Shown: piece by piece, positions 1 through 64,000 of the stretch | Layout: every line of letters begins with the position of its first letter | How positions within the stretch are numbered: the first letter of the stretch is position 1 | NCBI RefSeq assembly: GCF_000158195.2 | Contig: NZ_GL987993.1 | Coordinates: 1 to 64,000, forward strand | From: Fusobacterium mortiferum ATCC 9817 | GTDB lineage: Bacteria > Fusobacteriota > Fusobacteriia > Fusobacteriales > Fusobacteriaceae | Length of the DNA: 64,000 bases | Reading direction: 5' to 3' | Translations under genes and position numbers: made by a program | Notes under the pieces: model-generated | The model's database searches: none | Told to the model about the DNA's origin: nothing | Seen by the model: only the letters and a program-made list of their open reading frames with translations

Positions 1-168
1 ACGACTATGATTATTTAGACGCAGATGACTGAAAGGAATCAGCGTTACCTGATATTACTATATAGTTTTGAATGTTCCATTAAATAAAGAGTAACAAAGT
101 TACGATTATATTAAATGAGACACAGATGAGTGAAAGAAATCTGTGCTACATTAAAAGAAGTTAATAAT
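1..168 (+). other. 23S-5S rRNA internal transcribed spacer
   Basis: This AT-rich stretch lies directly before the 5S gene, so it is most likely the transcribed spacer following a 23S gene outside the window. It holds two related imperfect hairpins, about 19-47 and 119-147. The second has a perfect 7-bp stem (CACAGAT / ATCTGTG). Such paired segments are typical of RNase III processing sites in pre-rRNA. The assignment rests on position and on these hairpins only. Confidence 0.55.
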
Positions 169-286
169 GCTTGGTGAGAAGAGCTACGGGGGTACACCCA
201 GAAACATTCCGAACCTGGAAGTTAAGCCCGTAAACGCTGAAAGTACTTGGAGGGAAGCCTCCTGGGAGGATAGGAACTTGCCAAGC
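169..286 (+). rRNA. rrf: 5S ribosomal RNA
   Basis: The terminal helix GCTTGG / CCAAGC closes the molecule. The conserved core with TTCCGAACCTGGAAGTTAAG and the CGCTGA segment is the standard bacterial 5S pattern, and the length of 118 nt is normal. A T-rich tract follows at once (287-299) and, with the terminal helix, probably ends the rRNA operon. Confidence 0.95.
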
Positions 287-335
287 TTTTTTTATTTTTT
301 GTAAATTTTACTGTGTTTTATTGTTTAATAAACTA

Positions 336-344
336 TGGTATAAT
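336..344 (+). promoter_or_regulatory. extended -10 promoter for gmhB
   Basis: TGGTATAAT is an extended -10 box (TGn before TATAAT) about 46 bp upstream of the gmhB start. No good -35 box stands 17 bp upstream, which is usual for extended -10 promoters. Confidence 0.5.
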
Positions 345-389
345 AAAAGCTAACTAGAATTTAAAAATATAGAGAAAAAAGAGGTAAAA

Positions 390-938
390 ATGAATAAAGC
401 TATTATTTTAGATAGAGATGGAACTATAAATATAGAAAAAGATTATTTACATAAAATAGAAGATTTTGAATTTGAAGAGGGAGTAGTAGAAGGATTAAAA
501 ATTCTAGCAGATTTAGGGTATATTTTTGTAGTGGTTACTAACCAATCAGGTATAGCAAGAGGATATTATACTGAAAAGGATTTAGAAATTTTAAATAATT
601 ATATTGGAAAGATATTAGAAAAAGAAGGAGTAAAAATAGAAAAATTTTACTTTTGTCCACATCATCCAGAAAAAGGAGTTGGAAAATATAAGGTATATTG
701 TAACTGTAGAAAACCTAATCCTGGGATGTTAGAAGAAGCTATAAAAGAGTTTAATATAGATAGAGAAAAATCTTTTATGATAGGAGATAATATAAGTGAT
801 ATTGAGGCTGGAATAAATGCCAAAGTTACTCCTGTATTAGTAAAAACAGGTCATGGAATAGAGCATATAGAAAAAGTAAAAAAACTAGGAGTTGCTAACT
901 TTGATAATATTTTACAATTTGCGAAAAGTTTAAGTTAA
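390..938 (+). CDS. gmhB: D-glycero-beta-D-manno-heptose 1,7-bisphosphate 7-phosphatase
   Basis: HAD-superfamily (IIIA) phosphatase of 182 residues, the usual length for GmhB. It removes the 7-phosphate during ADP-heptose synthesis for LPS inner core, in the cytoplasm. Seen in the sequence: nucleophile motif DRDGT (Asp8 and Asp10), motif II at Thr50, the CNCRKPNPG segment and GDNISD near residue 132. Cys89, His91, Cys104 and Cys106 fit the structural zinc site of the family. The start is set by AGAGGT 6-7 nt upstream. The gene sits alone between the 5S gene and the mur cluster and has its own promoter. Histidinol-phosphatase, a HAD relative, is less likely because the zinc loop and length match GmhB. 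Confidence 0.88.
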   Translation: MNKAIILDRDGTINIEKDYLHKIEDFEFEEGVVEGLKILADLGYIFVVVTNQSGIARGYYTEKDLEILNNYIGKILEKEGVKIEKFYFCPHHPEKGVGKYKVYCNCRKPNPGMLEEAIKEFNIDREKSFMIGDNISDIEAGINAKVTPVLVKTGHGIEHIEKVKKLGVANFDNILQFAKSLS

Positions 939-973
939 ATTTATAAGAAATTATAACAAGTAGGATTTTTATA

Positions 974-1002
974 TTGTATTCTACAAGCATTAATGATACA
1001 AT
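974..1002 (+). promoter_or_regulatory. promoter for the mur-fts cluster
   Basis: TTGTAT and TACAAT are separated by exactly 17 bp. Transcription would start near 1009, leaving a leader of about 55 nt before murF. No terminator is visible between gmhB and this site, so read-through from gmhB is also possible. Confidence 0.5.
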
Positions 1003-1064
1003 AAAATATTGGTATTAAATACAAAGAAAGGTATGTTAATTTTTAAATTAATTTGGTAATATTT

Positions 1065-2345
1065 ATGAAAATTCTTACAAAATTATTAAAAGAAAAATTT
1101 AAATTAGATAAGTTAGATGAAATTTTAAAAGTTGTGATGGATAGTAGAAAAATAGAGAAGGATTCTCTTTTTTTTGCTATCAACAATGGAAATAAATATA
1201 TAGATGAAGTATTGGAAAGGGGAGCTACTTTAGTTATAGCAGATGATTATTCTGGAGATGATAGTAGAGTAATTGTTGTAGAGGATACCATAAAAGCTAT
1301 GCAAGATTTAGCTCAAGAGTATAGAAAAGCTTTAGGAGTAAAAGTTATAGCTATAACAGGAAGCAATGGAAAGACAACTACAAAAGATATGATATATTCT
1401 GTCTTATCACAAAAATATAGGTGTAAAAAAACAGAGGGAAATTATAATAATCACATAGGATTACCATTTACAATTTTACAATTAGATGATACTGATGAGG
1501 TATCAGTTCTTGAAATGGGTATGAGTGGCTTTGGAGAGATAGATAGATTATGTGAGATAGCTAAACCAGACTATGCTCTTATAACTAATATAGGAGATTC
1601 TCATTTAGAGTTTTTAAAGACAAGGGAGAATGTTTTTAAAGCTAAAGGAGAGATAATAAAATATGTAGTTTCTGAAAATTTAATTATTTTTGGAGATGAC
1701 TACTATTTAAAAAATCTTTCTGGGATTACAGTGGGATATGAAAAAAATTGTAAAAAAAGAATAGAAAATTTTAAAGATACAGATGAAGGAATAGAATTTT
1801 CTTTAGAAGGAAATAACTATAAAATAAATCTTAATGGAAAACATAATTGTATAAATGGAGCTATGGCAGTAGTAGTTGGAATGAGTTTAGATTTAACTTC
1901 TGAGGAGATTCAAAAAGGGTTTGATAACTTAAATTTAACTCCAATGAGATTTCAAAAAATTGTAAAAGGTGAAACTCTCTATATAAACGATGCTTATAAT
2001 GCTAGTCCAATATCTATGAGATACTCATTAGAAACTTTTGATAAATTATATAATGATAGAACTAAGATAGCTGTTTTAGGAGACATGTTAGAATTAGGTG
2101 ATAAAGAGATTGAGTTTCATAGAGAGATTATAAAAAAAGCTTTAGATATAAAAGTAGATAGAATATATATCTATGGAGAGAGAATGCAAAAGGCTTATGA
2201 GCTTATGAAGCAAAATAAAAAAATAATAACTAGCCTAGATAAAAATTTTATAAGAGAGAGCATAAAAGAGAGTATTAAAGGCTCAAAAGCGATTTTATTA
2301 AAAGGTTCTAGGGGAATGAAAATGGAAGAGATAATAGAAGGATAG
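1065..2345 (+). CDS. murF: UDP-N-acetylmuramoyl-tripeptide--D-alanyl-D-alanine ligase
   Basis: Last cytoplasmic ATP-dependent Mur ligase; it adds D-Ala-D-Ala to UDP-MurNAc-tripeptide. The protein has 426 residues. The Mur ligase P-loop GSNGKTTT lies at residues 99-106, with the LEMGMSGFGEI and TNIGDSHLEF blocks of the central domain and the NDAYNASP block of the C-terminal domain after it. An in-frame TTG lies 12 nt upstream (1053). I prefer the ATG at 1065, which opens MKILTKLL, although no strong ribosome site precedes either. It heads the cluster, with mraY 8 nt downstream. murE is not adjacent. Confidence 0.93.
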   Translation: MKILTKLLKEKFKLDKLDEILKVVMDSRKIEKDSLFFAINNGNKYIDEVLERGATLVIADDYSGDDSRVIVVEDTIKAMQDLAQEYRKALGVKVIAITGSNGKTTTKDMIYSVLSQKYRCKKTEGNYNNHIGLPFTILQLDDTDEVSVLEMGMSGFGEIDRLCEIAKPDYALITNIGDSHLEFLKTRENVFKAKGEIIKYVVSENLIIFGDDYYLKNLSGITVGYEKNCKKRIENFKDTDEGIEFSLEGNNYKINLNGKHNCINGAMAVVVGMSLDLTSEEIQKGFDNLNLTPMRFQKIVKGETLYINDAYNASPISMRYSLETFDKLYNDRTKIAVLGDMLELGDKEIEFHREIIKKALDIKVDRIYIYGERMQKAYELMKQNKKIITSLDKNFIRESIKESIKGSKAILLKGSRGMKMEEIIEG

Positions 2346-2353
2346 GGAGATAG

Positions 2354-3442
2354 ATGTTTTATTTAATAGGAGAGTACGTACACAGTTTACAATTTTTAAA
2401 ATCAATTTATTTAAGAAGTTTTATGGCTTTTATGGTAGCCTTTATAATAGTATTAATAGCAGGAAAACCTTTTATTAATTATTTAAAGATAAAGAAGTTT
2501 GGAGAAAAAATAAGAGAAGAGGGACCAGTAACTCATATGTCTAAGAAGGGCACTCCTACTATGGGAGGGGTACTAATAATTTTGACAATATTAGTTACTA
2601 GCCTGTTGATTTCAGATATAAGTAATAAGATAATAATATTACTACTTATAAGTATGATGGGATTTGCTGGGATAGGATTTATAGATGACTATAAAAAATT
2701 TACTGTAAATAAAAAAGGGCTTTCAGGAAAGAAAAAGCTGTTAGGTCAAGGGATAATAGCAGTTTTAGTGTGGGCATTTGTAAATTTCTTTGGACTTACA
2801 GGAAATAGAGCAGTAGATTTATCTATAATAAATCCAATATATGCAGAGAATATGCTGTATATTGGTGGAATAGGAATGTTGATATTTGTTTTGATAATAT
2901 TGATGGGAACTTCTAATGCTGTAAATATAACAGATGGACTTGATGGACTAGCTATTATGCCAATGGTAATATGTTCAGCAATATTAGGTGTAGTAGCATA
3001 CTTCACTGGACATATGGAGTTAAGTAGACATTTAAACCTTTTTTACATAGAGGGTTCAGGAGAGATAACTGTATTTTTATCAGCAGTGTGTGGAGCTGGA
3101 TTAGGATTTTTATGGTATAACTTTTATCCAGCACAGATATTTATGGGGGATACAGGTTCATTGACACTAGGAGGAATCTTAGGAGTAGTGGCAATACTTT
3201 TAAAACAAGAGCTTATTCTACCTATTATTGGTGGAATTTTTGTAATGGAAGCATTATCAGTAATAATTCAAGTAGGTTCTTTTAAATTAAGAGGAAAAAG
3301 AGTATTTAAAATGGCACCAATTCATCATCACTTTGAATTGTGTGGACTTGCTGAAACTAAAGTAACAATGAGATTCTGGATAGCTACATTGATGTTTGGA
3401 ATAATAGCTTTAGGAATAATAAGAATGAGAGGAATACTTTAA
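2354..3442 (+). CDS. mraY: phospho-N-acetylmuramoyl-pentapeptide-transferase
   Basis: Integral membrane enzyme that moves phospho-MurNAc-pentapeptide onto undecaprenyl phosphate to make lipid I. Its 362 residues are the normal length. Hydrophobic stretches throughout fit about ten membrane segments. Signature blocks are present: FIDDYKK (catalytic Asp-Asp), NITDGLDGLA, FMGDTGSL and the HHHFE motif near the end. GGGAGA gives the ribosome site. It is tightly linked to murF. A strong hairpin separates it from murD. Confidence 0.95.
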   Translation: MFYLIGEYVHSLQFLKSIYLRSFMAFMVAFIIVLIAGKPFINYLKIKKFGEKIREEGPVTHMSKKGTPTMGGVLIILTILVTSLLISDISNKIIILLLISMMGFAGIGFIDDYKKFTVNKKGLSGKKKLLGQGIIAVLVWAFVNFFGLTGNRAVDLSIINPIYAENMLYIGGIGMLIFVLIILMGTSNAVNITDGLDGLAIMPMVICSAILGVVAYFTGHMELSRHLNLFYIEGSGEITVFLSAVCGAGLGFLWYNFYPAQIFMGDTGSLTLGGILGVVAILLKQELILPIIGGIFVMEALSVIIQVGSFKLRGKRVFKMAPIHHHFELCGLAETKVTMRFWIATLMFGIIALGIIRMRGIL

Positions 3443-3449
3443 AAATAAT

Positions 3450-3477
3450 ATAACCACGGTAGATAAGCCGTGGTTAT
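3450..3477 (+). other. intercistronic hairpin between mraY and murD
   Basis: A perfect 10-bp stem (ATAACCACGG / CCGTGGTTAT) with an 8-nt loop lies between mraY and murD. No T-run follows, so it is unlikely to be a full terminator. It may stabilise or process the mRNA, or attenuate it weakly. Confidence 0.6.
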
Positions 3478-3517
3478 AAACATATCTAGGAGAGAAAATA
3501 AAGCGAGGTAATTTTTT

Positions 3518-4819
3518 ATGAAAAAAGCAATGGTTTTTGGAGCTGGAATAAGTGGAGTTGGAGCAAAAAAACTTTTAGAACACTTAAATTATAATGTAAT
3601 TTTAGTAGATGATAAATTGGGAGTAAGTTCAGAGGACGGGAAAAAATTATTAGGAGATATAGAACTTTTTATAAAAAGTCCAGGGGTTCCATATAATGAA
3701 TTAGTATTAGAAGCTAAAAAAAATCAAATAAAAGTAATAGATGAAATTGAATTATGCTATGAATATATGGTACAATATAATGTTAATTCAAAAATTGTAG
3801 CTATAACAGGAACTAATGGGAAGACAACAACTACAACAAAGATAACTGAACTACTACAATATTGTGGGTATAGAGCTGAGTATGCTGGAAATATTGGAAA
3901 AAGTTTTGCTGAGCTATTACTAGAACAAAAAGAGTTAGACTATATTGTTTTAGAGTTAAGTTCATTTCAATTAGAAAATTTAATAGAGTTTAAACCTTTT
4001 ATCTCTATGGTAATAAATCTTACTCCAGACCATTTAGTTAGATATAGCAATGTAGATGAATATTATGATACAAAATTTAATATCTGCAAAAATCAAGGAG
4101 AGAAGGAGTATTTTATATTGAATACTGACTGTGAAGAGGTAGTAAAAAGATTAAATTTAATTCCTACTAATAAAATAGAGATATCAGTAAAATCTAAAAA
4201 GGATTGCTATGTGGAAAATGGAAAATTATATTGGAGAGAAGAGGAGGTTTTAGAAACTGACAAACTCTCTTTAAAGGGAAGACATAATCTAGAGAATATA
4301 CTTTTTATAGTATCGACAGGAAAACTTTGTGGTATAGAGAGTGAAAAGATAAGAGAGTTTTTATATCATACAAAGACTCTAGAGCATAGAATGGAAGATT
4401 TTTATAACTATGGAAAAATAAAATTTATAAATGACTCAAAGGCAACAAATATAGACTCTACAAGTTTTGCAGTAGAAGCATATAAAGATTGTACTTTAAT
4501 ATGTGGAGGGTATGATAAAAAATTAGATTGGGTACCATTGGTAGAGCTTATAAAAGAACACGCTAACTGTGTTTATTTAATTGGAGATATAGCAGATGAA
4601 TTAAATAGAAGGTTGTTAGATATTGGATATAGCAAGGATAAAATATTCCTTTTGAGAGAATTAAAAATTTGTTTAGAAGATATGAAGCAAAGATTTTCAA
4701 AAGAGGAAGAAAGAGTGGTATTATTTTCTCCATCTACATCTAGTTATGACCAATTTAAAAACTTTGAACATAGAGGAAAAGTATTTAAGGAATTAGTAAG
4801 AGAGATTTTTGGTAGGTGA
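3518..4819 (+). CDS. murD: UDP-N-acetylmuramoyl-L-alanine--D-glutamate ligase
   Basis: Cytoplasmic Mur ligase adding D-glutamate to UDP-MurNAc-L-Ala; 433 residues. The N-terminal GAGISGVGAKK block binds the UDP part. The P-loop GTNGKTTT is at 98-105. LELSSFQLE, NLTPDHLVRY and NDSKATN are the diagnostic MurD blocks of the central and C-terminal domains. GCGAGG upstream of the ATG is the ribosome site. In many genomes ftsW follows murD; here murG follows directly with a 4-nt frame overlap. Confidence 0.95.
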   Translation: MKKAMVFGAGISGVGAKKLLEHLNYNVILVDDKLGVSSEDGKKLLGDIELFIKSPGVPYNELVLEAKKNQIKVIDEIELCYEYMVQYNVNSKIVAITGTNGKTTTTTKITELLQYCGYRAEYAGNIGKSFAELLLEQKELDYIVLELSSFQLENLIEFKPFISMVINLTPDHLVRYSNVDEYYDTKFNICKNQGEKEYFILNTDCEEVVKRLNLIPTNKIEISVKSKKDCYVENGKLYWREEEVLETDKLSLKGRHNLENILFIVSTGKLCGIESEKIREFLYHTKTLEHRMEDFYNYGKIKFINDSKATNIDSTSFAVEAYKDCTLICGGYDKKLDWVPLVELIKEHANCVYLIGDIADELNRRLLDIGYSKDKIFLLRELKICLEDMKQRFSKEEERVVLFSPSTSSYDQFKNFEHRGKVFKELVREIFGR

Positions 4820-4824
4820 GATAT

Positions 4825-5892
4825 TTGAAAAAAGTAATCTTAACAACAGGGGGAACAGGAGGACATATATATCCAGCTCTTTCAGTAGCTGAAGGTTTGA
4901 GAAAAAAAGGTGTAGATGTACTTTTTGTTGGAACAAGCCTAAGAATGGAGAAGGATATAGTACCTAAATTTGGATTTAAATTTGTAGGTTTAAATATAGC
5001 TCCTCCTAGAACATTAAAAAATATATTTGGTTATATTAGAGGAGTACTTCAAGGAGTAGCTTTAGTATTTAAAGAGAAACCAGATGCTATTATTGGATTT
5101 GGTAACTATATATCAATACCAGTATTAGTAGGTGGAGTGTTATCTGGGAAAAAAATATATTTACAGGAGCAAAATGCAAATTTAGGTGGAACAAATAAGT
5201 TGTTTTATAGATTTGCAAAGAAGATATTTCTAGCTTTTGAGAAAACTTATGATGATATTCCAATGAAATATCAAGGCAAATGTATAGTAACAGGAAATCC
5301 TCTGAGAGAAGAGATTTATAGTATAAAAAGCTATAAAGAGAGAGAAAAACTAAAGGTAGAAGCTGATGAAAAAATTCTTTTAGTAACAGGTGGAAGTCTT
5401 GGAGCTAAAGAGATAAATGATGCTGTTCTAAAAAATTGGGAAAGAATTTTAGAGAATAAAAATATAAGACTTTATTGGGCTACTGGAGAGAAAAACTATG
5501 ATGAGATAGTAAAAAATATAAATAGAACTAAGATTCAAGATACTGTAAGACCATATTTTGAAAATATGATAAATATAATGGCAGCAGCAGACTTGGTAGT
5601 ATGTAGAGCAGGAGCACTTACTATTTCAGAGATAATACAATTAGGGAAACCATCTGTTATAATACCTTATAACTCTATAAAAGTAGGACAATATGCAAAT
5701 GGTAAATTATTAGAAGAGGTAGGAGCAGCTCTTATGTATAAAAATTCAGAGGCAACTCTTGCTATAGAAAAAGCTTTTGAATTATTAGAAAATAAAAATG
5801 AGCTAGACTTGATGAAAATAAATATTAGAAATTTAAAGAAAGAGAATGCTGTGGAAAAGATAATAGAATCTCTTGATATTTGGAGGAATTAA
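4825..5892 (+). CDS. murG: UDP-GlcNAc--lipid I GlcNAc transferase
   Basis: GT28-family glycosyltransferase at the inner face of the membrane; it converts lipid I to lipid II. The N-terminal GGTGGH loop is at residues 9-14. LQEQNA, the donor-site segment VTGGSLGA and CRAGALTISEI with PYN...QYANG are all typical of MurG. I chose the TTG at 4825 because AGGTGAG ends 4 nt before it and it opens MKKVILTTGGTGG. An in-frame GTG at 4816 would add three residues and overlap the murD stop. The product has 355 residues. Translation is probably coupled to murD. Confidence 0.93.
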   Translation: MKKVILTTGGTGGHIYPALSVAEGLRKKGVDVLFVGTSLRMEKDIVPKFGFKFVGLNIAPPRTLKNIFGYIRGVLQGVALVFKEKPDAIIGFGNYISIPVLVGGVLSGKKIYLQEQNANLGGTNKLFYRFAKKIFLAFEKTYDDIPMKYQGKCIVTGNPLREEIYSIKSYKEREKLKVEADEKILLVTGGSLGAKEINDAVLKNWERILENKNIRLYWATGEKNYDEIVKNINRTKIQDTVRPYFENMINIMAAADLVVCRAGALTISEIIQLGKPSVIIPYNSIKVGQYANGKLLEEVGAALMYKNSEATLAIEKAFELLENKNELDLMKINIRNLKKENAVEKIIESLDIWRN

Positions 5893-5893
5893 A

Positions 5894-7249
5894 GTGAAAA
5901 AAATTTATTTTATAGGAATAAATGGTATAGGAATGAGTGGACTTGCTAAGATAATGAAATGCAAGGGATATGAAGTAGAGGGAAGTGACTTAAGTCGTTC
6001 TTATGTAACTGATGAGTTAGAGAGTATGGGAATAGTAGTTCACAATGAGCACTCTGAAAAAAATCTAGAAGGAAAAAACTTTGATATGATAATAGCTTCT
6101 AGTGCTATAAAAAAAGAGAATCCAGAGTATATATATGCTTTAGAAAATGGAATAAAAGTTGTAAAAAGAGGAGAGCTTCTAGCTATGCTTCTAAATGAAG
6201 AGTGTGGTATAGCAGTAGCTGGAACTCACGGAAAAACAACTACTAGTTCGATGGCAGCCTCTGTAATGTTACCATTAGATCCTACTATTGTTGTAGGGGG
6301 AATATTACCAGAGATAGGTTCAAATGCTAAACCTGGAAAATCAAACTATTTTATAGCTGAGGCAGATGAGAGTGATAACTCTTTTCTATATATGAATCCA
6401 ACTTATTCAATCATAACTAATATAGAAGCTGACCATCTAGAAAACCATGGTTCTTTAGAAAATATTATAAAATCATTTTCTAAATTTATTGATCAAACTT
6501 CAAAAGAGGTTTTTATCTGCTCTGACTGTGAAATATTAAGAGGATTAGCAGCAATAAAAGAGAATAAGAAGATAACAAGATATAGTATAAAAGATAAAAC
6601 TGCTGATATATATGCTGAAAATATAGAGGTAGGAGAGGGAAAAACAAGCTATGATGTAGTTATTAAGGGAGAAAAAATAGGAAGATTTACCCTATATATT
6701 CCTGGAGAACACAATATCTTAAACTCTCTACCTGTTATCTATTTAGCTCTAGAGTTTGGACTAGAGGAAAAAGATATAGAGAGAGCTTTTGAAAAGTTTA
6801 GAGGTTCAAAAAGAAGATATGAGGTACTTTATAGTGGAAATGGTATAAGAATAATAGATGACTATGCTCATCATCCAACAGAGATAAAAGCTACTTTACA
6901 AGGAGCAACATCTATTGAGGATAGTAAGATAACAGTAATATTCCAACCACACCGTTATAGTAGAGTAAAATTTTTATTAGAAAACTTTAAAAATGCTTTT
7001 GAAAAAGCTGATGAAGTAGTTCTTTTACCAATATACAGTGCTGGAGAAAAGGATATATTTGGAGTAACAATTGAAGACTTACAAAATGTAATAGAAAATC
7101 CAAAAGCAGTTATAGAGAAAAATCCTCAAAATATAGATGATATGATAATGAATTTTGAAGGAAATAGAGTATTTATGTTTATGGGAGCTGGAGATATTTC
7201 TAAGATAGCCCATAGAGTTGCAGAAAAATTAGAAGGGAAATATAGATAA
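5894..7249 (+). CDS. murC: UDP-N-acetylmuramate--L-alanine ligase
   Basis: First amino-acid-adding Mur ligase; 451 residues from the GTG at 5894, preceded by GGAGG with 7-nt spacing. An in-frame TTG at 5873 lies inside murG and lacks a ribosome site. Visible blocks: GINGIGMSGLA (UDP-binding), P-loop GTHGKTTTSSM near 110-120, EADESDNSFL, NIEADHLENH, and DDYAHHPTEI followed by FQPHRYSR in the C-terminal domain. These residues are specific for MurC over the other Mur ligases. The gene begins one base after the murG stop and its stop overlaps the murB start. Confidence 0.95.
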   Translation: MKKIYFIGINGIGMSGLAKIMKCKGYEVEGSDLSRSYVTDELESMGIVVHNEHSEKNLEGKNFDMIIASSAIKKENPEYIYALENGIKVVKRGELLAMLLNEECGIAVAGTHGKTTTSSMAASVMLPLDPTIVVGGILPEIGSNAKPGKSNYFIAEADESDNSFLYMNPTYSIITNIEADHLENHGSLENIIKSFSKFIDQTSKEVFICSDCEILRGLAAIKENKKITRYSIKDKTADIYAENIEVGEGKTSYDVVIKGEKIGRFTLYIPGEHNILNSLPVIYLALEFGLEEKDIERAFEKFRGSKRRYEVLYSGNGIRIIDDYAHHPTEIKATLQGATSIEDSKITVIFQPHRYSRVKFLLENFKNAFEKADEVVLLPIYSAGEKDIFGVTIEDLQNVIENPKAVIEKNPQNIDDMIMNFEGNRVFMFMGAGDISKIAHRVAEKLEGKYR

Positions 7250-8103
7250 TGAGAATACTTGAAAATCACAGCATGAAAAATCACTCTAATATGAAAGTTG
7301 GAGGGGTAGCAAAAAGATTTATTGTAGTAGAAAATAAAGAGGAGTTAAAAGATATATTCGAAAAATATAGAAATATCTTTTTAATAGGAAATGGGACAAA
7401 TACTCTTATTGATGAGGGAGATTTAGATATAACTTTTGTATCTTTAAAAGAATTAAATAAAATAGAGGAGCTAGGTGAAGGAATAGTAAGGGTAGAAGCT
7501 GGATTGGATTTTAATAAACTTATAGCTTTTATGAATAGAAATAATTACTCAGGATTAGAGAACTTAGCTGGAATTCCGGGAAGTGTAGGAGGACTTGTCT
7601 ACATGAATGGAGGAGCTTATGGAAGCGAGATATTTGATTGTATTAAAGAAGTAGAAATATTTGATGAAAATCATCAAATTAGAACTTTAAAAAAGGAAGA
7701 TATAAAATTTTCATATAGAAGTACAGAGATACAGGATAAAAAATGGGTAATTATAAGTGCTACTTTTGAATTTAAAAGAGGTTTTGATTTACAAAAAGTA
7801 ATAGATATACAAGCTCTAAGAGAAAGTAAACAACCACTAGATAAACCAAATCTTGGAAGTACATTTAAAAATCCAGAGGGAGATTTTTCAGCAAGATTAA
7901 TTTCAGAAGCTGGTTTAAAAGGGACAAGAGTAGGTGGAGCAGAAATATCTTCTAAGCACCCTAACTTTATAGTAAATCATGGAGATGCAACATTTGAAGA
8001 TATTTCTAAAATATTAACTCTTGTAAAAGAGAAAATAAAAAAGTTATACAATATACAACTTGAAGAAGAGATAATCATATTAAAAAATAATAGAGTATTA
8101 TAG
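7249..8103 (+). CDS. murB: UDP-N-acetylenolpyruvoylglucosamine reductase
   Basis: FAD-dependent enzyme reducing UDP-GlcNAc-enolpyruvate to UDP-MurNAc; 284 residues, the shorter type II form. FAD-binding blocks include IGNGTN, LAGIPGSVGG and NGGAYG. The substrate region has YRST and the GSTFKNP segment with the catalytic serine. Near the C-terminus, FIVNHGDAT is also typical. The ATG overlaps the murC stop by one base, indicating coupled translation. Placement between murC and ddl occurs in several dcw clusters. Confidence 0.94.
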   Translation: MRILENHSMKNHSNMKVGGVAKRFIVVENKEELKDIFEKYRNIFLIGNGTNTLIDEGDLDITFVSLKELNKIEELGEGIVRVEAGLDFNKLIAFMNRNNYSGLENLAGIPGSVGGLVYMNGGAYGSEIFDCIKEVEIFDENHQIRTLKKEDIKFSYRSTEIQDKKWVIISATFEFKRGFDLQKVIDIQALRESKQPLDKPNLGSTFKNPEGDFSARLISEAGLKGTRVGGAEISSKHPNFIVNHGDATFEDISKILTLVKEKIKKLYNIQLEEEIIILKNNRVL

Positions 8104-8113
8104 AGGTGGGAAA

Positions 8114-8980
8114 ATGAAAATAGCAGTGTTTATGGGAGGAATATCTTCTGAAAGAGAGGTATCTTTAAGAAGTGGAGCAGCTATACTAGAAAGTTTACAA
8201 GCTCAAGGATATGATGCTTATGGTGTAGATGTAACAGAAAAAAATTTAGTTTCAGCTTTTACAGAGAATGAATATGATTTAGCATATATAGCTTTTCATG
8301 GTGGATATGGAGAAAATGGAACATTTCAAGGGTTACTTGATATGCTAGGAAAACCATATACAGGGTCTGGAGCTATGGAAAGTGCCATAACTATGGATAA
8401 GGCTTATACTAAGGCAGTAGCTAATTCAGTAGGAATAAAGACAGCAAAAACTTATAATTGTGTTGAAGAGATAAAAGATTTTCCAGTAGTTGTAAAACCA
8501 TCAAGAGATGGATCAAGTGTAGGAATATACTTTTGTAATACTCAAGAGGAAGTGAGAGAGGCTCTTAGAGCTTTAGAGGGAAGAAAACCTTTAATAGAAG
8601 AGATGATACAAGGAGAGGAACTTACAGTAGGAGTATTAAATGGAGAAGGACTTGGAGTACTAAGAATTATTCCTAAGAATAAATTTTATGATTATGAGTC
8701 AAAATATGCAGCTGGTGGTTCTATACACGAATACCCAGCCAAAATAGATAAAGCAGCTTATGATAAAGCCATGGAAAATGCTGTAAAAATACATAATGTT
8801 ATAGGTTTAAAGGGAATATCAAGAAGTGATTTTATGCTAAAAGATGGAGAGGTATATTTCTTAGAAGTAAATACTTGCCCAGGAATGACTAAAACTAGTT
8901 TAATTCCTGACTTAGGAACACTTAAAGGATATACTTTCGATGATTTAGTAAAAATAATGGTAGATACTTTTAAAAAATAA
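8114..8980 (+). CDS. ddl: D-alanine--D-alanine ligase
   Basis: ATP-grasp ligase making the D-Ala-D-Ala dipeptide that MurF uses; 288 residues. GGISSEREVSLRSG is the N-terminal signature. VVVKPSRDGSSVGI binds ATP, and LEVNTCPGMT carries metal ligands. AGAGGTGGG precedes the ATG by 4 nt. Its position between murB and ftsQ matches the DdlB-type dcw arrangement. Confidence 0.95.
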   Translation: MKIAVFMGGISSEREVSLRSGAAILESLQAQGYDAYGVDVTEKNLVSAFTENEYDLAYIAFHGGYGENGTFQGLLDMLGKPYTGSGAMESAITMDKAYTKAVANSVGIKTAKTYNCVEEIKDFPVVVKPSRDGSSVGIYFCNTQEEVREALRALEGRKPLIEEMIQGEELTVGVLNGEGLGVLRIIPKNKFYDYESKYAAGGSIHEYPAKIDKAAYDKAMENAVKIHNVIGLKGISRSDFMLKDGEVYFLEVNTCPGMTKTSLIPDLGTLKGYTFDDLVKIMVDTFKK

Positions 8981-8991
8981 GGAGTTTTCTT

Positions 8992-9690
8992 TTGAAATTT
9001 ATATTTAGATTAGTATTTATATTTTTATTCAGTTGGTTGTTATATTTAATCCCTAGTAAATTTTTAACTTTAGATTTTTTTAAAGTAAAAGAGATAAAAA
9101 TAGAAGGTAGTCCAAAAATGTTGTCAAGAGAATTGACAGAAATGATAAAAATAATTTATAATAGTAACATATGGGATATTGATTTAAAAGGATTAGAAGA
9201 ATATCTAGAGAAAGATATGAGAATAGAGAGAGCTAAAATAAAAATTTTAGGTCTAGGGAAAATAGAGATAGATATAAAAGAGAGAGAGTTAGCATACTAT
9301 CTTCAAACTAAAAATAGGATATACTTAATTGATACCAATGGGAAAAAGTTTGGATATTTAAAAGAGAGGTTAGAAAAGGATACTTATTTTATAGTGATAA
9401 AAGATGAAAGTGAATTAGAAAAACTTTTGCAATTAGGTAAAAGATTAGATGATAGTTTACTAAAGATATTAATATCTCAACTTTATATGAAGGATGAAAA
9501 TTGTATCGAAATTATTCTATTAGATGGAACTATTATAAAGACAAACTTAGATGTGGAAGATGAAAAATATAAGGTTTTAGAAACTTTGTATAATGAACTT
9601 GCTAAAACCAAAAAAATTGAATATATAGATATAAGATTTAATGATTTTATAGTTAAGAGTTTGGAGGAGAAAAAAAGTGGTGATAAATAG
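8992..9690 (+). CDS. ftsQ: cell division protein FtsQ/DivIB-like
   Basis: Bitopic membrane protein of 232 residues: one N-terminal membrane segment (about residues 4-21), then a POTRA-like domain starting at FFKVKEIKIEG and a FtsQ-type beta domain. It is weakly conserved, as is usual, so the call rests on topology, the POTRA opening and position between ddl and ftsA. The start is a TTG with GGAG 7 nt upstream. Its end overlaps ftsA by 14 nt. In the divisome FtsQ links FtsA/FtsZ to the septal synthases through FtsB and FtsL, which are not in this window. Confidence 0.85.
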   Translation: MKFIFRLVFIFLFSWLLYLIPSKFLTLDFFKVKEIKIEGSPKMLSRELTEMIKIIYNSNIWDIDLKGLEEYLEKDMRIERAKIKILGLGKIEIDIKERELAYYLQTKNRIYLIDTNGKKFGYLKERLEKDTYFIVIKDESELEKLLQLGKRLDDSLLKILISQLYMKDENCIEIILLDGTIIKTNLDVEDEKYKVLETLYNELAKTKKIEYIDIRFNDFIVKSLEEKKSGDK

Positions 9691-11008
9691 AGATAAGGTA
9701 GTAAAAACTGTAATAGATATAGGTAATGGAAAAATAAAAGCCATCACTGGAGAATTATCTTCCAATGGAGAGGTACTAAAAGTACTAAGATATATAGAGG
9801 GTCCAAGTTCTGGAATGATAAAAAATGAAATAAGAGATGGAGAAGCCTTATCTAAGTCTGTAAATGATGTTATAGAAAGATTGAGAGAGGATACAGAGCA
9901 AGAGATAGAATCTATAACAATTGGAATAAGTGGAGAGAGTATAAAATCAAGAACTGTAAATATGGAATATAATTTTTCAGAAGAGGAAGTAACAGAAGAA
10001 CATATAAAGGCTCTGTTATTAGAAGCAGAGAAGAAAGTTTTGATTCCAGAAGAACAGATAATAAAAACTGAAATATATAATATGAGAGTAGACAATTCTG
10101 GAATTGTAAAAAATCCACTAGGGATATTAGGAAGCAAATTACAGGGAGATGTCCATTTAATATATACAGATAAGAAAAGAGTTGCAAAATTAGTTGAAAC
10201 TATTAATAGAATATCAGTAGATGTAGAGAATATAGTATTAAATGCCTATGCATCAGCTAAAGCTACACTAGGTGAAGAGGATAAAAGAATGGGAGTAGCC
10301 CTTGCAGATATAGGAGAGGGAAGTACAGATATCATTCTTTATAAAAATGACAAATTAATATATACTAAGACTATTCCTTTAGGAGGAATGCATTTTAAAA
10401 GTGACTTAGTGTATATATTAAAACTTGCAGATGAAAATGATGCTATTGAAATTTTAAATAAATATAGAGAAAAGGATATCTCTCTAGATGGATATATCTA
10501 TTATAGTGAGGGAAAACATATAGCAGCTCTTGAATTAGAAGATTTCATAAATGCAAGAGTTGAAGAGATAATAGATTATATAAATGATACAATAGAAAAA
10601 TCTGGATTTAATGGATATCTAGGTAAAGGTTTGGTTTTAACAGGGGGAGTTATCTCTGATAAAATAATAAATACAGAAAAACTACTAGAAAAAATTAATA
10701 AGAAAACTGGATATGTAGCTAGAAAAGTGTTACCAAGTGAATTTAGTGGTTTGGAAAATGTTACAACAAGTATGGCGACAGCTATTGGAATCTTTTATGA
10801 GGTAATGGAAGAAGAGGACAGAAAAATAAGAACAGGTAGTTATACTCATCAAGAGATACAAGTAAAAAATGAGAAAGTTGTACAACCAGTAAGTACAGAA
10901 GAAGAGTTATCTAAGATATTAGAGGAAGAATTAGTAGAGCAAGAGAAAGAGAAAAAAGAAGGTGGAGTTGTGAAAGCTATAAAAAATTGGTTTTCAAACT
11001 TCATTTAA
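9677..11008 (+). CDS. ftsA: cell division protein FtsA
   Basis: Actin-fold ATPase that tethers FtsZ to the membrane; 443 residues. TVIDIGNGKIKAITGE is the phosphate-1 motif. ALADIGEGSTDIILY is phosphate-2, and VLTGGVIS lies in the adenosine region. The C-terminal GGVVKAIKNWFSNFI is an amphipathic membrane-targeting helix, joined by an acidic linker. The GTG at 9677 has GGAGGAG 7 nt upstream and lies inside the end of ftsQ; a second GTG follows it directly. Confidence 0.94.
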   Translation: MVINRDKVVKTVIDIGNGKIKAITGELSSNGEVLKVLRYIEGPSSGMIKNEIRDGEALSKSVNDVIERLREDTEQEIESITIGISGESIKSRTVNMEYNFSEEEVTEEHIKALLLEAEKKVLIPEEQIIKTEIYNMRVDNSGIVKNPLGILGSKLQGDVHLIYTDKKRVAKLVETINRISVDVENIVLNAYASAKATLGEEDKRMGVALADIGEGSTDIILYKNDKLIYTKTIPLGGMHFKSDLVYILKLADENDAIEILNKYREKDISLDGYIYYSEGKHIAALELEDFINARVEEIIDYINDTIEKSGFNGYLGKGLVLTGGVISDKIINTEKLLEKINKKTGYVARKVLPSEFSGLENVTTSMATAIGIFYEVMEEEDRKIRTGSYTHQEIQVKNEKVVQPVSTEEELSKILEEELVEQEKEKKEGGVVKAIKNWFSNFI

Positions 11009-11028
11009 GAAAAGGGAGGGACAAAACT

Positions 11029-12096
11029 ATGTTACTAGACCAAGATTTAGTTAAAATAAAAGTACTAGGGGCAGGTGGAGCAGGTGGAAATGCTATAAAT
11101 GATATGATATCTTCAGGAGTAGGAGGAGTAGAGTATATAGCTGCCAACACAGATGCTCAAGATTTAGGGAAATCATTAGCAGATATTAGAATCCAATTGG
11201 GAGAGAAATTAACAAGAGGACTTGGAGCAGGAGCTGATCCTGAGATAGGAAGACAAGCTGCTGAAGAGGATGTAGAAAAAATAAAAAATCTTTTAGAAGA
11301 GACAGATATGCTATTTATTACTGCAGGAATGGGTGGAGGAACTGGAACAGGTTCAGCACCAGTAATTGCAAGAGTAGCTAAAGAGTTAGGAGTTTTAACT
11401 GTAGCTGTTGTAACTAGACCGTTCTCATTTGAAGGAAGAAAGAGAAAAAATAATGCTGATGTAGGAATAGAAAATCTAAAGAAAGCAGTAGATGCTTTAG
11501 TAATCATTCCTAATGATAAGTTATTTGAATTACCAGATAAAACAATAACATTACAAAATGCCTTTAAAGAAGCAAACAATATCTTAAAGATAGGTATTAG
11601 AGGTGTAGCTGACCTTATGATAGGAAATGGACTTATCAACCTAGACTTTGCTGATATTAAAGCAACAATGTTAAACTCAGGTATAGCAGTATTAGGATTT
11701 GGAGAGGGAGAAGGAGAAAACAGAGCTATAAAAGCTACTGAAAAAGCATTATTATCTCCATTACTAGAAAAATCTATTCTTGGTGCTAGTAAAATACTTA
11801 TTAATATTACAGGAGCACCAGATATAACATTGATGGAAGCACAAACTATCTCTGATATGGTAAGAGATGCTGCTGGTAAGACAGCTGATGACGTAATGTT
11901 TGGACTTGTTATTGAGCCAGATTTTGGAGATAGAGTTCAAGTTACAATAATAGCTAATAATTTTGCTAATGAAGAGGAAAAGAATGAACCTTTTATAAGT
12001 GTGGACACAGCGAAAAGTGAGAAAGCAGCAACTGAAACAAAAGAGGAAACAGAGAAGCCTAATTTAGATTTACCACCTTGGGTAAGAAAAAGATAA
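11029..12096 (+). CDS. ftsZ: cell division GTPase FtsZ
   Basis: Tubulin-like GTPase that forms the division ring; 355 residues from the ATG at 11029, preceded by GGGAGG. An upstream in-frame start at 10987 lies within ftsA and lacks a ribosome site. The G-box GGGTGTGSAP is at residues 102-111. NLDFADI is the T7 synergy loop. The tail ends in LDLPPWVRKR, the conserved C-terminal peptide that binds FtsA. It closes the division cluster; the next promoter begins 8 nt downstream. Confidence 0.97.
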   Translation: MLLDQDLVKIKVLGAGGAGGNAINDMISSGVGGVEYIAANTDAQDLGKSLADIRIQLGEKLTRGLGAGADPEIGRQAAEEDVEKIKNLLEETDMLFITAGMGGGTGTGSAPVIARVAKELGVLTVAVVTRPFSFEGRKRKNNADVGIENLKKAVDALVIIPNDKLFELPDKTITLQNAFKEANNILKIGIRGVADLMIGNGLINLDFADIKATMLNSGIAVLGFGEGEGENRAIKATEKALLSPLLEKSILGASKILINITGAPDITLMEAQTISDMVRDAAGKTADDVMFGLVIEPDFGDRVQVTIIANNFANEEEKNEPFISVDTAKSEKAATETKEETEKPNLDLPPWVRKR

Positions 12097-12103
12097 AAAA
12101 TAC

Positions 12104-12132
12104 TTGAAAATATTATAAAAGTTTGATATAAT
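12104..12132 (+). promoter_or_regulatory. promoter for rpsF-rpsR
   Basis: TTGAAA and a perfect TATAAT are separated by exactly 17 bp. The predicted start near 12139 gives a leader of about 58 nt before rpsF. Confidence 0.75.
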
Positions 12133-12145
12133 ATTAAACGACCCT

Positions 12146-12170
12146 GCTCAAAAACGTTTGTGTTTTGGGC
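12146..12170 (+). promoter_or_regulatory. rpsF leader hairpin
   Basis: GCTCAAAA pairs with TTTTGGGC (8 bp with one G-U), with a further C-G pair inside. The hairpin occupies most of the short 5' leader just before the GGGAGGAGG ribosome site. Leaders of rpsF in many bacteria bind the S6:S18 complex for feedback control. I cannot see the usual bulged CCG of that motif, so the link is only a suggestion. Confidence 0.45.
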
Positions 12171-12196
12171 TAATACCATAGGGAGGAGGTTAAAAG

Positions 12197-12481
12197 ATGA
12201 AAAAATACGAAATTATGTTCATTATCAACCCAACTATACTTGAAGAAGGTAGAGATGCTGTTATTGAGAAAGTAACTGGAGTTTTAACTGCTGCAGGAGC
12301 TAACATTCAAAAGAGCGAAAAATGGGGAGAAAGAAAATTAGCTTATCCTATCGATAAGAAAAAAACTGGTTTCTATGTATTAACTACTTTTGAAATTGAT
12401 GGAACTGTATTATCAGACGTTGAGTTAAAATTAAACATCATTGAAGAAGTATTAAGATACATCATAGTTAAGCAAGACTAA
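12197..12481 (+). CDS. rpsF: 30S ribosomal protein S6
   Basis: S6 of 94 residues, opening with MKKYEIMFIINPT and containing the ERKLAYPIDKKKTGFY strand typical of the family. It binds 16S rRNA together with S18, whose gene follows 38 nt downstream. A very strong GGGAGGAGG site precedes it. The usual ssb gene between rpsF and rpsR is absent. Confidence 0.97.
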   Translation: MKKYEIMFIINPTILEEGRDAVIEKVTGVLTAAGANIQKSEKWGERKLAYPIDKKKTGFYVLTTFEIDGTVLSDVELKLNIIEEVLRYIIVKQD

Positions 12482-12519
12482 TAATCAGTTAATGGAAAAT
12501 CAATAGGGAGGTTAAAAAA

Positions 12520-12738
12520 ATGGCAGAATTCAGAAGAAGAAGAGCTAAATTAAGAGTTAAAGCTGAAGAAATTGATTATAAAAACGTAGACCTTTTAAAA
12601 AGATTCGTATCTGATAAAGGAAAAATCAATCCTTCAAGAGTAACAGGAGCTAACGCTAAGTTACAAAGAAAAATAGCTAAAGCTATAAAAAGAGCTAGAA
12701 ATATCGCTTTAATTCCTTATACAAGAATTGAAAAGTAA
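12520..12738 (+). CDS. rpsR: 30S ribosomal protein S18
   Basis: S18 of 72 residues; [20 protein letters not shown] and the basic ending [12 protein letters not shown] are diagnostic. It forms a dimer with S6 on the 30S platform. Co-transcribed with rpsF, preceded by GGGAGG. No cysteine zinc motif is present. Two terminators follow in tandem. Confidence 0.97.
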
Positions 12739-12750
12739 TTTTAGTTAATT

Positions 12751-12779
12751 AGACTGAGAGAAAATCTCAGTCTTTTTTC
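12751..12779 (+). terminator. terminator after rpsR
   Basis: A stem of at least 8 bp (GACTGAGA / TCTCAGTC) with a GAAAA loop, followed by TTTTTT, forms a classic intrinsic terminator. Confidence 0.9.
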
Positions 12780-12794
12780 TTTTATAAACACCTA

Positions 12795-12836
12795 GAGTTT
12801 TAGAATCTATATGTTTAGATTTTAAGACTCTTTTTT
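12795..12836 (+). terminator. second tandem terminator after rpsR
   Basis: A 14-bp stem with two G-U pairs (arms at 12795-12808 and 12817-12830), an 8-nt loop and TTTTTT. It lies 16 nt beyond the first terminator and further separates rpsR from ccdA. Confidence 0.8.
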
Positions 12837-12887
12837 ATTTATGTTTAAATTAAAAATGTATTTATTTTAAATTAAAAATATTTACAG

Positions 12888-12916
12888 TTGAAAAAAGCTT
12901 CAAAATATGATAATAT
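12888..12916 (+). promoter_or_regulatory. possible promoter for ccdA-msrAB
   Basis: TTGAAA with 17 bp to TAATAT. The second box is imperfect and several overlapping AT-rich alternatives exist here. Confidence 0.4.
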
Positions 12917-12964
12917 TATACCAAAATAATGGAGTTAAAATTTATAGAAAATAAGGAGTGTGAT

Positions 12965-13615
12965 ATGGGTCAAGATAAAATTTTATATAGTTATGCATAT
13001 TTAGCAGGAATACTGTCTTTTTTCTCCCCTTGTATCTTTCCAATAATACCTGTTTATTTTGGTATTTTAAGTACTGGGAAAAGAAGTTCTATACTAAAGA
13101 CACTATTCTTTATTATGGGATTGTCAGTGGCTTTTGTATTACTAGGATTTGGTTTTGGAATAATAGGTAATTTTTTAACTAGTGATATTTTTAGAATTTT
13201 TAGTGGAATTATGATAATAATCTTTGGAATGGTTCAAACTGGAATTTTAAAAATTAAGCTTTTGGAAAAAACTAAATTACTTCAAATAGAAACTGAGGGA
13301 AGTGGTATTATATCTAGTTTTCTATTAGGATTTGGATTTAGTCTAGGGTGGACACCATGTATAGGACCTATTTTAGCCTCTATTCTTCTTATATCAAGTA
13401 ATGGAGATAATTCTCTATATGGTGCAGTTTTAATGTTTGTTTATGTATTAGGTTTGGCAACTCCATTTTTAATTTTTTCTTTTTCATCTCAATACTTTTT
13501 TAAAAAACTGTCTTTTTTAAAAAAATATTTAGAAAGAATAAAAAAGATAGGTGGAGTATTAATAATAATAATGGGAATTTTATTACTTTTAAACCAATTA
13601 AATATATTTTTGTAG
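12965..13615 (+). CDS. ccdA: CcdA-type thiol-disulfide transporter
   Basis: Membrane protein of 216 residues with about six hydrophobic segments, matching the CcdA/DsbD-beta family that passes electrons across the inner membrane. The two conserved cysteines are visible in FFSPCIFPIIP (Cys23) and GWTPCIGPIL (Cys132). I start at the ATG at 12965, just after AAGGAG; the in-frame ATG at 12929 would add 12 polar residues without a ribosome site. The next gene, four bases on, encodes a secreted thioredoxin-MsrA-MsrB fusion, so the likely job is to keep that enzyme reduced. Confidence 0.9.
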   Translation: MGQDKILYSYAYLAGILSFFSPCIFPIIPVYFGILSTGKRSSILKTLFFIMGLSVAFVLLGFGFGIIGNFLTSDIFRIFSGIMIIIFGMVQTGILKIKLLEKTKLLQIETEGSGIISSFLLGFGFSLGWTPCIGPILASILLISSNGDNSLYGAVLMFVYVLGLATPFLIFSFSSQYFFKKLSFLKKYLERIKKIGGVLIIIMGILLLLNQLNIFL

Positions 13616-13627
13616 GGGGTGATAGAT

Positions 13628-15118
13628 ATGAAAAAATTTTATAAAATATTTTTAACTTTTCTTTTTTTAATAGGAGGAACTATGGTATTTGCAAATAGAA
13701 GAGGAATAGAGAATTTTGAGTTAAAAACATTAGATGGAAAAGAGTATACTTTACCAAAAGGTAAGAAGGTTTATTTAAAAGCTTGGGCTTCATGGTGTCC
13801 AATATGTTTGTCTAGTTTAGAGGAATTAGATAGTTTTACAAAAGAAGAGGACAGAATAGAGATAGTAACAGTAGTTTTCCCAGGAAAAAGTGGAGAGATG
13901 AGTAAGGAAGAGTTTAAAAAGTGGTATTCATCTTTAGGATATAAAAATATAAAGGTACTTGTAGATGAGAAGGGAGAGCTGTTAAAAAAAGCAAGAATAA
14001 GAGCTTTTCCAACTTCTATCTTTATAGATGAAACTGGAGAGATAAAAGGAGTTGTTCCAGGACAACTACCTAAGGAGCAAATTTTAAAAATAATGGGAGT
14101 AGACTCTCAAAAGAAAGAGGAAGTTGTAAAAAAAGAGGATAATGTACCAGTAACTTCAAAGAATGAGGGACAAAAAATTGAAGAGATATATTTAGCAGGA
14201 GGATGCTTCTGGGGAGTAGAGGCATATATGGAGAGAATCTATGGGGTTGTAGATGCTGTTTCAGGATATGCTAATGGTAAGACAGAAAATCCAAGATATG
14301 AGGATGTAGTATATAGAGATACAGGACATGCTGAAACTGTAAAAGTAACTTACGACAGTAACAAAATATCTTTAAGTACTCTACTGGAGTATTATTTTAG
14401 AATAGTAGACCCTACAAGCCTTAATAAGCAGGGAAATGATAGAGGAACACAATATAGAACAGGTATATATTATATAAAAGCTGAAGATGAAAAAGTAGTA
14501 ACTCAAGCATTAGAAAATTTACAAAAGAAATATGATAAAAAAGTAGTTATAGAAAATAAACCTTTAGAAAACTTTTACTTAGCTGAAGAGTATCATCAAG
14601 ATTATTTAAAGAAAAATCCCAATGGATATTGTCATATAGATTTAAATAAGGCTAATGACATAATAGTAGATGCAAGTAAGTATAAGAAACTTTCAGATAA
14701 AGAGTTAAGAGAAAAATTAAGTGAGAAGGAGTATAGAATAACTCAGTTAAATGATACTGAAAGAGCATTTGACAATGAGTATTGGAACTTTTTTGAGCCT
14801 GGAATATATGTGGATATAACAACTGGGGAACCTCTTTTCTCATCTAAAGATAAGTATAACTCTATGTGTGGTTGGCCTAGTTTTACTAAACCAATAAGTG
14901 AAGATGTAGTAACTTATCATACAGATAGAAGTTTTAATATGGTTAGAACAGAGGTTAGAAGTAGAGTAGGAGATGCCCACTTAGGACATGTATTTGAAGA
15001 TGGACCAAAGGATAAAGGTGGGTTAAGATATTGTATAAATAGTGGAGCACTAAATTTTATCCCGGTAGATGAGATGGAAAAAGAAGGATATGGATATCTT
15101 CTAAAATTAGTAAAATAA
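13628..15118 (+). CDS. msrAB: thioredoxin-MsrA-MsrB fusion, exported methionine sulfoxide reductase
   Basis: A 496-residue protein of three parts. Residues 1-22 form a signal peptide, pointing to the periplasm. Residues about 25-155 are a TlpA-like thioredoxin domain with CPIC at 57-60. MsrA follows from about 186, with GGCFWG and catalytic Cys193. MsrB occupies the C-terminal part, with CGWPSF and the catalytic CINSGAL cysteine near 469. It repairs both S- and R-methionine sulfoxide. The domain order matches Neisseria PilB and the fused MsrAB described in fusobacteria. CcdA just upstream is the probable electron donor. GGGGGTG supports the ATG at 13628 over the GTG at 13619. Confidence 0.93.
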
Positions 15119-15159
15119 AAATTATAAAATTTTATTTATAAAAATTTTTTAAAAATAAA

Positions 15160-15188
15160 TTGACGCATTTTTAAAAAAGTGATATAAT
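15160..15188 (+). promoter_or_regulatory. promoter for the barrel protein gene
   Basis: TTGACG and a perfect TATAAT with exactly 17 bp between them. The start near 15195 leaves a leader of about 70 nt with two purine-rich Shine-Dalgarno-like segments; AGGAGG at 15249-15254 is the one that serves the ATG at 15266. Confidence 0.8.
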
Positions 15189-15265
15189 ACTCTATGATAA
15201 CTAATAAAGTCTATATATTTGATAAAAGGGGAGGATATTATCAAAAATAGGAGGATTTTTAGTTT

Positions 15266-15909
15266 ATGAAAAAGTATTATTAGGATTAGCAGTAGTGTCA
15301 TCAATAGCAATGGCAGAAGAGGGAATAAACCTTTATTTAAAAACAGGGATAGATATCTCTGGAAAATTTAAAAATGATAGTATACATGGTGAAGTTTCTA
15401 ATAGAGCAGCAGATGGAGATGGAGGATTTGAATTTGCTATTGAAGGAACAAGAGAAGTTTATCCAAATTTAGAGTTAGGATTAGGAATAGCATTACAGGA
15501 TCATGGGAAACCAGATAAAGTTAGTTTAAGTTATAACCAAGAGTTTCAAACAATAAAAAATACAGGGTATAAGTCTGTACCATTGTATGCAGTAGCTAAG
15601 TATAATATACCACTTGAAACTAGTGTAAAACCATATTTAAAGGCTGATTTAGGTTATTCTTATAACTTTGGTGAAAGTGATATTACAATAATGGGAAAAA
15701 ATAATGAGAGAGTTGGAACTTCTTTAGATAATACAGGATTATACTATGGATTAGGTGCTGGAATAGAGTATAATAATTTTTTATTTGAAGTTATGCATAA
15801 GGTAAATAAAGCAGATATAAACTACTCGTTTAATGATGGGGAAAAATTAAAGAAAAGTTATGACTATTCAAGAACAACTTTATCAATAGGATATAAATTT
15901 AATTTTTAA
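15266..15909 (+). CDS. outer-membrane beta-barrel protein with frameshifted start
   Basis: The body reads as an outer-membrane barrel of about 200 residues: alternating hydrophobic strands, a repeated G-L-G-A-G pattern near the end, and a C-terminal SIGYKFNF ending in Phe. The natural start is the ATG at 15266, which has AGGAGG upstream. The run of five A after that ATG is one base short. With six A the frame would open a normal signal peptide (MKKVLLGLAVVSSIAMA) and continue to 15909. As written, the ATG frame stops after five codons, and the open frame has no good start before the GTG at 15295. This is either a sequencing error, slippage-based phase variation, or a fresh mutation. Function beyond a barrel is unknown. 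Confidence 0.65.
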
Positions 15910-15912
15910 TAT

Positions 15913-15936
15913 AAGAGGCTTTAATGCCTCTTTTTT
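15913..15936 (+). terminator. terminator after the barrel gene
   Basis: AAGAGGC pairs with GCCTCTT around a 6-nt loop and a T-run follows. It lies just before the ribosome site of the lipoprotein gene, so partial read-through could feed that gene. Confidence 0.75.
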
Positions 15937-15956
15937 AACTAAAGAGGTGGTTTCAA

Positions 15957-16292
15957 ATGAAAAAGATGTTAGGAATTTTGACTTTAGGAGTAATATTATT
16001 AGGATGTAGTAATCAAAAAGTCAAAGAGTATCAAGGGGTATATACCTATGGACACGAGGTAAGAATATTTCAAGATAGCAAGAGTAATCAAGAGTATTGG
16101 TTATATAGTGATGATGATACAGTTGAAAGTCTAAATGTAAAATTGAGAGAAGAGATTGAAACAAAGGGAACTTCTTATCCTGAAGTAAAATTAATAATAA
16201 AGGGAATAGATGAAGGAAAGGTAACAAATGGATTGGCTGAACCTAATGATAGAAAGATGAAAGTTATTGAGTATAGGATAATAGATAAGTAA
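15957..16292 (+). CDS. small predicted lipoprotein
   Basis: A 111-residue protein with a lipoprotein signal: MKKMLGILTLGVILLGCS, where LLGC is a clear lipobox and Cys17 would be lipidated. The mature part is polar and acidic; I recognise no family. AAAGAGGTGG 6 nt before the ATG is a strong ribosome site. No promoter of its own is obvious, so it may depend on read-through past the weak terminator from the barrel gene. Confidence 0.8.
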   Translation: MKKMLGILTLGVILLGCSNQKVKEYQGVYTYGHEVRIFQDSKSNQEYWLYSDDDTVESLNVKLREEIETKGTSYPEVKLIIKGIDEGKVTNGLAEPNDRKMKVIEYRIIDK

Positions 16293-16299
16293 AATAATG

Positions 16300-16341
16300 A
16301 AGGGGACTGATATAAATTGCTATAATAGTCCCCTTCTCTAT
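16300..16341. terminator. terminator between the lipoprotein gene and the MATE gene
   Basis: A perfect 10-bp stem (GAAGGGGACT / AGTCCCCTTC) lies between the convergent lipoprotein and MATE genes. T-rich flanks occur on both sides, so it may work in both directions. Confidence 0.65.
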
Positions 16342-16354
16342 TTTAATAAGAAAA

Positions 16355-17691
16355 TTATATATTTTTTTGTTTAAAATTTCGTAAAAGTTTTTTTAATAAA
16401 AGCATTGATATAATTCCTGTCAGCATTGAAGTAATAGATGAGTTCAACCAAAGACCTGTAAGCTTTAAATTCCATAAAATAGGAATAGAGATTATTGGAA
16501 AAATAAAGCTTACACACAGTGAAATAATAGTTGCAAAGCTAAATTTTCCAATGGCTGACATAAAACTTTGTATAGCAAAGGAGAACCATCTAGTAAGGTA
16601 TGTTGTGGCATAGATTATAAGGGCGGGTATAGCCATTATAAAGGTTTCATCTTTTTTTACAATAAATAGGGAAGCAATCTCATCAGTAAAGAAAAAAAGA
16701 ATAGAACTTGTAACTATAGAAGCTACAGCACTAGCAATTAAACAATATTTTTCTATCTCTTTAACACGAGAGTAATTTTTAGCTCCCCAGTTATATCCAA
16801 GTGCTGGTTGTAAAGCGTCGCACATACCATAGAGAACAGGTAGGATAAAAGCTTCAATAGACATCAATATCCCATAGACACTAACAGCTGAAACTCCACC
16901 TAGATAGAGTAATAAGTAATTAAATAAAATATTAGTGATACGGCTAGCTACATTATTTAAAAATGTGGGCATTCCATTTATAAATATTGATTTTAAAAGT
17001 TCTAACTCAATTTTAAATTTACAAAATTTTAAGCTACTATCTTTATAAAAAAATTGAGAAAAAGCTATAAGAGTACATATAAAAAATGCTATACAGTTAG
17101 CAAGGGCAGCACCTATTAATTCAAAATTTAAGAAATATAGAAATAAAATCTCAAGAGAGATACATAAAAATGACATTAAAATATTTAAGAACATACTAAA
17201 TTTTATTTTTCCACAAATTCTTAAATAATTATCAACTGCAAAAGTGATAGTAGTAAGTGGAGAAAATAAAGCATATACTCTCAAATATCTTATAGATTGT
17301 CTAGCAAGTTCTCCAGTAGCTCCAAAGAGTGTAAAATAGAGGGAGCAAGGAGAAATAGTAGTATACCTAAGATAGTACTAGATATAAGTATAGTAAAACA
17401 AGAGAGTGAAAAAATTTTAGATGCTTTTTCAAATTTTTTTTCTCCTAATAAAATTGCAATACTTACTGAGGAACCTAATCCTATTAAATCAGCAAAACCA
17501 AAGTTTAAAACAACTATTGGAATAGTGAGATTAAAAGCAGCAAATGCAGTTTCTCCTAGAAGTCTACTGATAATAACTCCATCAAAAAATAGATATATAG
17601 CTGAAGCAAGCATTCCAATAGAACCTGGTATGGCAGCTTTAAAAAATAGTTTTAAAGGTGGTGTTTTTTCAAACAAAGTTATATTTTCCAT
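16355..17691 (-). pseudogene. MATE-family efflux protein, interrupted by a frameshift
   Basis: Two reading frames together spell one MATE multidrug/Na+ exporter of about 445 residues, the normal size. The first (17691 down to about 17334) carries the N-terminal MATE region with SIGMLASAIYLFFDGVIISRL-type sequence and the first helices. The second frame continues with LFGATGELARQ and the rest to 16355, with helices throughout. They join if one base is added near 17331-17336, in the A-rich run. As written, the protein stops after 133 residues. AAGGAG precedes the start. The gene diverges from a MerR-type regulator with a 19-bp-spaced promoter. Substrate unknown. Confidence 0.75.
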
Positions 17692-17708
17692 AAAAACTCC
17701 TTAAATCT

Positions 17709-17737
17709 TTGATTTATTTCCAGAAATAGTATAAACT
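17709..17737 (+). promoter_or_regulatory. promoter for the MerR-family gene
   Basis: TTGATT and TAAACT with 17 bp between them, facing the regulator gene. The predicted start falls within the dyad that serves the divergent MATE promoter, so the regulator probably represses itself. Confidence 0.5.
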
Positions 17738-17758
17738 ATAGAGTAACTCCATAGTCAA
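17728..17758 (-). promoter_or_regulatory. MerR-type promoter and operator of the MATE gene
   Basis: On the minus strand TTGACT and TATACT are separated by 19 bp instead of 17. The spacer holds an inverted repeat (ACTATAGAGT / ACTCCATAGT, one mismatch). An overlong spacer containing a dyad is the hallmark of MerR-family activated promoters, where the regulator twists the DNA. Confidence 0.75.
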
Positions 17759-17775
17759 GAGAAAAGGTGGGATTT

Positions 17776-18597
17776 ATGAATAGAAGAGATAAAAAATTAT
17801 ATACAACAGGGGAGTTTGCTAAAAAATTTAATATCAAGAAGGATACTCTTTTTTATTATGATAAGATAGGACTATTTCAACCAATAGAGGTAGATGCAAA
17901 GGGTTATAGATATTATAGCTCAACTCAAATTCCTATTTTAGCTACAATTTTAGCATTTAGAGAGATGAATATTTCAATAAGTAAATTACAGGAATATTTT
18001 GCAACACCATCAGTATCTAAGCTATTAGAATTAGTAGATGAGCAGATAGTAGGAATAGATAGAGAGATAAAGAGATTAGAAAATATAAAAAGGAGATTTG
18101 AAAGTATAAAGGAAAATCTTCTTGAAGGAGAGAGTGTTGAGTTTGAAAAACTTTATATAAAAAAAGAGAAGAGCAGAGAGTATATCTATAGTAATTTGAC
18201 AGATAAAGATTTAGAAATCTCCTTAGAAGAGTGGCTAGAGATGTACAATGAATTTATGTTGAAGTTAAATAAGATAGATGTGATAAGTATAGGTTCTGTA
18301 ATATGTGTAGAAGATTTAAAAAAGAGAAACTTTGGAAGAGTATGTTGTTTATTCATAGAGGATAGAAAAGATGAAGTAGAATTAGAGGAAAAAACTTATG
18401 CAGTATATTATTATAAAGGTGGAGTAGAGGAGATAGATAGAATATATAATGATATATTAAATAAAATAGAAAAAGAAAACTATGTTGTATTAGGAGATGC
18501 ATATGAAGAGTATCTTATAACGGAATTAGAGGGATTACCAGAAAATATAAATGTAGTTAAGATAAAAATAGAGATTGGAAGAGAGTACAAAAAATAA
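17776..18597 (+). CDS. MerR-family transcriptional regulator
   Basis: A 273-residue regulator. Residues about 8-75 form the MerR DNA-binding domain (LYTTGEFAKKFNIKKDTLFYYDKIGL and a G-Y-R-Y-Y wing). A dimerisation helix follows to about 120, and the C-terminal 150 residues resemble a ligand-binding domain of the GyrI/BmrR kind. That fits a multidrug sensor. The ATG at 17776 is preceded by AAAAGGTGG; the GTG at 17767 lies within that site. It is divergent from the MATE exporter and their shared spacer has a MerR-type promoter, so the exporter is its likely target. Confidence 0.9.
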   Translation: MNRRDKKLYTTGEFAKKFNIKKDTLFYYDKIGLFQPIEVDAKGYRYYSSTQIPILATILAFREMNISISKLQEYFATPSVSKLLELVDEQIVGIDREIKRLENIKRRFESIKENLLEGESVEFEKLYIKKEKSREYIYSNLTDKDLEISLEEWLEMYNEFMLKLNKIDVISIGSVICVEDLKKRNFGRVCCLFIEDRKDEVELEEKTYAVYYYKGGVEEIDRIYNDILNKIEKENYVVLGDAYEEYLITELEGLPENINVVKIKIEIGREYKK

Positions 18598-18631
18598 AAA
18601 AAGACATGCTTTCAATTAAGCTGTCTTTTTT
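18596..18631. terminator. bidirectional terminator between the MerR gene and rpmB
   Basis: AAAAAAGACA pairs with TGTCTTTTTT, with two further G-C pairs inside. A-run on one side and T-run on the other allow it to end both convergent genes. Confidence 0.8.
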
Positions 18632-18643
18632 ATTAGCTAAAAA

Positions 18644-18901
18644 CTATTTTGCCATAGCTTTTTGAAGTCTAGTACTTAAAGTAGCTTCGTTAGCTTTTAA
18701 GAACTTCATAACTTCTACATCGTTAAGTCCTTTTAAAGTTTTTAAAGTTCTTGAACAAACTTTTACTTTAACTGGAGTTCCGTTTACATTGATAGAAGTA
18801 ACTTGTAAATTTGGTTTCCAAACTCTTCTAGTTAATCTGTGTGAGTGAGAAATTTGGTTTCCGCTGATTAGTCCTACTCCTGTAATTTCACATCTTTGCA
18901 T
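18644..18901 (-). CDS. rpmB: 50S ribosomal protein L28
   Basis: L28 of 85 residues: [24 protein letters not shown] and VWKPNLQ are family blocks. The paired CxxC zinc motifs of the C+ type are not present. AAAGGAGAG precedes the ATG. The only ribosomal protein gene on the minus strand here; it is monocistronic with its own promoter, and diverges from mutS2. Confidence 0.95.
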
Positions 18902-18948
18902 TCTGATTCTCTCCTTTCCTAAAATAACTTACATACACAATGCATATA

Positions 18949-18977
18949 ATTGTATCATTAATTCAAGGAAATTTCAA
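18949..18977 (-). promoter_or_regulatory. promoter for rpmB
   Basis: Read on the minus strand, TTGAAA and TACAAT are exactly 17 bp apart, about 48 bp upstream of the rpmB start. Confidence 0.7.
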
Positions 18978-19024
18978 GTTTTTTTTAAATTTTCTTGAAT
19001 AAAGTTAGGAAAATTAAAGATTTA

Positions 19025-19033
19025 TGGTATAAT
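19025..19033 (+). promoter_or_regulatory. extended -10 promoter for the mutS2 operon
   Basis: TGGTATAAT is an extended -10 box 37 bp before the mutS2 start. The -35 region (TTAGGA) is poor, as allowed for this promoter type. Confidence 0.55.
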
Positions 19034-19070
19034 AAAAAATGAATGAAATAATTATATAGGGAGTAAAAAA

Positions 19071-21407
19071 ATGAATACACATAGTTATAAAGTATTAGAG
19101 TTTGATAAATTAAGAGAGGAATTATCTGCTTATAGCGTGATAGAGGAAAATCATTATAAAATAATGAATCTATCTCCATTAAGAGATTTTAGTTCATTAA
19201 ATAGAGAGTTAGATATTTTAAGAGATTTTACAGATTTTATAAAATATGATGGTGGATTTGAAACTGCTGGGATGAAAGATATCTGTAAAATGACAGAGAA
19301 GTCACAACTTATAGGAACATATCTTGATGTAGAGGATTTATGGGATATAAACTTTAACTTAAGAATCTTTAGACTTTTTAAAACTAGATTAGAGGATTTA
19401 GGAAAATATAGAGATTTAAAAGATAGATATCATGATGTACCTGTAATGAGGGGAATAGAGGATATTATCAATAAAGCAATAGATAATAACAAAGAGATAA
19501 AAGATGACGCCTCTTTAGATTTAAGAGATATAAGAATACATAAAAAAACTCTTTCAATGAATATAAAAAGAAAATTTGATGAGTTATTTGATGAACCAAG
19601 TTTTGCTAAGGCTTTCCAAGAGAGAATAATAACAGAGAGAGATGGAAGAAGTGTAGTTCCTGTAAAAGCTGACTTTAAAGGACTTATAAAAGGTATAGAG
19701 CATGATAGATCTTCTAGTGGTCAAACAGTATTTATAGAACCTCTTTCAATAGTAGCTCTAAATAATAAGATGAGAGAGCTAGAGTTAAAAGAGAAAGAGG
19801 AGATAAGAAAAATTCTACTTAGAATAACTGAGCATGTGAGAAATAATAGAGAGGATATAGATGCAGTAGGAGAAGCAATACTATCTCTTGATATTTTAAA
19901 TGCTAGAGCTGTATATGGAATAGAAAAAAATTGTGTAATACCTAACATAAATAATAGAGAGATGTTGAGCTTAGTAGATGCAAGACATCCATTTATACCA
20001 GCTGATAAGATAGTTCCATTGACATTTGAGATAGGAAAAGATTACAATACTCTACTTATTACAGGGCCAAATACAGGGGGAAAAACAGTAGCACTTAAAA
20101 CAGCTGGACTTCTAACTCTTATGGCTCTATCAGGAATACCTATCCCAGCTCATGAGCATACAAGCATAGGTTTCTTTACAGGGGTATATGCAGATATAGG
20201 AGATGAGCAGAGTATAGAGCAATCTCTTTCATCATTCTCTGCACATTTAAAAAATGTACAGGAGATTTTAGAAAGTGTAAACAAAAGTTCTTTAGTATTA
20301 CTAGATGAGTTAGGATCAGGAACTGATCCAATAGAAGGTTCAGCTTTTGCTATGGCTGTTATAGATTATTTAAGAGATAGAAAGTGTAAATCTTTTATCA
20401 CAACTCACTATAGTGAGGTAAAGGCTCATGGATATAATGAAGAGGGAATAGAAACAGCTTCTATGGAGTTTGATGTAAATACTCTATCTCCTACTTATAG
20501 ATTATTAATAGGAATCCCTGGTGAAAGTAATGCTCTTACAATAGCTAAAAGACTTGGAGTGTCTGATGAGGTAATAGAGAAAGCTAAGAGTTATATAGGT
20601 GATGATAATAAAAAAATAGAAAAGATGATAGCTAATATAAAAGAGAAAGCTGATGAGCTAGAGGCTATGAAACAACAAGTTGAGTTTTTAAAAGCTGCAG
20701 CTCAAAGGGATAGAGATGAGTATGCTGAAAAATTAAGAGTATTGGAAAAAGAGAAAAATGAGATACTAAAAGAGGCATATGAAAAAGCTGATAAGATGAT
20801 GAAAGAGATGCAAGCTAAAGCAGTAGCTCTTGTTGAGAAGATTCAAAAGGAAGAGAATAAGAAAGAGGATGTTAAGAATGTGCAAAAAAGTCTTAATATG
20901 CTTAGATCGGCTCTTCAAGATGATAGAAATAAAAATGTTGAGGAAAAACCAAAGATTGCTAGAAAAGTTGATTATAAAGTTGGAGATAAGGTATTTGTAA
21001 ATAGCTTAAATCAATTTGCTAATGTTTTAAAAATCAATGGTGGAAAAGAGACAGTTCAAGTTCAAGCAGGTATCTTAAAACTAGAGGTATCTATGGATGA
21101 TGTAAAAGTTGTAAAGGAAAAGGCTAAGAAAGAGTACAACACTTTCTCACACACTAAGACTTCTGTAAGAAATGAGATAGATTTAAGAGGTAAGATGGTA
21201 GATGAGGCTGTATATGAGCTTGAGACTTATTTAGATAGAGCTGTTATGAACTCATATACTGAGGTATATATAATTCATGGTAAGGGAACAGGAGCTCTAA
21301 GAGAGGGAATATTAAACTACTTGAAAAAATGTAGATATGTAAAAGAGTACAGATTAGGAGGACATGGAGAGGGAGGACTAGGATGTACAGTAGTAACTTT
21401 AAAGTAA
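19071..21407 (+). CDS. mutS2: MutS2 family ATPase/endonuclease
   Basis: A 778-residue MutS2. It has the clamp and core domains, then the ATPase with Walker A GPNTGGKT near residue 331 and Walker B LVLLDELGSGTDP. A coiled-coil segment follows (about 520-640). The C-terminal Smr nuclease domain has LDLRG near 704 and HGKGTG near 735. The mismatch-recognition domain of MutS1 is missing, as in the family. MutS2 proteins suppress recombination or rescue collided ribosomes. First gene of a long operon; ispD begins within its last codons. Confidence 0.95.
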   Translation: MNTHSYKVLEFDKLREELSAYSVIEENHYKIMNLSPLRDFSSLNRELDILRDFTDFIKYDGGFETAGMKDICKMTEKSQLIGTYLDVEDLWDINFNLRIFRLFKTRLEDLGKYRDLKDRYHDVPVMRGIEDIINKAIDNNKEIKDDASLDLRDIRIHKKTLSMNIKRKFDELFDEPSFAKAFQERIITERDGRSVVPVKADFKGLIKGIEHDRSSSGQTVFIEPLSIVALNNKMRELELKEKEEIRKILLRITEHVRNNREDIDAVGEAILSLDILNARAVYGIEKNCVIPNINNREMLSLVDARHPFIPADKIVPLTFEIGKDYNTLLITGPNTGGKTVALKTAGLLTLMALSGIPIPAHEHTSIGFFTGVYADIGDEQSIEQSLSSFSAHLKNVQEILESVNKSSLVLLDELGSGTDPIEGSAFAMAVIDYLRDRKCKSFITTHYSEVKAHGYNEEGIETASMEFDVNTLSPTYRLLIGIPGESNALTIAKRLGVSDEVIEKAKSYIGDDNKKIEKMIANIKEKADELEAMKQQVEFLKAAAQRDRDEYAEKLRVLEKEKNEILKEAYEKADKMMKEMQAKAVALVEKIQKEENKKEDVKNVQKSLNMLRSALQDDRNKNVEEKPKIARKVDYKVGDKVFVNSLNQFANVLKINGGKETVQVQAGILKLEVSMDDVKVVKEKAKKEYNTFSHTKTSVRNEIDLRGKMVDEAVYELETYLDRAVMNSYTEVYIIHGKGTGALREGILNYLKKCRYVKEYRLGGHGEGGLGCTVVTLK

Positions 21408-22060
21408 CTATGATAGTTGCAGCTGCAGGAGTAGGAAAGAGAATGGGACTAGGTTACCCTAAACAATTTTTAGAGTATAAAGGAAAGCCACTTTTTATAA
21501 TGCCATTGGAAGTAGCGCAAAATTCTAATATAGTGGATGAGATAATAGTAGTTACTAATAAAGAAAATGTATCTCTAGTAGAAAATTATTGTAATCAATA
21601 TGGATTATCTAAGGTAGTGAAAGTAACAGAGGGTGGAAAAGAAAGGCAAAACTCTATATACAATGCATTAAAATATGATAATAACAGTGATATAATTTTA
21701 GTTCAAGATGGGGTAAGACCATTTTTAAAAGAGAAGTATATAGAGGAGTGTTGTAGAGTAGTAGCAGAAGAGAGATTAGGAGCAGTAGTAGGAGTACAGG
21801 TAAAGGATACTATTAAGGTAATCAATGAGAATTTTGAAGTGGTATCTACTCCTAAAAGAGCTGACTTAATAGCAGTACATACACCCCAAGCCTTTGAAGG
21901 AAAATTATTAAAAGAAGCTTATGAGATAGCTGAAAGAGAAAACTTTTTAGGCACTGATGACTCATCTCTAGTGGAGAGAATAGGGGGAAAGGTTAAAATA
22001 GTTCTTGGAGATTATGATAATATTAAGATTACTACTCAAGAGGACTTAAAATTTTTATAA
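21383..22060 (+). CDS. ispD: 2-C-methyl-D-erythritol 4-phosphate cytidylyltransferase
   Basis: Non-mevalonate isoprenoid pathway enzyme, CTP transferase fold, 225 residues. AAAGVGKRMGLGYPKQF is the CTP-binding signature, with VQDGVRPF, a LVAVHTPQ-like block (IAVHTPQAF) and DDSSLVE. The ATG at 21383 follows GGGAGGA by 5 nt, giving a 25-nt overlap with mutS2. An ATG at 21410 would also keep all motifs but has a weaker ribosome site. The enzyme supplies precursors for undecaprenyl phosphate used by MraY. Confidence 0.93.
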   Translation: MYSSNFKVTMIVAAAGVGKRMGLGYPKQFLEYKGKPLFIMPLEVAQNSNIVDEIIVVTNKENVSLVENYCNQYGLSKVVKVTEGGKERQNSIYNALKYDNNSDIILVQDGVRPFLKEKYIEECCRVVAEERLGAVVGVQVKDTIKVINENFEVVSTPKRADLIAVHTPQAFEGKLLKEAYEIAERENFLGTDDSSLVERIGGKVKIVLGDYDNIKITTQEDLKFL

Positions 22061-22096
22061 TCAAAATTAAATAATTACAAGAAAGAAGGAGTGAAC

Positions 22097-22927
22097 ATGA
22101 AAGTATATATAGGACAGATAAAACCAACACTAGGAAATGTAGAGAAAAATTTAAATATGATGCTAGAAGTAATTGATAAAGCCATAGCAGAAAAAAATGA
22201 TATAGTAGTATTTCCAGAGCTATCACTTACAGGATACTCATTGGAGGATATAGTTTTTGATGTAGCTATAAAAGAGGTACCAAGTGTATTACTAGAAAAG
22301 AGCAAGGAAATAGGTATAATATTTGGAGCAGTGGAGTTAGGAGAAGAGGAATATCCATACAACACAGCTTACTATTTAGAAGATGGAAAAGTAGTACATA
22401 AGCATAGAAAAGTATATCTTCCTACTTATGGAGCATATCAAGAGGGTAGAAACTTTATGGCAGGAGATAAGGTAAGAGCCTTTGATACAAAATTTGGAAG
22501 ATTAGGAATATTAATCTGTGAAGATGTGTGGCATCAATCAACTCAATATATCTTAGCTCAAGATGGAGCAAAATATGTTTTTATACTATTCAATTCTCCT
22601 GCAGTAGTTGGAAAGAGAAAAGAGGAGTTATCTGAAGGGTGGAAAACAATAATTAAAACTAACTCTCTACTTAATGGAGTATACTCTGTAGCAGTAAATA
22701 GAGTTGGAGTTGAAGATGGAATAGCTTTCTTTGGAAACTCATTTGTAGTGGCACCAAATGGAGAGATAGTAGCAGAGGGAGAGTATTTAAAAGAGGATTC
22801 TTTCACTTGTGAGTTAAGAGAGGAAGAGATAAGAAGAGCTAGGTTTAAAGCTCCAATGTTTAAGACAGAAAATTTAAATCTTACAAAAAAAGAGATAGAG
22901 AGAATAGAAAATAAAAGATTCCAATAG
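22097..22927 (+). CDS. carbon-nitrogen hydrolase (nitrilase superfamily)
   Basis: A 276-residue nitrilase-fold amidase. The Glu-Lys-Cys triad is visible: FPELSLTGY (Glu), HRKVYLP (Lys) and LICEDVWH (Cys). The CEDVW context and the downstream VNRVG segment resemble the glutaminase half of glutamine-dependent NAD synthetase, but no synthetase domain follows, so it is a stand-alone amidase. Substrate unknown. AAGAAGGAG supports the ATG at 22097 over a GTG at 22091. It lies within the mutS2-holB operon. Confidence 0.85.
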   Translation: MKVYIGQIKPTLGNVEKNLNMMLEVIDKAIAEKNDIVVFPELSLTGYSLEDIVFDVAIKEVPSVLLEKSKEIGIIFGAVELGEEEYPYNTAYYLEDGKVVHKHRKVYLPTYGAYQEGRNFMAGDKVRAFDTKFGRLGILICEDVWHQSTQYILAQDGAKYVFILFNSPAVVGKRKEELSEGWKTIIKTNSLLNGVYSVAVNRVGVEDGIAFFGNSFVVAPNGEIVAEGEYLKEDSFTCELREEEIRRARFKAPMFKTENLNLTKKEIERIENKRFQ

Positions 22928-22937
22928 GTGATAGTTT

Positions 22938-24188
22938 ATGAAAAAGATAATAGGATTTATAGCAGTTGTAGTACTAATTTTAGGAATATTTTTGGGGTAT
23001 AAAGTAGTATACAAGGCATCTCCTAGAGATTTTATAACTAAAGATACTAGAATAATATATGCTAATGAGGGAATAAATACAAAAAACTTTACCCCTTTGT
23101 TATCCTTGATAGAAGATGAAGAGGAGAAAAAGGAATTAAGTTCTGAAATGGAAAATTTAAAATATATCTCTAAATTTTATATATTTTCAGATAAGGAGTT
23201 CTATGATATAAGTGAAAAAACTTTCACTGGTGTTGTAGATACTGGATATTGGTATTTTTTAATTTTAAAAAATTTAGGAAAATATTTTGAGTTAAAAGAT
23301 GATATCTATGTTTTAAAAAATGAGTATAAAGAAAAATATCTTGGTAATGTACAAGGAGATTTATATTTAAAAAACTACAAGGGATTATTTATATTCTCAT
23401 TTGGTGAAAAAAATCTTAAAGATTTTATAGCAAAAGATGGAAAATATTTATATAATAAGGAGATAGAGGATGCTATTGATATAAAAAGAGATAATCTTCT
23501 AGGAACTTTTATATATAATAATAGTGGAACAGATTTCTATGGAGTAAATCTAATAATAAATAGTAGTACCATTGAAAATAATAAGATGATATCTGAGAGT
23601 GAGATAATCATAGATGATAAAGAGAGTGAAATATTTAAAAATAGTAAAGGAAACAGAGAGCTAATAAAGTACCTTGATAAAAATGATATCTATGTATCAG
23701 TAGATGATTTTTCTAAATTAGATAGAGTTATTTTTTATCCTTTAGTAATAGGAGCAGATATGGATAGTAAAGCTATATTTTCTCTATGGAAAAATATTTT
23801 AGGAATAGATATTGAAGAGATTTTAAAAGAGATAGATGGAGAGGTACTATATAAATTAGATGAGCAATCATTTATGGTTAAAATAAAAGATGAAGCTCCA
23901 GAGATAAGAAGAGTTTTAACTATGTTAACTAATGAAAATACATCTTTCTACCTTGGAAATAAATTTGAAGAGAAAGATGGAATTATTAGAATAGGAGAGA
24001 GTAATTTCGAAGAAAATAAAAATTCTTTTAATATAAGCAAAGATACATTTATCTATGGAGAGATAGATTCTCCAAAGGTAATGGGATTTGAGGGAATTGA
24101 AGCTAAAATTCAGGGAGAAAATAAAAAGGTAAATATGAAAGTTACAATTCCAGTGGAAGTTTTAAAAGAGATAACAAGAGAGTATTAG
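22938..24188 (+). CDS. membrane-anchored protein of unknown function
   Basis: A 416-residue protein with one N-terminal membrane segment (about residues 3-26, rich in Val/Ile/Leu) and a long, charged extracytoplasmic domain. I recognise no catalytic motif or known family. Alternating short hydrophobic strands suggest a mixed alpha/beta fold. AGGTGATAG upstream gives the ribosome site. It sits between the nitrilase gene and cysS with 10- and 8-nt gaps, so it is co-transcribed with housekeeping genes; nothing in the context reveals its role. Confidence 0.8.
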   Translation: MKKIIGFIAVVVLILGIFLGYKVVYKASPRDFITKDTRIIYANEGINTKNFTPLLSLIEDEEEKKELSSEMENLKYISKFYIFSDKEFYDISEKTFTGVVDTGYWYFLILKNLGKYFELKDDIYVLKNEYKEKYLGNVQGDLYLKNYKGLFIFSFGEKNLKDFIAKDGKYLYNKEIEDAIDIKRDNLLGTFIYNNSGTDFYGVNLIINSSTIENNKMISESEIIIDDKESEIFKNSKGNRELIKYLDKNDIYVSVDDFSKLDRVIFYPLVIGADMDSKAIFSLWKNILGIDIEEILKEIDGEVLYKLDEQSFMVKIKDEAPEIRRVLTMLTNENTSFYLGNKFEEKDGIIRIGESNFEENKNSFNISKDTFIYGEIDSPKVMGFEGIEAKIQGENKKVNMKVTIPVEVLKEITREY

Positions 24189-24196
24189 GAGGGCAT

Positions 24197-25615
24197 ATGA
24201 TAAAGATATATAATACTTTAACTAGGAAATTGGAGGAATTTAAACCTGTAAAAGAGGGAGAGGTATCAATGTATGTCTGTGGTCCTACTGTGTATAACTA
24301 TATACATATAGGAAATGCTAGACCAGCAATATTTTTTGATACTGTAAGAAGATATTTTGAGTTTAGAGGATATAAGGTAACTTATGTTTCAAACTTTACA
24401 GATGTAGATGATAAAATAATTAAAAGGGCAAATGAAGAGGGAATAAGTTGTGAAGAGGTAGCTGCTAAATATATTAAAGCTTACTTTGAAGATACAGCTA
24501 AGGTAAACTTAAAAGAAGAGGGTATGATTAGACCTAAGGCTACTGAGCATATAGGTGGAATGATAAAATTAATAAAATCTCTAATAGAAAAAGGACATGC
24601 CTATGAATCTCAAGGAGATGTATACTTTGATGTAGAATCATACAAAGATGAGTATTTAGGGTTATCTCATCAAAATCTTGAAGATTTAAGAAGTGGGGCA
24701 AGAATAGAGATAAGTGAAATAAAAAAATCTCCGCTAGATTTTGCTCTATGGAAAAAGGCTAAAGAGGGAGAACCAAGCTGGAACTCTCCTTGGGGACAAG
24801 GTAGACCAGGTTGGCATATAGAGTGTTCAGCTATGTCTCATAAATATTTAGGAGATACATTTGATATTCATGGGGGAGGACAAGACTTAATATTCCCACA
24901 TCATGAAAATGAGATAGCACAATCTAAATGTGGTTGTGGTGGAGATTATGCAAGATATTGGATGCACAATGGATATATCAATGTAAATGGAGAAAAAATG
25001 TCTAAATCTCTTGGAAATTTCTTCCTACTTAGAGATGTATTAGAGCACTACGATGGTAGAGTTGTAAGACTGTTTGTGCTTAGCTCTCACTATAGAAAGC
25101 CAATAGATTTTTCAGATGCAGAACTTACTCAAGCTAAAACTTCTCTTGAAAGAATAGAGAATGCTCTAATGAGAGGAAAAGAAGCAGTAATAGATGTAAA
25201 AGCTGATGGAAGCTCTTGTATGGAATTAAAAGAGCAATTAGCTGTAGCAAAAGAGAAATTTATAGCTGCTATGGATGAGGACTTCAATACTTCAATGGGA
25301 CTTGGAGCTATATTTGAACTTGTAAAAGAGCTAAATAAAGCTGTGGATACTCCTATTAATGCAGAGGGAGCAGAGGTAGTAAAAGAGACTGTTGAGTATA
25401 TTATAAATGTTATGGAAGAGGCTTTAGGAGTAAAATTAAAGCTTGAAACAGTTGTAGGCAATATGACTTCTGAACTTATAGAGTTTATACTTGAACTTAG
25501 AAGAGAGGCAAGAAATGAAAAGAACTGGGCTATGTCAGATAAGATAAGAGATAGACTAGCTGAAATGGGAATAAAAATAAAAGATGGAAAGGATAAGACT
25601 ACATGGACAATGTAG
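24197..25615 (+). CDS. cysS: cysteinyl-tRNA synthetase
   Basis: Class I aminoacyl-tRNA synthetase of 472 residues. The HIGH signature appears as HIGNARP near residue 36 and KMSKSLGN near 266. MYVCGPTVYNY and WHIECSAM with HHENE carry the zinc ligands that bind the cysteine substrate. The C-terminal helical domain is complete. AGGAGGG precedes the ATG. The last 13 nt overlap mrnC, an arrangement also common in Firmicutes. Confidence 0.97.
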   Translation: MIKIYNTLTRKLEEFKPVKEGEVSMYVCGPTVYNYIHIGNARPAIFFDTVRRYFEFRGYKVTYVSNFTDVDDKIIKRANEEGISCEEVAAKYIKAYFEDTAKVNLKEEGMIRPKATEHIGGMIKLIKSLIEKGHAYESQGDVYFDVESYKDEYLGLSHQNLEDLRSGARIEISEIKKSPLDFALWKKAKEGEPSWNSPWGQGRPGWHIECSAMSHKYLGDTFDIHGGGQDLIFPHHENEIAQSKCGCGGDYARYWMHNGYINVNGEKMSKSLGNFFLLRDVLEHYDGRVVRLFVLSSHYRKPIDFSDAELTQAKTSLERIENALMRGKEAVIDVKADGSSCMELKEQLAVAKEKFIAAMDEDFNTSMGLGAIFELVKELNKAVDTPINAEGAEVVKETVEYIINVMEEALGVKLKLETVVGNMTSELIEFILELRREARNEKNWAMSDKIRDRLAEMGIKIKDGKDKTTWTM

Positions 25616-25992
25616 ATTTAAGAGAGACTAGTGGAGTGGTATTAGCTTATCTAGGAGATTCAATATGGGAATTAAATATTAGAAAGTATTGGATATCTAA
25701 GGGGTTAAATTTACGAAACTTAAATAGAAAAGTAAAAGATTGTGTAAATGCTAAAAGACAGAGTGAGTTATATAGAGAGATTTTTCCAAAACTAGAGGAG
25801 AAATTTCAAATGTTGGGGAATAGGTCAAAGAATGGAAATATAAAGACTTTTCCAAAATCTTGTAGTGTACAGGAGTATAGAGAAGCAACAGCTTTTGAAG
25901 CTTTGATAGCTGGATTCTATATAGAGGGTAGAGATGATTTAATAGAATTAGCAGTAAAATTATGTGTGGAGGAGAAAAAAGATGAAGTTTAA
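25603..25992 (+). CDS. mrnC: Mini-ribonuclease III
   Basis: A 129-residue RNase III-like protein without a dsRNA-binding domain. SGVVLAYLGDSIWELNIRKY matches the catalytic signature (ALAYLGDAVYE in Firmicutes), and YREATAFEALIAGFY holds the second acidic motif. In Bacillus this dimeric enzyme matures 23S rRNA. It starts inside cysS and its end overlaps mreB. Confidence 0.93.
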   Translation: MDNVDLRETSGVVLAYLGDSIWELNIRKYWISKGLNLRNLNRKVKDCVNAKRQSELYREIFPKLEEKFQMLGNRSKNGNIKTFPKSCSVQEYREATAFEALIAGFYIEGRDDLIELAVKLCVEEKKDEV

Positions 25993-27016
25993 ATTCCCAA
26001 ATATTGGTTTTAATAGAAGCTTAGGAATAGATTTAGGGACTGCAAATACCCTAGTATATAGTAAAAAACATAGAAGAATAGTTTTAAATGAACCATCAGT
26101 GGTAGCAGTAGAGAGAGAGAGTAGAAAAATCTTAGCAGTAGGAAATGAAGCCAAAGAGATGTTAGGAAAAACTCCAGATACAATAGTGGCAGTAAAACCT
26201 CTTAGTGAAGGAGTTATAGCTGACTATGATGTAACAGAGGCTATGATAAAATACTTTATTAAAAAGGTTTTTGGTTCGTATAGCTTCTTTATGCCTGAGA
26301 TAATGATATGTGTACCTATAGATGTAACAGGGGTAGAGAAGAGAGCTGTACTTGAGGCTGCTATATCAGCAGGAGCAAAGAGAGCCTATCTAATAGAAGA
26401 GGCTAGAGCAGCAGCTTTAGGTTCTGGTATGGATATCTCAGTTCCAGAGGGAAATATGATAATAGATATTGGTGGAGGTTCTACTGACGTAGCTGTAATT
26501 TCACTTGGTGGAACAGTTGTAAGTAAAACTATTAGAACAGCTGGAAATAACTTTGATGCTGATATTATCAAATATGTAAAGAAAACTCATAATCTATTGA
26601 TAGGAGATAAGACAGCTGAAGAGGTAAAAATAAAAATAGGAACAGCATTACCATTAGAAGAGGAAGAGGTTATGACAATAAAAGGAAGAGACTTAATAAT
26701 GGGGCTTCCTAAAACTGTAGAGATAACTTCTGAAGAGGTAAGAGAGGCTATACATGACTCTTTAATGGAGATAGTAGAGTGTGTAAAATATGTATTAGAA
26801 CAAACTCCACCAGAACTAGCTTCAGATATAATTGATAAAGGTATGATAATGGCAGGTGGAGGTTCACTTATTAGAAACTTCCCAGAGTTAGTAGCAAAAC
26901 ATACAAATCTAACTGTTAGATTAGCAGAAAATCCATTAGAAAGTGTAGTTAGAGGAGCTGGACTTGCTCTTGACCAACTTAATGTTTTAAGACAGATAGA
27001 GAAGGCAGAGAGATAA
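25982..27016 (+). CDS. mreB: rod-shape determining protein MreB
   Basis: Actin-like filament protein guiding side-wall synthesis; 344 residues. IDLGTANTLVY near 16-26 is phosphate-1, IDIGGGSTDVAV near 153 is phosphate-2, and MAGGGSLI near 297 contacts adenosine. GGAGG 9 nt before the ATG at 25982 selects this start; the in-frame GTG at 25964 lies within mrnC. mreC and mreD do not follow. The rod-shape gene fits the elongated cells of fusobacteria. Confidence 0.96.
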   Translation: MKFKFPNIGFNRSLGIDLGTANTLVYSKKHRRIVLNEPSVVAVERESRKILAVGNEAKEMLGKTPDTIVAVKPLSEGVIADYDVTEAMIKYFIKKVFGSYSFFMPEIMICVPIDVTGVEKRAVLEAAISAGAKRAYLIEEARAAALGSGMDISVPEGNMIIDIGGGSTDVAVISLGGTVVSKTIRTAGNNFDADIIKYVKKTHNLLIGDKTAEEVKIKIGTALPLEEEEVMTIKGRDLIMGLPKTVEITSEEVREAIHDSLMEIVECVKYVLEQTPPELASDIIDKGMIMAGGGSLIRNFPELVAKHTNLTVRLAENPLESVVRGAGLALDQLNVLRQIEKAER

Positions 27017-27927
27017 TGATAAGAGATATAATTTCCAATGAAGAGGTAAAGGAGTTTTTTAGAAATGAATTAAAACTAAAAAAAGACTCTGGAACTTATC
27101 TCTTCTATGGGAGTGATATGAGCTTGCTTATGGAGTTTGCTCTACATTTTGCTAAAGGATTGTGCTGTGAAACTTTAGAGGGAGATTTTTGTGGGGAGTG
27201 TAATATCTGTAAGAGGATAGATAAGATGCTTTATAGTGATTTAGAGATACTAGATAATCCTGATGGATTAAAAGTTGATGAGATAAGAGAATTAGCTTAT
27301 AAATCATCTTCAAGTTCCTATGAGGGAAATAGGAAAATATTTATAATTAAAGATATAAGTAAGATGAAAAAGGAAGCTAGTAATGCACTTTTAAAGCTTA
27401 TAGAGGAGCCTAATAAGGGAAGCTTTTTTATTCTTTTAAATACAAATCTAAATATTCTACCTACTATAAAGTCTAGAAGTATTTTAGTGAAAGTGAAGAA
27501 AAGGACAGCTGAAGAGCTTGAAGTAGATAATTATACCTATACTTTTTTTAGAGGAAATAGCGAGGATATAGAAAAATATAAACTATTGGATATAGATTTA
27601 GAGAGTGGATATTCATATCAGGAGATAGGAAAAGCTATTAAGGGATATGAAGAAACCAAAGAGTTAGAGTATAAGATAAATATATATAAAGCTCTTAGAG
27701 ATTTTATAAATAATAGGGAGTATTTAAAGTTACATGAGAAGATATTTTTTGCTGAAGAGATAGTTAGAGCAACTTCAGATAGAAATATCTATAGGGAGAT
27801 AGTAAGTTATATAGTTGATATAATGGGTTATTTAAATGGTTTAGAGGAGAGACTTACTATGAAGAGTATGCTTAGATTTCCTATAAATATGAAGGTATTT
27901 TTTATCAATCTATTTTTAGAGTTATAA
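27016..27927 (+). CDS. holB: DNA polymerase III delta-prime-like subunit
   Basis: Clamp-loader family protein of 303 residues. It has a Cys cluster (CCETLEGDFCGECNICK, about residues 49-65) for zinc, the KVDEIRELA segment, KIFIIKDISKMKKEASNALLKLIEEP and a sensor-like TIKSRS. The P-loop is degenerate, as expected for delta-prime rather than DnaX. The ATG overlaps the mreB stop by one base. Last gene of the mutS2 operon, followed by a terminator. Confidence 0.88.
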   Translation: MIRDIISNEEVKEFFRNELKLKKDSGTYLFYGSDMSLLMEFALHFAKGLCCETLEGDFCGECNICKRIDKMLYSDLEILDNPDGLKVDEIRELAYKSSSSSYEGNRKIFIIKDISKMKKEASNALLKLIEEPNKGSFFILLNTNLNILPTIKSRSILVKVKKRTAEELEVDNYTYTFFRGNSEDIEKYKLLDIDLESGYSYQEIGKAIKGYEETKELEYKINIYKALRDFINNREYLKLHEKIFFAEEIVRATSDRNIYREIVSYIVDIMGYLNGLEERLTMKSMLRFPINMKVFFINLFLEL

Positions 27928-27976
27928 ATTAGAAAAGAGGCTATTGTAGTTTAATAAATTATAATTAAAGTAGAAA

Positions 27977-28014
27977 GGGCTGTTGCAAATTCTTAAATTG
28001 TAACAGCCCCTTTT
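27977..28014 (+). terminator. terminator of the mutS2-holB operon
   Basis: GGGCTGTTGCAA pairs with TTGTAACAGCCC (12 bp with one G-U) around a 9-nt loop, followed by CTTTT. Confidence 0.85.
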
Positions 28015-28131
28015 ATATCCCTAATAAATTTTTCAAATTAATACTTAGAAAGAAAATTTAAGAAAAAAATAATATATTAATATAAATTAAGCTATTTTAA
28101 AATAAATTATTATAATCTAAAATATTCTTAA

Positions 28132-28160
28132 TTGATTTATTGTGTAAAATAAGGTATTAT
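28132..28160 (+). promoter_or_regulatory. promoter of the Val-Asp-Phe-Cys tRNA cluster
   Basis: TTGATT and TATTAT separated by exactly 17 bp, with a start expected near 28167, just upstream of tRNA-Val. Confidence 0.65.
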
Positions 28161-28183
28161 ATCTAAGCACAGTAAAGAAATAT

Positions 28184-28259
28184 GGTCTCATAGCTCAGTT
28201 GGGAGAGCACCTGCCTTACAAGCAGGGGGTCACAGGTTCAAGTCCTGTTGAGACCACCA
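28184..28259 (+). tRNA. tRNA-Val (TAC)
   Basis: Acceptor GGTCTCA pairs with TGAGACC; the anticodon loop CTTACAA gives TAC. The 3' CCA is encoded. All arms are intact; 76 nt. Confidence 0.97.
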
Positions 28260-28264
28260 TTATT

Positions 28265-28341
28265 GGGGGTGTAGCTCAGTTGGTTAGAGCGCATGCCTGT
28301 CACGCATGAGGTCGCGAGTTCGACCCTCGTCACTCCCGCCA
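28265..28341 (+). tRNA. tRNA-Asp (GTC)
   Basis: Anticodon stem CATGC/GCATG surrounds CTGTCAC, giving GTC. The acceptor helix has one G-U pair; CCA is encoded; 77 nt. Confidence 0.97.
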
Positions 28342-28349
28342 TTATTCTT

Positions 28350-28425
28350 GCCCAGATAGCTCAGTCGGTAGAGCAGGGGACTGAAAATCCCCGTGTCGGT
28401 GGTTCGATTCCGCCTTTGGGCACCA
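28350..28425 (+). tRNA. tRNA-Phe (GAA)
   Basis: Anticodon stem GGGGA/TCCCC surrounds CTGAAAA, giving GAA. Acceptor begins GCCCAGA; CCA is encoded; 76 nt. Confidence 0.97.
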
Positions 28426-28444
28426 CTGACTAACAACTAAATAT

Positions 28445-28519
28445 GGCGACGTCGCCAAGCGGTAAGGCAGAGGTCTGCAAAATCTCCATTCACCAGTTCA
28501 AATCTGGTCGTCGCCTCCA
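28445..28519 (+). tRNA. tRNA-Cys (GCA)
   Basis: Acceptor GGCGACG pairs with CGTCGCC; the loop CTGCAAA gives GCA; discriminator T and an encoded CCA; 75 nt. Last gene of the cluster. Confidence 0.97.
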
Positions 28520-28528
28520 TATGTAAAT

Positions 28529-28553
28529 AACAACTCAAAAGAGTTGTTTTTTT
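28529..28553. terminator. terminator after the tRNA cluster and the HxlR gene
   Basis: AACAACTC pairs with GAGTTGTT around AAAA, followed by a T-run on the + strand. It touches the stop codon of the convergent HxlR gene and may also serve that gene. Confidence 0.85.
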
Positions 28554-28902
28554 ATTTACATTGAGGATTAGTAATTTCATAAATATCTCTATCTAAATTC
28601 TTTTCTCCCCACTCACATAAAAGGTTTAAAATATCAGATAGAGATTTTCCTTTTTCTGTAAGAGAGTATTCTACTTTAGGTGGCACTTCTGGATATATTT
28701 TTCTTTGAATTAAACCATCATTTTCTAACTCTCTTAACTGATTAGTAAGAGTTTTTTTAGAAATGCTACCTATAGCAGATAAAAGTTCATTAAATCTTTT
28801 CTTCTCATCTTCTAATAAAAAATATAGTATTAAAAGTTTATATTTTCCACCTATCAATTTTAGAGTAAAATCCATTTCACAACTTAATTTTATTTTTTCC
28901 AT
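28552..28902 (-). CDS. HxlR-family winged-helix regulator
   Basis: A 116-residue HxlR/MarR-like regulator. The pattern fits the family: a Cys near residue 8 (KLSCEMDFTLKLIGGKYKLLILYFL), the FNELLSAIGSISKKTLTNQLRELENDGLI recognition region, the PPKVEYSLTEKG wing and LCEWGEKN at the end. Cys8 could be a redox or electrophile sensor, as in YodB/HypR relatives. No divergent enzyme gene is adjacent, so its target is unclear. Confidence 0.9.
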   Translation of the reverse strand: MEKIKLSCEMDFTLKLIGGKYKLLILYFLLEDEKKRFNELLSAIGSISKKTLTNQLRELENDGLIQRKIYPEVPPKVEYSLTEKGKSLSDILNLLCEWGEKNLDRDIYEITNPQCK

Positions 28903-29020
28903 AAATATCTCCTAGATTAATTTTATTATTGATATTATACAATAAAATTTTCTTAATTTAAAAGAAGTTTGGAAAAGTATAAAATAATAGAAAGTTAATA
29001 TAAAAATACTTAAAGATAAA

Positions 29021-29073
29021 GAGTGGAGAGTTATTGTAACTTAAGAATTTACAATATTTTCTACTCTTTTTTA
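29021..29073 (+). terminator. orphan terminator upstream of the ATPase gene
   Basis: An 18-bp stem with G-U pairs and one bulge (arms 29021-29039 and 29049-29066) followed by TTTTTTT. No + strand gene lies directly before it. It could insulate the ATPase gene from tRNA read-through or mark a lost gene. Confidence 0.7.
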
Positions 29074-29094
29074 TTAGTTAATCAGTTATATAAA

Positions 29095-29173
29095 TAAGAA
29101 AACGTGAAAAAAGTTTGGAAAAATATATAAGAAAACGTGAAAAAATGATATAATAAAATATAAGAAAACGTGA
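29095..29173 (+). repeat. three operator-like direct repeats with 33-bp period
   Basis: TAAGAAAACGTGA occurs at 29095-29107, 29128-29140 and 29161-29173, always 33 bp apart. In the first two copies the match extends to 18 bp. The second copy covers the -35 region and the third lies just past the expected start of the promoter at 29146-29154. This looks like a cooperative operator. Confidence 0.85.
29146..29154 (+). promoter_or_regulatory. extended -10 promoter of the AAA/DUF4143 gene
   Basis: TGATATAAT is an extended -10 box between the second and third repeats, 43 bp before the ATG. No clear -35 box is present. Confidence 0.6.
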
Positions 29174-29196
29174 TTGTTATATTTTGAGGTGATAAC

Positions 29197-30546
29197 ATGC
29201 TTAAGAGAAAATTATATAATTCTCTACTTGAATGGAAAGAAAAATCTCAAGGAAAGTCAGCATTACTAATAGATGGGGCAAGAAGAATAGGAAAGAGCTA
29301 TCTTTGTGAAGAGTTTGGAAAAAATGAGTATAAGAGCTATCTAATTATTGATTTTGGAAATATTTCAAGAGAAATAGTTGATTTATTTGAAAATGAAAGT
29401 AGTAATCTAGATCTATTTTTTATAAAATTGTCAGCTTTTTATGGAGTACAACTTTTTAGAAGAGAAAGTTTAATTGTATTTGATGAAGTTCAACAGTTTC
29501 CTAAAGCAAGGCAATTGATAAAATATTTAGTGAAAGATGGTAGATATGATTATATAGAAACAGGATCTTTATTGTCACTTAAAAGAAATACAGAAAATAT
29601 AATACTTCCATCAGAAGAGAAACATATTCAAATGTATCCACTTGATTTTGAAGAGTTTTTATGGGCATTAGGAGATACTACAACCATTCCATTTTTAAAG
29701 ATGTGTTTTGATGAGAAAAAGCCGCTAGGGCAAGCACTACATAGAAAAGTAATGAATGATTTTAGACAGTATATTTTAGTTGGTGGAATGCCGCAAGCTG
29801 TAAATGAATATATTGCTACAAAAGATTTTGCTAATGTTGACGAGATAAAAAGAGATATTTTAACTTTATATAGAAATGATATTAGTAAATTTGCTAAAGG
29901 ATATGAGAATAAAGTAATATCTATTTTTGATGAGATTCAAAGTCAGCTATCTAAAAAAGAGAAGAAATATAAGTTGAGTTCTATATCAAAAGAGGCTAGA
30001 TATAGAGAGTATGAGGATTCTTTCATGTGGTTAAATGATGCTATGATTGTTAATCCTTGCTATAATTCAACTGATCCAAATGTAGGACTTAATCTGAATA
30101 GTGATTATTCAACTAGGAAATGTTACTTAATGGATACAGGACTTCTTGTTACTCAAACTTTTATGGATGGAAGTTATACTGATAATGAGATTTATAAAGC
30201 GATTCTCTTTAATAAATTGAATATAAATGAAGGAATGATTATGGAGAATATTGTAGCTCAAATATTAAGAACAAATGGGCATAAACTATTTTTTTATTCA
30301 AGGTATGATAAAGAAAATAAAGAAAATAATATGGAGCTGGATTTTCTTATAAAAGATAAGAAAAATATAAAAAAACTAGCAGTGATAGAGGTCAAATCCT
30401 CTACTTACAGACAACACTCTTCTCTTGATAAATTTAGAAAGAAATATAGTGAAAGAATAAATAACTCATATATTCTATACCAAAAAGATTTAATGGTAAA
30501 AGATGGAGTTATTCATTTGCCAATATATATGGGAATATTTCTATAA
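29197..30546 (+). CDS. AAA-family ATPase with DUF4143 domain
   Basis: A 449-residue protein of the AAA_14/DUF4143 type. Walker A is IDGARRIGKSYL near residues 24-35, Walker B LIVFDEVQQFPKA near 92, and a sensor ETGSLLS near 127. The middle holds GGMPQAVNEYI, which marks the DUF4143 part. The end has a restriction-fold pattern, MELDFLI then AVIEVKSS, consistent with a PD-(D/E)XK core. Biological role of the family is not established; such genes are widespread in accessory DNA. A ribosome site TGAGGTGA precedes the ATG. Monocistronic. Confidence 0.85.
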   Translation: MLKRKLYNSLLEWKEKSQGKSALLIDGARRIGKSYLCEEFGKNEYKSYLIIDFGNISREIVDLFENESSNLDLFFIKLSAFYGVQLFRRESLIVFDEVQQFPKARQLIKYLVKDGRYDYIETGSLLSLKRNTENIILPSEEKHIQMYPLDFEEFLWALGDTTTIPFLKMCFDEKKPLGQALHRKVMNDFRQYILVGGMPQAVNEYIATKDFANVDEIKRDILTLYRNDISKFAKGYENKVISIFDEIQSQLSKKEKKYKLSSISKEARYREYEDSFMWLNDAMIVNPCYNSTDPNVGLNLNSDYSTRKCYLMDTGLLVTQTFMDGSYTDNEIYKAILFNKLNINEGMIMENIVAQILRTNGHKLFFYSRYDKENKENNMELDFLIKDKKNIKKLAVIEVKSSTYRQHSSLDKFRKKYSERINNSYILYQKDLMVKDGVIHLPIYMGIFL

Positions 30547-30598
30547 AATTAGATGTAATAGAGAAGAATAGTCTAAAAAAAATCTTATAAATTAAAAG

Positions 30599-30640
30599 AG
30601 AGTAGATTTCAAAAATAGATTTGAAAGGCTACTCTTTTTT
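30599..30640 (+). terminator. terminator after the ATPase gene
   Basis: AGAGTAG pairs with CTACTCT, with further imperfect pairing inside (ATTTCAA / TTGAAAG), followed by a T-run. Confidence 0.8.
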
Positions 30641-30655
30641 ATTTTTTGTAAAAAT

Positions 30656-30695
30656 TGGAAGTGAGTGGTAGTGAGCAGTAGTAAGTTTTAGCTAG
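30656..30695 (+). repeat. four 10-bp phased repeats upstream of the initiator gene
   Basis: Consecutive 10-mers read TGGAAGTGAG, TGGTAGTGAG, CAGTAGTAAG and TTTTAGCTAG. They fit a degenerate NNGTAGTRAG unit on one face of the helix, like an iteron or operator array. A related array lies at 32546-32585. Confidence 0.7.
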
Positions 30696-30765
30696 TGGAA
30701 TTGTAGAAATAAAAATGATAATGTATATATACAGTAATAAAAAAATTATAGGGGGATTAATTATT

Positions 30766-31728
30766 ATGGAAAGACCAAGTTATTTTGCAGTGATACCAGC
30801 AAGTGTGAGATATGATGAGAGGCTTAAACCTTCAGAGAAAATTTTGTATGCAGAGATAACAGCTCTGATAAATATTAAAGGGTATTGCTATGCAACAAAT
30901 CAATATTTTTCAAAGTTATATGGAGTACATAAAAACTCTATAAGTATTTGGATAAATAATCTTATTAAGTGTGGGTACCTCAAGGTAAAGTATGTGATAA
31001 GAGAGATAGAGGGACAGAAGAGACAGGAGAGAAGAATATATGTTGTAAAGAGAAAGGAGATAAAAAAAGAAATAGAGACAATACAAGAAAAAATTGTTAG
31101 TGAAAGTGTAAAAGAGTACGAGGAAGATAGAATTTTGAAAGATGAGAAGAGTGAGGAAAAAGAGGAGTGTAAAGAAAAATTAGAGGAAATAGCACAAAAA
31201 AATTTAGGAGACTCTCAAAAAGATATTATAGAGGGTACCAATAAAAAGCTGGAGAAGATTAATACAAGTAGATTAGTACAAGAAGATTATATATTACACA
31301 CACACTCACAAAAAGAGAGTGAAAAATTTCCTGTGATAAGAGAGATTTTAGAAAAGTATAATCAAGTTGGATTACCTAGTTTTGAATTTCCCCCAGATAA
31401 CCATATAATTTTAAAAGCCTATGGAGAATTGGGAGCAAGTGGAGTTTTTAAAGCATTGGAGATAATGGGAGAATCAGAGTTTGTAAAAAATAATATGAGT
31501 GTTAATACAATTTTTAAACTGGAGAATTTGAAAAAAGCTCTCAATGGAAGTTTTAAAAATAGGGATAGTAGAGTGTATTTTGAGAGGGAAAAGAAGTGTG
31601 AAAAGAAAGAGGGTGAGAATGAGAAGAAAAGAGATAGAGAGTTAGAAGAGTTTTTAAATAGTAATCCTGATAATAGAGATGATATTCCTGAACTATTTAG
31701 TAGTGAAGAATTATTTGATAGAAATTAG
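30766..31728 (+). CDS. replication-initiator-like helix-turn-helix protein
   Basis: A 320-residue protein. The first 100 residues match the HTH_36 type found in phage and plasmid replication proteins: FAVIPASVRYDERLKPSEKILYAEI, then CYATNQYFSKLYGVHKNSISIWINNL and a basic strand. A long charged linker follows, and the C-terminal third (FPVIREILEKY onward) resembles DnaD/replisome organiser tails. The ATG at 30766 has AGGGGG 9 nt upstream; the upstream ATG at 30715 has none. Next comes a DnaC-like loader, the usual pairing of phage replication modules. Confidence 0.75.
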   Translation: MERPSYFAVIPASVRYDERLKPSEKILYAEITALINIKGYCYATNQYFSKLYGVHKNSISIWINNLIKCGYLKVKYVIREIEGQKRQERRIYVVKRKEIKKEIETIQEKIVSESVKEYEEDRILKDEKSEEKEECKEKLEEIAQKNLGDSQKDIIEGTNKKLEKINTSRLVQEDYILHTHSQKESEKFPVIREILEKYNQVGLPSFEFPPDNHIILKAYGELGASGVFKALEIMGESEFVKNNMSVNTIFKLENLKKALNGSFKNRDSRVYFEREKKCEKKEGENEKKRDRELEEFLNSNPDNRDDIPELFSSEELFDRN

Positions 31729-31738
31729 GAGGGAGAGT

Positions 31739-32545
31739 ATGAAGTGTCAATACTGCGGAAAAGAGTATGTAAAAAATGAGAGTGAAGGGATTGAGTATCT
31801 GCCAGAATTTATTAGAAAGCATATAGAGTATATTCCTAGTTGTGATTGTTTGGAAAAAATAAAAGAGAGAGAAAGAGAAGAAGAGATAAGAAAACAACAA
31901 GCTGAATCTATAAAAAATCGTGTTAAAAAATATAGGGATATCTCTGTAGTGGATAGTAAATTTTTAAAAAGTACCTTTGAAATAGCTGATATGAGTGAAA
32001 AATATATGAAGGTAGCTCTTCGTTATGCTAAAAGTTTTATGGAAAAGAAAATGGATATAGGGATAATATTTTATGGAGGAGTAGGAGTAGGGAAAACATT
32101 TGCTACTGCCTGTATAGCTAATTATCTAATGAGTAGAGGAAAGAGTGTATTTGTAATAAATCTGGGATTATATTTACTCAAGCTCACTAAAGAGTGGGGA
32201 CAAGGGGAGATGGAGTTGCTAAAAATTGTAGAAAATTGTGATTTATTGATAATAGATGATTTTGGAGTAGAAAAATCTCTTGAGGATAAAAATGCAAGTT
32301 GGAGAGCAGAGAAAATATATAATCTCATAGATAGTAGATATAGATGTGGAAAACCTTTAATTATCTCTACTAATTTGGAATTTGATGAAGATGAGGATAG
32401 ATGTGAGATAGCTAGAAGATTTTCTGCAAAAGGAAAGAATAGAATAAGGGATAGAATAGTTGAGATGTGTTACCCTATAAAAGTGGAAGGAAAAAGTCGT
32501 AGAAAAGTTAATAAACAAAGATTTTATGAGCTTTTAAAAGAATAA
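31739..32545 (+). CDS. DnaC-like helicase loader ATPase
   Basis: A 268-residue AAA+ protein of the DnaC/DnaI/IstB group. An N-terminal zinc-type motif, MKCQYCGKEY with later CDC, is typical of phage and DnaI-like loaders. Walker A is GGVGVGKT near residues 106-113 and Walker B LLIIDDFG near 165. A sensor-like STNLEFDE follows. AGGAGGGAG selects the ATG at 31739, 11 nt after the initiator gene. It is not beside an IS transposase, so IstB is unlikely. Confidence 0.85.
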   Translation: MKCQYCGKEYVKNESEGIEYLPEFIRKHIEYIPSCDCLEKIKEREREEEIRKQQAESIKNRVKKYRDISVVDSKFLKSTFEIADMSEKYMKVALRYAKSFMEKKMDIGIIFYGGVGVGKTFATACIANYLMSRGKSVFVINLGLYLLKLTKEWGQGEMELLKIVENCDLLIIDDFGVEKSLEDKNASWRAEKIYNLIDSRYRCGKPLIISTNLEFDEDEDRCEIARRFSAKGKNRIRDRIVEMCYPIKVEGKSRRKVNKQRFYELLKE

Positions 32546-32585
32546 ATAGAGTAAGTGGTAGTAAGTTGTAATAAGTCTTAGATAC
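32546..32585 (+). repeat. second array of 10-bp phased repeats
   Basis: Consecutive 10-mers read ATAGAGTAAG, TGGTAGTAAG, TTGTAATAAG and TCTTAGATAC. The array and following bases align with 30656-30716 at roughly three quarters identity by eye, so the initiator and loader genes are bracketed by related repeats. Confidence 0.7.
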
Positions 32586-32684
32586 TGGTATTGAGAAAAG
32601 AAAAATGTTACCATATGTGTAGGAATCATGATTACCTAATAAATCTAAAAAGTCAAAATTAAAAAATTAAAGGAGGAATGTAGT

Positions 32685-32984
32685 ATGTCAGTAGTAACAA
32701 CAGTTCAAAAGGAGATTGAGAGTCTAAAAAATTCTATAAAAAGGGAGAAGGCAATAGAGTCAAATATATTTGATATGACAGCAGTGATAGAACATATAGC
32801 AGAGTTGAAAGAAGCCTCAGAACCTATGGCAGAGGAAAGTCCATACGAATCATATGAGGAATGGCAAGCAGCAGCAGAAAAAGAGCTAAAAGGATATCAA
32901 AGCTCATTGGCAACAATAGCAGAGAACAAGGAGATATTAGTGGCATTGGAAACTTATATATCAGAGCATCCTGAAGGAGTTTAG
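32685..32984 (+). CDS. small acidic helical protein of unknown function
   Basis: A 99-residue acidic protein, mostly helical by composition, with coiled-coil-like N- and C-terminal thirds. No family recognised. AAAGGAGGAATG gives a very strong ribosome site. It lies between the replication genes and the endolysin, followed by a strong terminator, so it belongs to the island. Confidence 0.75.
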   Translation: MSVVTTVQKEIESLKNSIKREKAIESNIFDMTAVIEHIAELKEASEPMAEESPYESYEEWQAAAEKELKGYQSSLATIAENKEILVALETYISEHPEGV

Positions 32985-33015
32985 AAGTTATAAGAGTTAT
33001 TTAATGAGGTAAGGT

Positions 33016-33071
33016 AGGGAGAAATTACTTGAAGTGTAGAGCAAAACTCACTTAGGGAATTTCTCCCTTTT
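33016..33071 (+). terminator. terminator after the 99-residue gene
   Basis: A perfect 11-bp outer stem (AGGGAGAAATT / AATTTCTCCCT) with a small inner AGTG/CACT helix, then TTTT. It ends 17 nt before the endolysin start. Confidence 0.75.
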
Positions 33072-33088
33072 GTTATGTAGGAGGATAT

Positions 33089-33463
33089 ATGAATAAGGCA
33101 AGTGTAAGGAGTAAGAAAAAATTAGAGGGAGTAGATAGTAGGTTAGTACTGTTGGTAGGATATGCTTTGGCAATATCTCCAGTGGATTTTTTTGTAAATG
33201 AGGGGGTAAGAAGTGAGAAAAAACAAAAAGAGTACTATAAGCAGGGAAAAAGTAAATGTGATGGGGTAGTAAATAGAAGTAAACATCAAGATGGAAAAGC
33301 AATAGATGTGTATTATGTGGGCTGGGAGAGTGATGATAGTTTAACAGATGGCAGATGGTATATTTTAATAGAGAGCTTTAAAAAGGCTGGAAAGATGTTG
33401 GGATTAAAATTGAGGTTTGGATATGACTGGGGTTGGGACAACCCACATATAGAATTAAGGTAG
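33089..33463 (+). CDS. phage-type M15 peptidase (endolysin)
   Basis: A 124-residue zinc peptidase of the VanY/L-alanyl-D-glutamate endolysin kind. The zinc-site pattern is present: SKHQDGKAIDVYYVG supplies His and Asp, and GWDNPHIELR supplies the second His; NEGVRS resembles the catalytic Arg region. No signal peptide, so a holin would be needed for release. GTAGGAGG precedes the ATG. Small size and neighbours suggest a phage-derived lysis gene. A duplicated 3' end of a related gene lies 60 nt downstream. Confidence 0.88.
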   Translation: MNKASVRSKKKLEGVDSRLVLLVGYALAISPVDFFVNEGVRSEKKQKEYYKQGKSKCDGVVNRSKHQDGKAIDVYYVGWESDDSLTDGRWYILIESFKKAGKMLGLKLRFGYDWGWDNPHIELR

Positions 33464-33527
33464 CACAGAAGATAAACTTCTGTGTCTCAATAATCATAGT
33501 CGTTCTATAAGAACTCCTTGATTATTG
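33464..33527 (+). other. two hairpins downstream of the endolysin gene
   Basis: First hairpin: CACAGAAG / CTTCTGTG with a 5-nt loop, starting at the endolysin stop. Second: CAATAATCA / TGATTATTG with an inner GTTCT / AGAAC helix. No T-run follows either. Confidence 0.6.
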
Positions 33528-33567
33528 GAATTGGGGCTGGGATAATCCTCATATAGAGTTAAGGTAG
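33520..33567 (+). pseudogene. remnant of a second M15 endolysin C-terminus
   Basis: In frame this segment reads DYWNWGWDNPHIELR followed by a stop, nearly the same as the FGYDWGWDNPHIELR end of the intact endolysin. Several codons differ at third positions, so it is a diverged paralogue tail and not a recent copy. The rest of that gene is missing. Confidence 0.8.
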
Positions 33568-33569
33568 CA

Positions 33570-33597
33570 CAAAAAATAAAAAGACCCCGAAGGGTTT
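33570..33597 (-). terminator. terminator of the minus-strand small peptide gene
   Basis: On the minus strand ACCC-TTCG-GGGT forms a short stem with a stable UUCG tetraloop, followed by a T-rich run. It lies just after the 29-residue ORF. Confidence 0.65.
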
Positions 33598-33605
33598 GAG
33601 GAACA

Positions 33606-33695
33606 CTATCTGTTCTTATACCACCACCAAACAATGATAAGTAGAACAATGAAAGTTCCACCTTCAATAGAGTTGATGTTGATTGTGATGTACAT
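33606..33695 (-). CDS. 29-residue hydrophobic peptide, type I toxin-like
   Basis: A short minus-strand ORF in what is otherwise a 441-bp gene gap. It has a perfect AAGGAGG ribosome site 8 nt before the ATG. The peptide has a polar N-terminus, a hydrophobic core of about 13 residues (TFIVLLIIVWWWY) and a basic end (KNR). That layout is typical of membrane-acting type I toxins and of some phage lysis peptides. A terminator with a UUCG loop follows. The 5' leader carries a 15-bp inverted repeat whose 3' arm runs into the ribosome site. I know no named family that matches; the toxin role is inferred. Confidence 0.65.
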   Translation of the reverse strand: MYITININSIEGGTFIVLLIIVWWWYKNR

Positions 33696-33700
33696 ATAGT
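33673..33700 (+). promoter_or_regulatory. possible antisense RNA promoter
   Basis: TTGATG and TATAGT lie 16 bp apart on the + strand, inside the small peptide gene and facing its leader. The RNA would begin near 33707 and so start with the complement of the peptide's ribosome site. Boxes are imperfect. Confidence 0.35.
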
Positions 33701-33709
33701 GTACCTCCT

Positions 33710-33801
33710 TATAAATGGTATTCTACCTTGCTTAAGGGCAGAATAAAAGCCCCAATAAAAATTAGGGCTAATATTCTAAGCTTAATAATACCATTTATAA
33801 G
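33710..33801. repeat. 15-bp inverted repeat in the peptide gene leader
   Basis: CTTATAAATGGTATT (33710-33724) is perfectly complementary to AATACCATTTATAAG (33787-33801). Inside lies another 9-bp helix (AGCCCCAAT / ATTAGGGCT, one G-U). In the minus-strand mRNA the outer stem ends at the AAGGAGG site of the peptide gene and could hide it. Confidence 0.75.
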
Positions 33802-33904
33802 TCCCCAACAGAGTGTCAATCAAAGATTGACTTATGTAGCTCTATTAAGTAATTAGATTATAGCATAAAGTCAATAGAAAGTCAAAAAGGAGAGGAGGGA
33901 GAGA

Positions 33905-34087
33905 ATGGGAAAAGTATTGGATATGGTAATCAAATTTGTAAAGTATTTTATCTGTAAATGGTTTGCAACAAGAGTAATAGAAAGGATAGTGATACTATTA
34001 CTAGAGGAACTAGTAAAAAGAACAGATAGTAAGCTAGATGACAGAATCTATCAAGCAGTATTTGAAGAAGTAGAAAAGGAGGTATAG
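33905..34087 (+). CDS. small amphipathic protein of the phage-like island
   Basis: A 60-residue protein with a hydrophobic/aromatic N-terminal half (IKFVKYFICKWFATRVIERIVILLLEEL) and an acidic C-terminus. It looks like a membrane-associated or amphipathic helix protein. No family recognised. GGAGAGGAGGGAGAG gives a strong ribosome site. It heads a run of small genes ending at 34744, possibly lysis accessories. Confidence 0.65.
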   Translation: MGKVLDMVIKFVKYFICKWFATRVIERIVILLLEELVKRTDSKLDDRIYQAVFEEVEKEV

Positions 34088-34128
34088 AAAAATAAAGTAA
34101 CAGAGTGAATAAAAAAAGGAGGTTTAAA

Positions 34129-34194
34129 ATGAAAAAGCATAGCTATATAAAGTATATGATGTGGATAGGAAAAAGAGCAAATGAATGGGGGTAA
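34129..34194 (+). CDS. 21-residue basic peptide ORF
   Basis: A short ORF with an excellent AAAGGAGG ribosome site 7 nt before the ATG. The peptide is basic and aromatic (MKKHSYIKYMMWIGKRANEWG minus the last residue is its core) and its stop lies 2 nt before the next start. It may be a real small protein or a translational coupler for the holin-like gene. Confidence 0.5.
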   Translation: MKKHSYIKYMMWIGKRANEWG

Positions 34195-34196
34195 AT

Positions 34197-34415
34197 ATGG
34201 AGTATATAAAAATAATTAGTGGAGTTTTAGCAATATTTATAGGTTATCACAAATTTATACTTTCTCTGCTAGATAGAAAGATAGACAAGGAGATCTGGGA
34301 GAGGGAGAAAAAACTTTTAGAAAGAATAGAGAAGGAAAATAGAAAAAATCTTGTAGAAGGACTTAGAAGAATAGAAGAAAGAATAACAAGAATTGAAGAA
34401 AAGTTGATGAGATAA
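34197..34415 (+). CDS. XhlA/holin-like membrane protein
   Basis: A 72-residue protein with one N-terminal membrane helix (about residues 4-26) and a highly charged coiled-coil tail (KLLERIEKEN, RRIEERITRIEEKLM). Phage XhlA-type proteins, which act with holin and endolysin, combine a coiled coil and one membrane segment, though usually in the opposite order. The ATG at 34197 follows GGGGGT by 4 nt. Close to the endolysin gene, so a lysis function is plausible. Confidence 0.6.
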   Translation: MEYIKIISGVLAIFIGYHKFILSLLDRKIDKEIWEREKKLLERIEKENRKNLVEGLRRIEERITRIEEKLMR

Positions 34416-34438
34416 AATAATAGGAGGGGTTTAGAACT

Positions 34439-34744
34439 ATGGATAATAAAAATAAAAGAAGTGGAAGAAAAACAGGAAAAATAACAGTAGGAATGAATCA
34501 TGAGGAGTATATTTTCTATAAACTATCTAGACTCTCAAAGGTAGATAAAAAATTAGCTAGAGCTATGGTAAGAGATTTAGGGGTATGGACTAGCCCTAAA
34601 AAAGCAGCTGCATATTTAACAAAGTATGTGTCAACAATATATGAGAAAATAAATTCTAAAGAGATTTTTGCTAAAAAGGTTGGGAATAAATATTTGATAC
34701 TGACAGAGAGTTTGATATTACTTTTAGAAGGGTTAGATAATTAG
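34439..34744 (+). CDS. small basic protein of unknown function
   Basis: A 101-residue protein with a strongly basic start (KNKRSGRKTGK) and a helical middle (KVDKKLARAMVRDLGVWTSPKKAAAYL). The basic tail might bind nucleic acid. No family recognised. AGGAGGGG precedes the ATG. Last gene of the island, followed by a double hairpin terminator. Confidence 0.7.
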   Translation: MDNKNKRSGRKTGKITVGMNHEEYIFYKLSRLSKVDKKLARAMVRDLGVWTSPKKAAAYLTKYVSTIYEKINSKEIFAKKVGNKYLILTESLILLLEGLDN

Positions 34745-34748
34745 AAAA

Positions 34749-34819
34749 GCTATCCAAATATCTTAGGATAGCCAATGGAAAAGGTAGTTAAAGTTTTGAC
34801 GGACTGACTACCTTTTTTT
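34749..34819 (+). terminator. double-hairpin terminator closing the island
   Basis: First hairpin GCTATCC / GGATAGC (34749-34772), then AAAGGTAGT / ACTACCTTT (34780-34815) followed by a T-run. The second is a good intrinsic terminator. Confidence 0.8.
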
Positions 34820-34870
34820 ATTAAGTACGCCTTTTAGCAAAAAAACGCACTACTAATTTTACAAAACAAA

Positions 34871-34898
34871 GTATCTTCTAATTTAAAGATACCCTTTT
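34871..34898 (+). terminator. terminator-like hairpin inside the inverted-repeat segment
   Basis: GTATCTT pairs with AAGATAC around an 8-nt loop, then CCTTTTT. It could stop + strand read-through from the island into the autotransporter gene. Confidence 0.5.
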
Positions 34899-34914
34899 TA
34901 TTAATAAAAGTCAA
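34886..34914 (-). promoter_or_regulatory. promoter inside the inverted-repeat segment, facing away from the autotransporter
   Basis: On the minus strand TTGACT and TATCTT stand exactly 17 bp apart. Inversion of the segment would turn it towards the autotransporter gene, with a start about 80 bp before the ATG. The -10 box shares bases with the hairpin at 34871-34892. Confidence 0.45.
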
Positions 34915-35018
34915 TAGTTTTTCCATTTTATTTATAAAAATTAAGAGAATTTTTATAGATAAAAAAACTCGTTTTTGCTAAAAGAAGTACTTTTTATATC
35001 TTAAGGAGGGAGTTTATT

Positions 35019-38000
35019 ATGAAAAGGGAATTAGAAAAGAGTTTAAAAAGATATTTAAAAAGAAAAGTTAGAATAACTTTAGGTTTTGTAACAGCTTTTG
35101 CTATTATGGGGAATGTGGGGCTTGCTTCTGAAGCTATAGAAGGGAGTCTTGACTGGAGTATGGAGAAAGCAAAAGAGTGGACAGAAGGATATGATGGTAG
35201 TAATAAAATAAAAGAAATAACGGGAGATAGAGTTTCAATATCAGAAGCAGGGGAGATAAAGTTAGATGGTATAGTATTAGTAACTGTTCCTCAAACAAAT
35301 ATCTCTAACAAAGTTTTAACTAATATTAATAATACAGCAGATTTATTAGATAAACATATTAATGGAAATACTGAGCTAGTAATAGGAAAAGATGCTGATG
35401 GAAATGAAATTGTTGGGTATAATGAAGGACTAGCTTTACAAAATAACGGAGAAGTAGTAGAACAAGATACAGGTTTTGAAATTTCTGGAGAGGGAAATAT
35501 ATTTGTAAATGATGGAGAGTTAAATAAATCTCAAAAATCACTAGAGGGAGCCACTATAGTTAATAAGGGAGAGATTACTTTTACTGGAGATGGCGGACAA
35601 AGTATAGGAAGTAATGGAGTAGGTTATAATTATGGAATAATAGCTAATGATGGAGTTAGTGGACAATATATATTAGGAACAGGATATAATTATGGAATAA
35701 TAGCCAATAGTGGAAATACAGGACAAAACATAGGAAGTAATGGAATAGGTTATAATTTTGGATTAATACATAATAAAGGAAATTATGGGCAAAATATAGG
35801 AAGTAATGGAGTAGGTTATAATTATGGAGTAATTATAAATACAAATAACAATAGTGCTCAAAGTATAATAGGAACAGGATATAATTATGGAATATTATCT
35901 GGCTTATATGGGCAATTTATATCAAAAGATACAACTACTAATACGTCAGGAATAGGATACAATTATGGAATTATTAATGTTAATACTAATGCTTCTGGTC
36001 AGTATATAGGAAAAGACAAAGGAGGAAAAGTTTATAATTATGGAATAATAAATAATAATGGTGGAACAGCTATTAATATATCTTCAGGAGAAGCGAGCAA
36101 TTATGGAGTAGTAAAAAATACAACAGGAGCAGTATTTAATGGTAAAGTTGATAACTATGGAATAGTTATCTATACTACTGCTAATCAAGGAGCTTTAGGA
36201 ACTGGTACAAATAAAGGAGTGGTTTTAGATAGTACTTACACTCTTGTTAGTGGAAAAAATGATGGTGTAATAGAATTATCATCAACTGGAAATATAAGTG
36301 GAGATAATGATAAAACTTATTATACAAAAGATAATACAATAGATTTTTCTCAAGACTTAACTGGAAATGTTTTAACAGCAGTTATAACTGGAGATGATGT
36401 AGCGTATAATTATAACGGTTCAGATGAATTAGTATTAAATGATAGTGTTGTAACAGGATATTTTACTGATGGTGGAAAGGGAACTTTATTAAATGTTTCA
36501 AATGATTTAGTATTGGTTAATAGTACAATAAATGCTGTAACAGATATTGAAAATAGAGATGATGTAACAGCAGTTAAACTAGATGGAGGAACTTTAACAC
36601 AAATAGGAGAGAGCCAAATAGTAGGAAAAGTTGAAGGAGAGGGAGGTATAAATTATCTAGCTTCTCAAAGTAAAGAGCAATCTATAAGTATAAATGGTGA
36701 AGTAACTCTTAGAAATGCTACTGCAGATGAAGTTATTAATTATGGAATAACTAATAATAAAACTGATATTAGTTTTAAAATTTTAGAAGCAGATAAACTT
36801 ACTTTAGATTTTACTGTTGAAGATAGTGAAAATGTAAATAAAATAGTTTTAGGGGATAATGTAGTGATAGGAGAAGCAACAACTACAACTCCTGTAATAG
36901 ATGGAAGTTCTTCAAGTGAAAAAATAAATTTAACTATCAATGATATTACTGGAATACATGGTGATATAACTCTTGGAAATAATGATGATACTCTAACTAT
37001 TGCTAAAAACTATGCATATGATGGAGTTATAGATTTAGGTAATGGAACTAATGATATTTTAAATTTAAGCCATTCAGATGAAGGAACTACTCATGTAAAA
37101 AATGAAGAAAATACTTTTAACTACAAAGTTCATAATGTAGAGGAAATAAATTTAACTGGTGGACACTGGCATATAGACAATACTAAAACAGAGATTACTG
37201 GAGATAAAGTTAATTTAAATATTTCTGGAGAGTTACACGTAGAAGTAAATAGTCTTGGAGCTGGAAAAGGTGTAGAAACTAGTATGGACGGAGTAGGTAA
37301 AGATGTAAATGATTTTACTGTATCAGCAGGAGAAGGAATAAAATTTGTAGTAGGAGATAATTTTAATGCTTTAGAGCCAAGCTACTCTTTTGAAACTGAA
37401 TATAAACTAGGGGCAGATACTGAAATTAAAGGAGCAGTTATCTTTGATACAAGTGCTTCTACAGTAACTGAAGATTCAGTAGGACATATTAATATTAGAG
37501 TAAAAGAAGCAGATGAATTAGGACTAGGGGATTATGCAGCTATCTATGATACTGTAATTAAAAATCTAAGTGAAAATGATGCACTAAGAAATGCTATAAA
37601 CTATCAAGATGGAGGACAGTTCCAAGATATGATTAAAAATACTGACTTCCAAGCTTCTGCTTTCTATACAACAGGATATGCAGTAACTAAAGATGTAACA
37701 GATATGTATATGGATACAGTAGAAAGCTTTGGTAGAAAAGCTGGAGCTGGAGAATGGTTAGCATTTGGTAAATATTTAAGCTCTGATACAGAGTTTGATG
37801 GTGGTAGTTCATCAAGAGGATATGATGGAGATATTACAGGAACTGTTGGAATGGTAGAGTATGGAGTAAACGATACTACATCTTATGGAGTAGTATTTGG
37901 AAAAGGAGATACTGAGATAGATATTACTGGTGGTGGAAAACTAGATGGAGATAACACATATATTGGTGGTTATGTAAAACATACAACAGAGGGTGGAATA

Positions 38001-38582
38001 GAATTACTAGGAAATATTGGATTTACTAAGAGTGATTTAGATGCTAAGTTCTCTACACATGATACAGTAGGTGGAGTAAATTATAATATTATCTCTGATG
38101 GAAGTTCTGATGCTGATGCAATAACTCTATCATTAAAAGCTAAGAAACCATATAGTATAAGTGAAACTTTAAGAGTAGAGCCAATGTTAGGAGCTAGATA
38201 TACTCTTATCAATCAAGATGCAGTAGAAAGTAGTGATAGAAACTTTAGAATAGATGAGAGAGATGTAACTGTATTAGAAGGAATGGCAGGAGCAGACTTA
38301 GTAAAAGATTTCTCTGTGGCTAATGGAAAACTTTCACTTAAGACAGGAGTAGAGGTATCACTTCTAAGTGTAAGTGATTCTGATGATGCTAGATATACAT
38401 TATATGGAAATGAAATAGCATTAGTAAACGAAGAAGAGATAGCAGATAGTAAAGTTTCAGCTCATGTAGGATTTGGTTATGAGCATGAAAATGGAGTAGG
38501 AGTAGATGCTAGATACAAATTTATCTGGACAGATAAAGGAGATAGTAATAGAGCAGAAGTAGGATTATCATATAGATTCTAA
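35019..38582 (+). CDS. autotransporter (type Va) with repeat-rich passenger
   Basis: A 1187-residue outer-membrane autotransporter. The leader (residues 1-36) is long and basic (MKRELEKSLKRYLKRKV) before a hydrophobic core, as in known fusobacterial autotransporters. The passenger has degenerate repeats from about 190 to 390 built on G-Y-N-Y-G-I-I and then Asn/Asp/Thr-rich beta-helix-like sequence. From about residue 905 (SFGRKAGAGEWLAFGKYL) a beta-barrel domain runs to a terminal SYRF. No protease motif seen; adhesion is a guess. AAGGAGGG precedes the ATG. Upstream lies an inverted-repeat segment that may switch expression. Confidence 0.92.
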   Translation: MKRELEKSLKRYLKRKVRITLGFVTAFAIMGNVGLASEAIEGSLDWSMEKAKEWTEGYDGSNKIKEITGDRVSISEAGEIKLDGIVLVTVPQTNISNKVLTNINNTADLLDKHINGNTELVIGKDADGNEIVGYNEGLALQNNGEVVEQDTGFEISGEGNIFVNDGELNKSQKSLEGATIVNKGEITFTGDGGQSIGSNGVGYNYGIIANDGVSGQYILGTGYNYGIIANSGNTGQNIGSNGIGYNFGLIHNKGNYGQNIGSNGVGYNYGVIINTNNNSAQSIIGTGYNYGILSGLYGQFISKDTTTNTSGIGYNYGIINVNTNASGQYIGKDKGGKVYNYGIINNNGGTAINISSGEASNYGVVKNTTGAVFNGKVDNYGIVIYTTANQGALGTGTNKGVVLDSTYTLVSGKNDGVIELSSTGNISGDNDKTYYTKDNTIDFSQDLTGNVLTAVITGDDVAYNYNGSDELVLNDSVVTGYFTDGGKGTLLNVSNDLVLVNSTINAVTDIENRDDVTAVKLDGGTLTQIGESQIVGKVEGEGGINYLASQSKEQSISINGEVTLRNATADEVINYGITNNKTDISFKILEADKLTLDFTVEDSENVNKIVLGDNVVIGEATTTTPVIDGSSSSEKINLTINDITGIHGDITLGNNDDTLTIAKNYAYDGVIDLGNGTNDILNLSHSDEGTTHVKNEENTFNYKVHNVEEINLTGGHWHIDNTKTEITGDKVNLNISGELHVEVNSLGAGKGVETSMDGVGKDVNDFTVSAGEGIKFVVGDNFNALEPSYSFETEYKLGADTEIKGAVIFDTSASTVTEDSVGHINIRVKEADELGLGDYAAIYDTVIKNLSENDALRNAINYQDGGQFQDMIKNTDFQASAFYTTGYAVTKDVTDMYMDTVESFGRKAGAGEWLAFGKYLSSDTEFDGGSSSRGYDGDITGTVGMVEYGVNDTTSYGVVFGKGDTEIDITGGGKLDGDNTYIGGYVKHTTEGGIELLGNIGFTKSDLDAKFSTHDTVGGVNYNIISDGSSDADAITLSLKAKKPYSISETLRVEPMLGARYTLINQDAVESSDRNFRIDERDVTVLEGMAGADLVKDFSVANGKLSLKTGVEVSLLSVSDSDDARYTLYGNEIALVNEEEIADSKVSAHVGFGYEHENGVGVDARYKFIWTDKGDSNRAEVGLSYRF
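35590..36170 (+). repeat. degenerate tandem repeats in the autotransporter passenger
   Basis: About nine units of roughly 18-25 codons, each centred on GYNYGII or a variant, alternating with GQNIGSNG or GQYI blocks. Two near-identical DNA units (GGAAGTAATGGAGTAGG) recur at about 35608 and 35799. Such repeats favour length change by recombination. Confidence 0.8.
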
Positions 38583-38623
38583 TATATAAAATAGCCTTTT
38601 CATAAAATGTAACTCATAAAAAT

Positions 38624-38667
38624 AAGGAATAGATGGTAAGCCATAAAACACTTATCATCTATTTCTT
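38624..38667 (+). terminator. terminator of the autotransporter gene
   Basis: A 17-bp stem with two G-U pairs (arms 38624-38640 and 38651-38667) and a 10-nt loop. The T-run is interrupted (TTTCTTTAT). Confidence 0.7.
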
Positions 38668-38695
38668 TATATGGAGAAATAGTGGTATTGTAATA

Positions 38696-39058
38696 ATGGT
38701 AAGAATGGAAAAAACATATATAAGAAAGAGGGAAAAGAAATATGCAATATATAGTTTATTTGATAAGAAGAGATTAACGAAATATTATGATAATATAGAA
38801 GAATTAGAAGAAAATGTATATATTGCTAAAGATGAAAAAACTGGGAAATTTGCATTTTTAAGTTCAAGATTTTCTACAAAAACTGAATATAAAGAGATAA
38901 TTAAGGTATTAGATACAGAGATTAATGAGTATCTTTATATAGGAATTGTAGCTGAAGAGGAAAGAACAGATATTTTAACCAAGATAGATAAAATAAATAT
39001 AAAAGAGTTAAGTGAAAAAGAATATAATAAAATAATTAATTTACTTCCAAAAAATTAA
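38696..39058 (+). CDS. hypothetical protein
   Basis: About 120 residues, rich in Lys, Glu and Tyr, with no signal peptide or membrane segment if the start is here. I recognise no family. The open frame extends to 38633, but that part lies in the terminator of the previous gene. ATGs at 38696 and 38705 are both possible and neither has a good ribosome site. A terminator follows at once. Coding status is moderately likely. Confidence 0.6.
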   Translation: MVRMEKTYIRKREKKYAIYSLFDKKRLTKYYDNIEELEENVYIAKDEKTGKFAFLSSRFSTKTEYKEIIKVLDTEINEYLYIGIVAEEERTDILTKIDKINIKELSEKEYNKIINLLPKN

Positions 39059-39062
39059 GAAG

Positions 39063-39123
39063 AAAAAGGATTTTAGTCTAAGATGTTGTTATCAAAAAGC
39101 ATCGAGATTAGAATCCTTTTTTT
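39063..39123 (+). terminator. terminator after the hypothetical gene
   Basis: AAAAAGGATTTTAGTC pairs with GATTAGAATCCTTTTT with two G-U pairs; an inner ATG/CAT helix and T-run complete it. Confidence 0.8.
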
Positions 39124-39141
39124 GAAAATATAAAACGCAAT

Positions 39142-39153
39142 TAGTGTACACTA
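39142..39153. promoter_or_regulatory. 12-bp palindrome upstream of the rbs promoter
   Basis: TAGTGTACACTA is a perfect palindrome 22 bp before the -35 box. It may bind a regulator, perhaps a catabolite activator; identity unknown. Confidence 0.4.
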
Positions 39154-39175
39154 TATAAAAATAATACATAAAGTC

Positions 39176-39204
39176 TTGACAAAAAACAATTCATAAGGTA
39201 ATAT
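39176..39204 (+). promoter_or_regulatory. promoter of the ribose operon
   Basis: A consensus TTGACA and TAATAT exactly 17 bp apart; start expected near 39211. Confidence 0.8.
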
Positions 39205-39209
39205 TCTAT

Positions 39210-39223
39210 TGTAAACGGTTACA
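39210..39223. promoter_or_regulatory. LacI-family operator overlapping the rbs start site
   Basis: TGTAAACGGTTACA is a near-palindrome with the central CG typical of LacI/RbsR/CcpA sites. Its position at the transcription start fits repression by the RbsR encoded directly downstream. Confidence 0.75.
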
Positions 39224-39238
39224 TAAAATGGTGATAAT

Positions 39239-40195
39239 ATGAAAATGAAAGATATAGCTAAGGAATTGGGATTATCAATAGCAACAGTTTCTCGTGTAGT
39301 AAATGGACATACTAATGTAAATGAAGAAACAAAAAAGAGAGTACAGGAATTTATAGAGAAAAAAAATTATACTCCTAATGTGATAGCACAGAATCTATCT
39401 AAAATGGAAAATAAGACAATAGCTCTTTTAGTTCCAAATATCAGCAATCCATTTTTTGCTACCCTTACAAATTATATTTGTAAAAATTTCAATAGAGGTG
39501 GGTATCAAATAGCTTTATACAATACAGTGGAGAGTTTGGAGCAGGAAAAAGAAGCTATAAAAAATATTTTAGGTCATAGAATAGCAGGAGTAATAGCCAT
39601 CCTAATTAATGGAGATTATGAAGAAAATCCCCTAACACCTCTTTTAAAACAGAAAATACAAGTATATTTAGTGGATAGAGAGTTTGAGGATTCTAAGCTT
39701 CCTGGGGTATTTATAGATAACTATATTGGAGCTTACAAGCTTACAAAGGAATTATTAGAAAGAGGACATAGAGATATAGCTCTAATAACAGGTAATTTAG
39801 ATTTTCTAAATGCTAGAGAGAGAATGAGAGGATATATAGAAGCTCATAATGATATGGGAGTAGAGGTAAAAGAGAAAAATATTTATGAGGGAGATTATCT
39901 TTTTGAAAGTGGATATATAGCTGGGAAAAAGATTTTAGATAGCTCAGTAACTGCTGTCTTTTCATCTAATAACCTAATGTTATACGGAGTATTGAAAGCA
40001 TTGAAAGAAAAAGATAAGGAGTTAGAACTAGCTTGCTTTGAAAAAACAGAGTTTTTAGAGCTGTTAGATAGAAATATTCTTTCTTGTTCAATTCCATTGG
40101 AGATAATGGGAGAAAAAATTTATCAGTTGTTTGTTAATAAAGAGAAGAGAAAAAAAATACATATAGAACCTTTGTTAGAAAAGAGAGGAGAGTAA
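39239..40195 (+). CDS. rbsR: LacI-family repressor, probable ribose operon regulator
   Basis: A 318-residue LacI-type repressor. The N-terminal helix-turn-helix reads MKDIAKELGLSIATVSRVVNGH, then a hinge helix (TPNVIAQNLS) and a periplasmic-binding-like core starting KTIALLVPNISNPFFATL. Being first in an operon with rbsK-D-A-C-B, it most likely responds to ribose and represses at the operator overlapping its own start. Two ATGs (39239 and 39245) are possible; the ribosome site is weak, which would keep repressor levels low. It abuts rbsK. Confidence 0.88.
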   Translation: MKMKDIAKELGLSIATVSRVVNGHTNVNEETKKRVQEFIEKKNYTPNVIAQNLSKMENKTIALLVPNISNPFFATLTNYICKNFNRGGYQIALYNTVESLEQEKEAIKNILGHRIAGVIAILINGDYEENPLTPLLKQKIQVYLVDREFEDSKLPGVFIDNYIGAYKLTKELLERGHRDIALITGNLDFLNARERMRGYIEAHNDMGVEVKEKNIYEGDYLFESGYIAGKKILDSSVTAVFSSNNLMLYGVLKALKEKDKELELACFEKTEFLELLDRNILSCSIPLEIMGEKIYQLFVNKEKRKKIHIEPLLEKRGE

Positions 40196-41119
40196 ATGAA
40201 AAAAGTAGTTGTAGTTGGAAGTATAAATATGGACTTAGTAACTAGATGTAAAAGAGCTCCTAAAGGAGGAGAGACACTTTTTGGAGAGGAGTTTTTCCAA
40301 GTGCCTGGTGGAAAAGGAGCTAACCAAGCAGTGGCTATTGGAAAACTAGGTACAGAGGTTACAATGCTTGGGAAAGTGGGAAAGGATTCCTTTGGAAAAG
40401 ATTTAATCAACTCTATGAAAGAGAGTGGAGTAGATGCTAGATATATTGAAGAGGGAGAAAAATCTACAGGAATAGCTAAGATAATAGTAGAGGAGAACGG
40501 ACAGAATAGAATCTTAGTTGTAGCAGGTGCTAATAGTGAAGTAGATAAAGCCTATATAGATAGATACCTAGATGTTATAAAAGAGTGTGATATTGTAGTA
40601 GCTCAGTTAGAGATACCAGTAGAAATAGTAGCTTATGCTCTAGCAAAGGCAAAGGAATTTGGAAAGATGACTATTTTAAATCCAGCTCCAGCAAGAGAGT
40701 TAGATGATGAGATAATAAAAAATAGCGATTTAATCATTCCAAATGAGAGTGAATTGGCTCTAATAACAGGAATGCCAACAGAAACAGAAGAGGAGATAAA
40801 AAAAGCTGGAGAAAAACTTTTAGATATGGGAGTTTCTAACCTTATAGTTACTTTAGGAAGTAAAGGTTCTCTTCACTTAAATAGAGAAGTATGTGAGTTT
40901 CATTCAGCTTACAAGGTAAAAGCAATAGATACTACAGCTGCTGGAGATAGCTTTATAGGTGGGCTAGTAAGAGAGTTAAAAGACAATAATGTAGGAGAAG
41001 CAATAGAGTTTGCTACAAAGGTATCTGCAATAGCAGTAACTAGAAAAGGTGCACAAACATCAATACCAACAATAGAAGAAGTAGAAAATTTTGAGGGGGT
41101 AAAAAATGAAGAGAAGTAG
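40196..41119 (+). CDS. rbsK: ribokinase
   Basis: PfkB-family kinase of 307 residues phosphorylating D-ribose at O5. VVGSINMDLV and PGGKGANQAVA are the sugar-binding N-terminal blocks. DTTAAGDSFIGG near 245-256 carries the catalytic Asp251 and anion hole. AGAGGAGAG precedes the ATG, which follows the rbsR stop directly. The last 14 nt overlap rbsD. Confidence 0.95.
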   Translation: MKKVVVVGSINMDLVTRCKRAPKGGETLFGEEFFQVPGGKGANQAVAIGKLGTEVTMLGKVGKDSFGKDLINSMKESGVDARYIEEGEKSTGIAKIIVEENGQNRILVVAGANSEVDKAYIDRYLDVIKECDIVVAQLEIPVEIVAYALAKAKEFGKMTILNPAPARELDDEIIKNSDLIIPNESELALITGMPTETEEEIKKAGEKLLDMGVSNLIVTLGSKGSLHLNREVCEFHSAYKVKAIDTTAAGDSFIGGLVRELKDNNVGEAIEFATKVSAIAVTRKGAQTSIPTIEEVENFEGVKNEEK

Positions 41120-41513
41120 ACTACTAAACAGTGAATTATCTTATGAAATAGCAAAAATAGGGCATACAGCTCATATTACACTTTGTGATGCTGGACTTCC
41201 AATACCTAATGGAGTAAAGAGAATTGATTTAGCGGTAGAAGCTGGGTTACCATCTTTTATCAGTGTGTTAAAGCCAATACTAAGTGAGATGCAAGTAGAG
41301 GAGATAGTTTTAGCAGAAGAGATAAAAGAAAAAAATCCTGTTATGCTAGAAAAAATTTTAAAAAGCTTTGAAGAGGTTGGAATGAATCCTAATATAATTT
41401 GGGTAAAACATGAAGAGTTTAAAAAGATTACAAGAGAGAGTGAGGCAATAGTAAGAACTGGAGAGTGTTCTCCATATGCAAATGTTATCTTAAAATCTGG
41501 GGTAGTTTTTTAG
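41106..41513 (+). CDS. rbsD: D-ribose pyranase
   Basis: A 135-residue RbsD, which interconverts the pyranose and furanose forms of ribose so that ribokinase can use it. [29 protein letters not shown] is the signature, with catalytic His20. [13 protein letters not shown] near the end contacts the sugar. GAGGGGG gives the ribosome site inside rbsK. Confidence 0.96.
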
Positions 41514-41521
41514 GAGAAAAT

Positions 41522-43018
41522 ATGAATAAAGAGATTGTTTTAAGAATGAGTGATATAGTTAAAACATTCCCCGGAGTAAAAGCCTTAGATGGTGCAAGTC
41601 TTAATATATATAAAGGAAGAGTTATGGCTCTTATGGGGGAAAATGGTGCTGGAAAATCAACACTGATAAAGGTTATGACTGGAATATACAACATGGATAG
41701 TGGAAGTTTGTATGTTGGAAATTCTAAAGTAGATTTTAGAAATGTAAATGATTCACAAGAAAAAGGGATAGCTGTAATACACCAAGAGTTAAATCTTATT
41801 CCAGAGCTTTCAATTACAGAAAATATATTTTTAGGAAGAGAGTTAGTTAATGGTTTTGGGAAGATAGATAGCTCTTTAATGAAAAGTGAAGCTAGAGTTT
41901 TACTAGATAAATTAAATGTAAAAGAGAATGAAAATACACTGGTAAAAGAGCTAACTATTGGGAAAATGCAGATGGTAGAGATAGCTAAAGCTCTTTCACA
42001 AAATGCTAAGATAATAGTTATGGACGAGCCAACAGATGCATTGACAGATAGTGAAACAGAGAGCTTATTTAAAGTAATAAGAGAATTGACTGCTGAAGGT
42101 AAGAGTATAGTATATATTTCTCATAGATTAAAAGAGATACCAGAGATATGTGATGATATTACAATAATGAGAGATGGTAAATTTATATGTGAAGCAGAAG
42201 TGAAAGATATAGATGAAGAATTTATTATAAGAAATATGGTAGGAAGAACCTTAGATGAGCAGTTCCCTAGGGTAAAAGTAGAAAGAGGAAAAGAGATACT
42301 AAGAGTAGAAAATCTAAAAAATAGCTATGTAGATGGAGTAAGTTTTTCACTACATGAGGGAGAGATACTTGGTATTTCTGGACTGATGGGAGCTGGAAGA
42401 AGTGAGCTTGTAAAAACTATCTATGGTCATCTAAAAAAAGATAGTGGAAAAGTATTTATTGATGGAGAAGAGAAAAATATAAGGTCAGCAAAAGAGGGAA
42501 TAGAGTGTGGAATAGCTTATGTATCTGAAGATAGAAAAGGTGATGGGCTAGTTCTAGGAATGAGTGTAAAAGAGAATATGACACTTTCAGCTCTAAATTT
42601 CTTCTCAACACTTTTCAAATTAGAGCATAAAAAAGAAGAAGCAAGTGTAGAAGAGTATATTGGAAAATTTAGAGTAAAGACACCAAGTATGGAGCAAAAA
42701 ATAAAAAATCTAAGTGGTGGAAATCAACAAAAAGTTGCAATAGCTAAAGCCTTACTAACCAACCCTAAAATCTTAATATTAGATGAACCAACAAGAGGGG
42801 TAGACGTAGGAGCTAAAAAAGAGATATATGACTTTATAAATGACCTTAAAACAAAGGGACTAAGTATAATTATGATATCTTCTGAGATGCCAGAGATAAT
42901 GGGACTTAGTGATAGAATAATGGTAATTCATAATGGAAAAGTAACTGGAGAGTTTTTAGCAGAAGAAGCTACACAAGAAAAAATAATGAGATGTGCAGTA
43001 GGAGGGAAAGAATGTTAA
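41522..43018 (+). CDS. rbsA: ribose ABC transporter ATP-binding protein
   Basis: Double-cassette ATPase of 498 residues. The first cassette has Walker [10 protein letters not shown] near 39-47 and DEPTDALTD. The second has the degenerate [10 protein letters not shown], signature LSGGNQQK and [10 protein letters not shown], as usual for RbsA/MglA proteins. AGGAG 6 nt before the ATG at 41522 sets the start; the longer frame from 41465 overlaps rbsD. It couples ATP hydrolysis to RbsC. Confidence 0.95.
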
Positions 43019-43938
43019 AAAAAATATGGAGTAATAAGCCATTGATAGGACTTATTATATTTGCTGTAATAGTATCTGTACTAAATCCTAGATTTTTAAC
43101 TCATGCAAATATATTAAATGTATTAAGACAAACTTCAATCAATTCAATAATAGCAATAGGAATGACACTAGTAATACTAACAGGAGGAATAGATCTTTCA
43201 GTAGGATCAATACTGGCTTTTTGTGGAGCTGTAATGGCATCACTATTAAATGCTGGACATAATCCTATCTTAGCATTCATAGTAACATTAGCTCTTGGTT
43301 TAGTTTTTGGATTTTTTAATGGATTTCTAGTTTCTAAGATGAAGCTTCAAGCATTCATAGTAACATTGGTAACTATGACTTTCTTAAGAGGAGCAACTCT
43401 TGTATTTACAGAGGGAAAACCAATAACAGTAGATGATGGTGGACTTCTTTTTGAAAATATAGGTGGAGGATACCTATTTGATATCCCTATTCCAATATAT
43501 ATAATGATAGCTTTATTTGTAGCTGGACATTATTTACTTATGCATACTAAGTTTGGAAGATATACTTACGCAATAGGAGGAAATGAAGAGGCTACAAAAT
43601 TATCAGGAATAAATGTTGATAAAGTAAAGATGTGGGTATATGGACTATGTGGAATGTTATCAGCTCTAGCAGGGGTAATATTAACTTCTAGACTTTATTC
43701 AGCTCAGCCTACTGCAGGTAGTGGATATGAGCTAGATGCGATAGCAGCTGTTGTATTAGGTGGAACTTCTCTTGCTGGAGGAGTAGGAAGAGTTACTGGT
43801 ACAGCACTAGGAGCTTTAATTATAGGAGTTTTAGGAAACGCCTTAAACCTATTGAATGTATCATCATATTATCAAATGATGATAAAAGCAATAGTAATAT
43901 TAATAGCAGTATTAATAGACAGAAAGTCTAATAAATAA
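43012..43938 (+). CDS. rbsC: ribose ABC transporter permease
   Basis: Membrane permease of 308 residues with eight or more hydrophobic segments and the [12 protein letters not shown] block diagnostic for sugar permeases of this family. [14 protein letters not shown] is the loop contacting the ATPase. AGGAGGG 5 nt upstream fixes the ATG at 43012, which overlaps the end of rbsA by 7 nt. Confidence 0.95.
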
Positions 43939-43954
43939 AATAGAGGTGGTATGG

Positions 43955-44827
43955 ATGAAAAAAACAATGAAATTATTTGGAATGGCAGCTTTAATTATGG
44001 TAGCTTCAACAGTTGCAAATGCAGAGAAAATAGGATTAGTAGTATCAACACAAAACAATCCATTCTTTGTTACATTAAAAGAGGGAGCAGAGGCTAAAGC
44101 AAAAGAGTTAGGACATGAACTAATAGTATTAGATTCTCAAAATGACCCATCAAAAGAACTAGGAAATGTAGAGGATCTATTAATAAGAGGGGTAGACGTT
44201 TTATTGATAAATCCTACTGATTCAGATGCAGTAGCAAGTTCAGTAAGAGCAGCTAACAGAAGTAAAATTCCAGTAGTAACATTAGATAGAGCAGCAAATA
44301 AAGGAAAAGTAGTTTCTCACGTAGCTTCAGACAATGTATTAGGTGGAGAAATGGCTGGAAACTATATAGTTGAAAAATTAAATGGAGCAGGAAAAGTAGT
44401 TGAACTTGAAGGAATTCCTGGAACAACTGCAGCAAGAGATAGAGGAGAAGGTTTTAATAAAGCTGTAAATGGAAAATTAACAACAGTAGCAAAACAAGCA
44501 GCAGATTTTGATAGAACAAGAGGACTTACTGTAATGGAAAATATACTACAAGCTCAACCAGAAATAGATGCAGTATTTGCTCATAATGATGAAATGGCTC
44601 TAGGAGCTTTAAAAGCAATAGAAGCTTCTGGAAGAGATATTCTAGTAGTAGGATTTGACGCTACAGATGATGCAGTAGCATCTGTAAAAGAGGGGAAAAT
44701 GGGAGCAACTGTAGCACAAAAACCAGCTGAAATAGGAGCAGTAGGAGTAGAAGTAGCAGATAAGATAATTAAGAAAGAGGAAGTTCCTGCTAATGTTCCT
44801 GTGGCACTGGAGTTAATAGTTAAATAG
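43955..44827 (+). CDS. rbsB: ribose-binding periplasmic protein
   Basis: Substrate-binding protein of 290 residues. Signal peptide residues 1-23 end in VANA. The mature protein starts [18 protein letters not shown] and contains [18 protein letters not shown] and [11 protein letters not shown], which contact ribose in RbsB. GAGGTGG precedes the ATG at 43955. As the last gene before a strong terminator it can accumulate more mRNA, in line with the need for excess binding protein. Confidence 0.95.
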
Positions 44828-45059
44828 AATAAATTTAAAAAATAAGAGTGATTACCATATTTCTCCTATGTTACGATTTCAATTTAAGAAATTTACTAGG
44901 AGAGAAGATAGCATTCAAGAATGACAAAGATTGAGGAGAATAAATAGAGCAAGTATATGGAGTTATACTTGCTCTATGTTTTTTTATTTTTAAAAGTGTG
45001 GTAAATAGGTAATTTTGTAGGAAAATAAAATAAAAATTTCAATTTTTTATAAAAAATCA
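44828..45059 (+). other. intergenic region between rbsB and nanA
   Basis: No ORF with a ribosome site found. It holds a long hairpin (TCTCCTA 44862-44868 with TAGGAGA 44897-44903) with a partly paired inner AT region, then the rbs terminator at 44946-44983. The hairpin could belong to the rbs mRNA tail or a small RNA; no promoter is clear. Confidence 0.4.
44946..44983 (+). terminator. terminator of the ribose operon
   Basis: A perfect 12-bp stem (AGAGCAAGTATA / TATACTTGCTCT) with a 6-nt loop and a long T-run. Confidence 0.92.
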
Positions 45060-45088
45060 TTGACAAATAGCTTTATATTTAGTACAAT
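45060..45088 (+). promoter_or_regulatory. promoter of nanA
   Basis: Consensus TTGACA and TACAAT exactly 17 bp apart; start near 45095. The leader to nanA is about 76 nt. Confidence 0.8.
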
Positions 45089-45103
45089 GTTCTCGTGAAC
45101 ATT
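45086..45103. promoter_or_regulatory. operator overlapping the nanA start site
   Basis: AATGTTC-TCGT-GAACATT is a dyad with perfect 7-bp arms. It overlaps the -10 box and the expected start, so a repressor probably binds here. The regulator is not encoded nearby. Confidence 0.65.
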
Positions 45104-45170
45104 AGTTAATATAAAACATAGGAAATAGAATTAAATATTAAAAACTTTAGTTAAAAGGGAGTGTTTTTAA

Positions 45171-46088
45171 ATGAGAAATTTAGAGAAATACCATGGAGTA
45201 ATACCAGCATTCTATGCTTGTTATGACAAAGAAGGAAATATTAGTGTTGAAGGAGTAAAAGCTTTAACTAGATACTTTATTGAAGCAGGAGTTCAAGGAG
45301 TATATGTTGGAGGTTCTTCTGGAGAGTGTATTTATCAAGGTAAAGAAGAGAGAAAATTAGTTCTAGAAACTATAATGAAAGAAGCACAAGGAAGATTAAC
45401 AGTAATAGCTCACGTAGCTTGTAACAATACAGCAGATAGTATGGAATTAGCTGCTCATGCAGAAAGCTTAGGAGTAGATGCAATTGCTGCTATACCACCT
45501 ATTTATTTCCGTTTACCAGAGCATGCAATAGCTAAATACTGGAACGATATTTCAAGTGCTGCACCTAACACAGATTTCGTAATTTATAACATTCCACAAT
45601 TAGCAGGAGTTGCTTTAACACCATCTCTATATAAAGAAATGTTAAAAAATCCAAGAGTAATAGGAGTTAAAAACTCTTCTATGCCTATTCAAGATATCCA
45701 AACATTTAAAGCTATTGGAGGAAAAGATACAATAGTATTCAATGGTCCAGATGAGCAATTTATCGGTGGATTTATGATAGGAGCAGAAGGAGGAATTGGA
45801 GGAACTTATGGTGCAATGCCTAAATTATTCCTTAAAGCTTTAGAGTGCTTCAAAAAAGGAGACTATGAAACAGCTCGTGCAATTCAATATGATGTAAACG
45901 ACATCATAACAGCTCTATGCTCTTGCAAAGGAAATATGTATGGAGTAATCAAAGCTACTTTAAAAATCAACCACAACATAGAAATCGGAGGAGTTCGTTC
46001 TCCATTAGCTAACCTTGTAGAAGAGGATATGCCAAAAGTAGAAGCTGTAGCTAAATTAATAAGAGATACAGAAGCTAAATACCTATAA
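45171..46088 (+). CDS. nanA: N-acetylneuraminate lyase
   Basis: A 305-residue DHDPS/NAL-family aldolase that cleaves sialic acid to N-acetylmannosamine and pyruvate. GGSSGECIYQ (carboxylate loop), Tyr139 in IYNIPQLAGV and Schiff-base Lys167 in GVKNSS are visible. The SGE and the YNIPxLxG context favour the lyase over dihydrodipicolinate synthase. AAAGGGAG gives the ribosome site. It stands alone here; other nan genes are elsewhere. C-ending codons in places suggest high expression. Confidence 0.9.
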   Translation: MRNLEKYHGVIPAFYACYDKEGNISVEGVKALTRYFIEAGVQGVYVGGSSGECIYQGKEERKLVLETIMKEAQGRLTVIAHVACNNTADSMELAAHAESLGVDAIAAIPPIYFRLPEHAIAKYWNDISSAAPNTDFVIYNIPQLAGVALTPSLYKEMLKNPRVIGVKNSSMPIQDIQTFKAIGGKDTIVFNGPDEQFIGGFMIGAEGGIGGTYGAMPKLFLKALECFKKGDYETARAIQYDVNDIITALCSCKGNMYGVIKATLKINHNIEIGGVRSPLANLVEEDMPKVEAVAKLIRDTEAKYL

Positions 46089-46108
46089 TAAAAATAGAAA
46101 TAAATTTT

Positions 46109-46138
46109 AGTCCCTAGAGGAGTCTGGGGACTTTTTTA
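46109..46138 (+). terminator. terminator of nanA
   Basis: AGTCCCTAGA pairs with TCTGGGGACT (10 bp, one G-U) around GGAG, followed by TTTTTT. Confidence 0.9.
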
Positions 46139-46143
46139 TATAC

Positions 46144-46172
46144 TTGATTTTTTTTATTTTTCGAGGGATAAT
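46144..46172 (+). promoter_or_regulatory. promoter of yvcK
   Basis: TTGATT and GATAAT exactly 17 bp apart, 32 bp before the yvcK start codon. Confidence 0.6.
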
Positions 46173-46203
46173 GTAAAAAAGAACAACGTATAGGAGTGAT
46201 ACT

Positions 46204-47175
46204 ATGAATAGAAAGCCTAAGGTAGTAGTATTAGGTGGGGGAAGTGGAATATCTGTAGTATTGAGAGGACTGAAATATTTACCAATAGATTTGACAGCTA
46301 TTGTATCTGTAGCTGATGATGGTGGAAGCAGTGGAGCTTTAAGAAAGGAGTTTGATTCTCCACCACCTGGAGATTTAAGAAACGTATTAATTGCCCTAAG
46401 TGATGTAGAGCCAATAATAGAGGATGTATTCCAATATAGGTTTAAAGAGGAAAGTTCTATAGGAGCACATCCATTGGGAAATCTTCTTATTATGGCTATG
46501 AATGAGATAACAGGAAATATTGGAGATGCAGTAGATAGACTTAGAAAGTTATTTAATATAAAAGCAAAAATATTACCAGCAACTTTAGAAAAAGTATTTT
46601 TATATGCTGAAACAGAAAGTGGAAAAATAGTAGAAGGAGAATCTAACATACCTTTTTCAAAAGAGAAAATTAAAAGAGTTTTTTATAAAAATGAAAGAAA
46701 GGCACCCTTAGAAAATTTAAAAGCCTTAGAAGAGGCAGATTTAGTAGTATTTGGAATAGGAAGTCTATATACGAGCTTAATCCCTAATCTATTATTAAAA
46801 GAGGTTAAGGAAAGTTTAAAGAAAACTAAGGGGAAGGTTGTATATGTTTGTAATGCAATGCAACAGCCAGGGGAAACAGAAGGATATGATGCTTTAGCAC
46901 ATATAGAAGCTATATGTGAAGTTATAGGTGAAGGAATAATAGATGAGGTAATAGTTGACACAGTAGAGATACCAGAAGAGATACTTTCAAGATATAAAAA
47001 GCAAAGAAGTGATAGAGTTCTTGTAAATAAAGAAAGTATAAAGAAAAAAGGGATAAAAGTTAAAGATAGAGACATATTAGAAATTGATTCAAAAGGGATG
47101 GTAAGACATCATCCATATAAGTTAGCAGCAACACTATATTCTTTAATAGATAAATGGGAGGAGTTTTATGTTTAA
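46204..47175 (+). CDS. yvcK: YvcK/CofD-like UDP-sugar-binding protein
   Basis: A 323-residue protein of the CofD-like superfamily. KVVVLGGGSGISVVLRGLK opens a Rossmann fold. SVADDGGSSGALRKEF and PPGDLRNVLIAL are YvcK signatures, as is NAMQQPGETEGYDALAH. In Bacillus the protein is needed on gluconeogenic carbon sources and influences cell-wall synthesis by binding UDP-GlcNAc. rapZ and whiA, its usual neighbours in Firmicutes, are absent. TAGGAGTGA precedes the ATG. Confidence 0.92.
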   Translation: MNRKPKVVVLGGGSGISVVLRGLKYLPIDLTAIVSVADDGGSSGALRKEFDSPPPGDLRNVLIALSDVEPIIEDVFQYRFKEESSIGAHPLGNLLIMAMNEITGNIGDAVDRLRKLFNIKAKILPATLEKVFLYAETESGKIVEGESNIPFSKEKIKRVFYKNERKAPLENLKALEEADLVVFGIGSLYTSLIPNLLLKEVKESLKKTKGKVVYVCNAMQQPGETEGYDALAHIEAICEVIGEGIIDEVIVDTVEIPEEILSRYKKQRSDRVLVNKESIKKKGIKVKDRDILEIDSKGMVRHHPYKLAATLYSLIDKWEEFYV

Positions 47176-47998
47176 GCATGTATTTGGACCTGTACCTTCA
47201 AGAAGATTAGGAATTTCTTTGGGAGTAGACTTGGTACTTCCTAAAAGTTGTAATATGAATTGCATATTTTGTGAATGTGGAGCAACAAAAAAATTAACAT
47301 TGAAAAGAGAAAGGTTTAAAGATCCAGAAGAGGTAAAAGAAGAGATAAAAGAAGTTTTAAAAAAAATAAAGCCTGATTATATAACTTTTTCAGGAAGTGG
47401 AGAACCAACTTTAAGTAAAGATATTGGAGAGATTATAGATTGGATAAAAGAGCACACAGATGTAAAAGTTTGTGTGATAACTAATGGGCTATTATTAGAA
47501 GATGGAAAAGTAATAGAAGATATAAAAAAAGCTGATTTAATAATTCCTACATTAAATAGTGTAGATAATTTGATATTTAAAAAAATAAATCGCCCTTCTG
47601 TAGAAAGTGATATATCTCAAGTAATGGGAGGGTTAAGAAATTTAAGTGAAAAATATAGAGGAGAAATCTATATTGAAACTTTTATAATAGAGGGATTAAA
47701 TGACTCAGATGAGCATACAGAAAGAATGGTAAAATTCTTAAAAAATCTAAAATTTACAAAATTACAGCTTAATAGCTTAGATAGACCAGGAACAGAAGAG
47801 TGGGTAAAACCTGCTAGTAAATCTACACTAAAAAGAATAAAAGATAAATATATAGAGTTAGGAATAAAAAATGTAGAGATAGTAAATGAGATGAAAGAAG
47901 TAGAAAAAAAATTAGATGTAGATAAAGAATTGCTAAAAAATATGAAAGAAAAAAGAGAGTATAGTGAAAAAGAGTTAAAAAAAATTTATAATATTTAA
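47168..47998 (+). CDS. radical SAM protein
   Basis: A 276-residue radical SAM enzyme. The cluster motif is CNMNCIFC (Cys28, Cys32, Cys35), followed by Cys37. FSGSGEPTL is the SAM-binding GGE-like motif. The N-terminal FGPVPSRRLGISLGVDL is typical of the COG0731-type Fe-S oxidoreductases related to TYW1. Substrate unknown. The ATG overlaps the last 8 nt of yvcK, with GGAG upstream, so both are co-transcribed. Confidence 0.85.
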   Translation: MFKHVFGPVPSRRLGISLGVDLVLPKSCNMNCIFCECGATKKLTLKRERFKDPEEVKEEIKEVLKKIKPDYITFSGSGEPTLSKDIGEIIDWIKEHTDVKVCVITNGLLLEDGKVIEDIKKADLIIPTLNSVDNLIFKKINRPSVESDISQVMGGLRNLSEKYRGEIYIETFIIEGLNDSDEHTERMVKFLKNLKFTKLQLNSLDRPGTEEWVKPASKSTLKRIKDKYIELGIKNVEIVNEMKEVEKKLDVDKELLKNMKEKREYSEKELKKIYNI

Positions 47999-48091
47999 TA
48001 ATTTTTTTAAAAAATAATAATTAAAAAGCTTTGAAATTATTAGGTTTTTAGTGGATATTAAAAAAAATAGAAAAAAATTTAAAAAAAGTTG

Positions 48092-48120
48092 TTGACAGTT
48101 TTTATATAATGTGGTAATAT
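48092..48120 (+). promoter_or_regulatory. promoter of the tRNA-Thr-Glu-Tyr cluster
   Basis: Consensus TTGACA and TAATAT 17 bp apart, with TGG before the -10. The leader 48121-48187 has small hairpins (CAC-GAAA-GTG and a TGTCA / TGACA outer pair), probably processing sites. Confidence 0.75.
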
Positions 48121-48187
48121 AATATCTGTCAGCGGGACACGAAAGTGAAAAACGAAAACGTGAACTGATGACAAAATGAATAAAAAT

Positions 48188-48263
<76 letters not shown>

Positions 48264-48266
48264 GAT

Positions 48267-48341
48267 GCCCCGTTCGTTCAGTGGTAAGGACATCAGATTT
48301 TCACTCTGGAAACAGGGGTTCGATTCCCCTACGGGGTACCA
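48267..48341 (+). tRNA. tRNA-Glu (TTC)
   Basis: Loop TTTTCAC gives TTC; acceptor GCCCCGT pairs with ACGGGGT with a G-U at the first pair; encoded CCA; 75 nt. Confidence 0.95.
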
Positions 48342-48358
48342 CTAAAAACTTAATAATC

Positions 48359-48443
48359 GGTGAGGTTCCCGAGTGGCCAAAGGGATCAGACTGTAAATCT
48401 GCCGGCTCTGCCTTCGAAGGTTCGAATCCTTCCCTCACCACCA
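48359..48443 (+). tRNA. tRNA-Tyr (GTA)
   Basis: A class II tRNA with a long variable arm, 85 nt; loop CTGTAAA gives GTA; acceptor GGTGAGG pairs with CCTCACC; encoded CCA. Confidence 0.97.
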
Positions 48444-48528
48444 CTTAATTAACTACACTGAAGCTTTGAGCATAATGTGTGGATTTTTTTTTATCAAAAT
48501 AAAAGTTGTTAAGAAATAAGTGGAAATT

Positions 48529-48558
48529 TTGAAGAAATAGTAGTAAAATATGTTATAG
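48529..48558 (+). promoter_or_regulatory. possible promoter of tuf
   Basis: TTGAAG followed after 18 bp by TTATAG. The boxes are imperfect. tuf could also be read from the tRNA promoter, since no clear terminator follows tRNA-Tyr. Confidence 0.35.
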
Positions 48559-48590
48559 TTATTATAAAAATATTTGGAGGTATAACCAGA

Positions 48591-49775
48591 ATGGCTAAAG
48601 AAAAATTCGAAAGAAGTAAACCGCACGTTAACATCGGAACAATCGGACACGTTGACCACGGAAAAACAACAACAACAGCAGCTATATCTAAAGTATTATC
48701 AGACTTAGGACTAGCTCAAAGAGTAGACTTCGATAACATCGACGCAGCTCCAGAAGAAAAAGAAAGAGGAATCACAATCAACACAGCTCACATCGAGTAC
48801 GAAACAGAAAAAAGACACTATGCGCACGTTGACTGTCCAGGACACGCTGACTACGTTAAAAACATGATAACAGGAGCAGCTCAAATGGACGGAGCAATCC
48901 TAGTAGTTTCTGCAGCAGATGGACCAATGCCTCAAACAAGAGAGCACATCCTACTATCAAGACAAGTTGGAGTACCATACATCGTAGTATACTTAAACAA
49001 AGCTGATATGGTAGACGACGCTGAGTTATTAGAGTTAGTAGAAATGGAAGTAAGAGAGTTATTAAATGAGTACGGATTCCCAGGAGATGACGTACCAGTA
49101 ATAGCTGGATCATCATTAGGAGCATTAAACGGAGAGCAACAATGGGTTGACAAAATCATCGAATTAATGAACGCAGTAGATGAGTACATCCCAACTCCAG
49201 AAAGAGCAGTAGATCAACCATTCTTAATGCCAATAGAAGACGTATTTACAATAACAGGAAGAGGAACAGTTGTAACAGGAAGAGTAGAAAGAGGAATAAT
49301 CAAAGTTGGAGAAGAAGTAGAAATAGTTGGAATCAAACCTACAACTAAAACAACTTGTACAGGAGTAGAAATGTTCAGAAAACTACTTGACCAAGGACAA
49401 GCAGGAGACAACATAGGAGCTCTATTAAGAGGAACTAAGAAAGAAGACGTAGAAAGAGGACAAGTATTAGCAAAACCAGGATCAATCACTCCTCATACAA
49501 ACTTCAAAGGAGAAGTATACGTATTAACTAAAGAAGAGGGAGGAAGACATACTCCATTCTTCTCAGGATACAGACCACAATTCTATTTCAGAACAACTGA
49601 CATAACAGGAGCAATCGCATTACCAGAGGGAGTAGAAATGGTAATGCCAGGAGATAACATCGCAATGACAGTAGAATTAATACACCCAATCGCAATGGAA
49701 ACAGGATTAAGATTCGCTATCAGAGAAGGTGGAAGAACAGTAGCTTCTGGAGTAGTTGCAGAAATCATAAAATAG
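48591..49775 (+). CDS. tuf: translation elongation factor Tu
   Basis: EF-Tu of 394 residues, the GTPase delivering aminoacyl-tRNA to the ribosome. [13 protein letters not shown] at 19-31 is the P-loop, [12 protein letters not shown] the switch II, NKADM and the SALG-like SSLGA the guanine-specific parts. Three domains are complete. Codons are markedly C-ending compared with the neighbours, as expected for a very highly expressed gene. It is separate from fusA and rpsG, lying after a tRNA cluster. GGAGG precedes the ATG. Confidence 0.98.
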
Positions 49776-49794
49776 TTAATGATAAAATAGTTTA

Positions 49795-49824
49795 AATACC
49801 CAGATTATTCTGGGTATTTTTTTT
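49795..49824 (+). terminator. terminator of tuf
   Basis: AATACCCAGA pairs with TCTGGGTATT around TTAT, followed by eight T. Confidence 0.93.
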
Positions 49825-49943
49825 CTAAAAATATTTTCTTAGTTATAAAAAAAGCTTAGAAAAACCTAAAAAGCAAGCTTTGAAAAAAATGTAAAAAATA
49901 TTAAAAAAAAACTAAAAAAAAGCTTTTCTTTTTTGAGAAAGTA

Positions 49944-49952
49944 TGATATACT
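49944..49952 (+). promoter_or_regulatory. extended -10 promoter of the S10 operon
   Basis: TGATATACT is an extended -10 box; the start is expected near 49959, about 60 nt before rpsJ. The region 49825-49943 before it is AT-rich and holds only an AAAGCTT / AAGCTTT hairpin (49851-49881). Confidence 0.6.
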
Positions 49953-49965
49953 CTTTAAAGTGTAT

Positions 49966-50007
49966 AAGGATATTTGAAAATCCTTAAAGATAATTTTCAA
50001 GGAGGTG
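49966..50007 (+). promoter_or_regulatory. rpsJ leader with two alternative helices
   Basis: AAGGAT (49966-49971) can pair with ATCCTT (49980-49985). Alternatively TTGAAAAT, which lies between, can pair with ATTTTCAA, ending directly at the AAGGAGG ribosome site. The two helices exclude each other, which suggests translational control. Confidence 0.4.
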
Positions 50008-50018
50008 TAAAGTAATAA

Positions 50019-50330
50019 ATGGCTTCTAACAAATTAAGAATCTACTTAAAAGCTTATGATCACACTTTATTAGATCAATCAGCTAAGAAAATAGCGGAAG
50101 TTGCTAAAAAGTCTGGAGCGGAAATCGCAGGACCTATGCCATTACCTACTAAAATTAGAAAGTACACTGTATTAAGATCAGTGCATGTAAACAAGGATTC
50201 AAGAGAACAATTTGAAATGAGAGTACACAGAAGAATGGTTGAGATCAACAATTCTACACAAAAGACAATAGCTTCGTTAACAGCAGTTAACTTACCAGCT
50301 GGTGTTGGAATAGAAATCAAACAAATCTAA
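50019..50330 (+). CDS. rpsJ: 30S ribosomal protein S10
   Basis: S10 of 103 residues, opening [23 protein letters not shown] and containing [31 protein letters not shown]. First gene of the S10 operon. AAGGAGGTG precedes the ATG. An unusually long gap of 184 nt separates it from rplC. Confidence 0.98.
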
Positions 50331-50352
50331 TAGTTGATTTTTAGAAAAACAT

Positions 50353-50499
50353 TGTAAGGTTATATTTCGAGTAATTTGATTTGTTTGATAAGAGGATTAT
50401 CGGAATAAAAATTTTCCTTACAGAATAATACAAGTTGGCGCTTTTTTTAAAGCAGGGTGGTAGAACCACGAGGTCAAGTTGTCAACCAATATATTATTT
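50353..50499 (+). promoter_or_regulatory. structured intercistronic RNA before rplC
   Basis: Two domains can be drawn by eye. Domain 1 is closed by TGTAAGG (50353-50359) and CCTTACA (50416-50422) and contains GATAA-GAGGA-TTATC. Domain 2 looks like a three-way junction: TTGGC pairs with GTCAA, enclosing GCTTT/AAAGC and GTGG-TAGAA-CCAC hairpins. It ends about 30 nt before the rplC ribosome site. Likely a ribosomal protein autoregulatory site or mRNA processing element. Confidence 0.5.
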
Positions 50500-50514
50500 G
50501 ATGGAGGTAGAAAC

Positions 50515-51141
50515 ATGTCAGGAATTTTAGCTAAAAAAATTGGAATGACTCAAATTTTTGAAGATGGAAAATTCATTCCAGTAACAGTTGTTGAAGCTGG
50601 TCCTAACTTCGTACTACAAAAGAAAACTGTAGAAAACGATGGATATACAGCTCTACAATTAGGATTTGATGAGAAAAAAGAGAAAAACACTACTAAACCA
50701 GTAATGGGAATCTTCAAGAAAGCAGGAGTAAATCCTCAAAGATTCGTAAAAGAATTAAGAGTAGACTCAGTTGAAGGTTATGAATTAGGACAAGAGATAA
50801 AAGTTGATGTTCTAGCTGGAGTAGAGTTCGTAGATATTACAGGAACTTCAAAAGGTAAAGGAACATCAGGAGTTATGAAGAGACACGGATTCGGTGGAAA
50901 CAGAGCTTCTCACGGGGTATCTAGAAACCACAGATTAGGTGGATCTATCGGAATGTCAACTTGGCCTGGAAAAGTATTAAAAGGAAAAAGAATGGCTGGA
51001 CAATATGGAAATGAAACTGTAACAGTTCAAAACCTAAAAGTAGTTAAAGTTGATGCAGAAAACAACTTATTACTAATCAAAGGTGCTGTACCTGGTTCAA
51101 AAAATAGTTACATAGTTGTTAAACCAGCTGTAAAAAAATAA
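50515..51141 (+). CDS. rplC: 50S ribosomal protein L3
   Basis: L3 of 208 residues: [31 protein letters not shown] at the start and the [14 protein letters not shown]...[20 protein letters not shown] loop reaching the peptidyl-transferase centre. The ATG at 50515 follows GATGGAGG; the longer frame from 50479 runs through the structured leader. Confidence 0.97.
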
Positions 51142-51171
51142 TTCATTAGTAGATGTGGAAGGAGGAAAATA

Positions 51172-51804
51172 ATGGCAGTTTTAAACATATATAACTTGAC
51201 AGGAACTCAAACTGGAACTGTAGAAGTTAAAGATACAGTGTTTGGGATTGAGCCTAATCAAGCAGTACTTCACGAAGTACTAACTGCAGAATTAGCAGCT
51301 GCTAGACAAGGAACTGCAGCTACTAAGACGAGAGCAATGGTTAGAGGAGGAGGAAGAAAACCTTTCAAACAAAAGGGAACTGGTAGAGCAAGACAAGGAA
51401 GTATCAGAGCTCCTCACATGGTTGGAGGAGGAGTAACATTCGGACCTCAACCAAGATCATATGAGAAAAAAGTAAACAAGAAAGTAAGAAACTTAGCACT
51501 AAGATCAGCTTTATCTGCTAAAGTTGCAAACGGAGATGTATTAGTTCTAGATGGAACTATCGAAACTCCAAAAACAAAAACAATAGTTGCTTTAACAAAT
51601 GCTATAAATGCAACTAACAAACAATTATTCGTAGTAAACGATTTAGCAGAGATGAATGATTACAACTTATACTTATCAGTAAGAAACTTAGAGAACGCAG
51701 TTGTATTACAACCAAACGAAATCGGAGTTTACTGGTTATTAAAACAAGAGAAAGTAATCATCACTAAAGAAGCACTAACTACAATAGAGGAGGTGCTTGG
51801 ATAA
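51172..51804 (+). CDS. rplD: 50S ribosomal protein L4
   Basis: L4 of 210 residues. The conserved [20 protein letters not shown] loop lines the exit tunnel. GGAAGGAGG precedes the ATG. In enteric bacteria L4 represses its own operon; the structured RNA before rplC is a possible target here. The stop overlaps the rplW start. Confidence 0.97.
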
Positions 51805-52091
51805 TGACAGCTTATGATATCATCAAAAGACCTGTTATCACTGAGAAAAGTGAAATGTTAAGAAGAGAGTATAACAAATATACTTTCGAAGTAAACACAA
51901 AAGCAAACAAAATTCAAATAAGAAAAGCTGTAGAGGAAATATTTAACGTAAAAGTTGAGTCTGTATCTACTTTAAACTCTAAACCAGTTGTAAAAAGACA
52001 CGGAATGAAACTTTACAAAACTCAAGCTAAAAAGAAGGCTATCGTTAAGTTAGCACAAGGAAGCACAATTACTTACTTCAAAGAAGTGTAA
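51804..52091 (+). CDS. rplW: 50S ribosomal protein L23
   Basis: L23 of 95 residues: YDIIKRPVITEKSEMLRREYNKYTFEVNTKANKIQIRKAVEEIF is the family core. It sits at the tunnel exit and docks trigger factor and SRP. The start overlaps the rplD stop, with AGGAGGTG inside rplD. Confidence 0.97.
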   Translation: MTAYDIIKRPVITEKSEMLRREYNKYTFEVNTKANKIQIRKAVEEIFNVKVESVSTLNSKPVVKRHGMKLYKTQAKKKAIVKLAQGSTITYFKEV

Positions 52092-52160
52092 TTAATATAT
52101 AACGGCTAAAGATATATATAGGTCTAAAGAATAAGGAATTTTTTCGGAGGTTAAGCAAAA

Positions 52161-52991
52161 ATGGCTATTAGAAAAATGAAACCTATTACTAACGGACAAA
52201 GAGGAATGTCTAGATTAGTTAATACGGATTTAGATAATGTAAGACCTGAAAAGTCTTTAACTGTACCTTTAAAATCTGCATATGGTAGAGACAACTATGG
52301 ACATAGAACATGTAGAGATAGACAAAAAGGACACAAAAGACTTTACAGAATTATCGATTTCAAGAGAAATAAATTAGATATACCTGCTAGAGTAGAATCT
52401 ATCGAGTATGATCCAAACAGAACAGCTAATATAGCTCTTTTATTCTACGTAGATGGAGAAAAAAGATATATACTAGCTCCTAAAGGACTAAAAAAAGGTG
52501 ACATGGTTATGGCAGGATCTCAAGCTGAGATTAAACCAGGAAACGCACTTAAAATAAAAGATATGCCAGTAGGGGTTCAAATTCATAATATTGAACTACA
52601 AAGAGGAAAGGGAGGACAATTAGTTAGATCTGCAGGAACTGCAGCAAGACTAGTTGCAAAAGAAGGAACTTACTGTCACGTAGAGTTACCATCTGGAGAA
52701 TTAAGATTAATCCACGGTGAGTGTATGGCTACAATCGGTGAAGTAGGAAACTCAGAACACAGCTTAGTACAAATTGGTAAAGCTGGAAGAAACAGACATA
52801 TGGGTAAAAGACCTCATGTAAGAGGATCTGTAATGAACCCAGTTGATCACCCTCATGGAGGAGGAGAAGGAAAAAATCCTGTAGGTAGAAAAGCTCCATT
52901 AACACCTTGGGGAAAACCTGCTTTAGGTGTTAAAACTAGAGGTAAGAAAACTACAGATAAGTTTATCGTAAGAAGAAGAAACGATAAGTAA
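52161..52991 (+). CDS. rplB: 50S ribosomal protein L2
   Basis: L2 of 276 residues, full length. [16 protein letters not shown] and the C-terminal [14 protein letters not shown] loop with its conserved histidine near the peptidyl-transferase centre are present. CGGAGG precedes the ATG. Confidence 0.98.
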
Positions 52992-53020
52992 TTCTAAATT
53001 CGAGAGGAGGCTAACAAGGA

Positions 53021-53299
53021 ATGGCTAGATCATTAAAAAAAGGACCTTTCTGTGACCACCACTTAATGAAAAAAGTTGAAGATGCAGTAGCTACTGGAAA
53101 CTTAAAAGCAGTTATTAAGACTTGGTCAAGAAGATCAACTATATTCCCTAACTTCATTGGATTAACTTTTGGTGTATATAACGGGAAAAAACACATCCCT
53201 GTTCACGTAACTGAGCAAATGGTTGGGCACAAATTAGGAGAGTTCGCTCCAACTAGAACTTACTACGGACATGGAGTAGACAAGAAAAAGAAAAAATAA
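53021..53299 (+). CDS. rpsS: 30S ribosomal protein S19
   Basis: S19 of 92 residues: [20 protein letters not shown] and [16 protein letters not shown] are diagnostic. GAGAGGAGG upstream. Confidence 0.98.
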
Positions 53300-53340
53300 T
53301 TTAAGCATATATTTGAGAAAGTAAAGAGGAGGTTGGACTA

Positions 53341-53673
53341 GTGGAAGCTAGAGCAATTACGAGATACGTAAGAATGTCTCCTAGAAAAGCTAGATTAGTA
53401 GCTGACTTAGTGAGAGGAAAATCAGCACTAGAAGCATTAGATATTCTAGAATTTACAAATAAAAAAGCAGCTAGATTAATAAAGAAGACATTAGCATCAG
53501 CTATTGCTAATGCAACTAACAACTTCAAAATGGACGAAGACAAGTTAGTAGTTTCAACAATTATGATAAATGATGGACCAGCTCTTAAGAGAATAATGCC
53601 TAGAGCTATGGGAAGAGCAGATATAATCAGAAAGCCAACAGCTCACATTGTTGTTGCTGTTTCTGAAAAGTAG
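53341..53673 (+). CDS. rplV: 50S ribosomal protein L22
   Basis: L22 of 110 residues beginning at a GTG after [28 protein letters not shown] and the loop [21 protein letters not shown] that reaches the exit tunnel are visible. Confidence 0.97.
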
Positions 53674-53690
53674 TTTAAGGAGGTAAGACT

Positions 53691-54347
53691 GTGGGACAAA
53701 AAGTAGACCCTAGAGGACTAAGACTTGGAATTACAAGATCTTGGGATTCTAACTGGTATGCAGATAAAAAGGAATACGCTAAGTACTTCCATGAAGATGT
53801 AAAAATCAGAGAGTATGTTAAGAAAAACTACTTCCACGCAGGAATAGCAAAAGTAAAAATTGAAAGAACTTCTCCTTCAAATGTAGTAGTTCTTGTTTAC
53901 ACAGCTAAAGCGGGAATAATCATCGGAAGAAAAGGTGCTGAAATAGATAACTTAAGAGTAAATCTTGAGAAATTAACTGGAAAGAAAGTAACTGTAAAAG
54001 TACAAGAAGTTAAAGAGTTTAACAAAGATGCTGTACTTGTAGCAGAAAATATAGCTACTTCAATCGAGAAAAGGGTAGCATACAAAAGAGCTGTAAGCCA
54101 AGCTGTAATGAGAGCTATGAGAGCTGGAGCTAAAGGAATCAAAGTTATGGTTTCAGGAAGACTAAATGGAGCAGAAATTGCCAGAGCTGAGTGGGTAGTT
54201 GAAGGAAAAGTTCCTTTACATACATTAAGAGCTGATATTGATTATGCAACAGCAACAGCTCACACAACTTATGGAGCTCTTGGAATAAAAGTATGGGTTT
54301 TCCATGGTGAAGTTCTTCCAACTAAAAGGGAAGGAGGAGAAGCGTAG
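53691..54347 (+). CDS. rpsC: 30S ribosomal protein S3
   Basis: S3 of 218 residues, starting at a GTG after [30 protein letters not shown] opens the protein, the KH domain holds [14 protein letters not shown], and [15 protein letters not shown]-like sequence marks the C-terminal part. Confidence 0.97.
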
Positions 54348-54349
54348 TC

Positions 54350-54772
54350 ATGTTAATGCCAAAAAGAACAAAACATAGAAAAATGTTTAGAGGTAGAATG
54401 AAAGGTACAGCTCAAAGAGGAAACACTGTAGCATTCGGAGATTATGGACTACAAGCTCTTGAGCCACACTGGATAACAAATAGACAAATCGAGTCATGCA
54501 GGGTTGCAATCAACAGAACATTCAAAAGAGAAGGAAAAACTTTCATAAGAATATTCCCTGACAAACCAATTACAGCTAGACCAGCTGGAGTGAGAATGGG
54601 TAAAGGTAAAGGAAGTGTTGAAGGTTGGGTAGCAGTAGTACTACCAGGAAGAATAATGTTCGAAGTTTCTGGAGTAACAGAAGAGAAAGCTTTAGCAGCA
54701 TTAAGAAAAGCTTCTATGAAACTTCCTGTAAGATGTAAAATAGTAAAAAGAGAGAATGGTGGTGAAAACTAA
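54350..54772 (+). CDS. rplP: 50S ribosomal protein L16
   Basis: L16 of 140 residues: [19 protein letters not shown] and [30 protein letters not shown]. It begins 2 nt after rpsC, with GGAGGAG in the end of rpsC. The stop overlaps the rpmC start. Confidence 0.97.
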
Positions 54773-54954
54773 TGAGAGCTAAGGAAATAAGAGAAATGTC
54801 AACTGAAGACTTAGTTGTTAAGTGTAAAGAGCTTAAGGAAGAGTTATTCAACCTAAAGTTCCAACTTTCATTAGGTCAACTTACTAACACTGCTAAAATC
54901 AGAGAAGTTAGAAGAGAAATTGCTAGAATAAATACAATCTTAAATGAAAGATAA
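54772..54954 (+). CDS. rpmC: 50S ribosomal protein L29
   Basis: L29 of 60 residues, two helices: [31 protein letters not shown] and [14 protein letters not shown]. Starts in the rplP stop codon. Confidence 0.96.
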
Positions 54955-55000
54955 TCTCATTCATATATAAATTGATTCTTAGGAAGAGGAGGTTAATGTC

Positions 55001-55252
55001 TTGAGAAACGAAAGAAAAGTAAGAGAAGGAATAGTTGTTTCTGATAAAATGGATAAAACTATCGTTGTTGCAATAGAAACAATGGCTTTACACCCAATCT
55101 ATAAGAAGAGAGTAAAAAGCACTACTAAGTTTAAAGCTCACGATGAAAATAATGTAGCTCAAACTGGAGATAGAGTAAGAATTATGGAAACTAGACCATT
55201 ATCAAGAGATAAAAGATGGAGACTAGTAGAGATTGTTGAGAAAGCTAGATAA
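55001..55252 (+). CDS. rpsQ: 30S ribosomal protein S17
   Basis: S17 of 83 residues from a TTG preceded by [30 protein letters not shown] and [20 protein letters not shown] are the family blocks. Confidence 0.96.
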
Positions 55253-55282
55253 TTCCAATTATTGTGAGAGGAGGATAATTTA

Positions 55283-55651
55283 ATGGTACAACAACAAACT
55301 ATCCTTAACGTTGCTGATAACTCAGGTGCAAAAAAATTAATGATAATCAGAGTACTTGGTGGATCTAAAAAAAGATTCGGAAAAATCGGAGACATCGTTG
55401 TAGCATCTGTTAAAGAAGCGATCCCTGGTGGAAACGTAAAAAAAGGTGACGTAGTTAAGGCTGTAATAGTTAGAACTAAAAAAGAATTAAGAAGAGAAGA
55501 TGGATCATATATAAAATTTGATGATAACGCAGGAGTTATAATCAATAACAACAATGAACCAAAAGCAACAAGAATATTTGGACCAGTTGCAAGAGAGTTA
55601 AGAGCTAAAAACTTTATGAAGATTTTATCTCTAGCTCCAGAAGTAATCTAA
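55283..55651 (+). CDS. rplN: 50S ribosomal protein L14
   Basis: L14 of 122 residues: [27 protein letters not shown] and [30 protein letters not shown] upstream. Confidence 0.98.
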
Positions 55652-55675
55652 TAATCGAGAGAGGAGGCTAATATC

Positions 55676-56017
55676 GTGGCTAAACCTAAAATTAAATTTA
55701 TACCAGAAACTTTACACGTAAAAACTGGAGATATGGTTTATGTAATATCTGGTAAAGATAAAGGTAAAACAGGTAAAGTTGTAAAAGTATTCCCTAAAAA
55801 AGGAAAAGTTGTAGTTGAAGGAATAAATATAGTAACTAAACATATGAAGCCAACTCCAATAAACCCACAAGGTGGAGTTGTTAGCAAACCAGCTGCTATA
55901 TTCTCATCTAAAGTAATGTTATTTGATGAGAAAGCTGGAAAACCAACAAGAGTTGGATACAAGTTTGTAGATGGTAAGAAAGTAAGATACTCTAAAGTAT
56001 CAGGAGAAGTTCTATAA
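55676..56017 (+). CDS. rplX: 50S ribosomal protein L24
   Basis: L24 of 113 residues from a GTG. The KOW motif reads [48 protein letters not shown] follows. GAGAGGAGG upstream. Confidence 0.97.
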
Positions 56018-56035
56018 GAAGGGAGGAAAACGTAA

Positions 56036-56587
56036 GTGTCTAAATACGTTTCTAGATATCATAAATTATATAACGACGTTATATCTCCAGCTTTAATGAA
56101 AGACTTAGGAATAAATAACGTTATGGAATGTCCAAAACTAGAAAAGATAATAGTAAATATGGGAGTTGGAGAAGCTACTCAAAACTCTAAATTAATAGAT
56201 GCTGCTATGGGTGATTTAACTATCATTACTGGACAAAAACCAATAGTAAGAAAAGCTAAAAAATCTGAAGCAGGATTCAAATTAAGAGAAGGAATGCCAA
56301 TCGGAGCAAAAGTTACTTTAAGAAAAGAAAGAATGTACGATTTTCTAGATAGATTAGTGAATGTAGTTCTTCCAAGAGTAAGAGACTTCGAAGGAGTTTC
56401 AGCTAACTCATTCGACGGAAGAGGAAACTACTCTTTAGGATTAAGAGATCAATTAGTATTCCCTGAAATCGAATTTGATAAAGTTGAAAAACTTTTAGGA
56501 ATGTCTATCACTATCGTTTCTTCTGCTAAAAATGATGAAGAAGGAAGAGCTTTACTTAAGGCGTTTGGAATGCCTTTCAAAAAGTAA
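56036..56587 (+). CDS. rplE: 50S ribosomal protein L5
   Basis: L5 of 183 residues from a GTG after [28 protein letters not shown] and [25 protein letters not shown] are conserved; it binds 5S rRNA. Confidence 0.98.
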
Positions 56588-56609
56588 TAGTGAGGAGGGT
56601 AAAGAATAA

Positions 56610-56897
56610 ATGGCAAAGAAGTCAATGATCGCTAGAGATGTTAAAAGAGCTGAACTATGCGAGAAATATGCTGAAAAAAGAGCTGAACTAAAGAAGAGAG
56701 TTGCTGAAGGAGATATGGAAGCAATGTTCGAATTAAACAAACTTCCAAAAGACTCTTCTGTAGTTAGAAAAAGAAATAGATGTCAGTTAGACGGAAGACC
56801 AAGAGGATTCATGAGAGAATTTGGAATTTCGAGAGTAAAATTCAGACAGCTTGCAGGAGCTGGAGTAATACCAGGAGTTAAAAAATCATCTTGGTAA
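56610..56897 (+). CDS. rpsN: 30S ribosomal protein S14 (zinc-free long form)
   Basis: S14 of 95 residues. [28 protein letters not shown] and [21 protein letters not shown] match the long form; the CxxC pairs of the 61-residue zinc form are absent. GAGGAGGG upstream. Confidence 0.96.
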
Positions 56898-56923
56898 TAT
56901 TATAGGAAGGAGGATTTTCGTAG

Positions 56924-57319
56924 ATGTATTTAACAGATCCAATTGCTGATATGTTAACAAGAATCAGAAATGCAAATGCAGTAATGCACGAGAAAGTAGA
57001 TGTACCTCATTCAAATTTAAAAGATAGATTAGCAGAAATCCTAAAAGAAGAAGGATATATCGCTAACTATAAAGTTGTGACTGATGGGAACAAGAAAAAT
57101 ATAAGAGTTTACTTAAAATATGATGGTAAAGAGAGAGTTATCAAAGGAATCAAAAGAATCTCTAAACCTGGAAGAAGAGTATATTCTTCAGTAGAGGATA
57201 TGCCAAGAGTATTATCAGGATTAGGAATTGCTATCGTATCTACTTCTAAGGGAATTGTTACTGACAGAGTAGCTAGAAGAGAAAACGTAGGTGGAGAAAT
57301 TCTTGCATTTGTTTGGTAA
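56924..57319 (+). CDS. rpsH: 30S ribosomal protein S8
   Basis: S8 of 131 residues: [29 protein letters not shown] and the C-terminal [32 protein letters not shown] upstream. In enteric bacteria S8 represses the spc operon at rplE. Confidence 0.98.
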
Positions 57320-57344
57320 TAAATAACTTAGGAGGTGTTAGTAA

Positions 57345-57902
57345 ATGTCAAGAGTAGGTAAAAAACCTATAATAGTGCCTTCTGGAGTTGAAGTAACAAT
57401 AAACGGAAACGTAGTTACTGTAAAAGGACCAAAAGGTACTCTAACAAAAGAATTTAATTCAGAATTAACAATAAAAGAAGTTAAAGGTGAAGCTCATCAC
57501 CACGCTGTAAATGAAATCGTTGTTGAAAGACCTAACGATTTACCAGCAGTAAGAGCTATACATGGAACTACAAGAGCTCTAATCAACAACATGATTTTAG
57601 GAGTTTCTCAAGGATTTAGAAAAACTCTTAATCTAGTTGGAGTTGGATACAGAGCAGCTGCAAAAGGAAAAGGACTAGAATTAGCATTAGGATACTCTCA
57701 TCCAGTAATCATTGATGAAGTACCTGGAATTACATTCACAGTTGAGAAAAACACAACTATCCACATCGACGGTATCGAAAAAGATGTAGTAGGACAAGTT
57801 GCTGCTGATATAAGAGCTAAAAGAGCTCCTGAGCCATATAAAGGAAAAGGAGTTAAGTATTCTGACGAAGTTGTTAGAAGAAAAGAAGGTAAAAAATCGT
57901 AA
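57345..57902 (+). CDS. rplF: 50S ribosomal protein L6
   Basis: L6 of 185 residues: [31 protein letters not shown] and the C-terminal [37 protein letters not shown] upstream. Confidence 0.98.
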
Positions 57903-57931
57903 GGTAGCTTAACTAAAAGGAGGTAAGACAG

Positions 57932-58300
57932 TTGTTTAAGAAGGTAGATAGACAAGCTGTAAGAACAAGAAAGCATTTATCAATCAGAAATAAAATTTCT
58001 GGTACAGCTGATAGACCAAGACTTTCTGTATATAGATCAAACAACAATATCTTTGCTCAATTAATAGATGATGTTAATGGAGTAACTCTAGTTTCTGCAT
58101 CAACTATTGATAAAGCGTTAAAAGCAAATATTGCAAATGGTGGAAATGTAGAGGCTGCTAAGACTGTAGGAAAAGCACTAGCAGAAAGAGCAGCAGCTAA
58201 AGGAATAACAAATATCGTATTCGACAGATCAGGATACAAGTACACAGGAAGAGTAGCAGCTCTTGCTGAGGCAGCTAGAGAAGCTGGATTAAGCTTCTAA
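57932..58300 (+). CDS. rplR: 50S ribosomal protein L18
   Basis: L18 of 122 residues from a TTG after [29 protein letters not shown] and [24 protein letters not shown] are typical; it binds 5S rRNA with L5. Confidence 0.97.
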
Positions 58301-58324
58301 TTCTATTAGAGAGGAGGATTTCAC

Positions 58325-58828
58325 TTGTCTAAGTTAGCAAATAGAGAAGAAAAACAATATCAAGAAAAATTATTAAAGATATCAAGAGTTTCTAAGACAA
58401 CTAAAGGAGGAAGAACAATATCTTTCTCAGTTTTAGCAGCTGTTGGTGATGGAGAAGGAAAAGTTGGATTAGGATTAGGAAAAGCTAATGGTGTACCTGA
58501 TGCTATAAGAAAAGCACTTTCTTCTGCAAAGAAAAATTTAGTAGATGTTTCTCTAAAAGGGTCTACTATTCCTCATGAAACTGAAGGAAAATGGGGAGCA
58601 ACAACTTTATGGATGGCACCAGCTTACGAAGGAACTGGAGTTATCGCTGGATCTGCAACAAGAGAGATATTAGAGCTTGTTGGAGTACATGACATTTTAA
58701 CTAAAATTAAAGGTTCTAGAAACAAACACAACGTTGCTAGAGCTACAATAGAAGCTTTAAAATCACTTAGAACAGCTGAGCAAATCGCTGCTTTAAGAGG
58801 TAAAGAAGTAAAAGATATCTTAAGCTAG
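58325..58828 (+). CDS. rpsE: 30S ribosomal protein S5
   Basis: S5 of 167 residues from a TTG after AGAGGAGG. RVSKTTKGGRTISFSVLAAVGDGEGKVGLGLGKA is the dsRBD-like part and GSRNKHNVARATIEAL follows. Confidence 0.98.
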   Translation: MSKLANREEKQYQEKLLKISRVSKTTKGGRTISFSVLAAVGDGEGKVGLGLGKANGVPDAIRKALSSAKKNLVDVSLKGSTIPHETEGKWGATTLWMAPAYEGTGVIAGSATREILELVGVHDILTKIKGSRNKHNVARATIEALKSLRTAEQIAALRGKEVKDILS

Positions 58829-58840
58829 GAGGGAATTTAG

Positions 58841-59026
58841 ATGGTAAAGCTTAGAATAGAGCTTGTAAAAAGCATAATCGGAAGAAAGCCTAACCACATA
58901 GCAACTGTAAAGTCGCTAGGGCTTAAGAAGATGAATGATGTTGTGGAGCATGTAGAAACTCCTGAGTTAAAAGGAAAGCTAGCTCAAGTTTCTTACTTAC
59001 TTAAAGTAGAGGAGGTGCAAGCTTAA
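58841..59026 (+). CDS. rpmD: 50S ribosomal protein L30
   Basis: L30 of 61 residues: [50 protein letters not shown] upstream; ends just before rplO. Confidence 0.97.
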
Positions 59027-59027
59027 T

Positions 59028-59507
59028 ATGAAATTAAACGAATTAATGCCTTCTGTACCAAGAAAAGCTAGAAAAAGAGTTGGAAGAGGAGAATCTTCTG
59101 GATTAGGAAAAACATCTGGAAAAGGAAGCAATGGACAAAAGTCTAGAGCTGGTGGAGGAGTAAAACCTTACTTCGAAGGTGGACAAATGCCTATCTATAG
59201 AAGAGTTCCAAAAAGAGGTTTCTCTAACGCATTATTCAAGAAAGAGTATGCTATAGTTACATTAGATCTTTTAAATAGATTTGAAGATGGAGCTGAAGTT
59301 ACTCCTGAAATCTTATTCGAAACTGGATTAGTTAGAAAAATGATGGACGGAATCAAAGTTTTAGGAAATGGAACTTTAGATAAAAAATTAACTGTAAAAG
59401 CTCACAAAGTTTCTGCATCTGCTAAAGCAGCTATTGAAGCTAAAGGTGGAGTAGTAGAAATCATAGAAGTTAAAACATTTGCTGATGTTGCTAAGAACAA
59501 CAAGTAG
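59028..59507 (+). CDS. rplO: 50S ribosomal protein L15
   Basis: L15 of 159 residues: [31 protein letters not shown] and [20 protein letters not shown]. It begins one base after the rpmD stop, with AGAGGAGGTG inside rpmD. Confidence 0.97.
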
Positions 59508-59546
59508 TTTTTAACTTGCTAGGACTAGAAGCGAGGTGAAGTTGTT

Positions 59547-60827
59547 TTGACTTTAATGGAAAAATTTAATATGAAATTGAGTAGCATTATGCAGATTCCT
59601 GAGTTAAGAGAGAGAATCGTCTTCACCTTGTTAATGTTTTTAGTTGCTAGAGTAGGAACTTACATTCCTGCTCCAGGGGTAGATGTAGATAGACTCGCAA
59701 CTATGACAGCACAAAGTGATATATTGGGTTATATCAATATGTTTTCTGGAGGAGCTTTCAAGAGAGTATCTATATTTGCTCTTGGGATAGTTCCTTACAT
59801 TAACTCATCAATTGTATTCAGCTTATTAGCTGTAATAATCCCTAAAATTGAAGAAATTCAAAAAGAGGGTGAGTCTGGAAGAAATAAAATTACTCAATGG
59901 ACAAGATATTTAACTATTGGAATAGCAATAATACAAGCTTTTGGAGTATGTATGTGGTTACAATCAGTTGGACTAGTTACAACTCCAGGAACTATGTTTT
60001 TCCTAACTACAATCGTAACATTAACTGCTGGTACAGTATTTTTAATGTGGATTGGAGAGCAAATCTCTATTAAAGGGATAGGAAATGGAGTTTCACTTCT
60101 AATCTTCTTGAACGTAATATCTGGAGGACCTTCAAATGTTGTTCAGACTATTCAAAGTATGAGAGGAAGTAAATTCTTAATACCAGTATTACTATTAATA
60201 GCTTTAGCTGGAATATTAGTAGTAGCTGGAATTGTTATTTTCCAATTGGGACAAAGAAAAATACCTATTCACTATGTAGGAAAAGGATTTAATGGAAGAG
60301 GAGGTATGGGTCAAAACTCATATATTCCTTTAAAGTTAAATAGTGCTGGAGTAATGCCAGTTATCTTTGCATCAGTAGTAATGATGATTCCATCAGCTAT
60401 TGTTAATGCAATTCCATCTGAATATACAATTAAAACTACATTAGCAATGGTATTTAGTCAAAGTCACCCAGTATATATGATAATATATGCTGTAGTAATC
60501 ATATTTTTCTCTTTCTTCTATACTGCTATAGTATTTGATCCTGAAAAAGTGGCAGATAACTTAAAGCAAGGTGGAGGAACAATCCCAGGAATAAGACCTG
60601 GAACTGAAACAGTTGAGTATTTAGAAGGTGTCGTAACAAGAATTACTTGGGGTGGTGCTTTCTTCTTAGCAGCTATATCAATATTACCATATGCAATATT
60701 TACTTCTTTTGGTCTTCCAGTTTTCTTTGGGGGAACAGGGATAATTATTGTTGTTGGAGTTGCTATTGATACAGTTCAACAGATAAATGCTCATCTAGTA
60801 ATGAGAGAATATAAAGGATTTATATAG
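59547..60827 (+). CDS. secY: preprotein translocase subunit SecY
   Basis: Channel-forming SecY of 426 residues with about ten membrane helices. RERIVFTLLMFLVARVGTYIPAPGVD opens the first, GIVPYINSSIVFSLL marks helix 2, and IPGIRPGTETVEYLEGVVTRIT is the conserved cytoplasmic loop. TTG start 59547 with GAGGTG 8-10 nt upstream; an ATG at 59556 is too far from it. Its terminator separates it from adk. Confidence 0.97.
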   Translation: MTLMEKFNMKLSSIMQIPELRERIVFTLLMFLVARVGTYIPAPGVDVDRLATMTAQSDILGYINMFSGGAFKRVSIFALGIVPYINSSIVFSLLAVIIPKIEEIQKEGESGRNKITQWTRYLTIGIAIIQAFGVCMWLQSVGLVTTPGTMFFLTTIVTLTAGTVFLMWIGEQISIKGIGNGVSLLIFLNVISGGPSNVVQTIQSMRGSKFLIPVLLLIALAGILVVAGIVIFQLGQRKIPIHYVGKGFNGRGGMGQNSYIPLKLNSAGVMPVIFASVVMMIPSAIVNAIPSEYTIKTTLAMVFSQSHPVYMIIYAVVIIFFSFFYTAIVFDPEKVADNLKQGGGTIPGIRPGTETVEYLEGVVTRITWGGAFFLAAISILPYAIFTSFGLPVFFGGTGIIIVVGVAIDTVQQINAHLVMREYKGFI

Positions 60828-60836
60828 AGCTTTATA

Positions 60837-60870
60837 TAAAAGACATAACTTTTTAGTTGTGTCTTTTTAT
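60837..60870 (+). terminator. terminator after secY
   Basis: AAAAGACATAACT pairs with AGTTGTGTCTTTT (one G-U) around TTTT, followed by a T-rich tail. It closes the S10-spc transcript. Confidence 0.85.
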
Positions 60871-60908
60871 TTTGTATTGAAATTTTATTTTTAAGTTGAA
60901 GATAATAG

Positions 60909-60937
60909 CTGCAATTTTTTAGAAAGTGTAGTATAAT
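60909..60937 (+). promoter_or_regulatory. promoter of adk-map
   Basis: A perfect TATAAT with CTGCAA 17 bp upstream as a weak -35; 41 bp to the adk start. Confidence 0.5.
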
Positions 60938-60977
60938 AAATAAGTAATACAAAATAATTTAAGGAGATGATAACATA

Positions 60978-61619
60978 ATGAATATCATGTTATTTGGTGC
61001 ACCAGGTGCAGGAAAAGGAACTCAGGCTAAGTTCTTAATAGAAAAATATGGAATACCTCAAATATCAACTGGAGATATTCTAAGAGCAGCTATAAAAGAG
61101 GGAACTGCTATGGGATTAGAAGCTAAAAAATTTATGGATGAAGGGAAATTAGTTCCAGATTCTACAATCATTGGAATAATCAAAGATAGATTATCACAAG
61201 AGGATTGTAAAAAAGGATTTATCCTAGATGGATTCCCTAGAACTTTAGCTCAAGCAGAAGCACTAGAAGTATTAATGAAAGATATGGGAATAGCTTTAGA
61301 TAAAGTTATATCATTAAATGTTCCAGATGAACTAATAGTAGGAAGAGTTACAGGAAGAAAAGTATGTCCAGTATGTGGAGCATCTTTCCATGTAGAATTT
61401 AATCCACCAAAAGTAGAAGGAAAATGTGATTACTGTGGAGCAGAATTAATTACTAGAAAGGATGATAATGCTGAAACAGTAACTAAGAGATTAGGAGAAT
61501 ATCACTCTCAAACAGCTCCTTTATTTGATTTCTATAAATCAAGAAACTTATTAGTAGACATCGATGGAACAAAAGAAGTAGATGCTATAACTCAAGAGAT
61601 TTTTGCTATTCTTGGATAA
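60978..61619 (+). CDS. adk: adenylate kinase
   Basis: Long-type adenylate kinase of 213 residues. P-loop GAPGAGKGT at 7-15, STGDILRAA, LDGFPRTLAQAEAL and the lid domain with Cys130, Cys133, Cys150 and Cys153, a structural zinc site common in Gram-positive-like enzymes. AAGGAG precedes the ATG. It interconverts ATP + AMP and 2 ADP. It heads a two-gene unit with map. Confidence 0.98.
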   Translation: MNIMLFGAPGAGKGTQAKFLIEKYGIPQISTGDILRAAIKEGTAMGLEAKKFMDEGKLVPDSTIIGIIKDRLSQEDCKKGFILDGFPRTLAQAEALEVLMKDMGIALDKVISLNVPDELIVGRVTGRKVCPVCGASFHVEFNPPKVEGKCDYCGAELITRKDDNAETVTKRLGEYHSQTAPLFDFYKSRNLLVDIDGTKEVDAITQEIFAILG

Positions 61620-61643
61620 TTTTAAATTAGAAAGGAATTTTAA

Positions 61644-62408
61644 ATGGCAATAATAAAGACTTTAGACCAAATAAATGAGATAAAAAAATCTAATCAAATC
61701 ATTGCAAGATTATATAGAGATATTTTACCTAAGTATATCAAACCAGGAATTTCTACATATGAAATTGATAAGATAGTAGATGACTATATTAGAAGCCAAG
61801 GAGCGATACCAGCGTGTATAGGAGTTCCTGGACCATATGGAGCCTTTCCAGCTGCAACTTGTATATCTGTCAATGAAGAAGTAGTACATGGAGTACCTAA
61901 TGGAAGAATACTTCAAGAGGGAGATATAGTAAGTATAGATACTGTAACAAATTTAAATGGTTATTTTGGAGATTCAGCTATAACTTTCCCAGTTGGAGAG
62001 ATAGACGAAGAATCAAAAAAATTATTAGAAGTTACAGAAAAATCTAGAACTATAGGAATAGAGATGGCAGTAGTTGGAAATAGACTAGGAGATATTGGTC
62101 ATGCTATCCAACAATATGTAGAGAAAAATGGTTTTAGTGTAGTAAGGGATTATGCTGGACATGGAGTGGGACTTTCAATGCACGAAGACCCTATGGTACC
62201 TAACTTTGGAAGAAAAGGAAGAGGATTAAAAATAGAAAATGGAATGGTACTAGCTATAGAACCAATGGTAAATGTCGGAACATATAAACTTAATATGAAA
62301 GATGATGGATGGACAGTTGTAACTAAGGACGGAAAGAGGTCTGCACACTTTGAACATTCTATTGCAATTATTGATGGTAAGGCAGTAATTTTAAGTGAAA
62401 TAGATTAA
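61644..62408 (+). CDS. map: methionine aminopeptidase, type I
   Basis: A 254-residue metalloaminopeptidase removing initiator Met. The His of VNEEVVHGVP, the Asp ligands in SIDTVTNLNGYFGDSA, GHGVGLSMHEDP and IEPMV, and a late FEHS Glu make up the di-metal site. No extended N-terminal zinc domain. AGAAAGGAA upstream. Confidence 0.97.
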   Translation: MAIIKTLDQINEIKKSNQIIARLYRDILPKYIKPGISTYEIDKIVDDYIRSQGAIPACIGVPGPYGAFPAATCISVNEEVVHGVPNGRILQEGDIVSIDTVTNLNGYFGDSAITFPVGEIDEESKKLLEVTEKSRTIGIEMAVVGNRLGDIGHAIQQYVEKNGFSVVRDYAGHGVGLSMHEDPMVPNFGRKGRGLKIENGMVLAIEPMVNVGTYKLNMKDDGWTVVTKDGKRSAHFEHSIAIIDGKAVILSEID

Positions 62409-62451
62409 TGTAAAAATATTAAAAAAGTTTAAGAAAATCAATAATTTTTTA

Positions 62452-62480
62452 TAGACTTTTTGTAATTTACATGCTATAAT
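62452..62480 (+). promoter_or_regulatory. promoter of infA-rpmJ-rpsM
   Basis: TAGACT and TATAAT 17 bp apart, with TGC directly before the -10 (extended -10). No terminator is clear after map, so some read-through is possible. Confidence 0.7.
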
Positions 62481-62510
62481 AATTTGAAGTTCTGTTCGAT
62501 AGGAGGAATT

Positions 62511-62732
62511 ATGTCAAAAAAAGATGTTATCGAATTAGAAGGTACTATTTTAGAAGCCCTTCCAAATGCGATGTTTAAAGTTGAATTAGAGAATGGGCAC
62601 ACTATTTTAGGCCATATCTCTGGTAAGATGAGAATGAACTACATTAAAATTTTACCTGGAGATGGAGTGACTGTACAAATCTCTCCTTATGACTTGTCAA
62701 GGGGTAGAATAGTATACAGGAAGAAAAATTAA
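62511..62732 (+). CDS. infA: translation initiation factor IF-1
   Basis: IF-1 of 73 residues, an OB-fold: [28 protein letters not shown] and [37 protein letters not shown] before the ATG at 62511; the frame from 62484 starts upstream of this site. Confidence 0.97.
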
Positions 62733-62754
62733 TATCACGAAAGGAGGCAGATGA

Positions 62755-62868
62755 ATGAAAGTAAGAGTATCAGTTAAACCTATTTGTGACAAGTGCAAAG
62801 TTATCAAGAGACATGGAAAAGTTAGAGTTATATGTGAAAACCCTAAACACAAACAAGTTCAAGGATAA
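62755..62868 (+). CDS. rpmJ: 50S ribosomal protein L36
   Basis: L36 of 37 residues: [20 protein letters not shown] is the start, with zinc ligands Cys11, Cys14, Cys27 and His32. AAAGGAGGC lies upstream; another ATG four bases earlier (62751) is in a different frame. Normal position between infA and rpsM. Confidence 0.97.
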
Positions 62869-62891
62869 TTTTGTAAAGAGAGTTTGTTAAA

Positions 62892-63010
62892 AGTACGACA
62901 ATTATGACATGTAGTACTGTAAAGATATGTTGGCTGTAGAGCCATCTCCGAATTTAGGAAACGGAACATATCGACGAAAGTATTGAGCTGGTTTATATTA
63001 CTAGCAAAAT
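62892..63010 (+). promoter_or_regulatory. structured leader before rpsM
   Basis: A first hairpin is closed by AGTAC (62892-62896) and GTACT (62914-62918). A second domain is closed by a perfect 8-bp helix, GATATGTT (62924-62931) with AACATATC (62965-62972). It encloses GGCT-GTAG-AGCC and a CCG/CGG hairpin with a purine-rich loop. It occupies the long rpmJ-rpsM gap, the place where the alpha operon of enteric bacteria carries its S4-binding pseudoknot. Confidence 0.55.
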
Positions 63011-63042
63011 ATATAAAATTTTCGATAGAGGAGGAAACAATT

Positions 63043-63399
63043 TTGGCTAGAATAGCAGGAGTAGATATCCCAAGAAACAAGAGAGTTGAGATAGCTTTAA
63101 CTTACATTTACGGAATCGGAAAACCAACTTCACAAAAAATCTTAACAGAAGCTGGAATTAACTTTGATACAAGAGTTAAGGACTTAACTGAAGAAGAAGT
63201 AAACAAAATCAGAGCTATTGTTGAAACTATTAAAGTAGAGGGAGACCTAAGAAAAGAAGTAAGACTTTCTATAAAAAGACTTATGGATATCAAATGTTAC
63301 AGAGGATTAAGACACAAAATGAATCTACCTGTAAGAGGACAAAGTTCAAAAACTAACGCAAGAACAGTTAAAGGTCCAAAAAAACCTATTAAAAAGTAA
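63043..63399 (+). CDS. rpsM: 30S ribosomal protein S13
   Basis: S13 of 118 residues from a TTG preceded by [33 protein letters not shown] and [22 protein letters not shown] are diagnostic. The longer open frame from 62983 runs back into the structured leader and is not used. Confidence 0.97.
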
Positions 63400-63456
63400 T
63401 CGAGTATTTTAGAGGAATTATAGAATTTTATAATTTAGCAAGGGAGGTAGCTTAAG

Positions 63457-63846
63457 TTGGCTAAAAAGAAGGTAGCTAAGATTAAAAAGAAAGTTAAAAA
63501 TATTCCTAACGGAGTTGCCCATATACATTCAACTTTTAATAACACAATAGTTGCTATTACTGATGCAGAAGGTAAAGTTGTAAGTTGGAAATCAGGAGGA
63601 ACTTCTGGTTTCAAAGGAACTAAAAAAGGAACTCCATTTGCAGCTCAAATCGCAGCTGAGCAAGCAGCAAATATTGCTATGGAAAATGGAATGAAAAAAG
63701 TAGAAGTAAGAGTGAAAGGTCCAGGATCTGGAAGAGAAGCTTGTATCAGATCATTACAAGCAGCTGGATTAGAGGTAACTAAAATAACTGACGTTACTCC
63801 TATCCCACACAATGGATGTAGACCACCAAAAAGAAGAAGAGTGTAG
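63457..63846 (+). CDS. rpsK: 30S ribosomal protein S11
   Basis: S11 of 129 residues from a TTG after [24 protein letters not shown] and [18 protein letters not shown] are typical. Confidence 0.98.
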
Positions 63847-63909
63847 TCTCACTTATTTATTTTGAAAATCATTGCGGCAAATTGAATACAAAGGAGGAAT
63901 ATTTAGAAA

Positions 63910-64000
63910 ATGGCAAGAAATAGACAGCCTGTATTGAAGAAATGTAGAGCGCTAGGAATTGATCCAGTAGTTTTAGGAGTTAACAAATCTTCTAAAAGAG
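63910..64000 (+). CDS. rpsD: 30S ribosomal protein S4 (5' part only)
   Basis: The ATG at 63910 follows AAAGGAGG by 12 nt and opens MARNRQPVLKKCRALGIDP, matching the N-terminus of S4 proteins of this group. The frame stays open to the window edge, so only about 30 codons are seen. Position after rpsK fits the alpha operon. Confidence 0.88.
   Translation, partial: MARNRQPVLKKCRALGIDPVVLGVNKSSKR

What the first reader, a model, noticed from the sequence alone, without database searches (positions are those of the whole stretch)
33570..33805. Unannotated 29-residue hydrophobic peptide gene with toxin-like architecture
A minus-strand ORF at 33606-33695 has a perfect ribosome site (AAGGAGG, 8 nt spacing), a hydrophobic core ending in three Trp and a Tyr, and a short basic tail. 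A terminator with a UUCG loop follows it. It lies within a 441-bp gene gap of the phage-like island, in the opposite orientation to all neighbours. Type I toxins are small hydrophobic peptides with highly structured leaders and are often island-borne, so this could be a new toxin family. The sequence elements are directly seen; the toxin role is inference.
Basis: partly seen in the sequence, partly recalled or inferred. Interest (0 to 1): 0.78.

Follow-up and report, generated by a model that had tools for sequence, protein, structure and literature searches.

The report
Fusobacterial toxin gene with barcoded self-silencing leader
The 29-residue peptide belongs to a large, unannotated family of small membrane toxins in fusobacteria, each made from an mRNA whose front part carries a unique 'barcode' sequence that probably acts, as a separate small RNA, to silence only its own toxin; this would be a new way to build a toxin-antitoxin pair.

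Summary
About 58 relatives (29-37 aa: short polar N-terminus, DGG/EGG motif, one hydrophobic helix, basic tail) occur in Fusobacteriaceae, on prophage-like islands and on F. varium conjugative plasmids, unannotated in those records. The peptide is under purifying selection (pN/pS about 0.35-0.39).

The most informative part is the leader. Every copy has a strong sense promoter, a 5' hairpin, and a covariation-supported pseudoknot core of one of two types. The core is closed by an 11-20 bp stem that ends at the Shine-Dalgarno site. The stem differs at almost every locus, even between copies with 94-99% identical toxin genes. Its 5' arm almost never contains C (165 G, 7 C). The mRNA 3' end pairs with the ribosome site, as in hok and aapA. 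The same leader also precedes Ldr-like peptides, a known type I toxin family. Leaders without a toxin exist (promoter, hairpin, arm, terminator); toxins without a leader are nearly absent.

Best explanation: a type I-like toxin-antitoxin module whose antitoxin is the prematurely terminated sense leader, with the arm giving locus specificity. Toxicity and the short RNA are inferred, not shown.

The parts
33857..33885 (-). promoter TTGACT-17-(TG)-TATAAT; predicted TSS about 33850
   Evidence: a sense promoter scoring >= 8.5 is present in all 67 aligned modules
33804..33849 (-). 5' hairpin of the leader (longer here than the ACCCGUAUGGGU mini-hairpin of most relatives)
   Evidence: fold; 5' hairpin pairs with the 3' terminator hairpin across the family
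33787..33801 (-). hypervariable 5' arm CTTATAAATGGTATT (proposed antitoxin seed; C-free after its first base)
33740..33776 (-). core hairpin AGAATATTAGCCCTAAT..ATTGGGGCTTTTATTCT with U-tract, proposed attenuator (end of the short RNA)
   Evidence: stand-alone versions end here
33722..33783 (-). type A pseudoknot core (RNA model R1 match); pseudoknot helix 33781-33777 with 33734-33730
33708..33722 (-). hypervariable 3' arm AATACCATTTATAAG (G-free until the SD overlap)
33704..33710 (-). Shine-Dalgarno AAGGAGG; its AAG lies in the stem
33606..33695 (-). toxin-like ORF, 29 aa, MYITININSIEGGTFIVLLIIVWWWYKNR
33598..33609 (-). anti-SD segment AUAGUGUUCCUC, pairs with GAGGUACACUAU (-17.8 kcal/mol)
   Evidence: MFE fold
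33571..33597 (-). terminator AACCCUUCGGGGUCUUUUUAUUUUUU
   Evidence: sequence

Best explanation
The locus is a self-contained toxin-antitoxin module that works like type I systems. The minus-strand promoter makes two RNAs. Most transcripts stop at the U-tract of the core hairpin (about 111 nt: 5' hairpin, single-stranded 5' arm, terminator); this short RNA is the antitoxin. Read-through transcripts carry the 3' arm, Shine-Dalgarno and toxin ORF. When full length they are inert, because the 3' end pairs with the SD and start codon and the 5' hairpin pairs with the terminator. If end-processing removes these locks, the short RNA base-pairs with the G-free 3' arm next to the SD and blocks translation. 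The arm sequence is the specificity code: each locus silences only its own toxin, so closely related modules on co-resident mobile elements stay independently addictive. Shown by comparative sequence evidence: peptide family, conserved leader architecture, pseudoknot, hypervariable C-free stem, SD/3'-end pairing, toxin-less leaders, sharing of the leader with Ldr-like peptides. Inferred: toxicity, termination at the core, trans action of the short RNA, post-segregational killing.
For: Peptide family in Fusobacteriaceae, purifying selection, on prophage-like islands and two co-resident F. varium plasmids, unannotated there. In 55 of 55 modules each 5' arm pairs best with its own 3' arm. Modules with > 85% identical ORFs have arms as different as unrelated ones (0.58 vs 0.55 identity) and swap core A for core B; the window copy and its sister island share a 99% identical ORF but have different leaders. 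5' arms: G 165, C 7 (p 3e-40); 3' arms are G-free in 92%, against 11% of ordinary genes upstream of the SD. Pseudoknot covariation in cores A and B. SD/3'-UTR pairing: own -12.9, permuted -9.7 (sd 0.3), shuffled -5.0 kcal/mol, including GGGGG with CCCC(C) co-changes. Core A U-tract TTTTATTC invariant in 30 of 31 while the opposite side varies. Stand-alone leaders with promoter, hairpin, arm and a stronger U-tract but no 3' half or toxin. Among 58 HMM hits only L084 lacks a recognisable core. Same leader before Ldr-like peptides, Pfam Ldr_toxin E 2e-5 and 7e-5. No conserved antisense promoter.
Against: No transcript or toxicity data. In the full-length RNA the 5' arm is available in cis, so a trans role needs processing or competition that is not shown. 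Core B has a weaker U-tract. The G-to-C swap test did not show that the missing C keeps the arm unpaired. No target was found for the stand-alone seeds among sampled toxins. Some stand-alone leaders may be fresh deletion relics. The Ldr matches lie just below Pfam's cut-off.
Confidence: 0.6

Rival explanations
1. Classical type I system: the antitoxin is a cis-encoded antisense RNA from the plus strand, started inside the toxin ORF (TTGATG-16-TATAGT at 33673-33700) and covering SD and leader.
For: A 9 of 12 promoter-like site at the right place in the window locus and similar TTGATA-17-TACAGT sites in the MTVTI subfamily. Antisense antitoxins are the rule for hok, fst, ldr and aapA (PMC8167048, PMC6733600). 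It would also inherit the arm sequence.
Against: Antisense promoter scores equal shuffled controls on average (8.05 vs 7.93), while sense promoters are strong in every module. No U-rich terminator was seen for an antisense RNA past the leader. Stand-alone sense leaders would have no meaning. In a full antisense RNA the arms would be sequestered in the same stem.
Confidence: 0.25
2. Cis-only control: the leader is a structured attenuator or sensor (ligand, ribosome or RNase responsive) that sets toxin expression, with no trans-acting antitoxin; the stem only needs to pair and drifts.
For: Pseudoknot core with terminator-like hairpin and SD-adjacent stem; the 3'-end lock could be sufficient on its own.
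Against: Drift does not explain complete stem replacement beside 94-99% identical flanks, nor the near absence of C in the 5' arm. Stand-alone leaders also keep mostly C-poor arms with no 3' arm to pair with (15 G, 3 C).
Confidence: 0.1
3. The peptide is not a toxin but a small membrane protein with another role, for example a prophage lysis helper, signalling or stress peptide.
For: In the window it sits next to an endolysin-like gene; toxicity is untested.
Against: Other copies lie on plasmids (conjugation/topB region) and in tandem arrays, copies are repeatedly frameshifted or truncated with leaders intact (L028, L007, L041, G000:C8:600985), and the same leader carries Ldr-like peptides.
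Confidence: 0.1

Closest known systems
[quoted passage not shown]
   Same: Small single-helix hydrophobic peptide with charged tail; Ldr-like peptides stand behind the identical leader module.
   Different: The window peptide has no Pfam or NCBIfam match; Fst and Ldr antitoxins are antisense RNAs (PMC8167048), here no conserved antisense promoter was found.
aapA/IsoA and hok/sok
   Same: SD of the full-length toxin mRNA is sequestered by the mRNA 3' end; multi-copy families (PMC6733600 for aapA).
   Different: No sequence relation of the peptides seen; leader is an inverted repeat around a pseudoknot; antitoxin apparently not antisense.
Type III TA (ToxIN) and AbiF/RCd22
   Same: Gene order promoter - RNA - terminator - toxin on one strand, where termination sets the antitoxin:toxin ratio (PMC12373285); RNA contains a pseudoknot (ToxI, own knowledge).
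   Different: Toxin here is a 29-37 aa membrane peptide, not an RNase or HEPN protein; no tandem RNA repeats; the proposed antitoxin pairs with mRNA.
C. difficile prophage type I TA (CD0977.1/RCd11 and duplicates)
   Same: Prophage-borne small membrane peptides, duplicated on homologous prophages, stabilise the element (PMC7699646).
   Different: Convergent antisense antitoxins; one weak sub-threshold match only, for a peptide behind this leader (L161, NF047374 E 0.037).

Membership tests
Type I toxin-antitoxin system | small hydrophobic toxin peptide (< 60 aa, one helix) | tested here: met
   sequence; HMM family; purifying selection
Type I toxin-antitoxin system | expression of the peptide is toxic | not testable with these tools
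   needs growth assay
Type I toxin-antitoxin system | RNA antitoxin that base-pairs with the toxin mRNA | tested here: inconclusive
   5' arm is complementary to the 3' arm at the SD in all 55 modules, stand-alone leaders exist; no RNA data
Type I toxin-antitoxin system | antitoxin is an antisense (opposite-strand or separate) RNA gene | tested here: inconclusive
   no conserved antisense promoter above shuffled background; window locus has one weak candidate
hok/aapA-type toxin mRNA | 5'-3' long-range pairing that hides the SD | tested here: met
   own -12.9 vs permuted -9.7 vs shuffled -5.0 kcal/mol; covarying GGGGG with CCCC(C) in L182 and L061
Fst/Ldr peptide family | match to NF033608 or PF13940 | tested here: not met
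   window peptide: none; peptides behind the same leader elsewhere: Ldr_toxin E 2.2e-5, 6.9e-5, below the curated cut-off
Type III TA | RNA repeats plus RNase toxin neutralised as an RNA-protein complex | tested here: not met
   no tandem RNA repeats in the leader; toxin is a 29-37 aa peptide
Any Rfam family | match of the leader to a curated RNA family | tested here: not met

The most novel reading that the evidence does not exclude
A toxin-antitoxin architecture not described so far: one promoter, one strand, in which an inverted repeat makes the prematurely terminated leader of the toxin mRNA the antisense antitoxin of that same mRNA, with a rapidly diversifying three-letter (A/G/U) barcode and exchangeable pseudoknot cores giving each module its own immunity group, shared by several unrelated toxin peptides, and with stand-alone leaders acting as toxin-free immunity genes.
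Probability: 0.5. Interest if true: 0.92.

Novelty: new variant of a known kind. Interest (0 to 1): 0.82.

Why it matters
If true, it adds a toxin-antitoxin design in which antitoxin and toxin come from one transcript by attenuation, and specificity is a swappable RNA barcode. It makes directly testable why genomes keep a dozen near-identical type I toxins: barcodes would define incompatibility groups among prophages and plasmids. It also shows an overlooked class of small genes in Fusobacteriaceae, including the F. nucleatum complex and F. varium plasmids, and an RNA module that predicts toxins whatever the peptide sequence is.

Tried and rejected
Antisense-promoter model tested by scoring and positional averaging: no signal above shuffles; kept as a rival because the window locus has a 9 of 12 site. 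Idea that absence of C keeps the 5' arm unpaired in the short RNA: G-to-C swapped arms fold equally open, so the reason for the bias remains open. Search for toxins matching stand-alone seeds: none convincing. Ungapped SD versus 3'-end duplex test showed no covariation; the energy-based version with bulges did. Phage records: no match. The single genome-contig scan matched only one Cetobacterium genome. Rfam, Pfam, NCBIfam, PHROGs: no match for the window peptide or leader. A 57-aa TTG ORF overlapping on the same strand (33494-33667) is a chance frame: no RBS was looked for and no relatives were seen. Mobile-palindrome (MITE) explanation: rejected because promoter, SD, ORF and terminator are conserved as one unit and both arms change together. 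My regular-expression count of toxins lacking a core was faulty; I read the printed leaders by eye instead.

Full report
What was checked. A strong extended -10 promoter lies on the same strand and the region is much more structured than shuffles.

A family, not a single gene. DNA search found about ten related places in the same genome and matches in 17 of 100 relatives. Most of these matches cover the leader rather than the ORF. Downstream of each leader lies a short ORF with a GGAGG site. A peptide HMM finds members in 25 of 98 Fusobacteriota genomes, 12 of them in the window's own genome, and convincingly only in the window's family, Fusobacteriaceae. Named records with members include two co-resident conjugative plasmids of F. 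varium Fv113-g1, F. vincentii, an uncultured Cetobacterium and one viral contig. Nothing is annotated there in the records that carry annotation. pN/pS is 0.34-0.39 and pN < pS in 18 of 21 disjoint pairs. No Pfam, NCBIfam or PHROG family matches the window peptide.

Anatomy of the module. From 5' to 3': promoter; GC-rich 5' hairpin; 5' arm; core; 3' arm; SD; ORF; anti-SD; terminator. The arms form an 11-20 bp near-perfect stem that ends at the SD. The core is of two types, A and B. Each contains a terminator-like hairpin and a second hairpin whose loop pairs back, 5' of the first one (a pseudoknot), with strong covariation. Rfam has no such family. The mRNA 3' end pairs with SD and start codon in essentially all intact modules, and the 5' hairpin with the terminator hairpin, both beyond permutation controls. 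These controls do not fully correct for relatedness. In L182 and L061 the SD has become GGGGG and the 3' end has CCCC or CCCCC. This is the fold-back lock known from hok and aapA (PMC6733600).

The barcode. In 55 of 55 modules each 5' arm pairs best with its own 3' arm. Pairs of modules with > 85% identical ORFs have arms no more alike than unrelated modules, while their promoters and 3' regions stay alike, and core A and core B are exchanged between near-identical toxins. The window island and its sister island in the same genome share promoter, ORF (99%) and terminator but not the leader. The two F. varium plasmids, which share a cell, repeat this pattern (core B on one, core A on the other). 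One pair in the window's genome does share an arm (L008, L010). There the second copy is damaged in the -35, 5' hairpin, core and SD, as expected if equal barcodes make a copy redundant (a single case). The 5' arms contain 165 G but 7 C. Ordinary genes have more G than C upstream of the SD, whereas the 3' arms are G-free in 92%. A helix that only had to pair would not show this strand bias.

Which strand carries the antitoxin. Sense promoters are strong in every module. Antisense promoter scores equal shuffled sequence. The core A hairpin is followed on the sense strand by an invariant U-rich tract whose opposite side varies. The window leader cut at this point folds as 5' hairpin, single-stranded arm, terminator, the usual layout of a trans-acting small RNA. 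Most telling are stand-alone leaders: promoter, 5' hairpin, arm and core hairpin with a longer U-tract, but no second hairpin, 3' arm, SD or ORF (L022, L110, L112, L192, L194, L196). L204 is the leader of a G030 module (L041) whose toxin part is gone in the sister genome. Toxin ORFs are often frameshifted or truncated beside intact leaders (L028, L007, L041, G000:C8:600985). Of 58 HMM hits only L084 lacks a recognisable core (read by eye). A leader can therefore do without a toxin, but a toxin hardly without a leader.

Other passengers. Core models found the same leader before a second peptide group (MFKLEFHFNNNKIEGGT..., which shares the IEGGT motif with the window peptide) and before Ldr-like peptides. 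The latter match Pfam Ldr_toxin at 2.2e-5 and 6.9e-5, slightly under the curated cut-off. A leader that serves a known type I toxin kind is the best available evidence that the window peptide is a toxin.

Judgement. Peptide family real: near certain. Toxin of type I character: about 0.85 (inference). Arms as specificity determinants: about 0.75. Sense terminated leader as antitoxin: about 0.6; cis-antisense RNA about 0.25. Type I TAs on mobile elements stabilise them (PMC7699646), and the promoter-RNA-terminator-toxin order is known for type III and AbiF (PMC12373285), but a type I-like system made this way was not found in the searched literature. That search covers open-licence papers only.

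Noticed in passing
window 33428-33472 and 33533-33575: The 3' end of the endolysin-like ORF (M15 peptidase, phrog_465) is present twice, the second copy just past the toxin terminator; in the sister island (L002) only one copy exists and it runs directly into the module.
   Followed up: partly
window 28.2-39 kb; G000:C8 about 278-281 kb: Prophage-like island (replication initiator, DnaC-like loader, endolysin) beside a tRNA cluster, with a second related copy elsewhere in the genome; a 1187-aa autotransporter-like ORF at 35019-38582 lies in or next to it.
   Followed up: partly
L112, L022, L110, L192, L194, L196: Stand-alone leader RNA genes without toxin in genus g8, some directly upstream of a complete module; candidate orphan antitoxins without identified targets.
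   Followed up: partly
L182, L183, L184, L061, L161: Ldr/Fst-like peptides (e.g. MSFLKELALQVVAGVLASIICKWLDRK) in Fusobacteriaceae behind core A or B leaders; no such type I toxins in fusobacteria turned up in the papers searched.
   Followed up: partly
family-wide 5' arms: Near absence of C in 5' arms (7 C vs 165 G) is unexplained: a G/C swap does not change predicted openness of the terminated leader.
   Followed up: partly
L084 (G033:C102): One family peptide has an SD-adjacent stem (CTGGTGT..ACACCAG) but no core A or B; possibly a minimal leader type.
   Followed up: no
NZ_CP084075.1: A 2.1 Mb record labelled plasmid of F. vincentii SB055 in the plasmid collection is probably the chromosome.
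   Followed up: no

Follow-up and report, generated by a model that had tools for sequence, protein, structure and literature searches.

The question raised by this locus is whether a short stretch of DNA with inverted ends, situated directly before an autotransporter gene, is a promoter that can be turned round and thereby switch this gene on or off. The DNA analysed (the window) covers the initial 64 kb of contig C7 from a source genome of 2.67 Mb in eight contigs (G000, in the following the own genome), the gene content of which points to a Fusobacterium, probably F. mortiferum. Our analysis suggests that the window very probably harbors a phase-variation switch in which a tyrosine recombinase inverts a promoter segment of 114 bp. 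The features involved are as follows.

34439-34744, plus strand: gene for a small DNA-binding protein of the HTH_17/excisionase type, 101 aa
34745-34822, plus strand: two hairpins, the second with a terminal T run (-25.4 kcal/mol, z -5.4); probably a terminator that separates the HTH gene from the switch
34825-34850, plus strand: left 26-nt recombination site (predicted), GTACGCCTTT TAGCAA AAAAACGCAC
34835-34840, plus strand: six-base core TAGCAA of the left site, placed by the rule of positions 11-16
34851-34964, no strand: inter-site segment of 114 bp, predicted to invert
34886-34914, minus strand: promoter TTGACT-N17-TATCTT, directed away from the autotransporter (OFF orientation)
34926-34964: hairpin of A/T pairs within the segment (-11.4 kcal/mol, z -5.6)
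34965-34990, minus strand: right 26-nt recombination site (predicted), reverse complement GTACTTCTTT TAGCAA AAACGAGTTT
34975-34980, minus strand: core of the right site (six bases), which reads TAGCAA on the minus and TTGCTA on the plus strand
35003-35010, plus strand: ribosome-binding site AAGGAGGG
35019-38582, plus strand: autotransporter gene, 1187 aa (ORF; PF03797, 85 bits), the presumed controlled gene

The inverted ends before the autotransporter, from which the original prediction started, are real. As ungapped arms (34823-34843 and 34972-34992) they comprise 21 nt, are 90% complementary and enclose 128 nt, and their plain inverted-repeat score of 15 was equalled by none of 150 dinucleotide-preserving shuffles of positions 34500-35100. 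They are best described as two 26-nt sites, 114 bp apart, and the stricter score of 31 for such a site pair was equalled by 4 of 500 shuffles. The window pair is strong, yet not unique on its own, and it is the comparative evidence that decides. The minus-strand promoter postulated within the segment is present as well, running from 34914 to 34886 away from the gene with 9 of 12 matches, three such sites occurring in 401 bp where 1.3 are expected. Likewise, the view that the autotransporter has no good forward promoter holds, as none is listed between the sites and the one close to the gene overlaps with its start codon, and the promoter scan (401 bp) revealed no usable forward promoter for this gene outside the segment. 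In the window, inverted repeats flank a promoter-bearing segment before a gene, which is the anatomy that defines an invertible promoter, and the occurrence of both orientations, which the definition also demands, is found at related loci. Such elements are reportedly the subject of a study on invertons by Jiang et al. 2019.

What had been taken for a terminator-like hairpin within the segment consists of A/T pairs, and the terminator scan gave 0 sites. Judged by eye, the pair of hairpins at 34745-34822 looks like the terminator of the upstream HTH gene; the opposite strand folds too (z -5.3). Structured RNA was considered and rejected, the two Rfam matches obtained being both far under their gathering scores. 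The 101-aa protein encoded upstream stays under the cut-offs of both HTH_17 (26.3 bits, cut-off 27) and TIGR01764 excise (24.2 bits, cut-off 28.8). Its homologues are encoded in 15 of 61 genomes of the family, and many surface-gene loci of relatives have one of them upstream. The HTH gene belongs to a phage-like cassette (HTH_36, IstB/DnaC-like, 99-aa, M15 peptidase, and HTH_17; window 30715-34744) that is repeated on contig C8 (L044) and that is also encountered in the related genome G001 (L052), the peptidase there being left aside; the M15 peptidase upstream of the switch has four matches in viral contigs. A viral origin was discarded, since neither the site nor a protein related to the HTH protein turned up in any viral contig, and plasmid and phage searches gave no match. 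On the 3' side of the autotransporter, a protein of 141-149 aa, family unassigned, is encoded in the window (38633-39058) and, in very similar form, at L044:7567-8016 (locus C8:51k).

A short segment with inverted ends, in a type of locus that as a whole is present several times, might also be a MITE or another small transposed element, as the original prediction had allowed. We regard this as extremely improbable. When the genome was searched for the same ends, as had been proposed for a check, only the two exact ends were recovered, no other copy having fewer than three mismatches and every other match in the own genome having three, and the inter-site segment is found nowhere else at comparable length. 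Furthermore, pairs in relatives occupy a fixed place before the start codon and their flanks are common to paralogues. At the switch, no target-site duplication is evident by eye. An origin of the ends in G001 and at the own-genome locus C8:280k from a TnpB insertion element was rejected too; the respective ORF is TnpB-like by eye and has no Pfam match, and at C8:280k polysaccharide genes come next after it.

Related switches in the own genome and in G001 were located by their position behind a homologous HTH gene or by leader homology, without a repeat search, and their sites were aligned by eye. At C2:425k, the two sites before another autotransporter gene share the core TAGAAC, and what looks by eye like an extended -10 element is directed away from the gene. 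The autotransporter of this locus (L045:4766-9301) displays an unusual domain order, the barrel (PF03797, 107.5 bits) being followed by a C-terminal OmpA domain (PF00691, 63.7 bits). At C8:280k, the core is TACTGA in both sites, and the later genes of the locus are polysaccharide genes. In G001, TGATGA is the core of both sites at two loci that hardly differ from each other, and the promoter there matches the consensus (TTGACA-17-TAAAAT) and is directed away. Each of these pairs has a private six-base core that is identical in its two sites, which for the window is TAGCAA. The autotransporter at C8:51k, which hardly differs in leader and start from that of the window, possesses one 26-nt site, a hybrid at L044:5181-5206, and lacks the segment; judging from its sequence, it is probably a silent remnant with no promoter in view. 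When 507,504 bases of own-genome sequence (some of it overlapping) were scanned with a matrix that had been built from these very sites, the three intact pairs of the window, C2:425k, and C8:280k were obtained and no further inverted pair and no direct pair was detected. Two objections raised against inversion lose their weight in this comparison. The mismatched dinucleotide within the repeats sits in the outer half-sites, which are unlike on the left and right at other loci too, whereas the central six bases are identical. As for the lack of a recombinase gene nearby, the enzyme can be expected to work in trans, given that related switches occur at scattered places in the genome, and candidates are encoded elsewhere.

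In the relatives G007-G010, sites follow the pattern GTTC NNN TTTAT NN ATAAA NNN GAAC, and 34, 52, 50, and 57 sites with at most three mismatches are present in G007, G008, G009, and G010, respectively, as compared to 2, 4, 1, and 4 for a reversed-pattern control; the own genome has 0. In a collection of 84,980 species genomes, from which near relatives are possibly absent, exact matches to this pattern are limited to four single sites. Among the matches listed, 85 loci of G007-G010 with such sites or with the HTH gene were analysed, which is no full census, and they yielded 75 pairs and 11 single sites. Leaving out three pairs without a clear target, 72 pairs with an assigned target remain. 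Inversion by a tyrosine recombinase calls for an overlap of 6-8 bp that is identical in partner sites when these are read as inverted, and one of six bases is displayed by the cores of the window and by 71 of the 72 pairs; the central six bases are identical in all of these 71 in the inverted reading and in 0 of 72 in the direct one, partners having been chosen partly by inverted-reading similarity over 26 nt, so that a direct partner loses about two matches and is still allowed. With shuffled partners (2000 trials), central-six matches amount to 19.7 on average and to 32 at most. After removal of duplicates, the match persists in 52 of 53 pairs and the main excess over shuffles is limited to positions 11-16; smaller excesses at some outer positions, e.g., 20-22, are put down to relatedness. 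The sole pair of the 72 with unlike cores is G009:1564473 (L230; contig C1). A six-base match at positions 11-16 is as expected of the overlap of a tyrosine recombinase, and strand exchange by tyrosine recombinases of the Xer type with a six-base overlap would require matching cores. Inversion by a serine recombinase of the Hin/Mpi type seems quite unlikely to us. The sites of such enzymes (hix) measure about 26 bp, which agrees with the 26 nt observed here, and the own genome encodes a 234-aa serine recombinase with a partial match to Mpi, but the matched core consists of six bases and not of two.

Seven proteins encoded behind site pairs in the relatives were scanned over their whole length, and the autotransporter barrel PF03797 was detected in six of them. 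According to a count of N-termini by eye, roughly two thirds of the 72 targets are autotransporter-like, and other targets are MBOAT and OMP-barrel proteins as well as small HU-like proteins. At L216 (G007:C1:2933959), a short ORF that is IS200 transposase-like by eye lies between the site pair and the autotransporter.

Evidence for inversion comes from the comparison of paralogous loci. Of 68 locus pairs whose flanks agree by 80% or more on either side, five fit better when the inter-site DNA is turned round, and these derive from two loci only. For G007:2099442 and its paralogue G007:2279891, the inter-site DNA scores 124.5 when turned vs 18.5 as it is, with 152 of 175 columns identical in the turned and 108 of 198 in the unturned alignment, while 69 of 83 and 71 of 80 columns are identical in the flanks. 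By eye, the promoter of G007:2099442 (TTGATT-17-TATATA) is directed toward the gene, though it is weak by score. Both orientations are therefore encountered at related loci, namely at G007:2099442 as compared to G007:2279891 and to G009:1145044 and, in a weaker case, at G008:3783353; the window copy is known in a single orientation, from one genome of the species. In addition, there are single hybrid sites (L161, L170, and C8:51k) in which the outer half of one site is joined to that of the other, as would result from a precise loss of the segment.

According to a promoter matrix that stems from general knowledge and is uncalibrated, the promoters of the 72 pairs are directed away from the gene in 47 cases, toward it in 3, and in both directions in 8, and are weak in 14. 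The call "toward" at G009:3026262 is doubtful on inspection; the clearest such case is G007:165899, the target of which resembles by eye a polysaccharide chain-length protein without a Pfam match. As most promoters are directed away, the window copy is probably OFF. The scarcity of ON copies is what speaks most strongly against simple random flipping, and the bias could be due to an OFF-biased recombinase or to selection in culture. The prevailing direction might also be understood if the 26-nt sites, each of them a near palindrome, were operators of a DNA-binding protein, e.g., of the HTH_17 type, arranged around a fixed leftward promoter that never inverts, the more so as an HTH gene is situated just upstream at part of the loci. 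This explanation is very unlikely, though it may apply at an individual locus, since operators do not need a matching center, yet the central six bases match almost throughout, and only in the inverted reading. Moreover, most of the 72 pairs were found via the site pattern and not via the HTH gene, and both the turned segment at G007:2099442 and the single hybrid sites, from which the segment is gone, speak against operators. The invertible promoter of the original prediction is thus supported by the anatomy of the window, by the related switches, by the core match in the inverted reading, and by the turned segment at a related locus.

The recombinase search that had been suggested gave nine tyrosine and four serine recombinase matches in the own genome. 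Two types of tyrosine recombinase are common to the own genome and the site-bearing relatives. One is a Xer-like enzyme of 325 aa, which is encoded in 11 of 12 genomes of the genus and is intact in the own genome. The other is a short protein of about 185-189 aa (PF00589, 69 bits), in which the residues R, K, HxxR, H, and Y are recognized by eye and whose gene adjoins an HU gene in all eight genomes inspected. Both types are also present in G005 and G011, where no pairs were detected in the few loci scanned. The frame of the short recombinase is open in G007-G011; in the own genome, G001, and G005 it is broken at a T run some 15 codons in, with both parts intact apart from this, and either a slippage switch or an assembly error might account for the interruption. 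The loci concerned are as follows.

L326 (G000:C5:102111-102521), L324, and L337: gene for the short tyrosine recombinase with interrupted frame, in three genomes

Being short, encoded beside HU, and possibly controlled by slippage, this tyrosine recombinase ranks first, and we infer that it is the best candidate for the enzyme acting on the sites. A second group of short tyrosine recombinases in G007, G009, and G010 (L327, L331, L332, and L333) is transcribed away from adjoining autotransporter gene sets, in which some autotransporter frames are short (107, 182, and 402 aa). The broken frame in the own genome, the weak inner half of the right window site (6.4 bits by the matrix), and the C8:51k copy without a segment would also suit a former switch that is now locked, the system being real in relatives whereas here either no recombinase is produced or the sites have degenerated. 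Such a loss has some plausibility, but we consider it the less likely course; cores match in all three intact pairs of the own genome, the same interruption with intact parts occurs in G001 and G005, as in slippage-controlled genes, and a second recombinase, that of 325 aa, is intact.

For a functioning switch the following mechanism can be proposed. A tyrosine recombinase encoded elsewhere would bind the two 26-nt sites, each composed of arms of about 10 bp and a 6-bp core, and strand exchange inside the identical cores would turn the 114 bp round. In the present orientation, the promoter would run to the left into the terminator, leaving the autotransporter promoterless (OFF), whereas in the turned orientation transcription from it would cross the right site and the ribosome-binding site before entering the autotransporter gene (ON). 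We infer that the window copy itself inverts, that its promoter works, and which recombinase acts upon it. The window switch would then be one member of a family in the genus that is placed before genes for autotransporters, small HU-like proteins, outer-membrane proteins, and polysaccharides.

Several known systems resemble the one proposed here; in mechanism it would correspond to the fim switch of E. coli and to the master-invertase promoters of Bacteroides fragilis, and it is similar to the RecV switches of Clostridioides difficile. As in fimS of E. coli, which is served by FimB and FimE, the promoter lies within a short invertible element, and FimB and FimE are short tyrosine recombinases similar in size to the candidate of about 189 aa. 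However, fimS is a single local switch with the recombinase genes beside it, whereas here several loci are involved and no recombinase gene adjoins. In C. difficile, the tyrosine recombinase RecV acts on imperfect inverted repeats at several switches per genome, one of 154 bp lying before the operon it controls (PMC7446863), and imperfect inverted repeats before a gene and several switches per genome are features of the present system too. In contrast to the window switch, the flagellar switch of C. difficile has no promoter inside and acts after initiation. B. fragilis has many invertible promoters before polysaccharide and outer-membrane genes and master recombinases that act in trans, with Mpi inverting 13 regions, and Tsr19 is a tyrosine recombinase that works on one local and one distant promoter (PMC4747536). 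G007-G010 possess many sites of one pattern, upon which a single enzyme might act likewise. Unlike in B. fragilis, the system here belongs to another phylum, the cores of the own genome differ by locus, the targets are mainly autotransporters, and the recombinase is a candidate only. In open-licence literature, searched by title or the start of the abstract, no description of invertible promoters in Fusobacterium was found.

It is conceivable, and offered as a tentative extension that we would not yet favor, that the genus possesses a surface-coat switchboard of two layers. A master tyrosine recombinase encoded next to HU, gated in some species by slippage at the T run, might flip tens of promoters before autotransporter and capsule genes, and in the own genome the private cores might keep recombination within each pair. 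Most switches would be maintained OFF, so that a cell would display few of its surface proteins at any one time. Fusobacterial autotransporters are important for adhesion and disease. If the proposed switching is true, the genomes of sequenced isolates would show mainly OFF copies, few of these proteins may be made in laboratory cultures, and such variation would escape conclusions based on a single isolate. By means of the 26-nt rule, the switches of the genus could be listed and tested by PCR or long reads.
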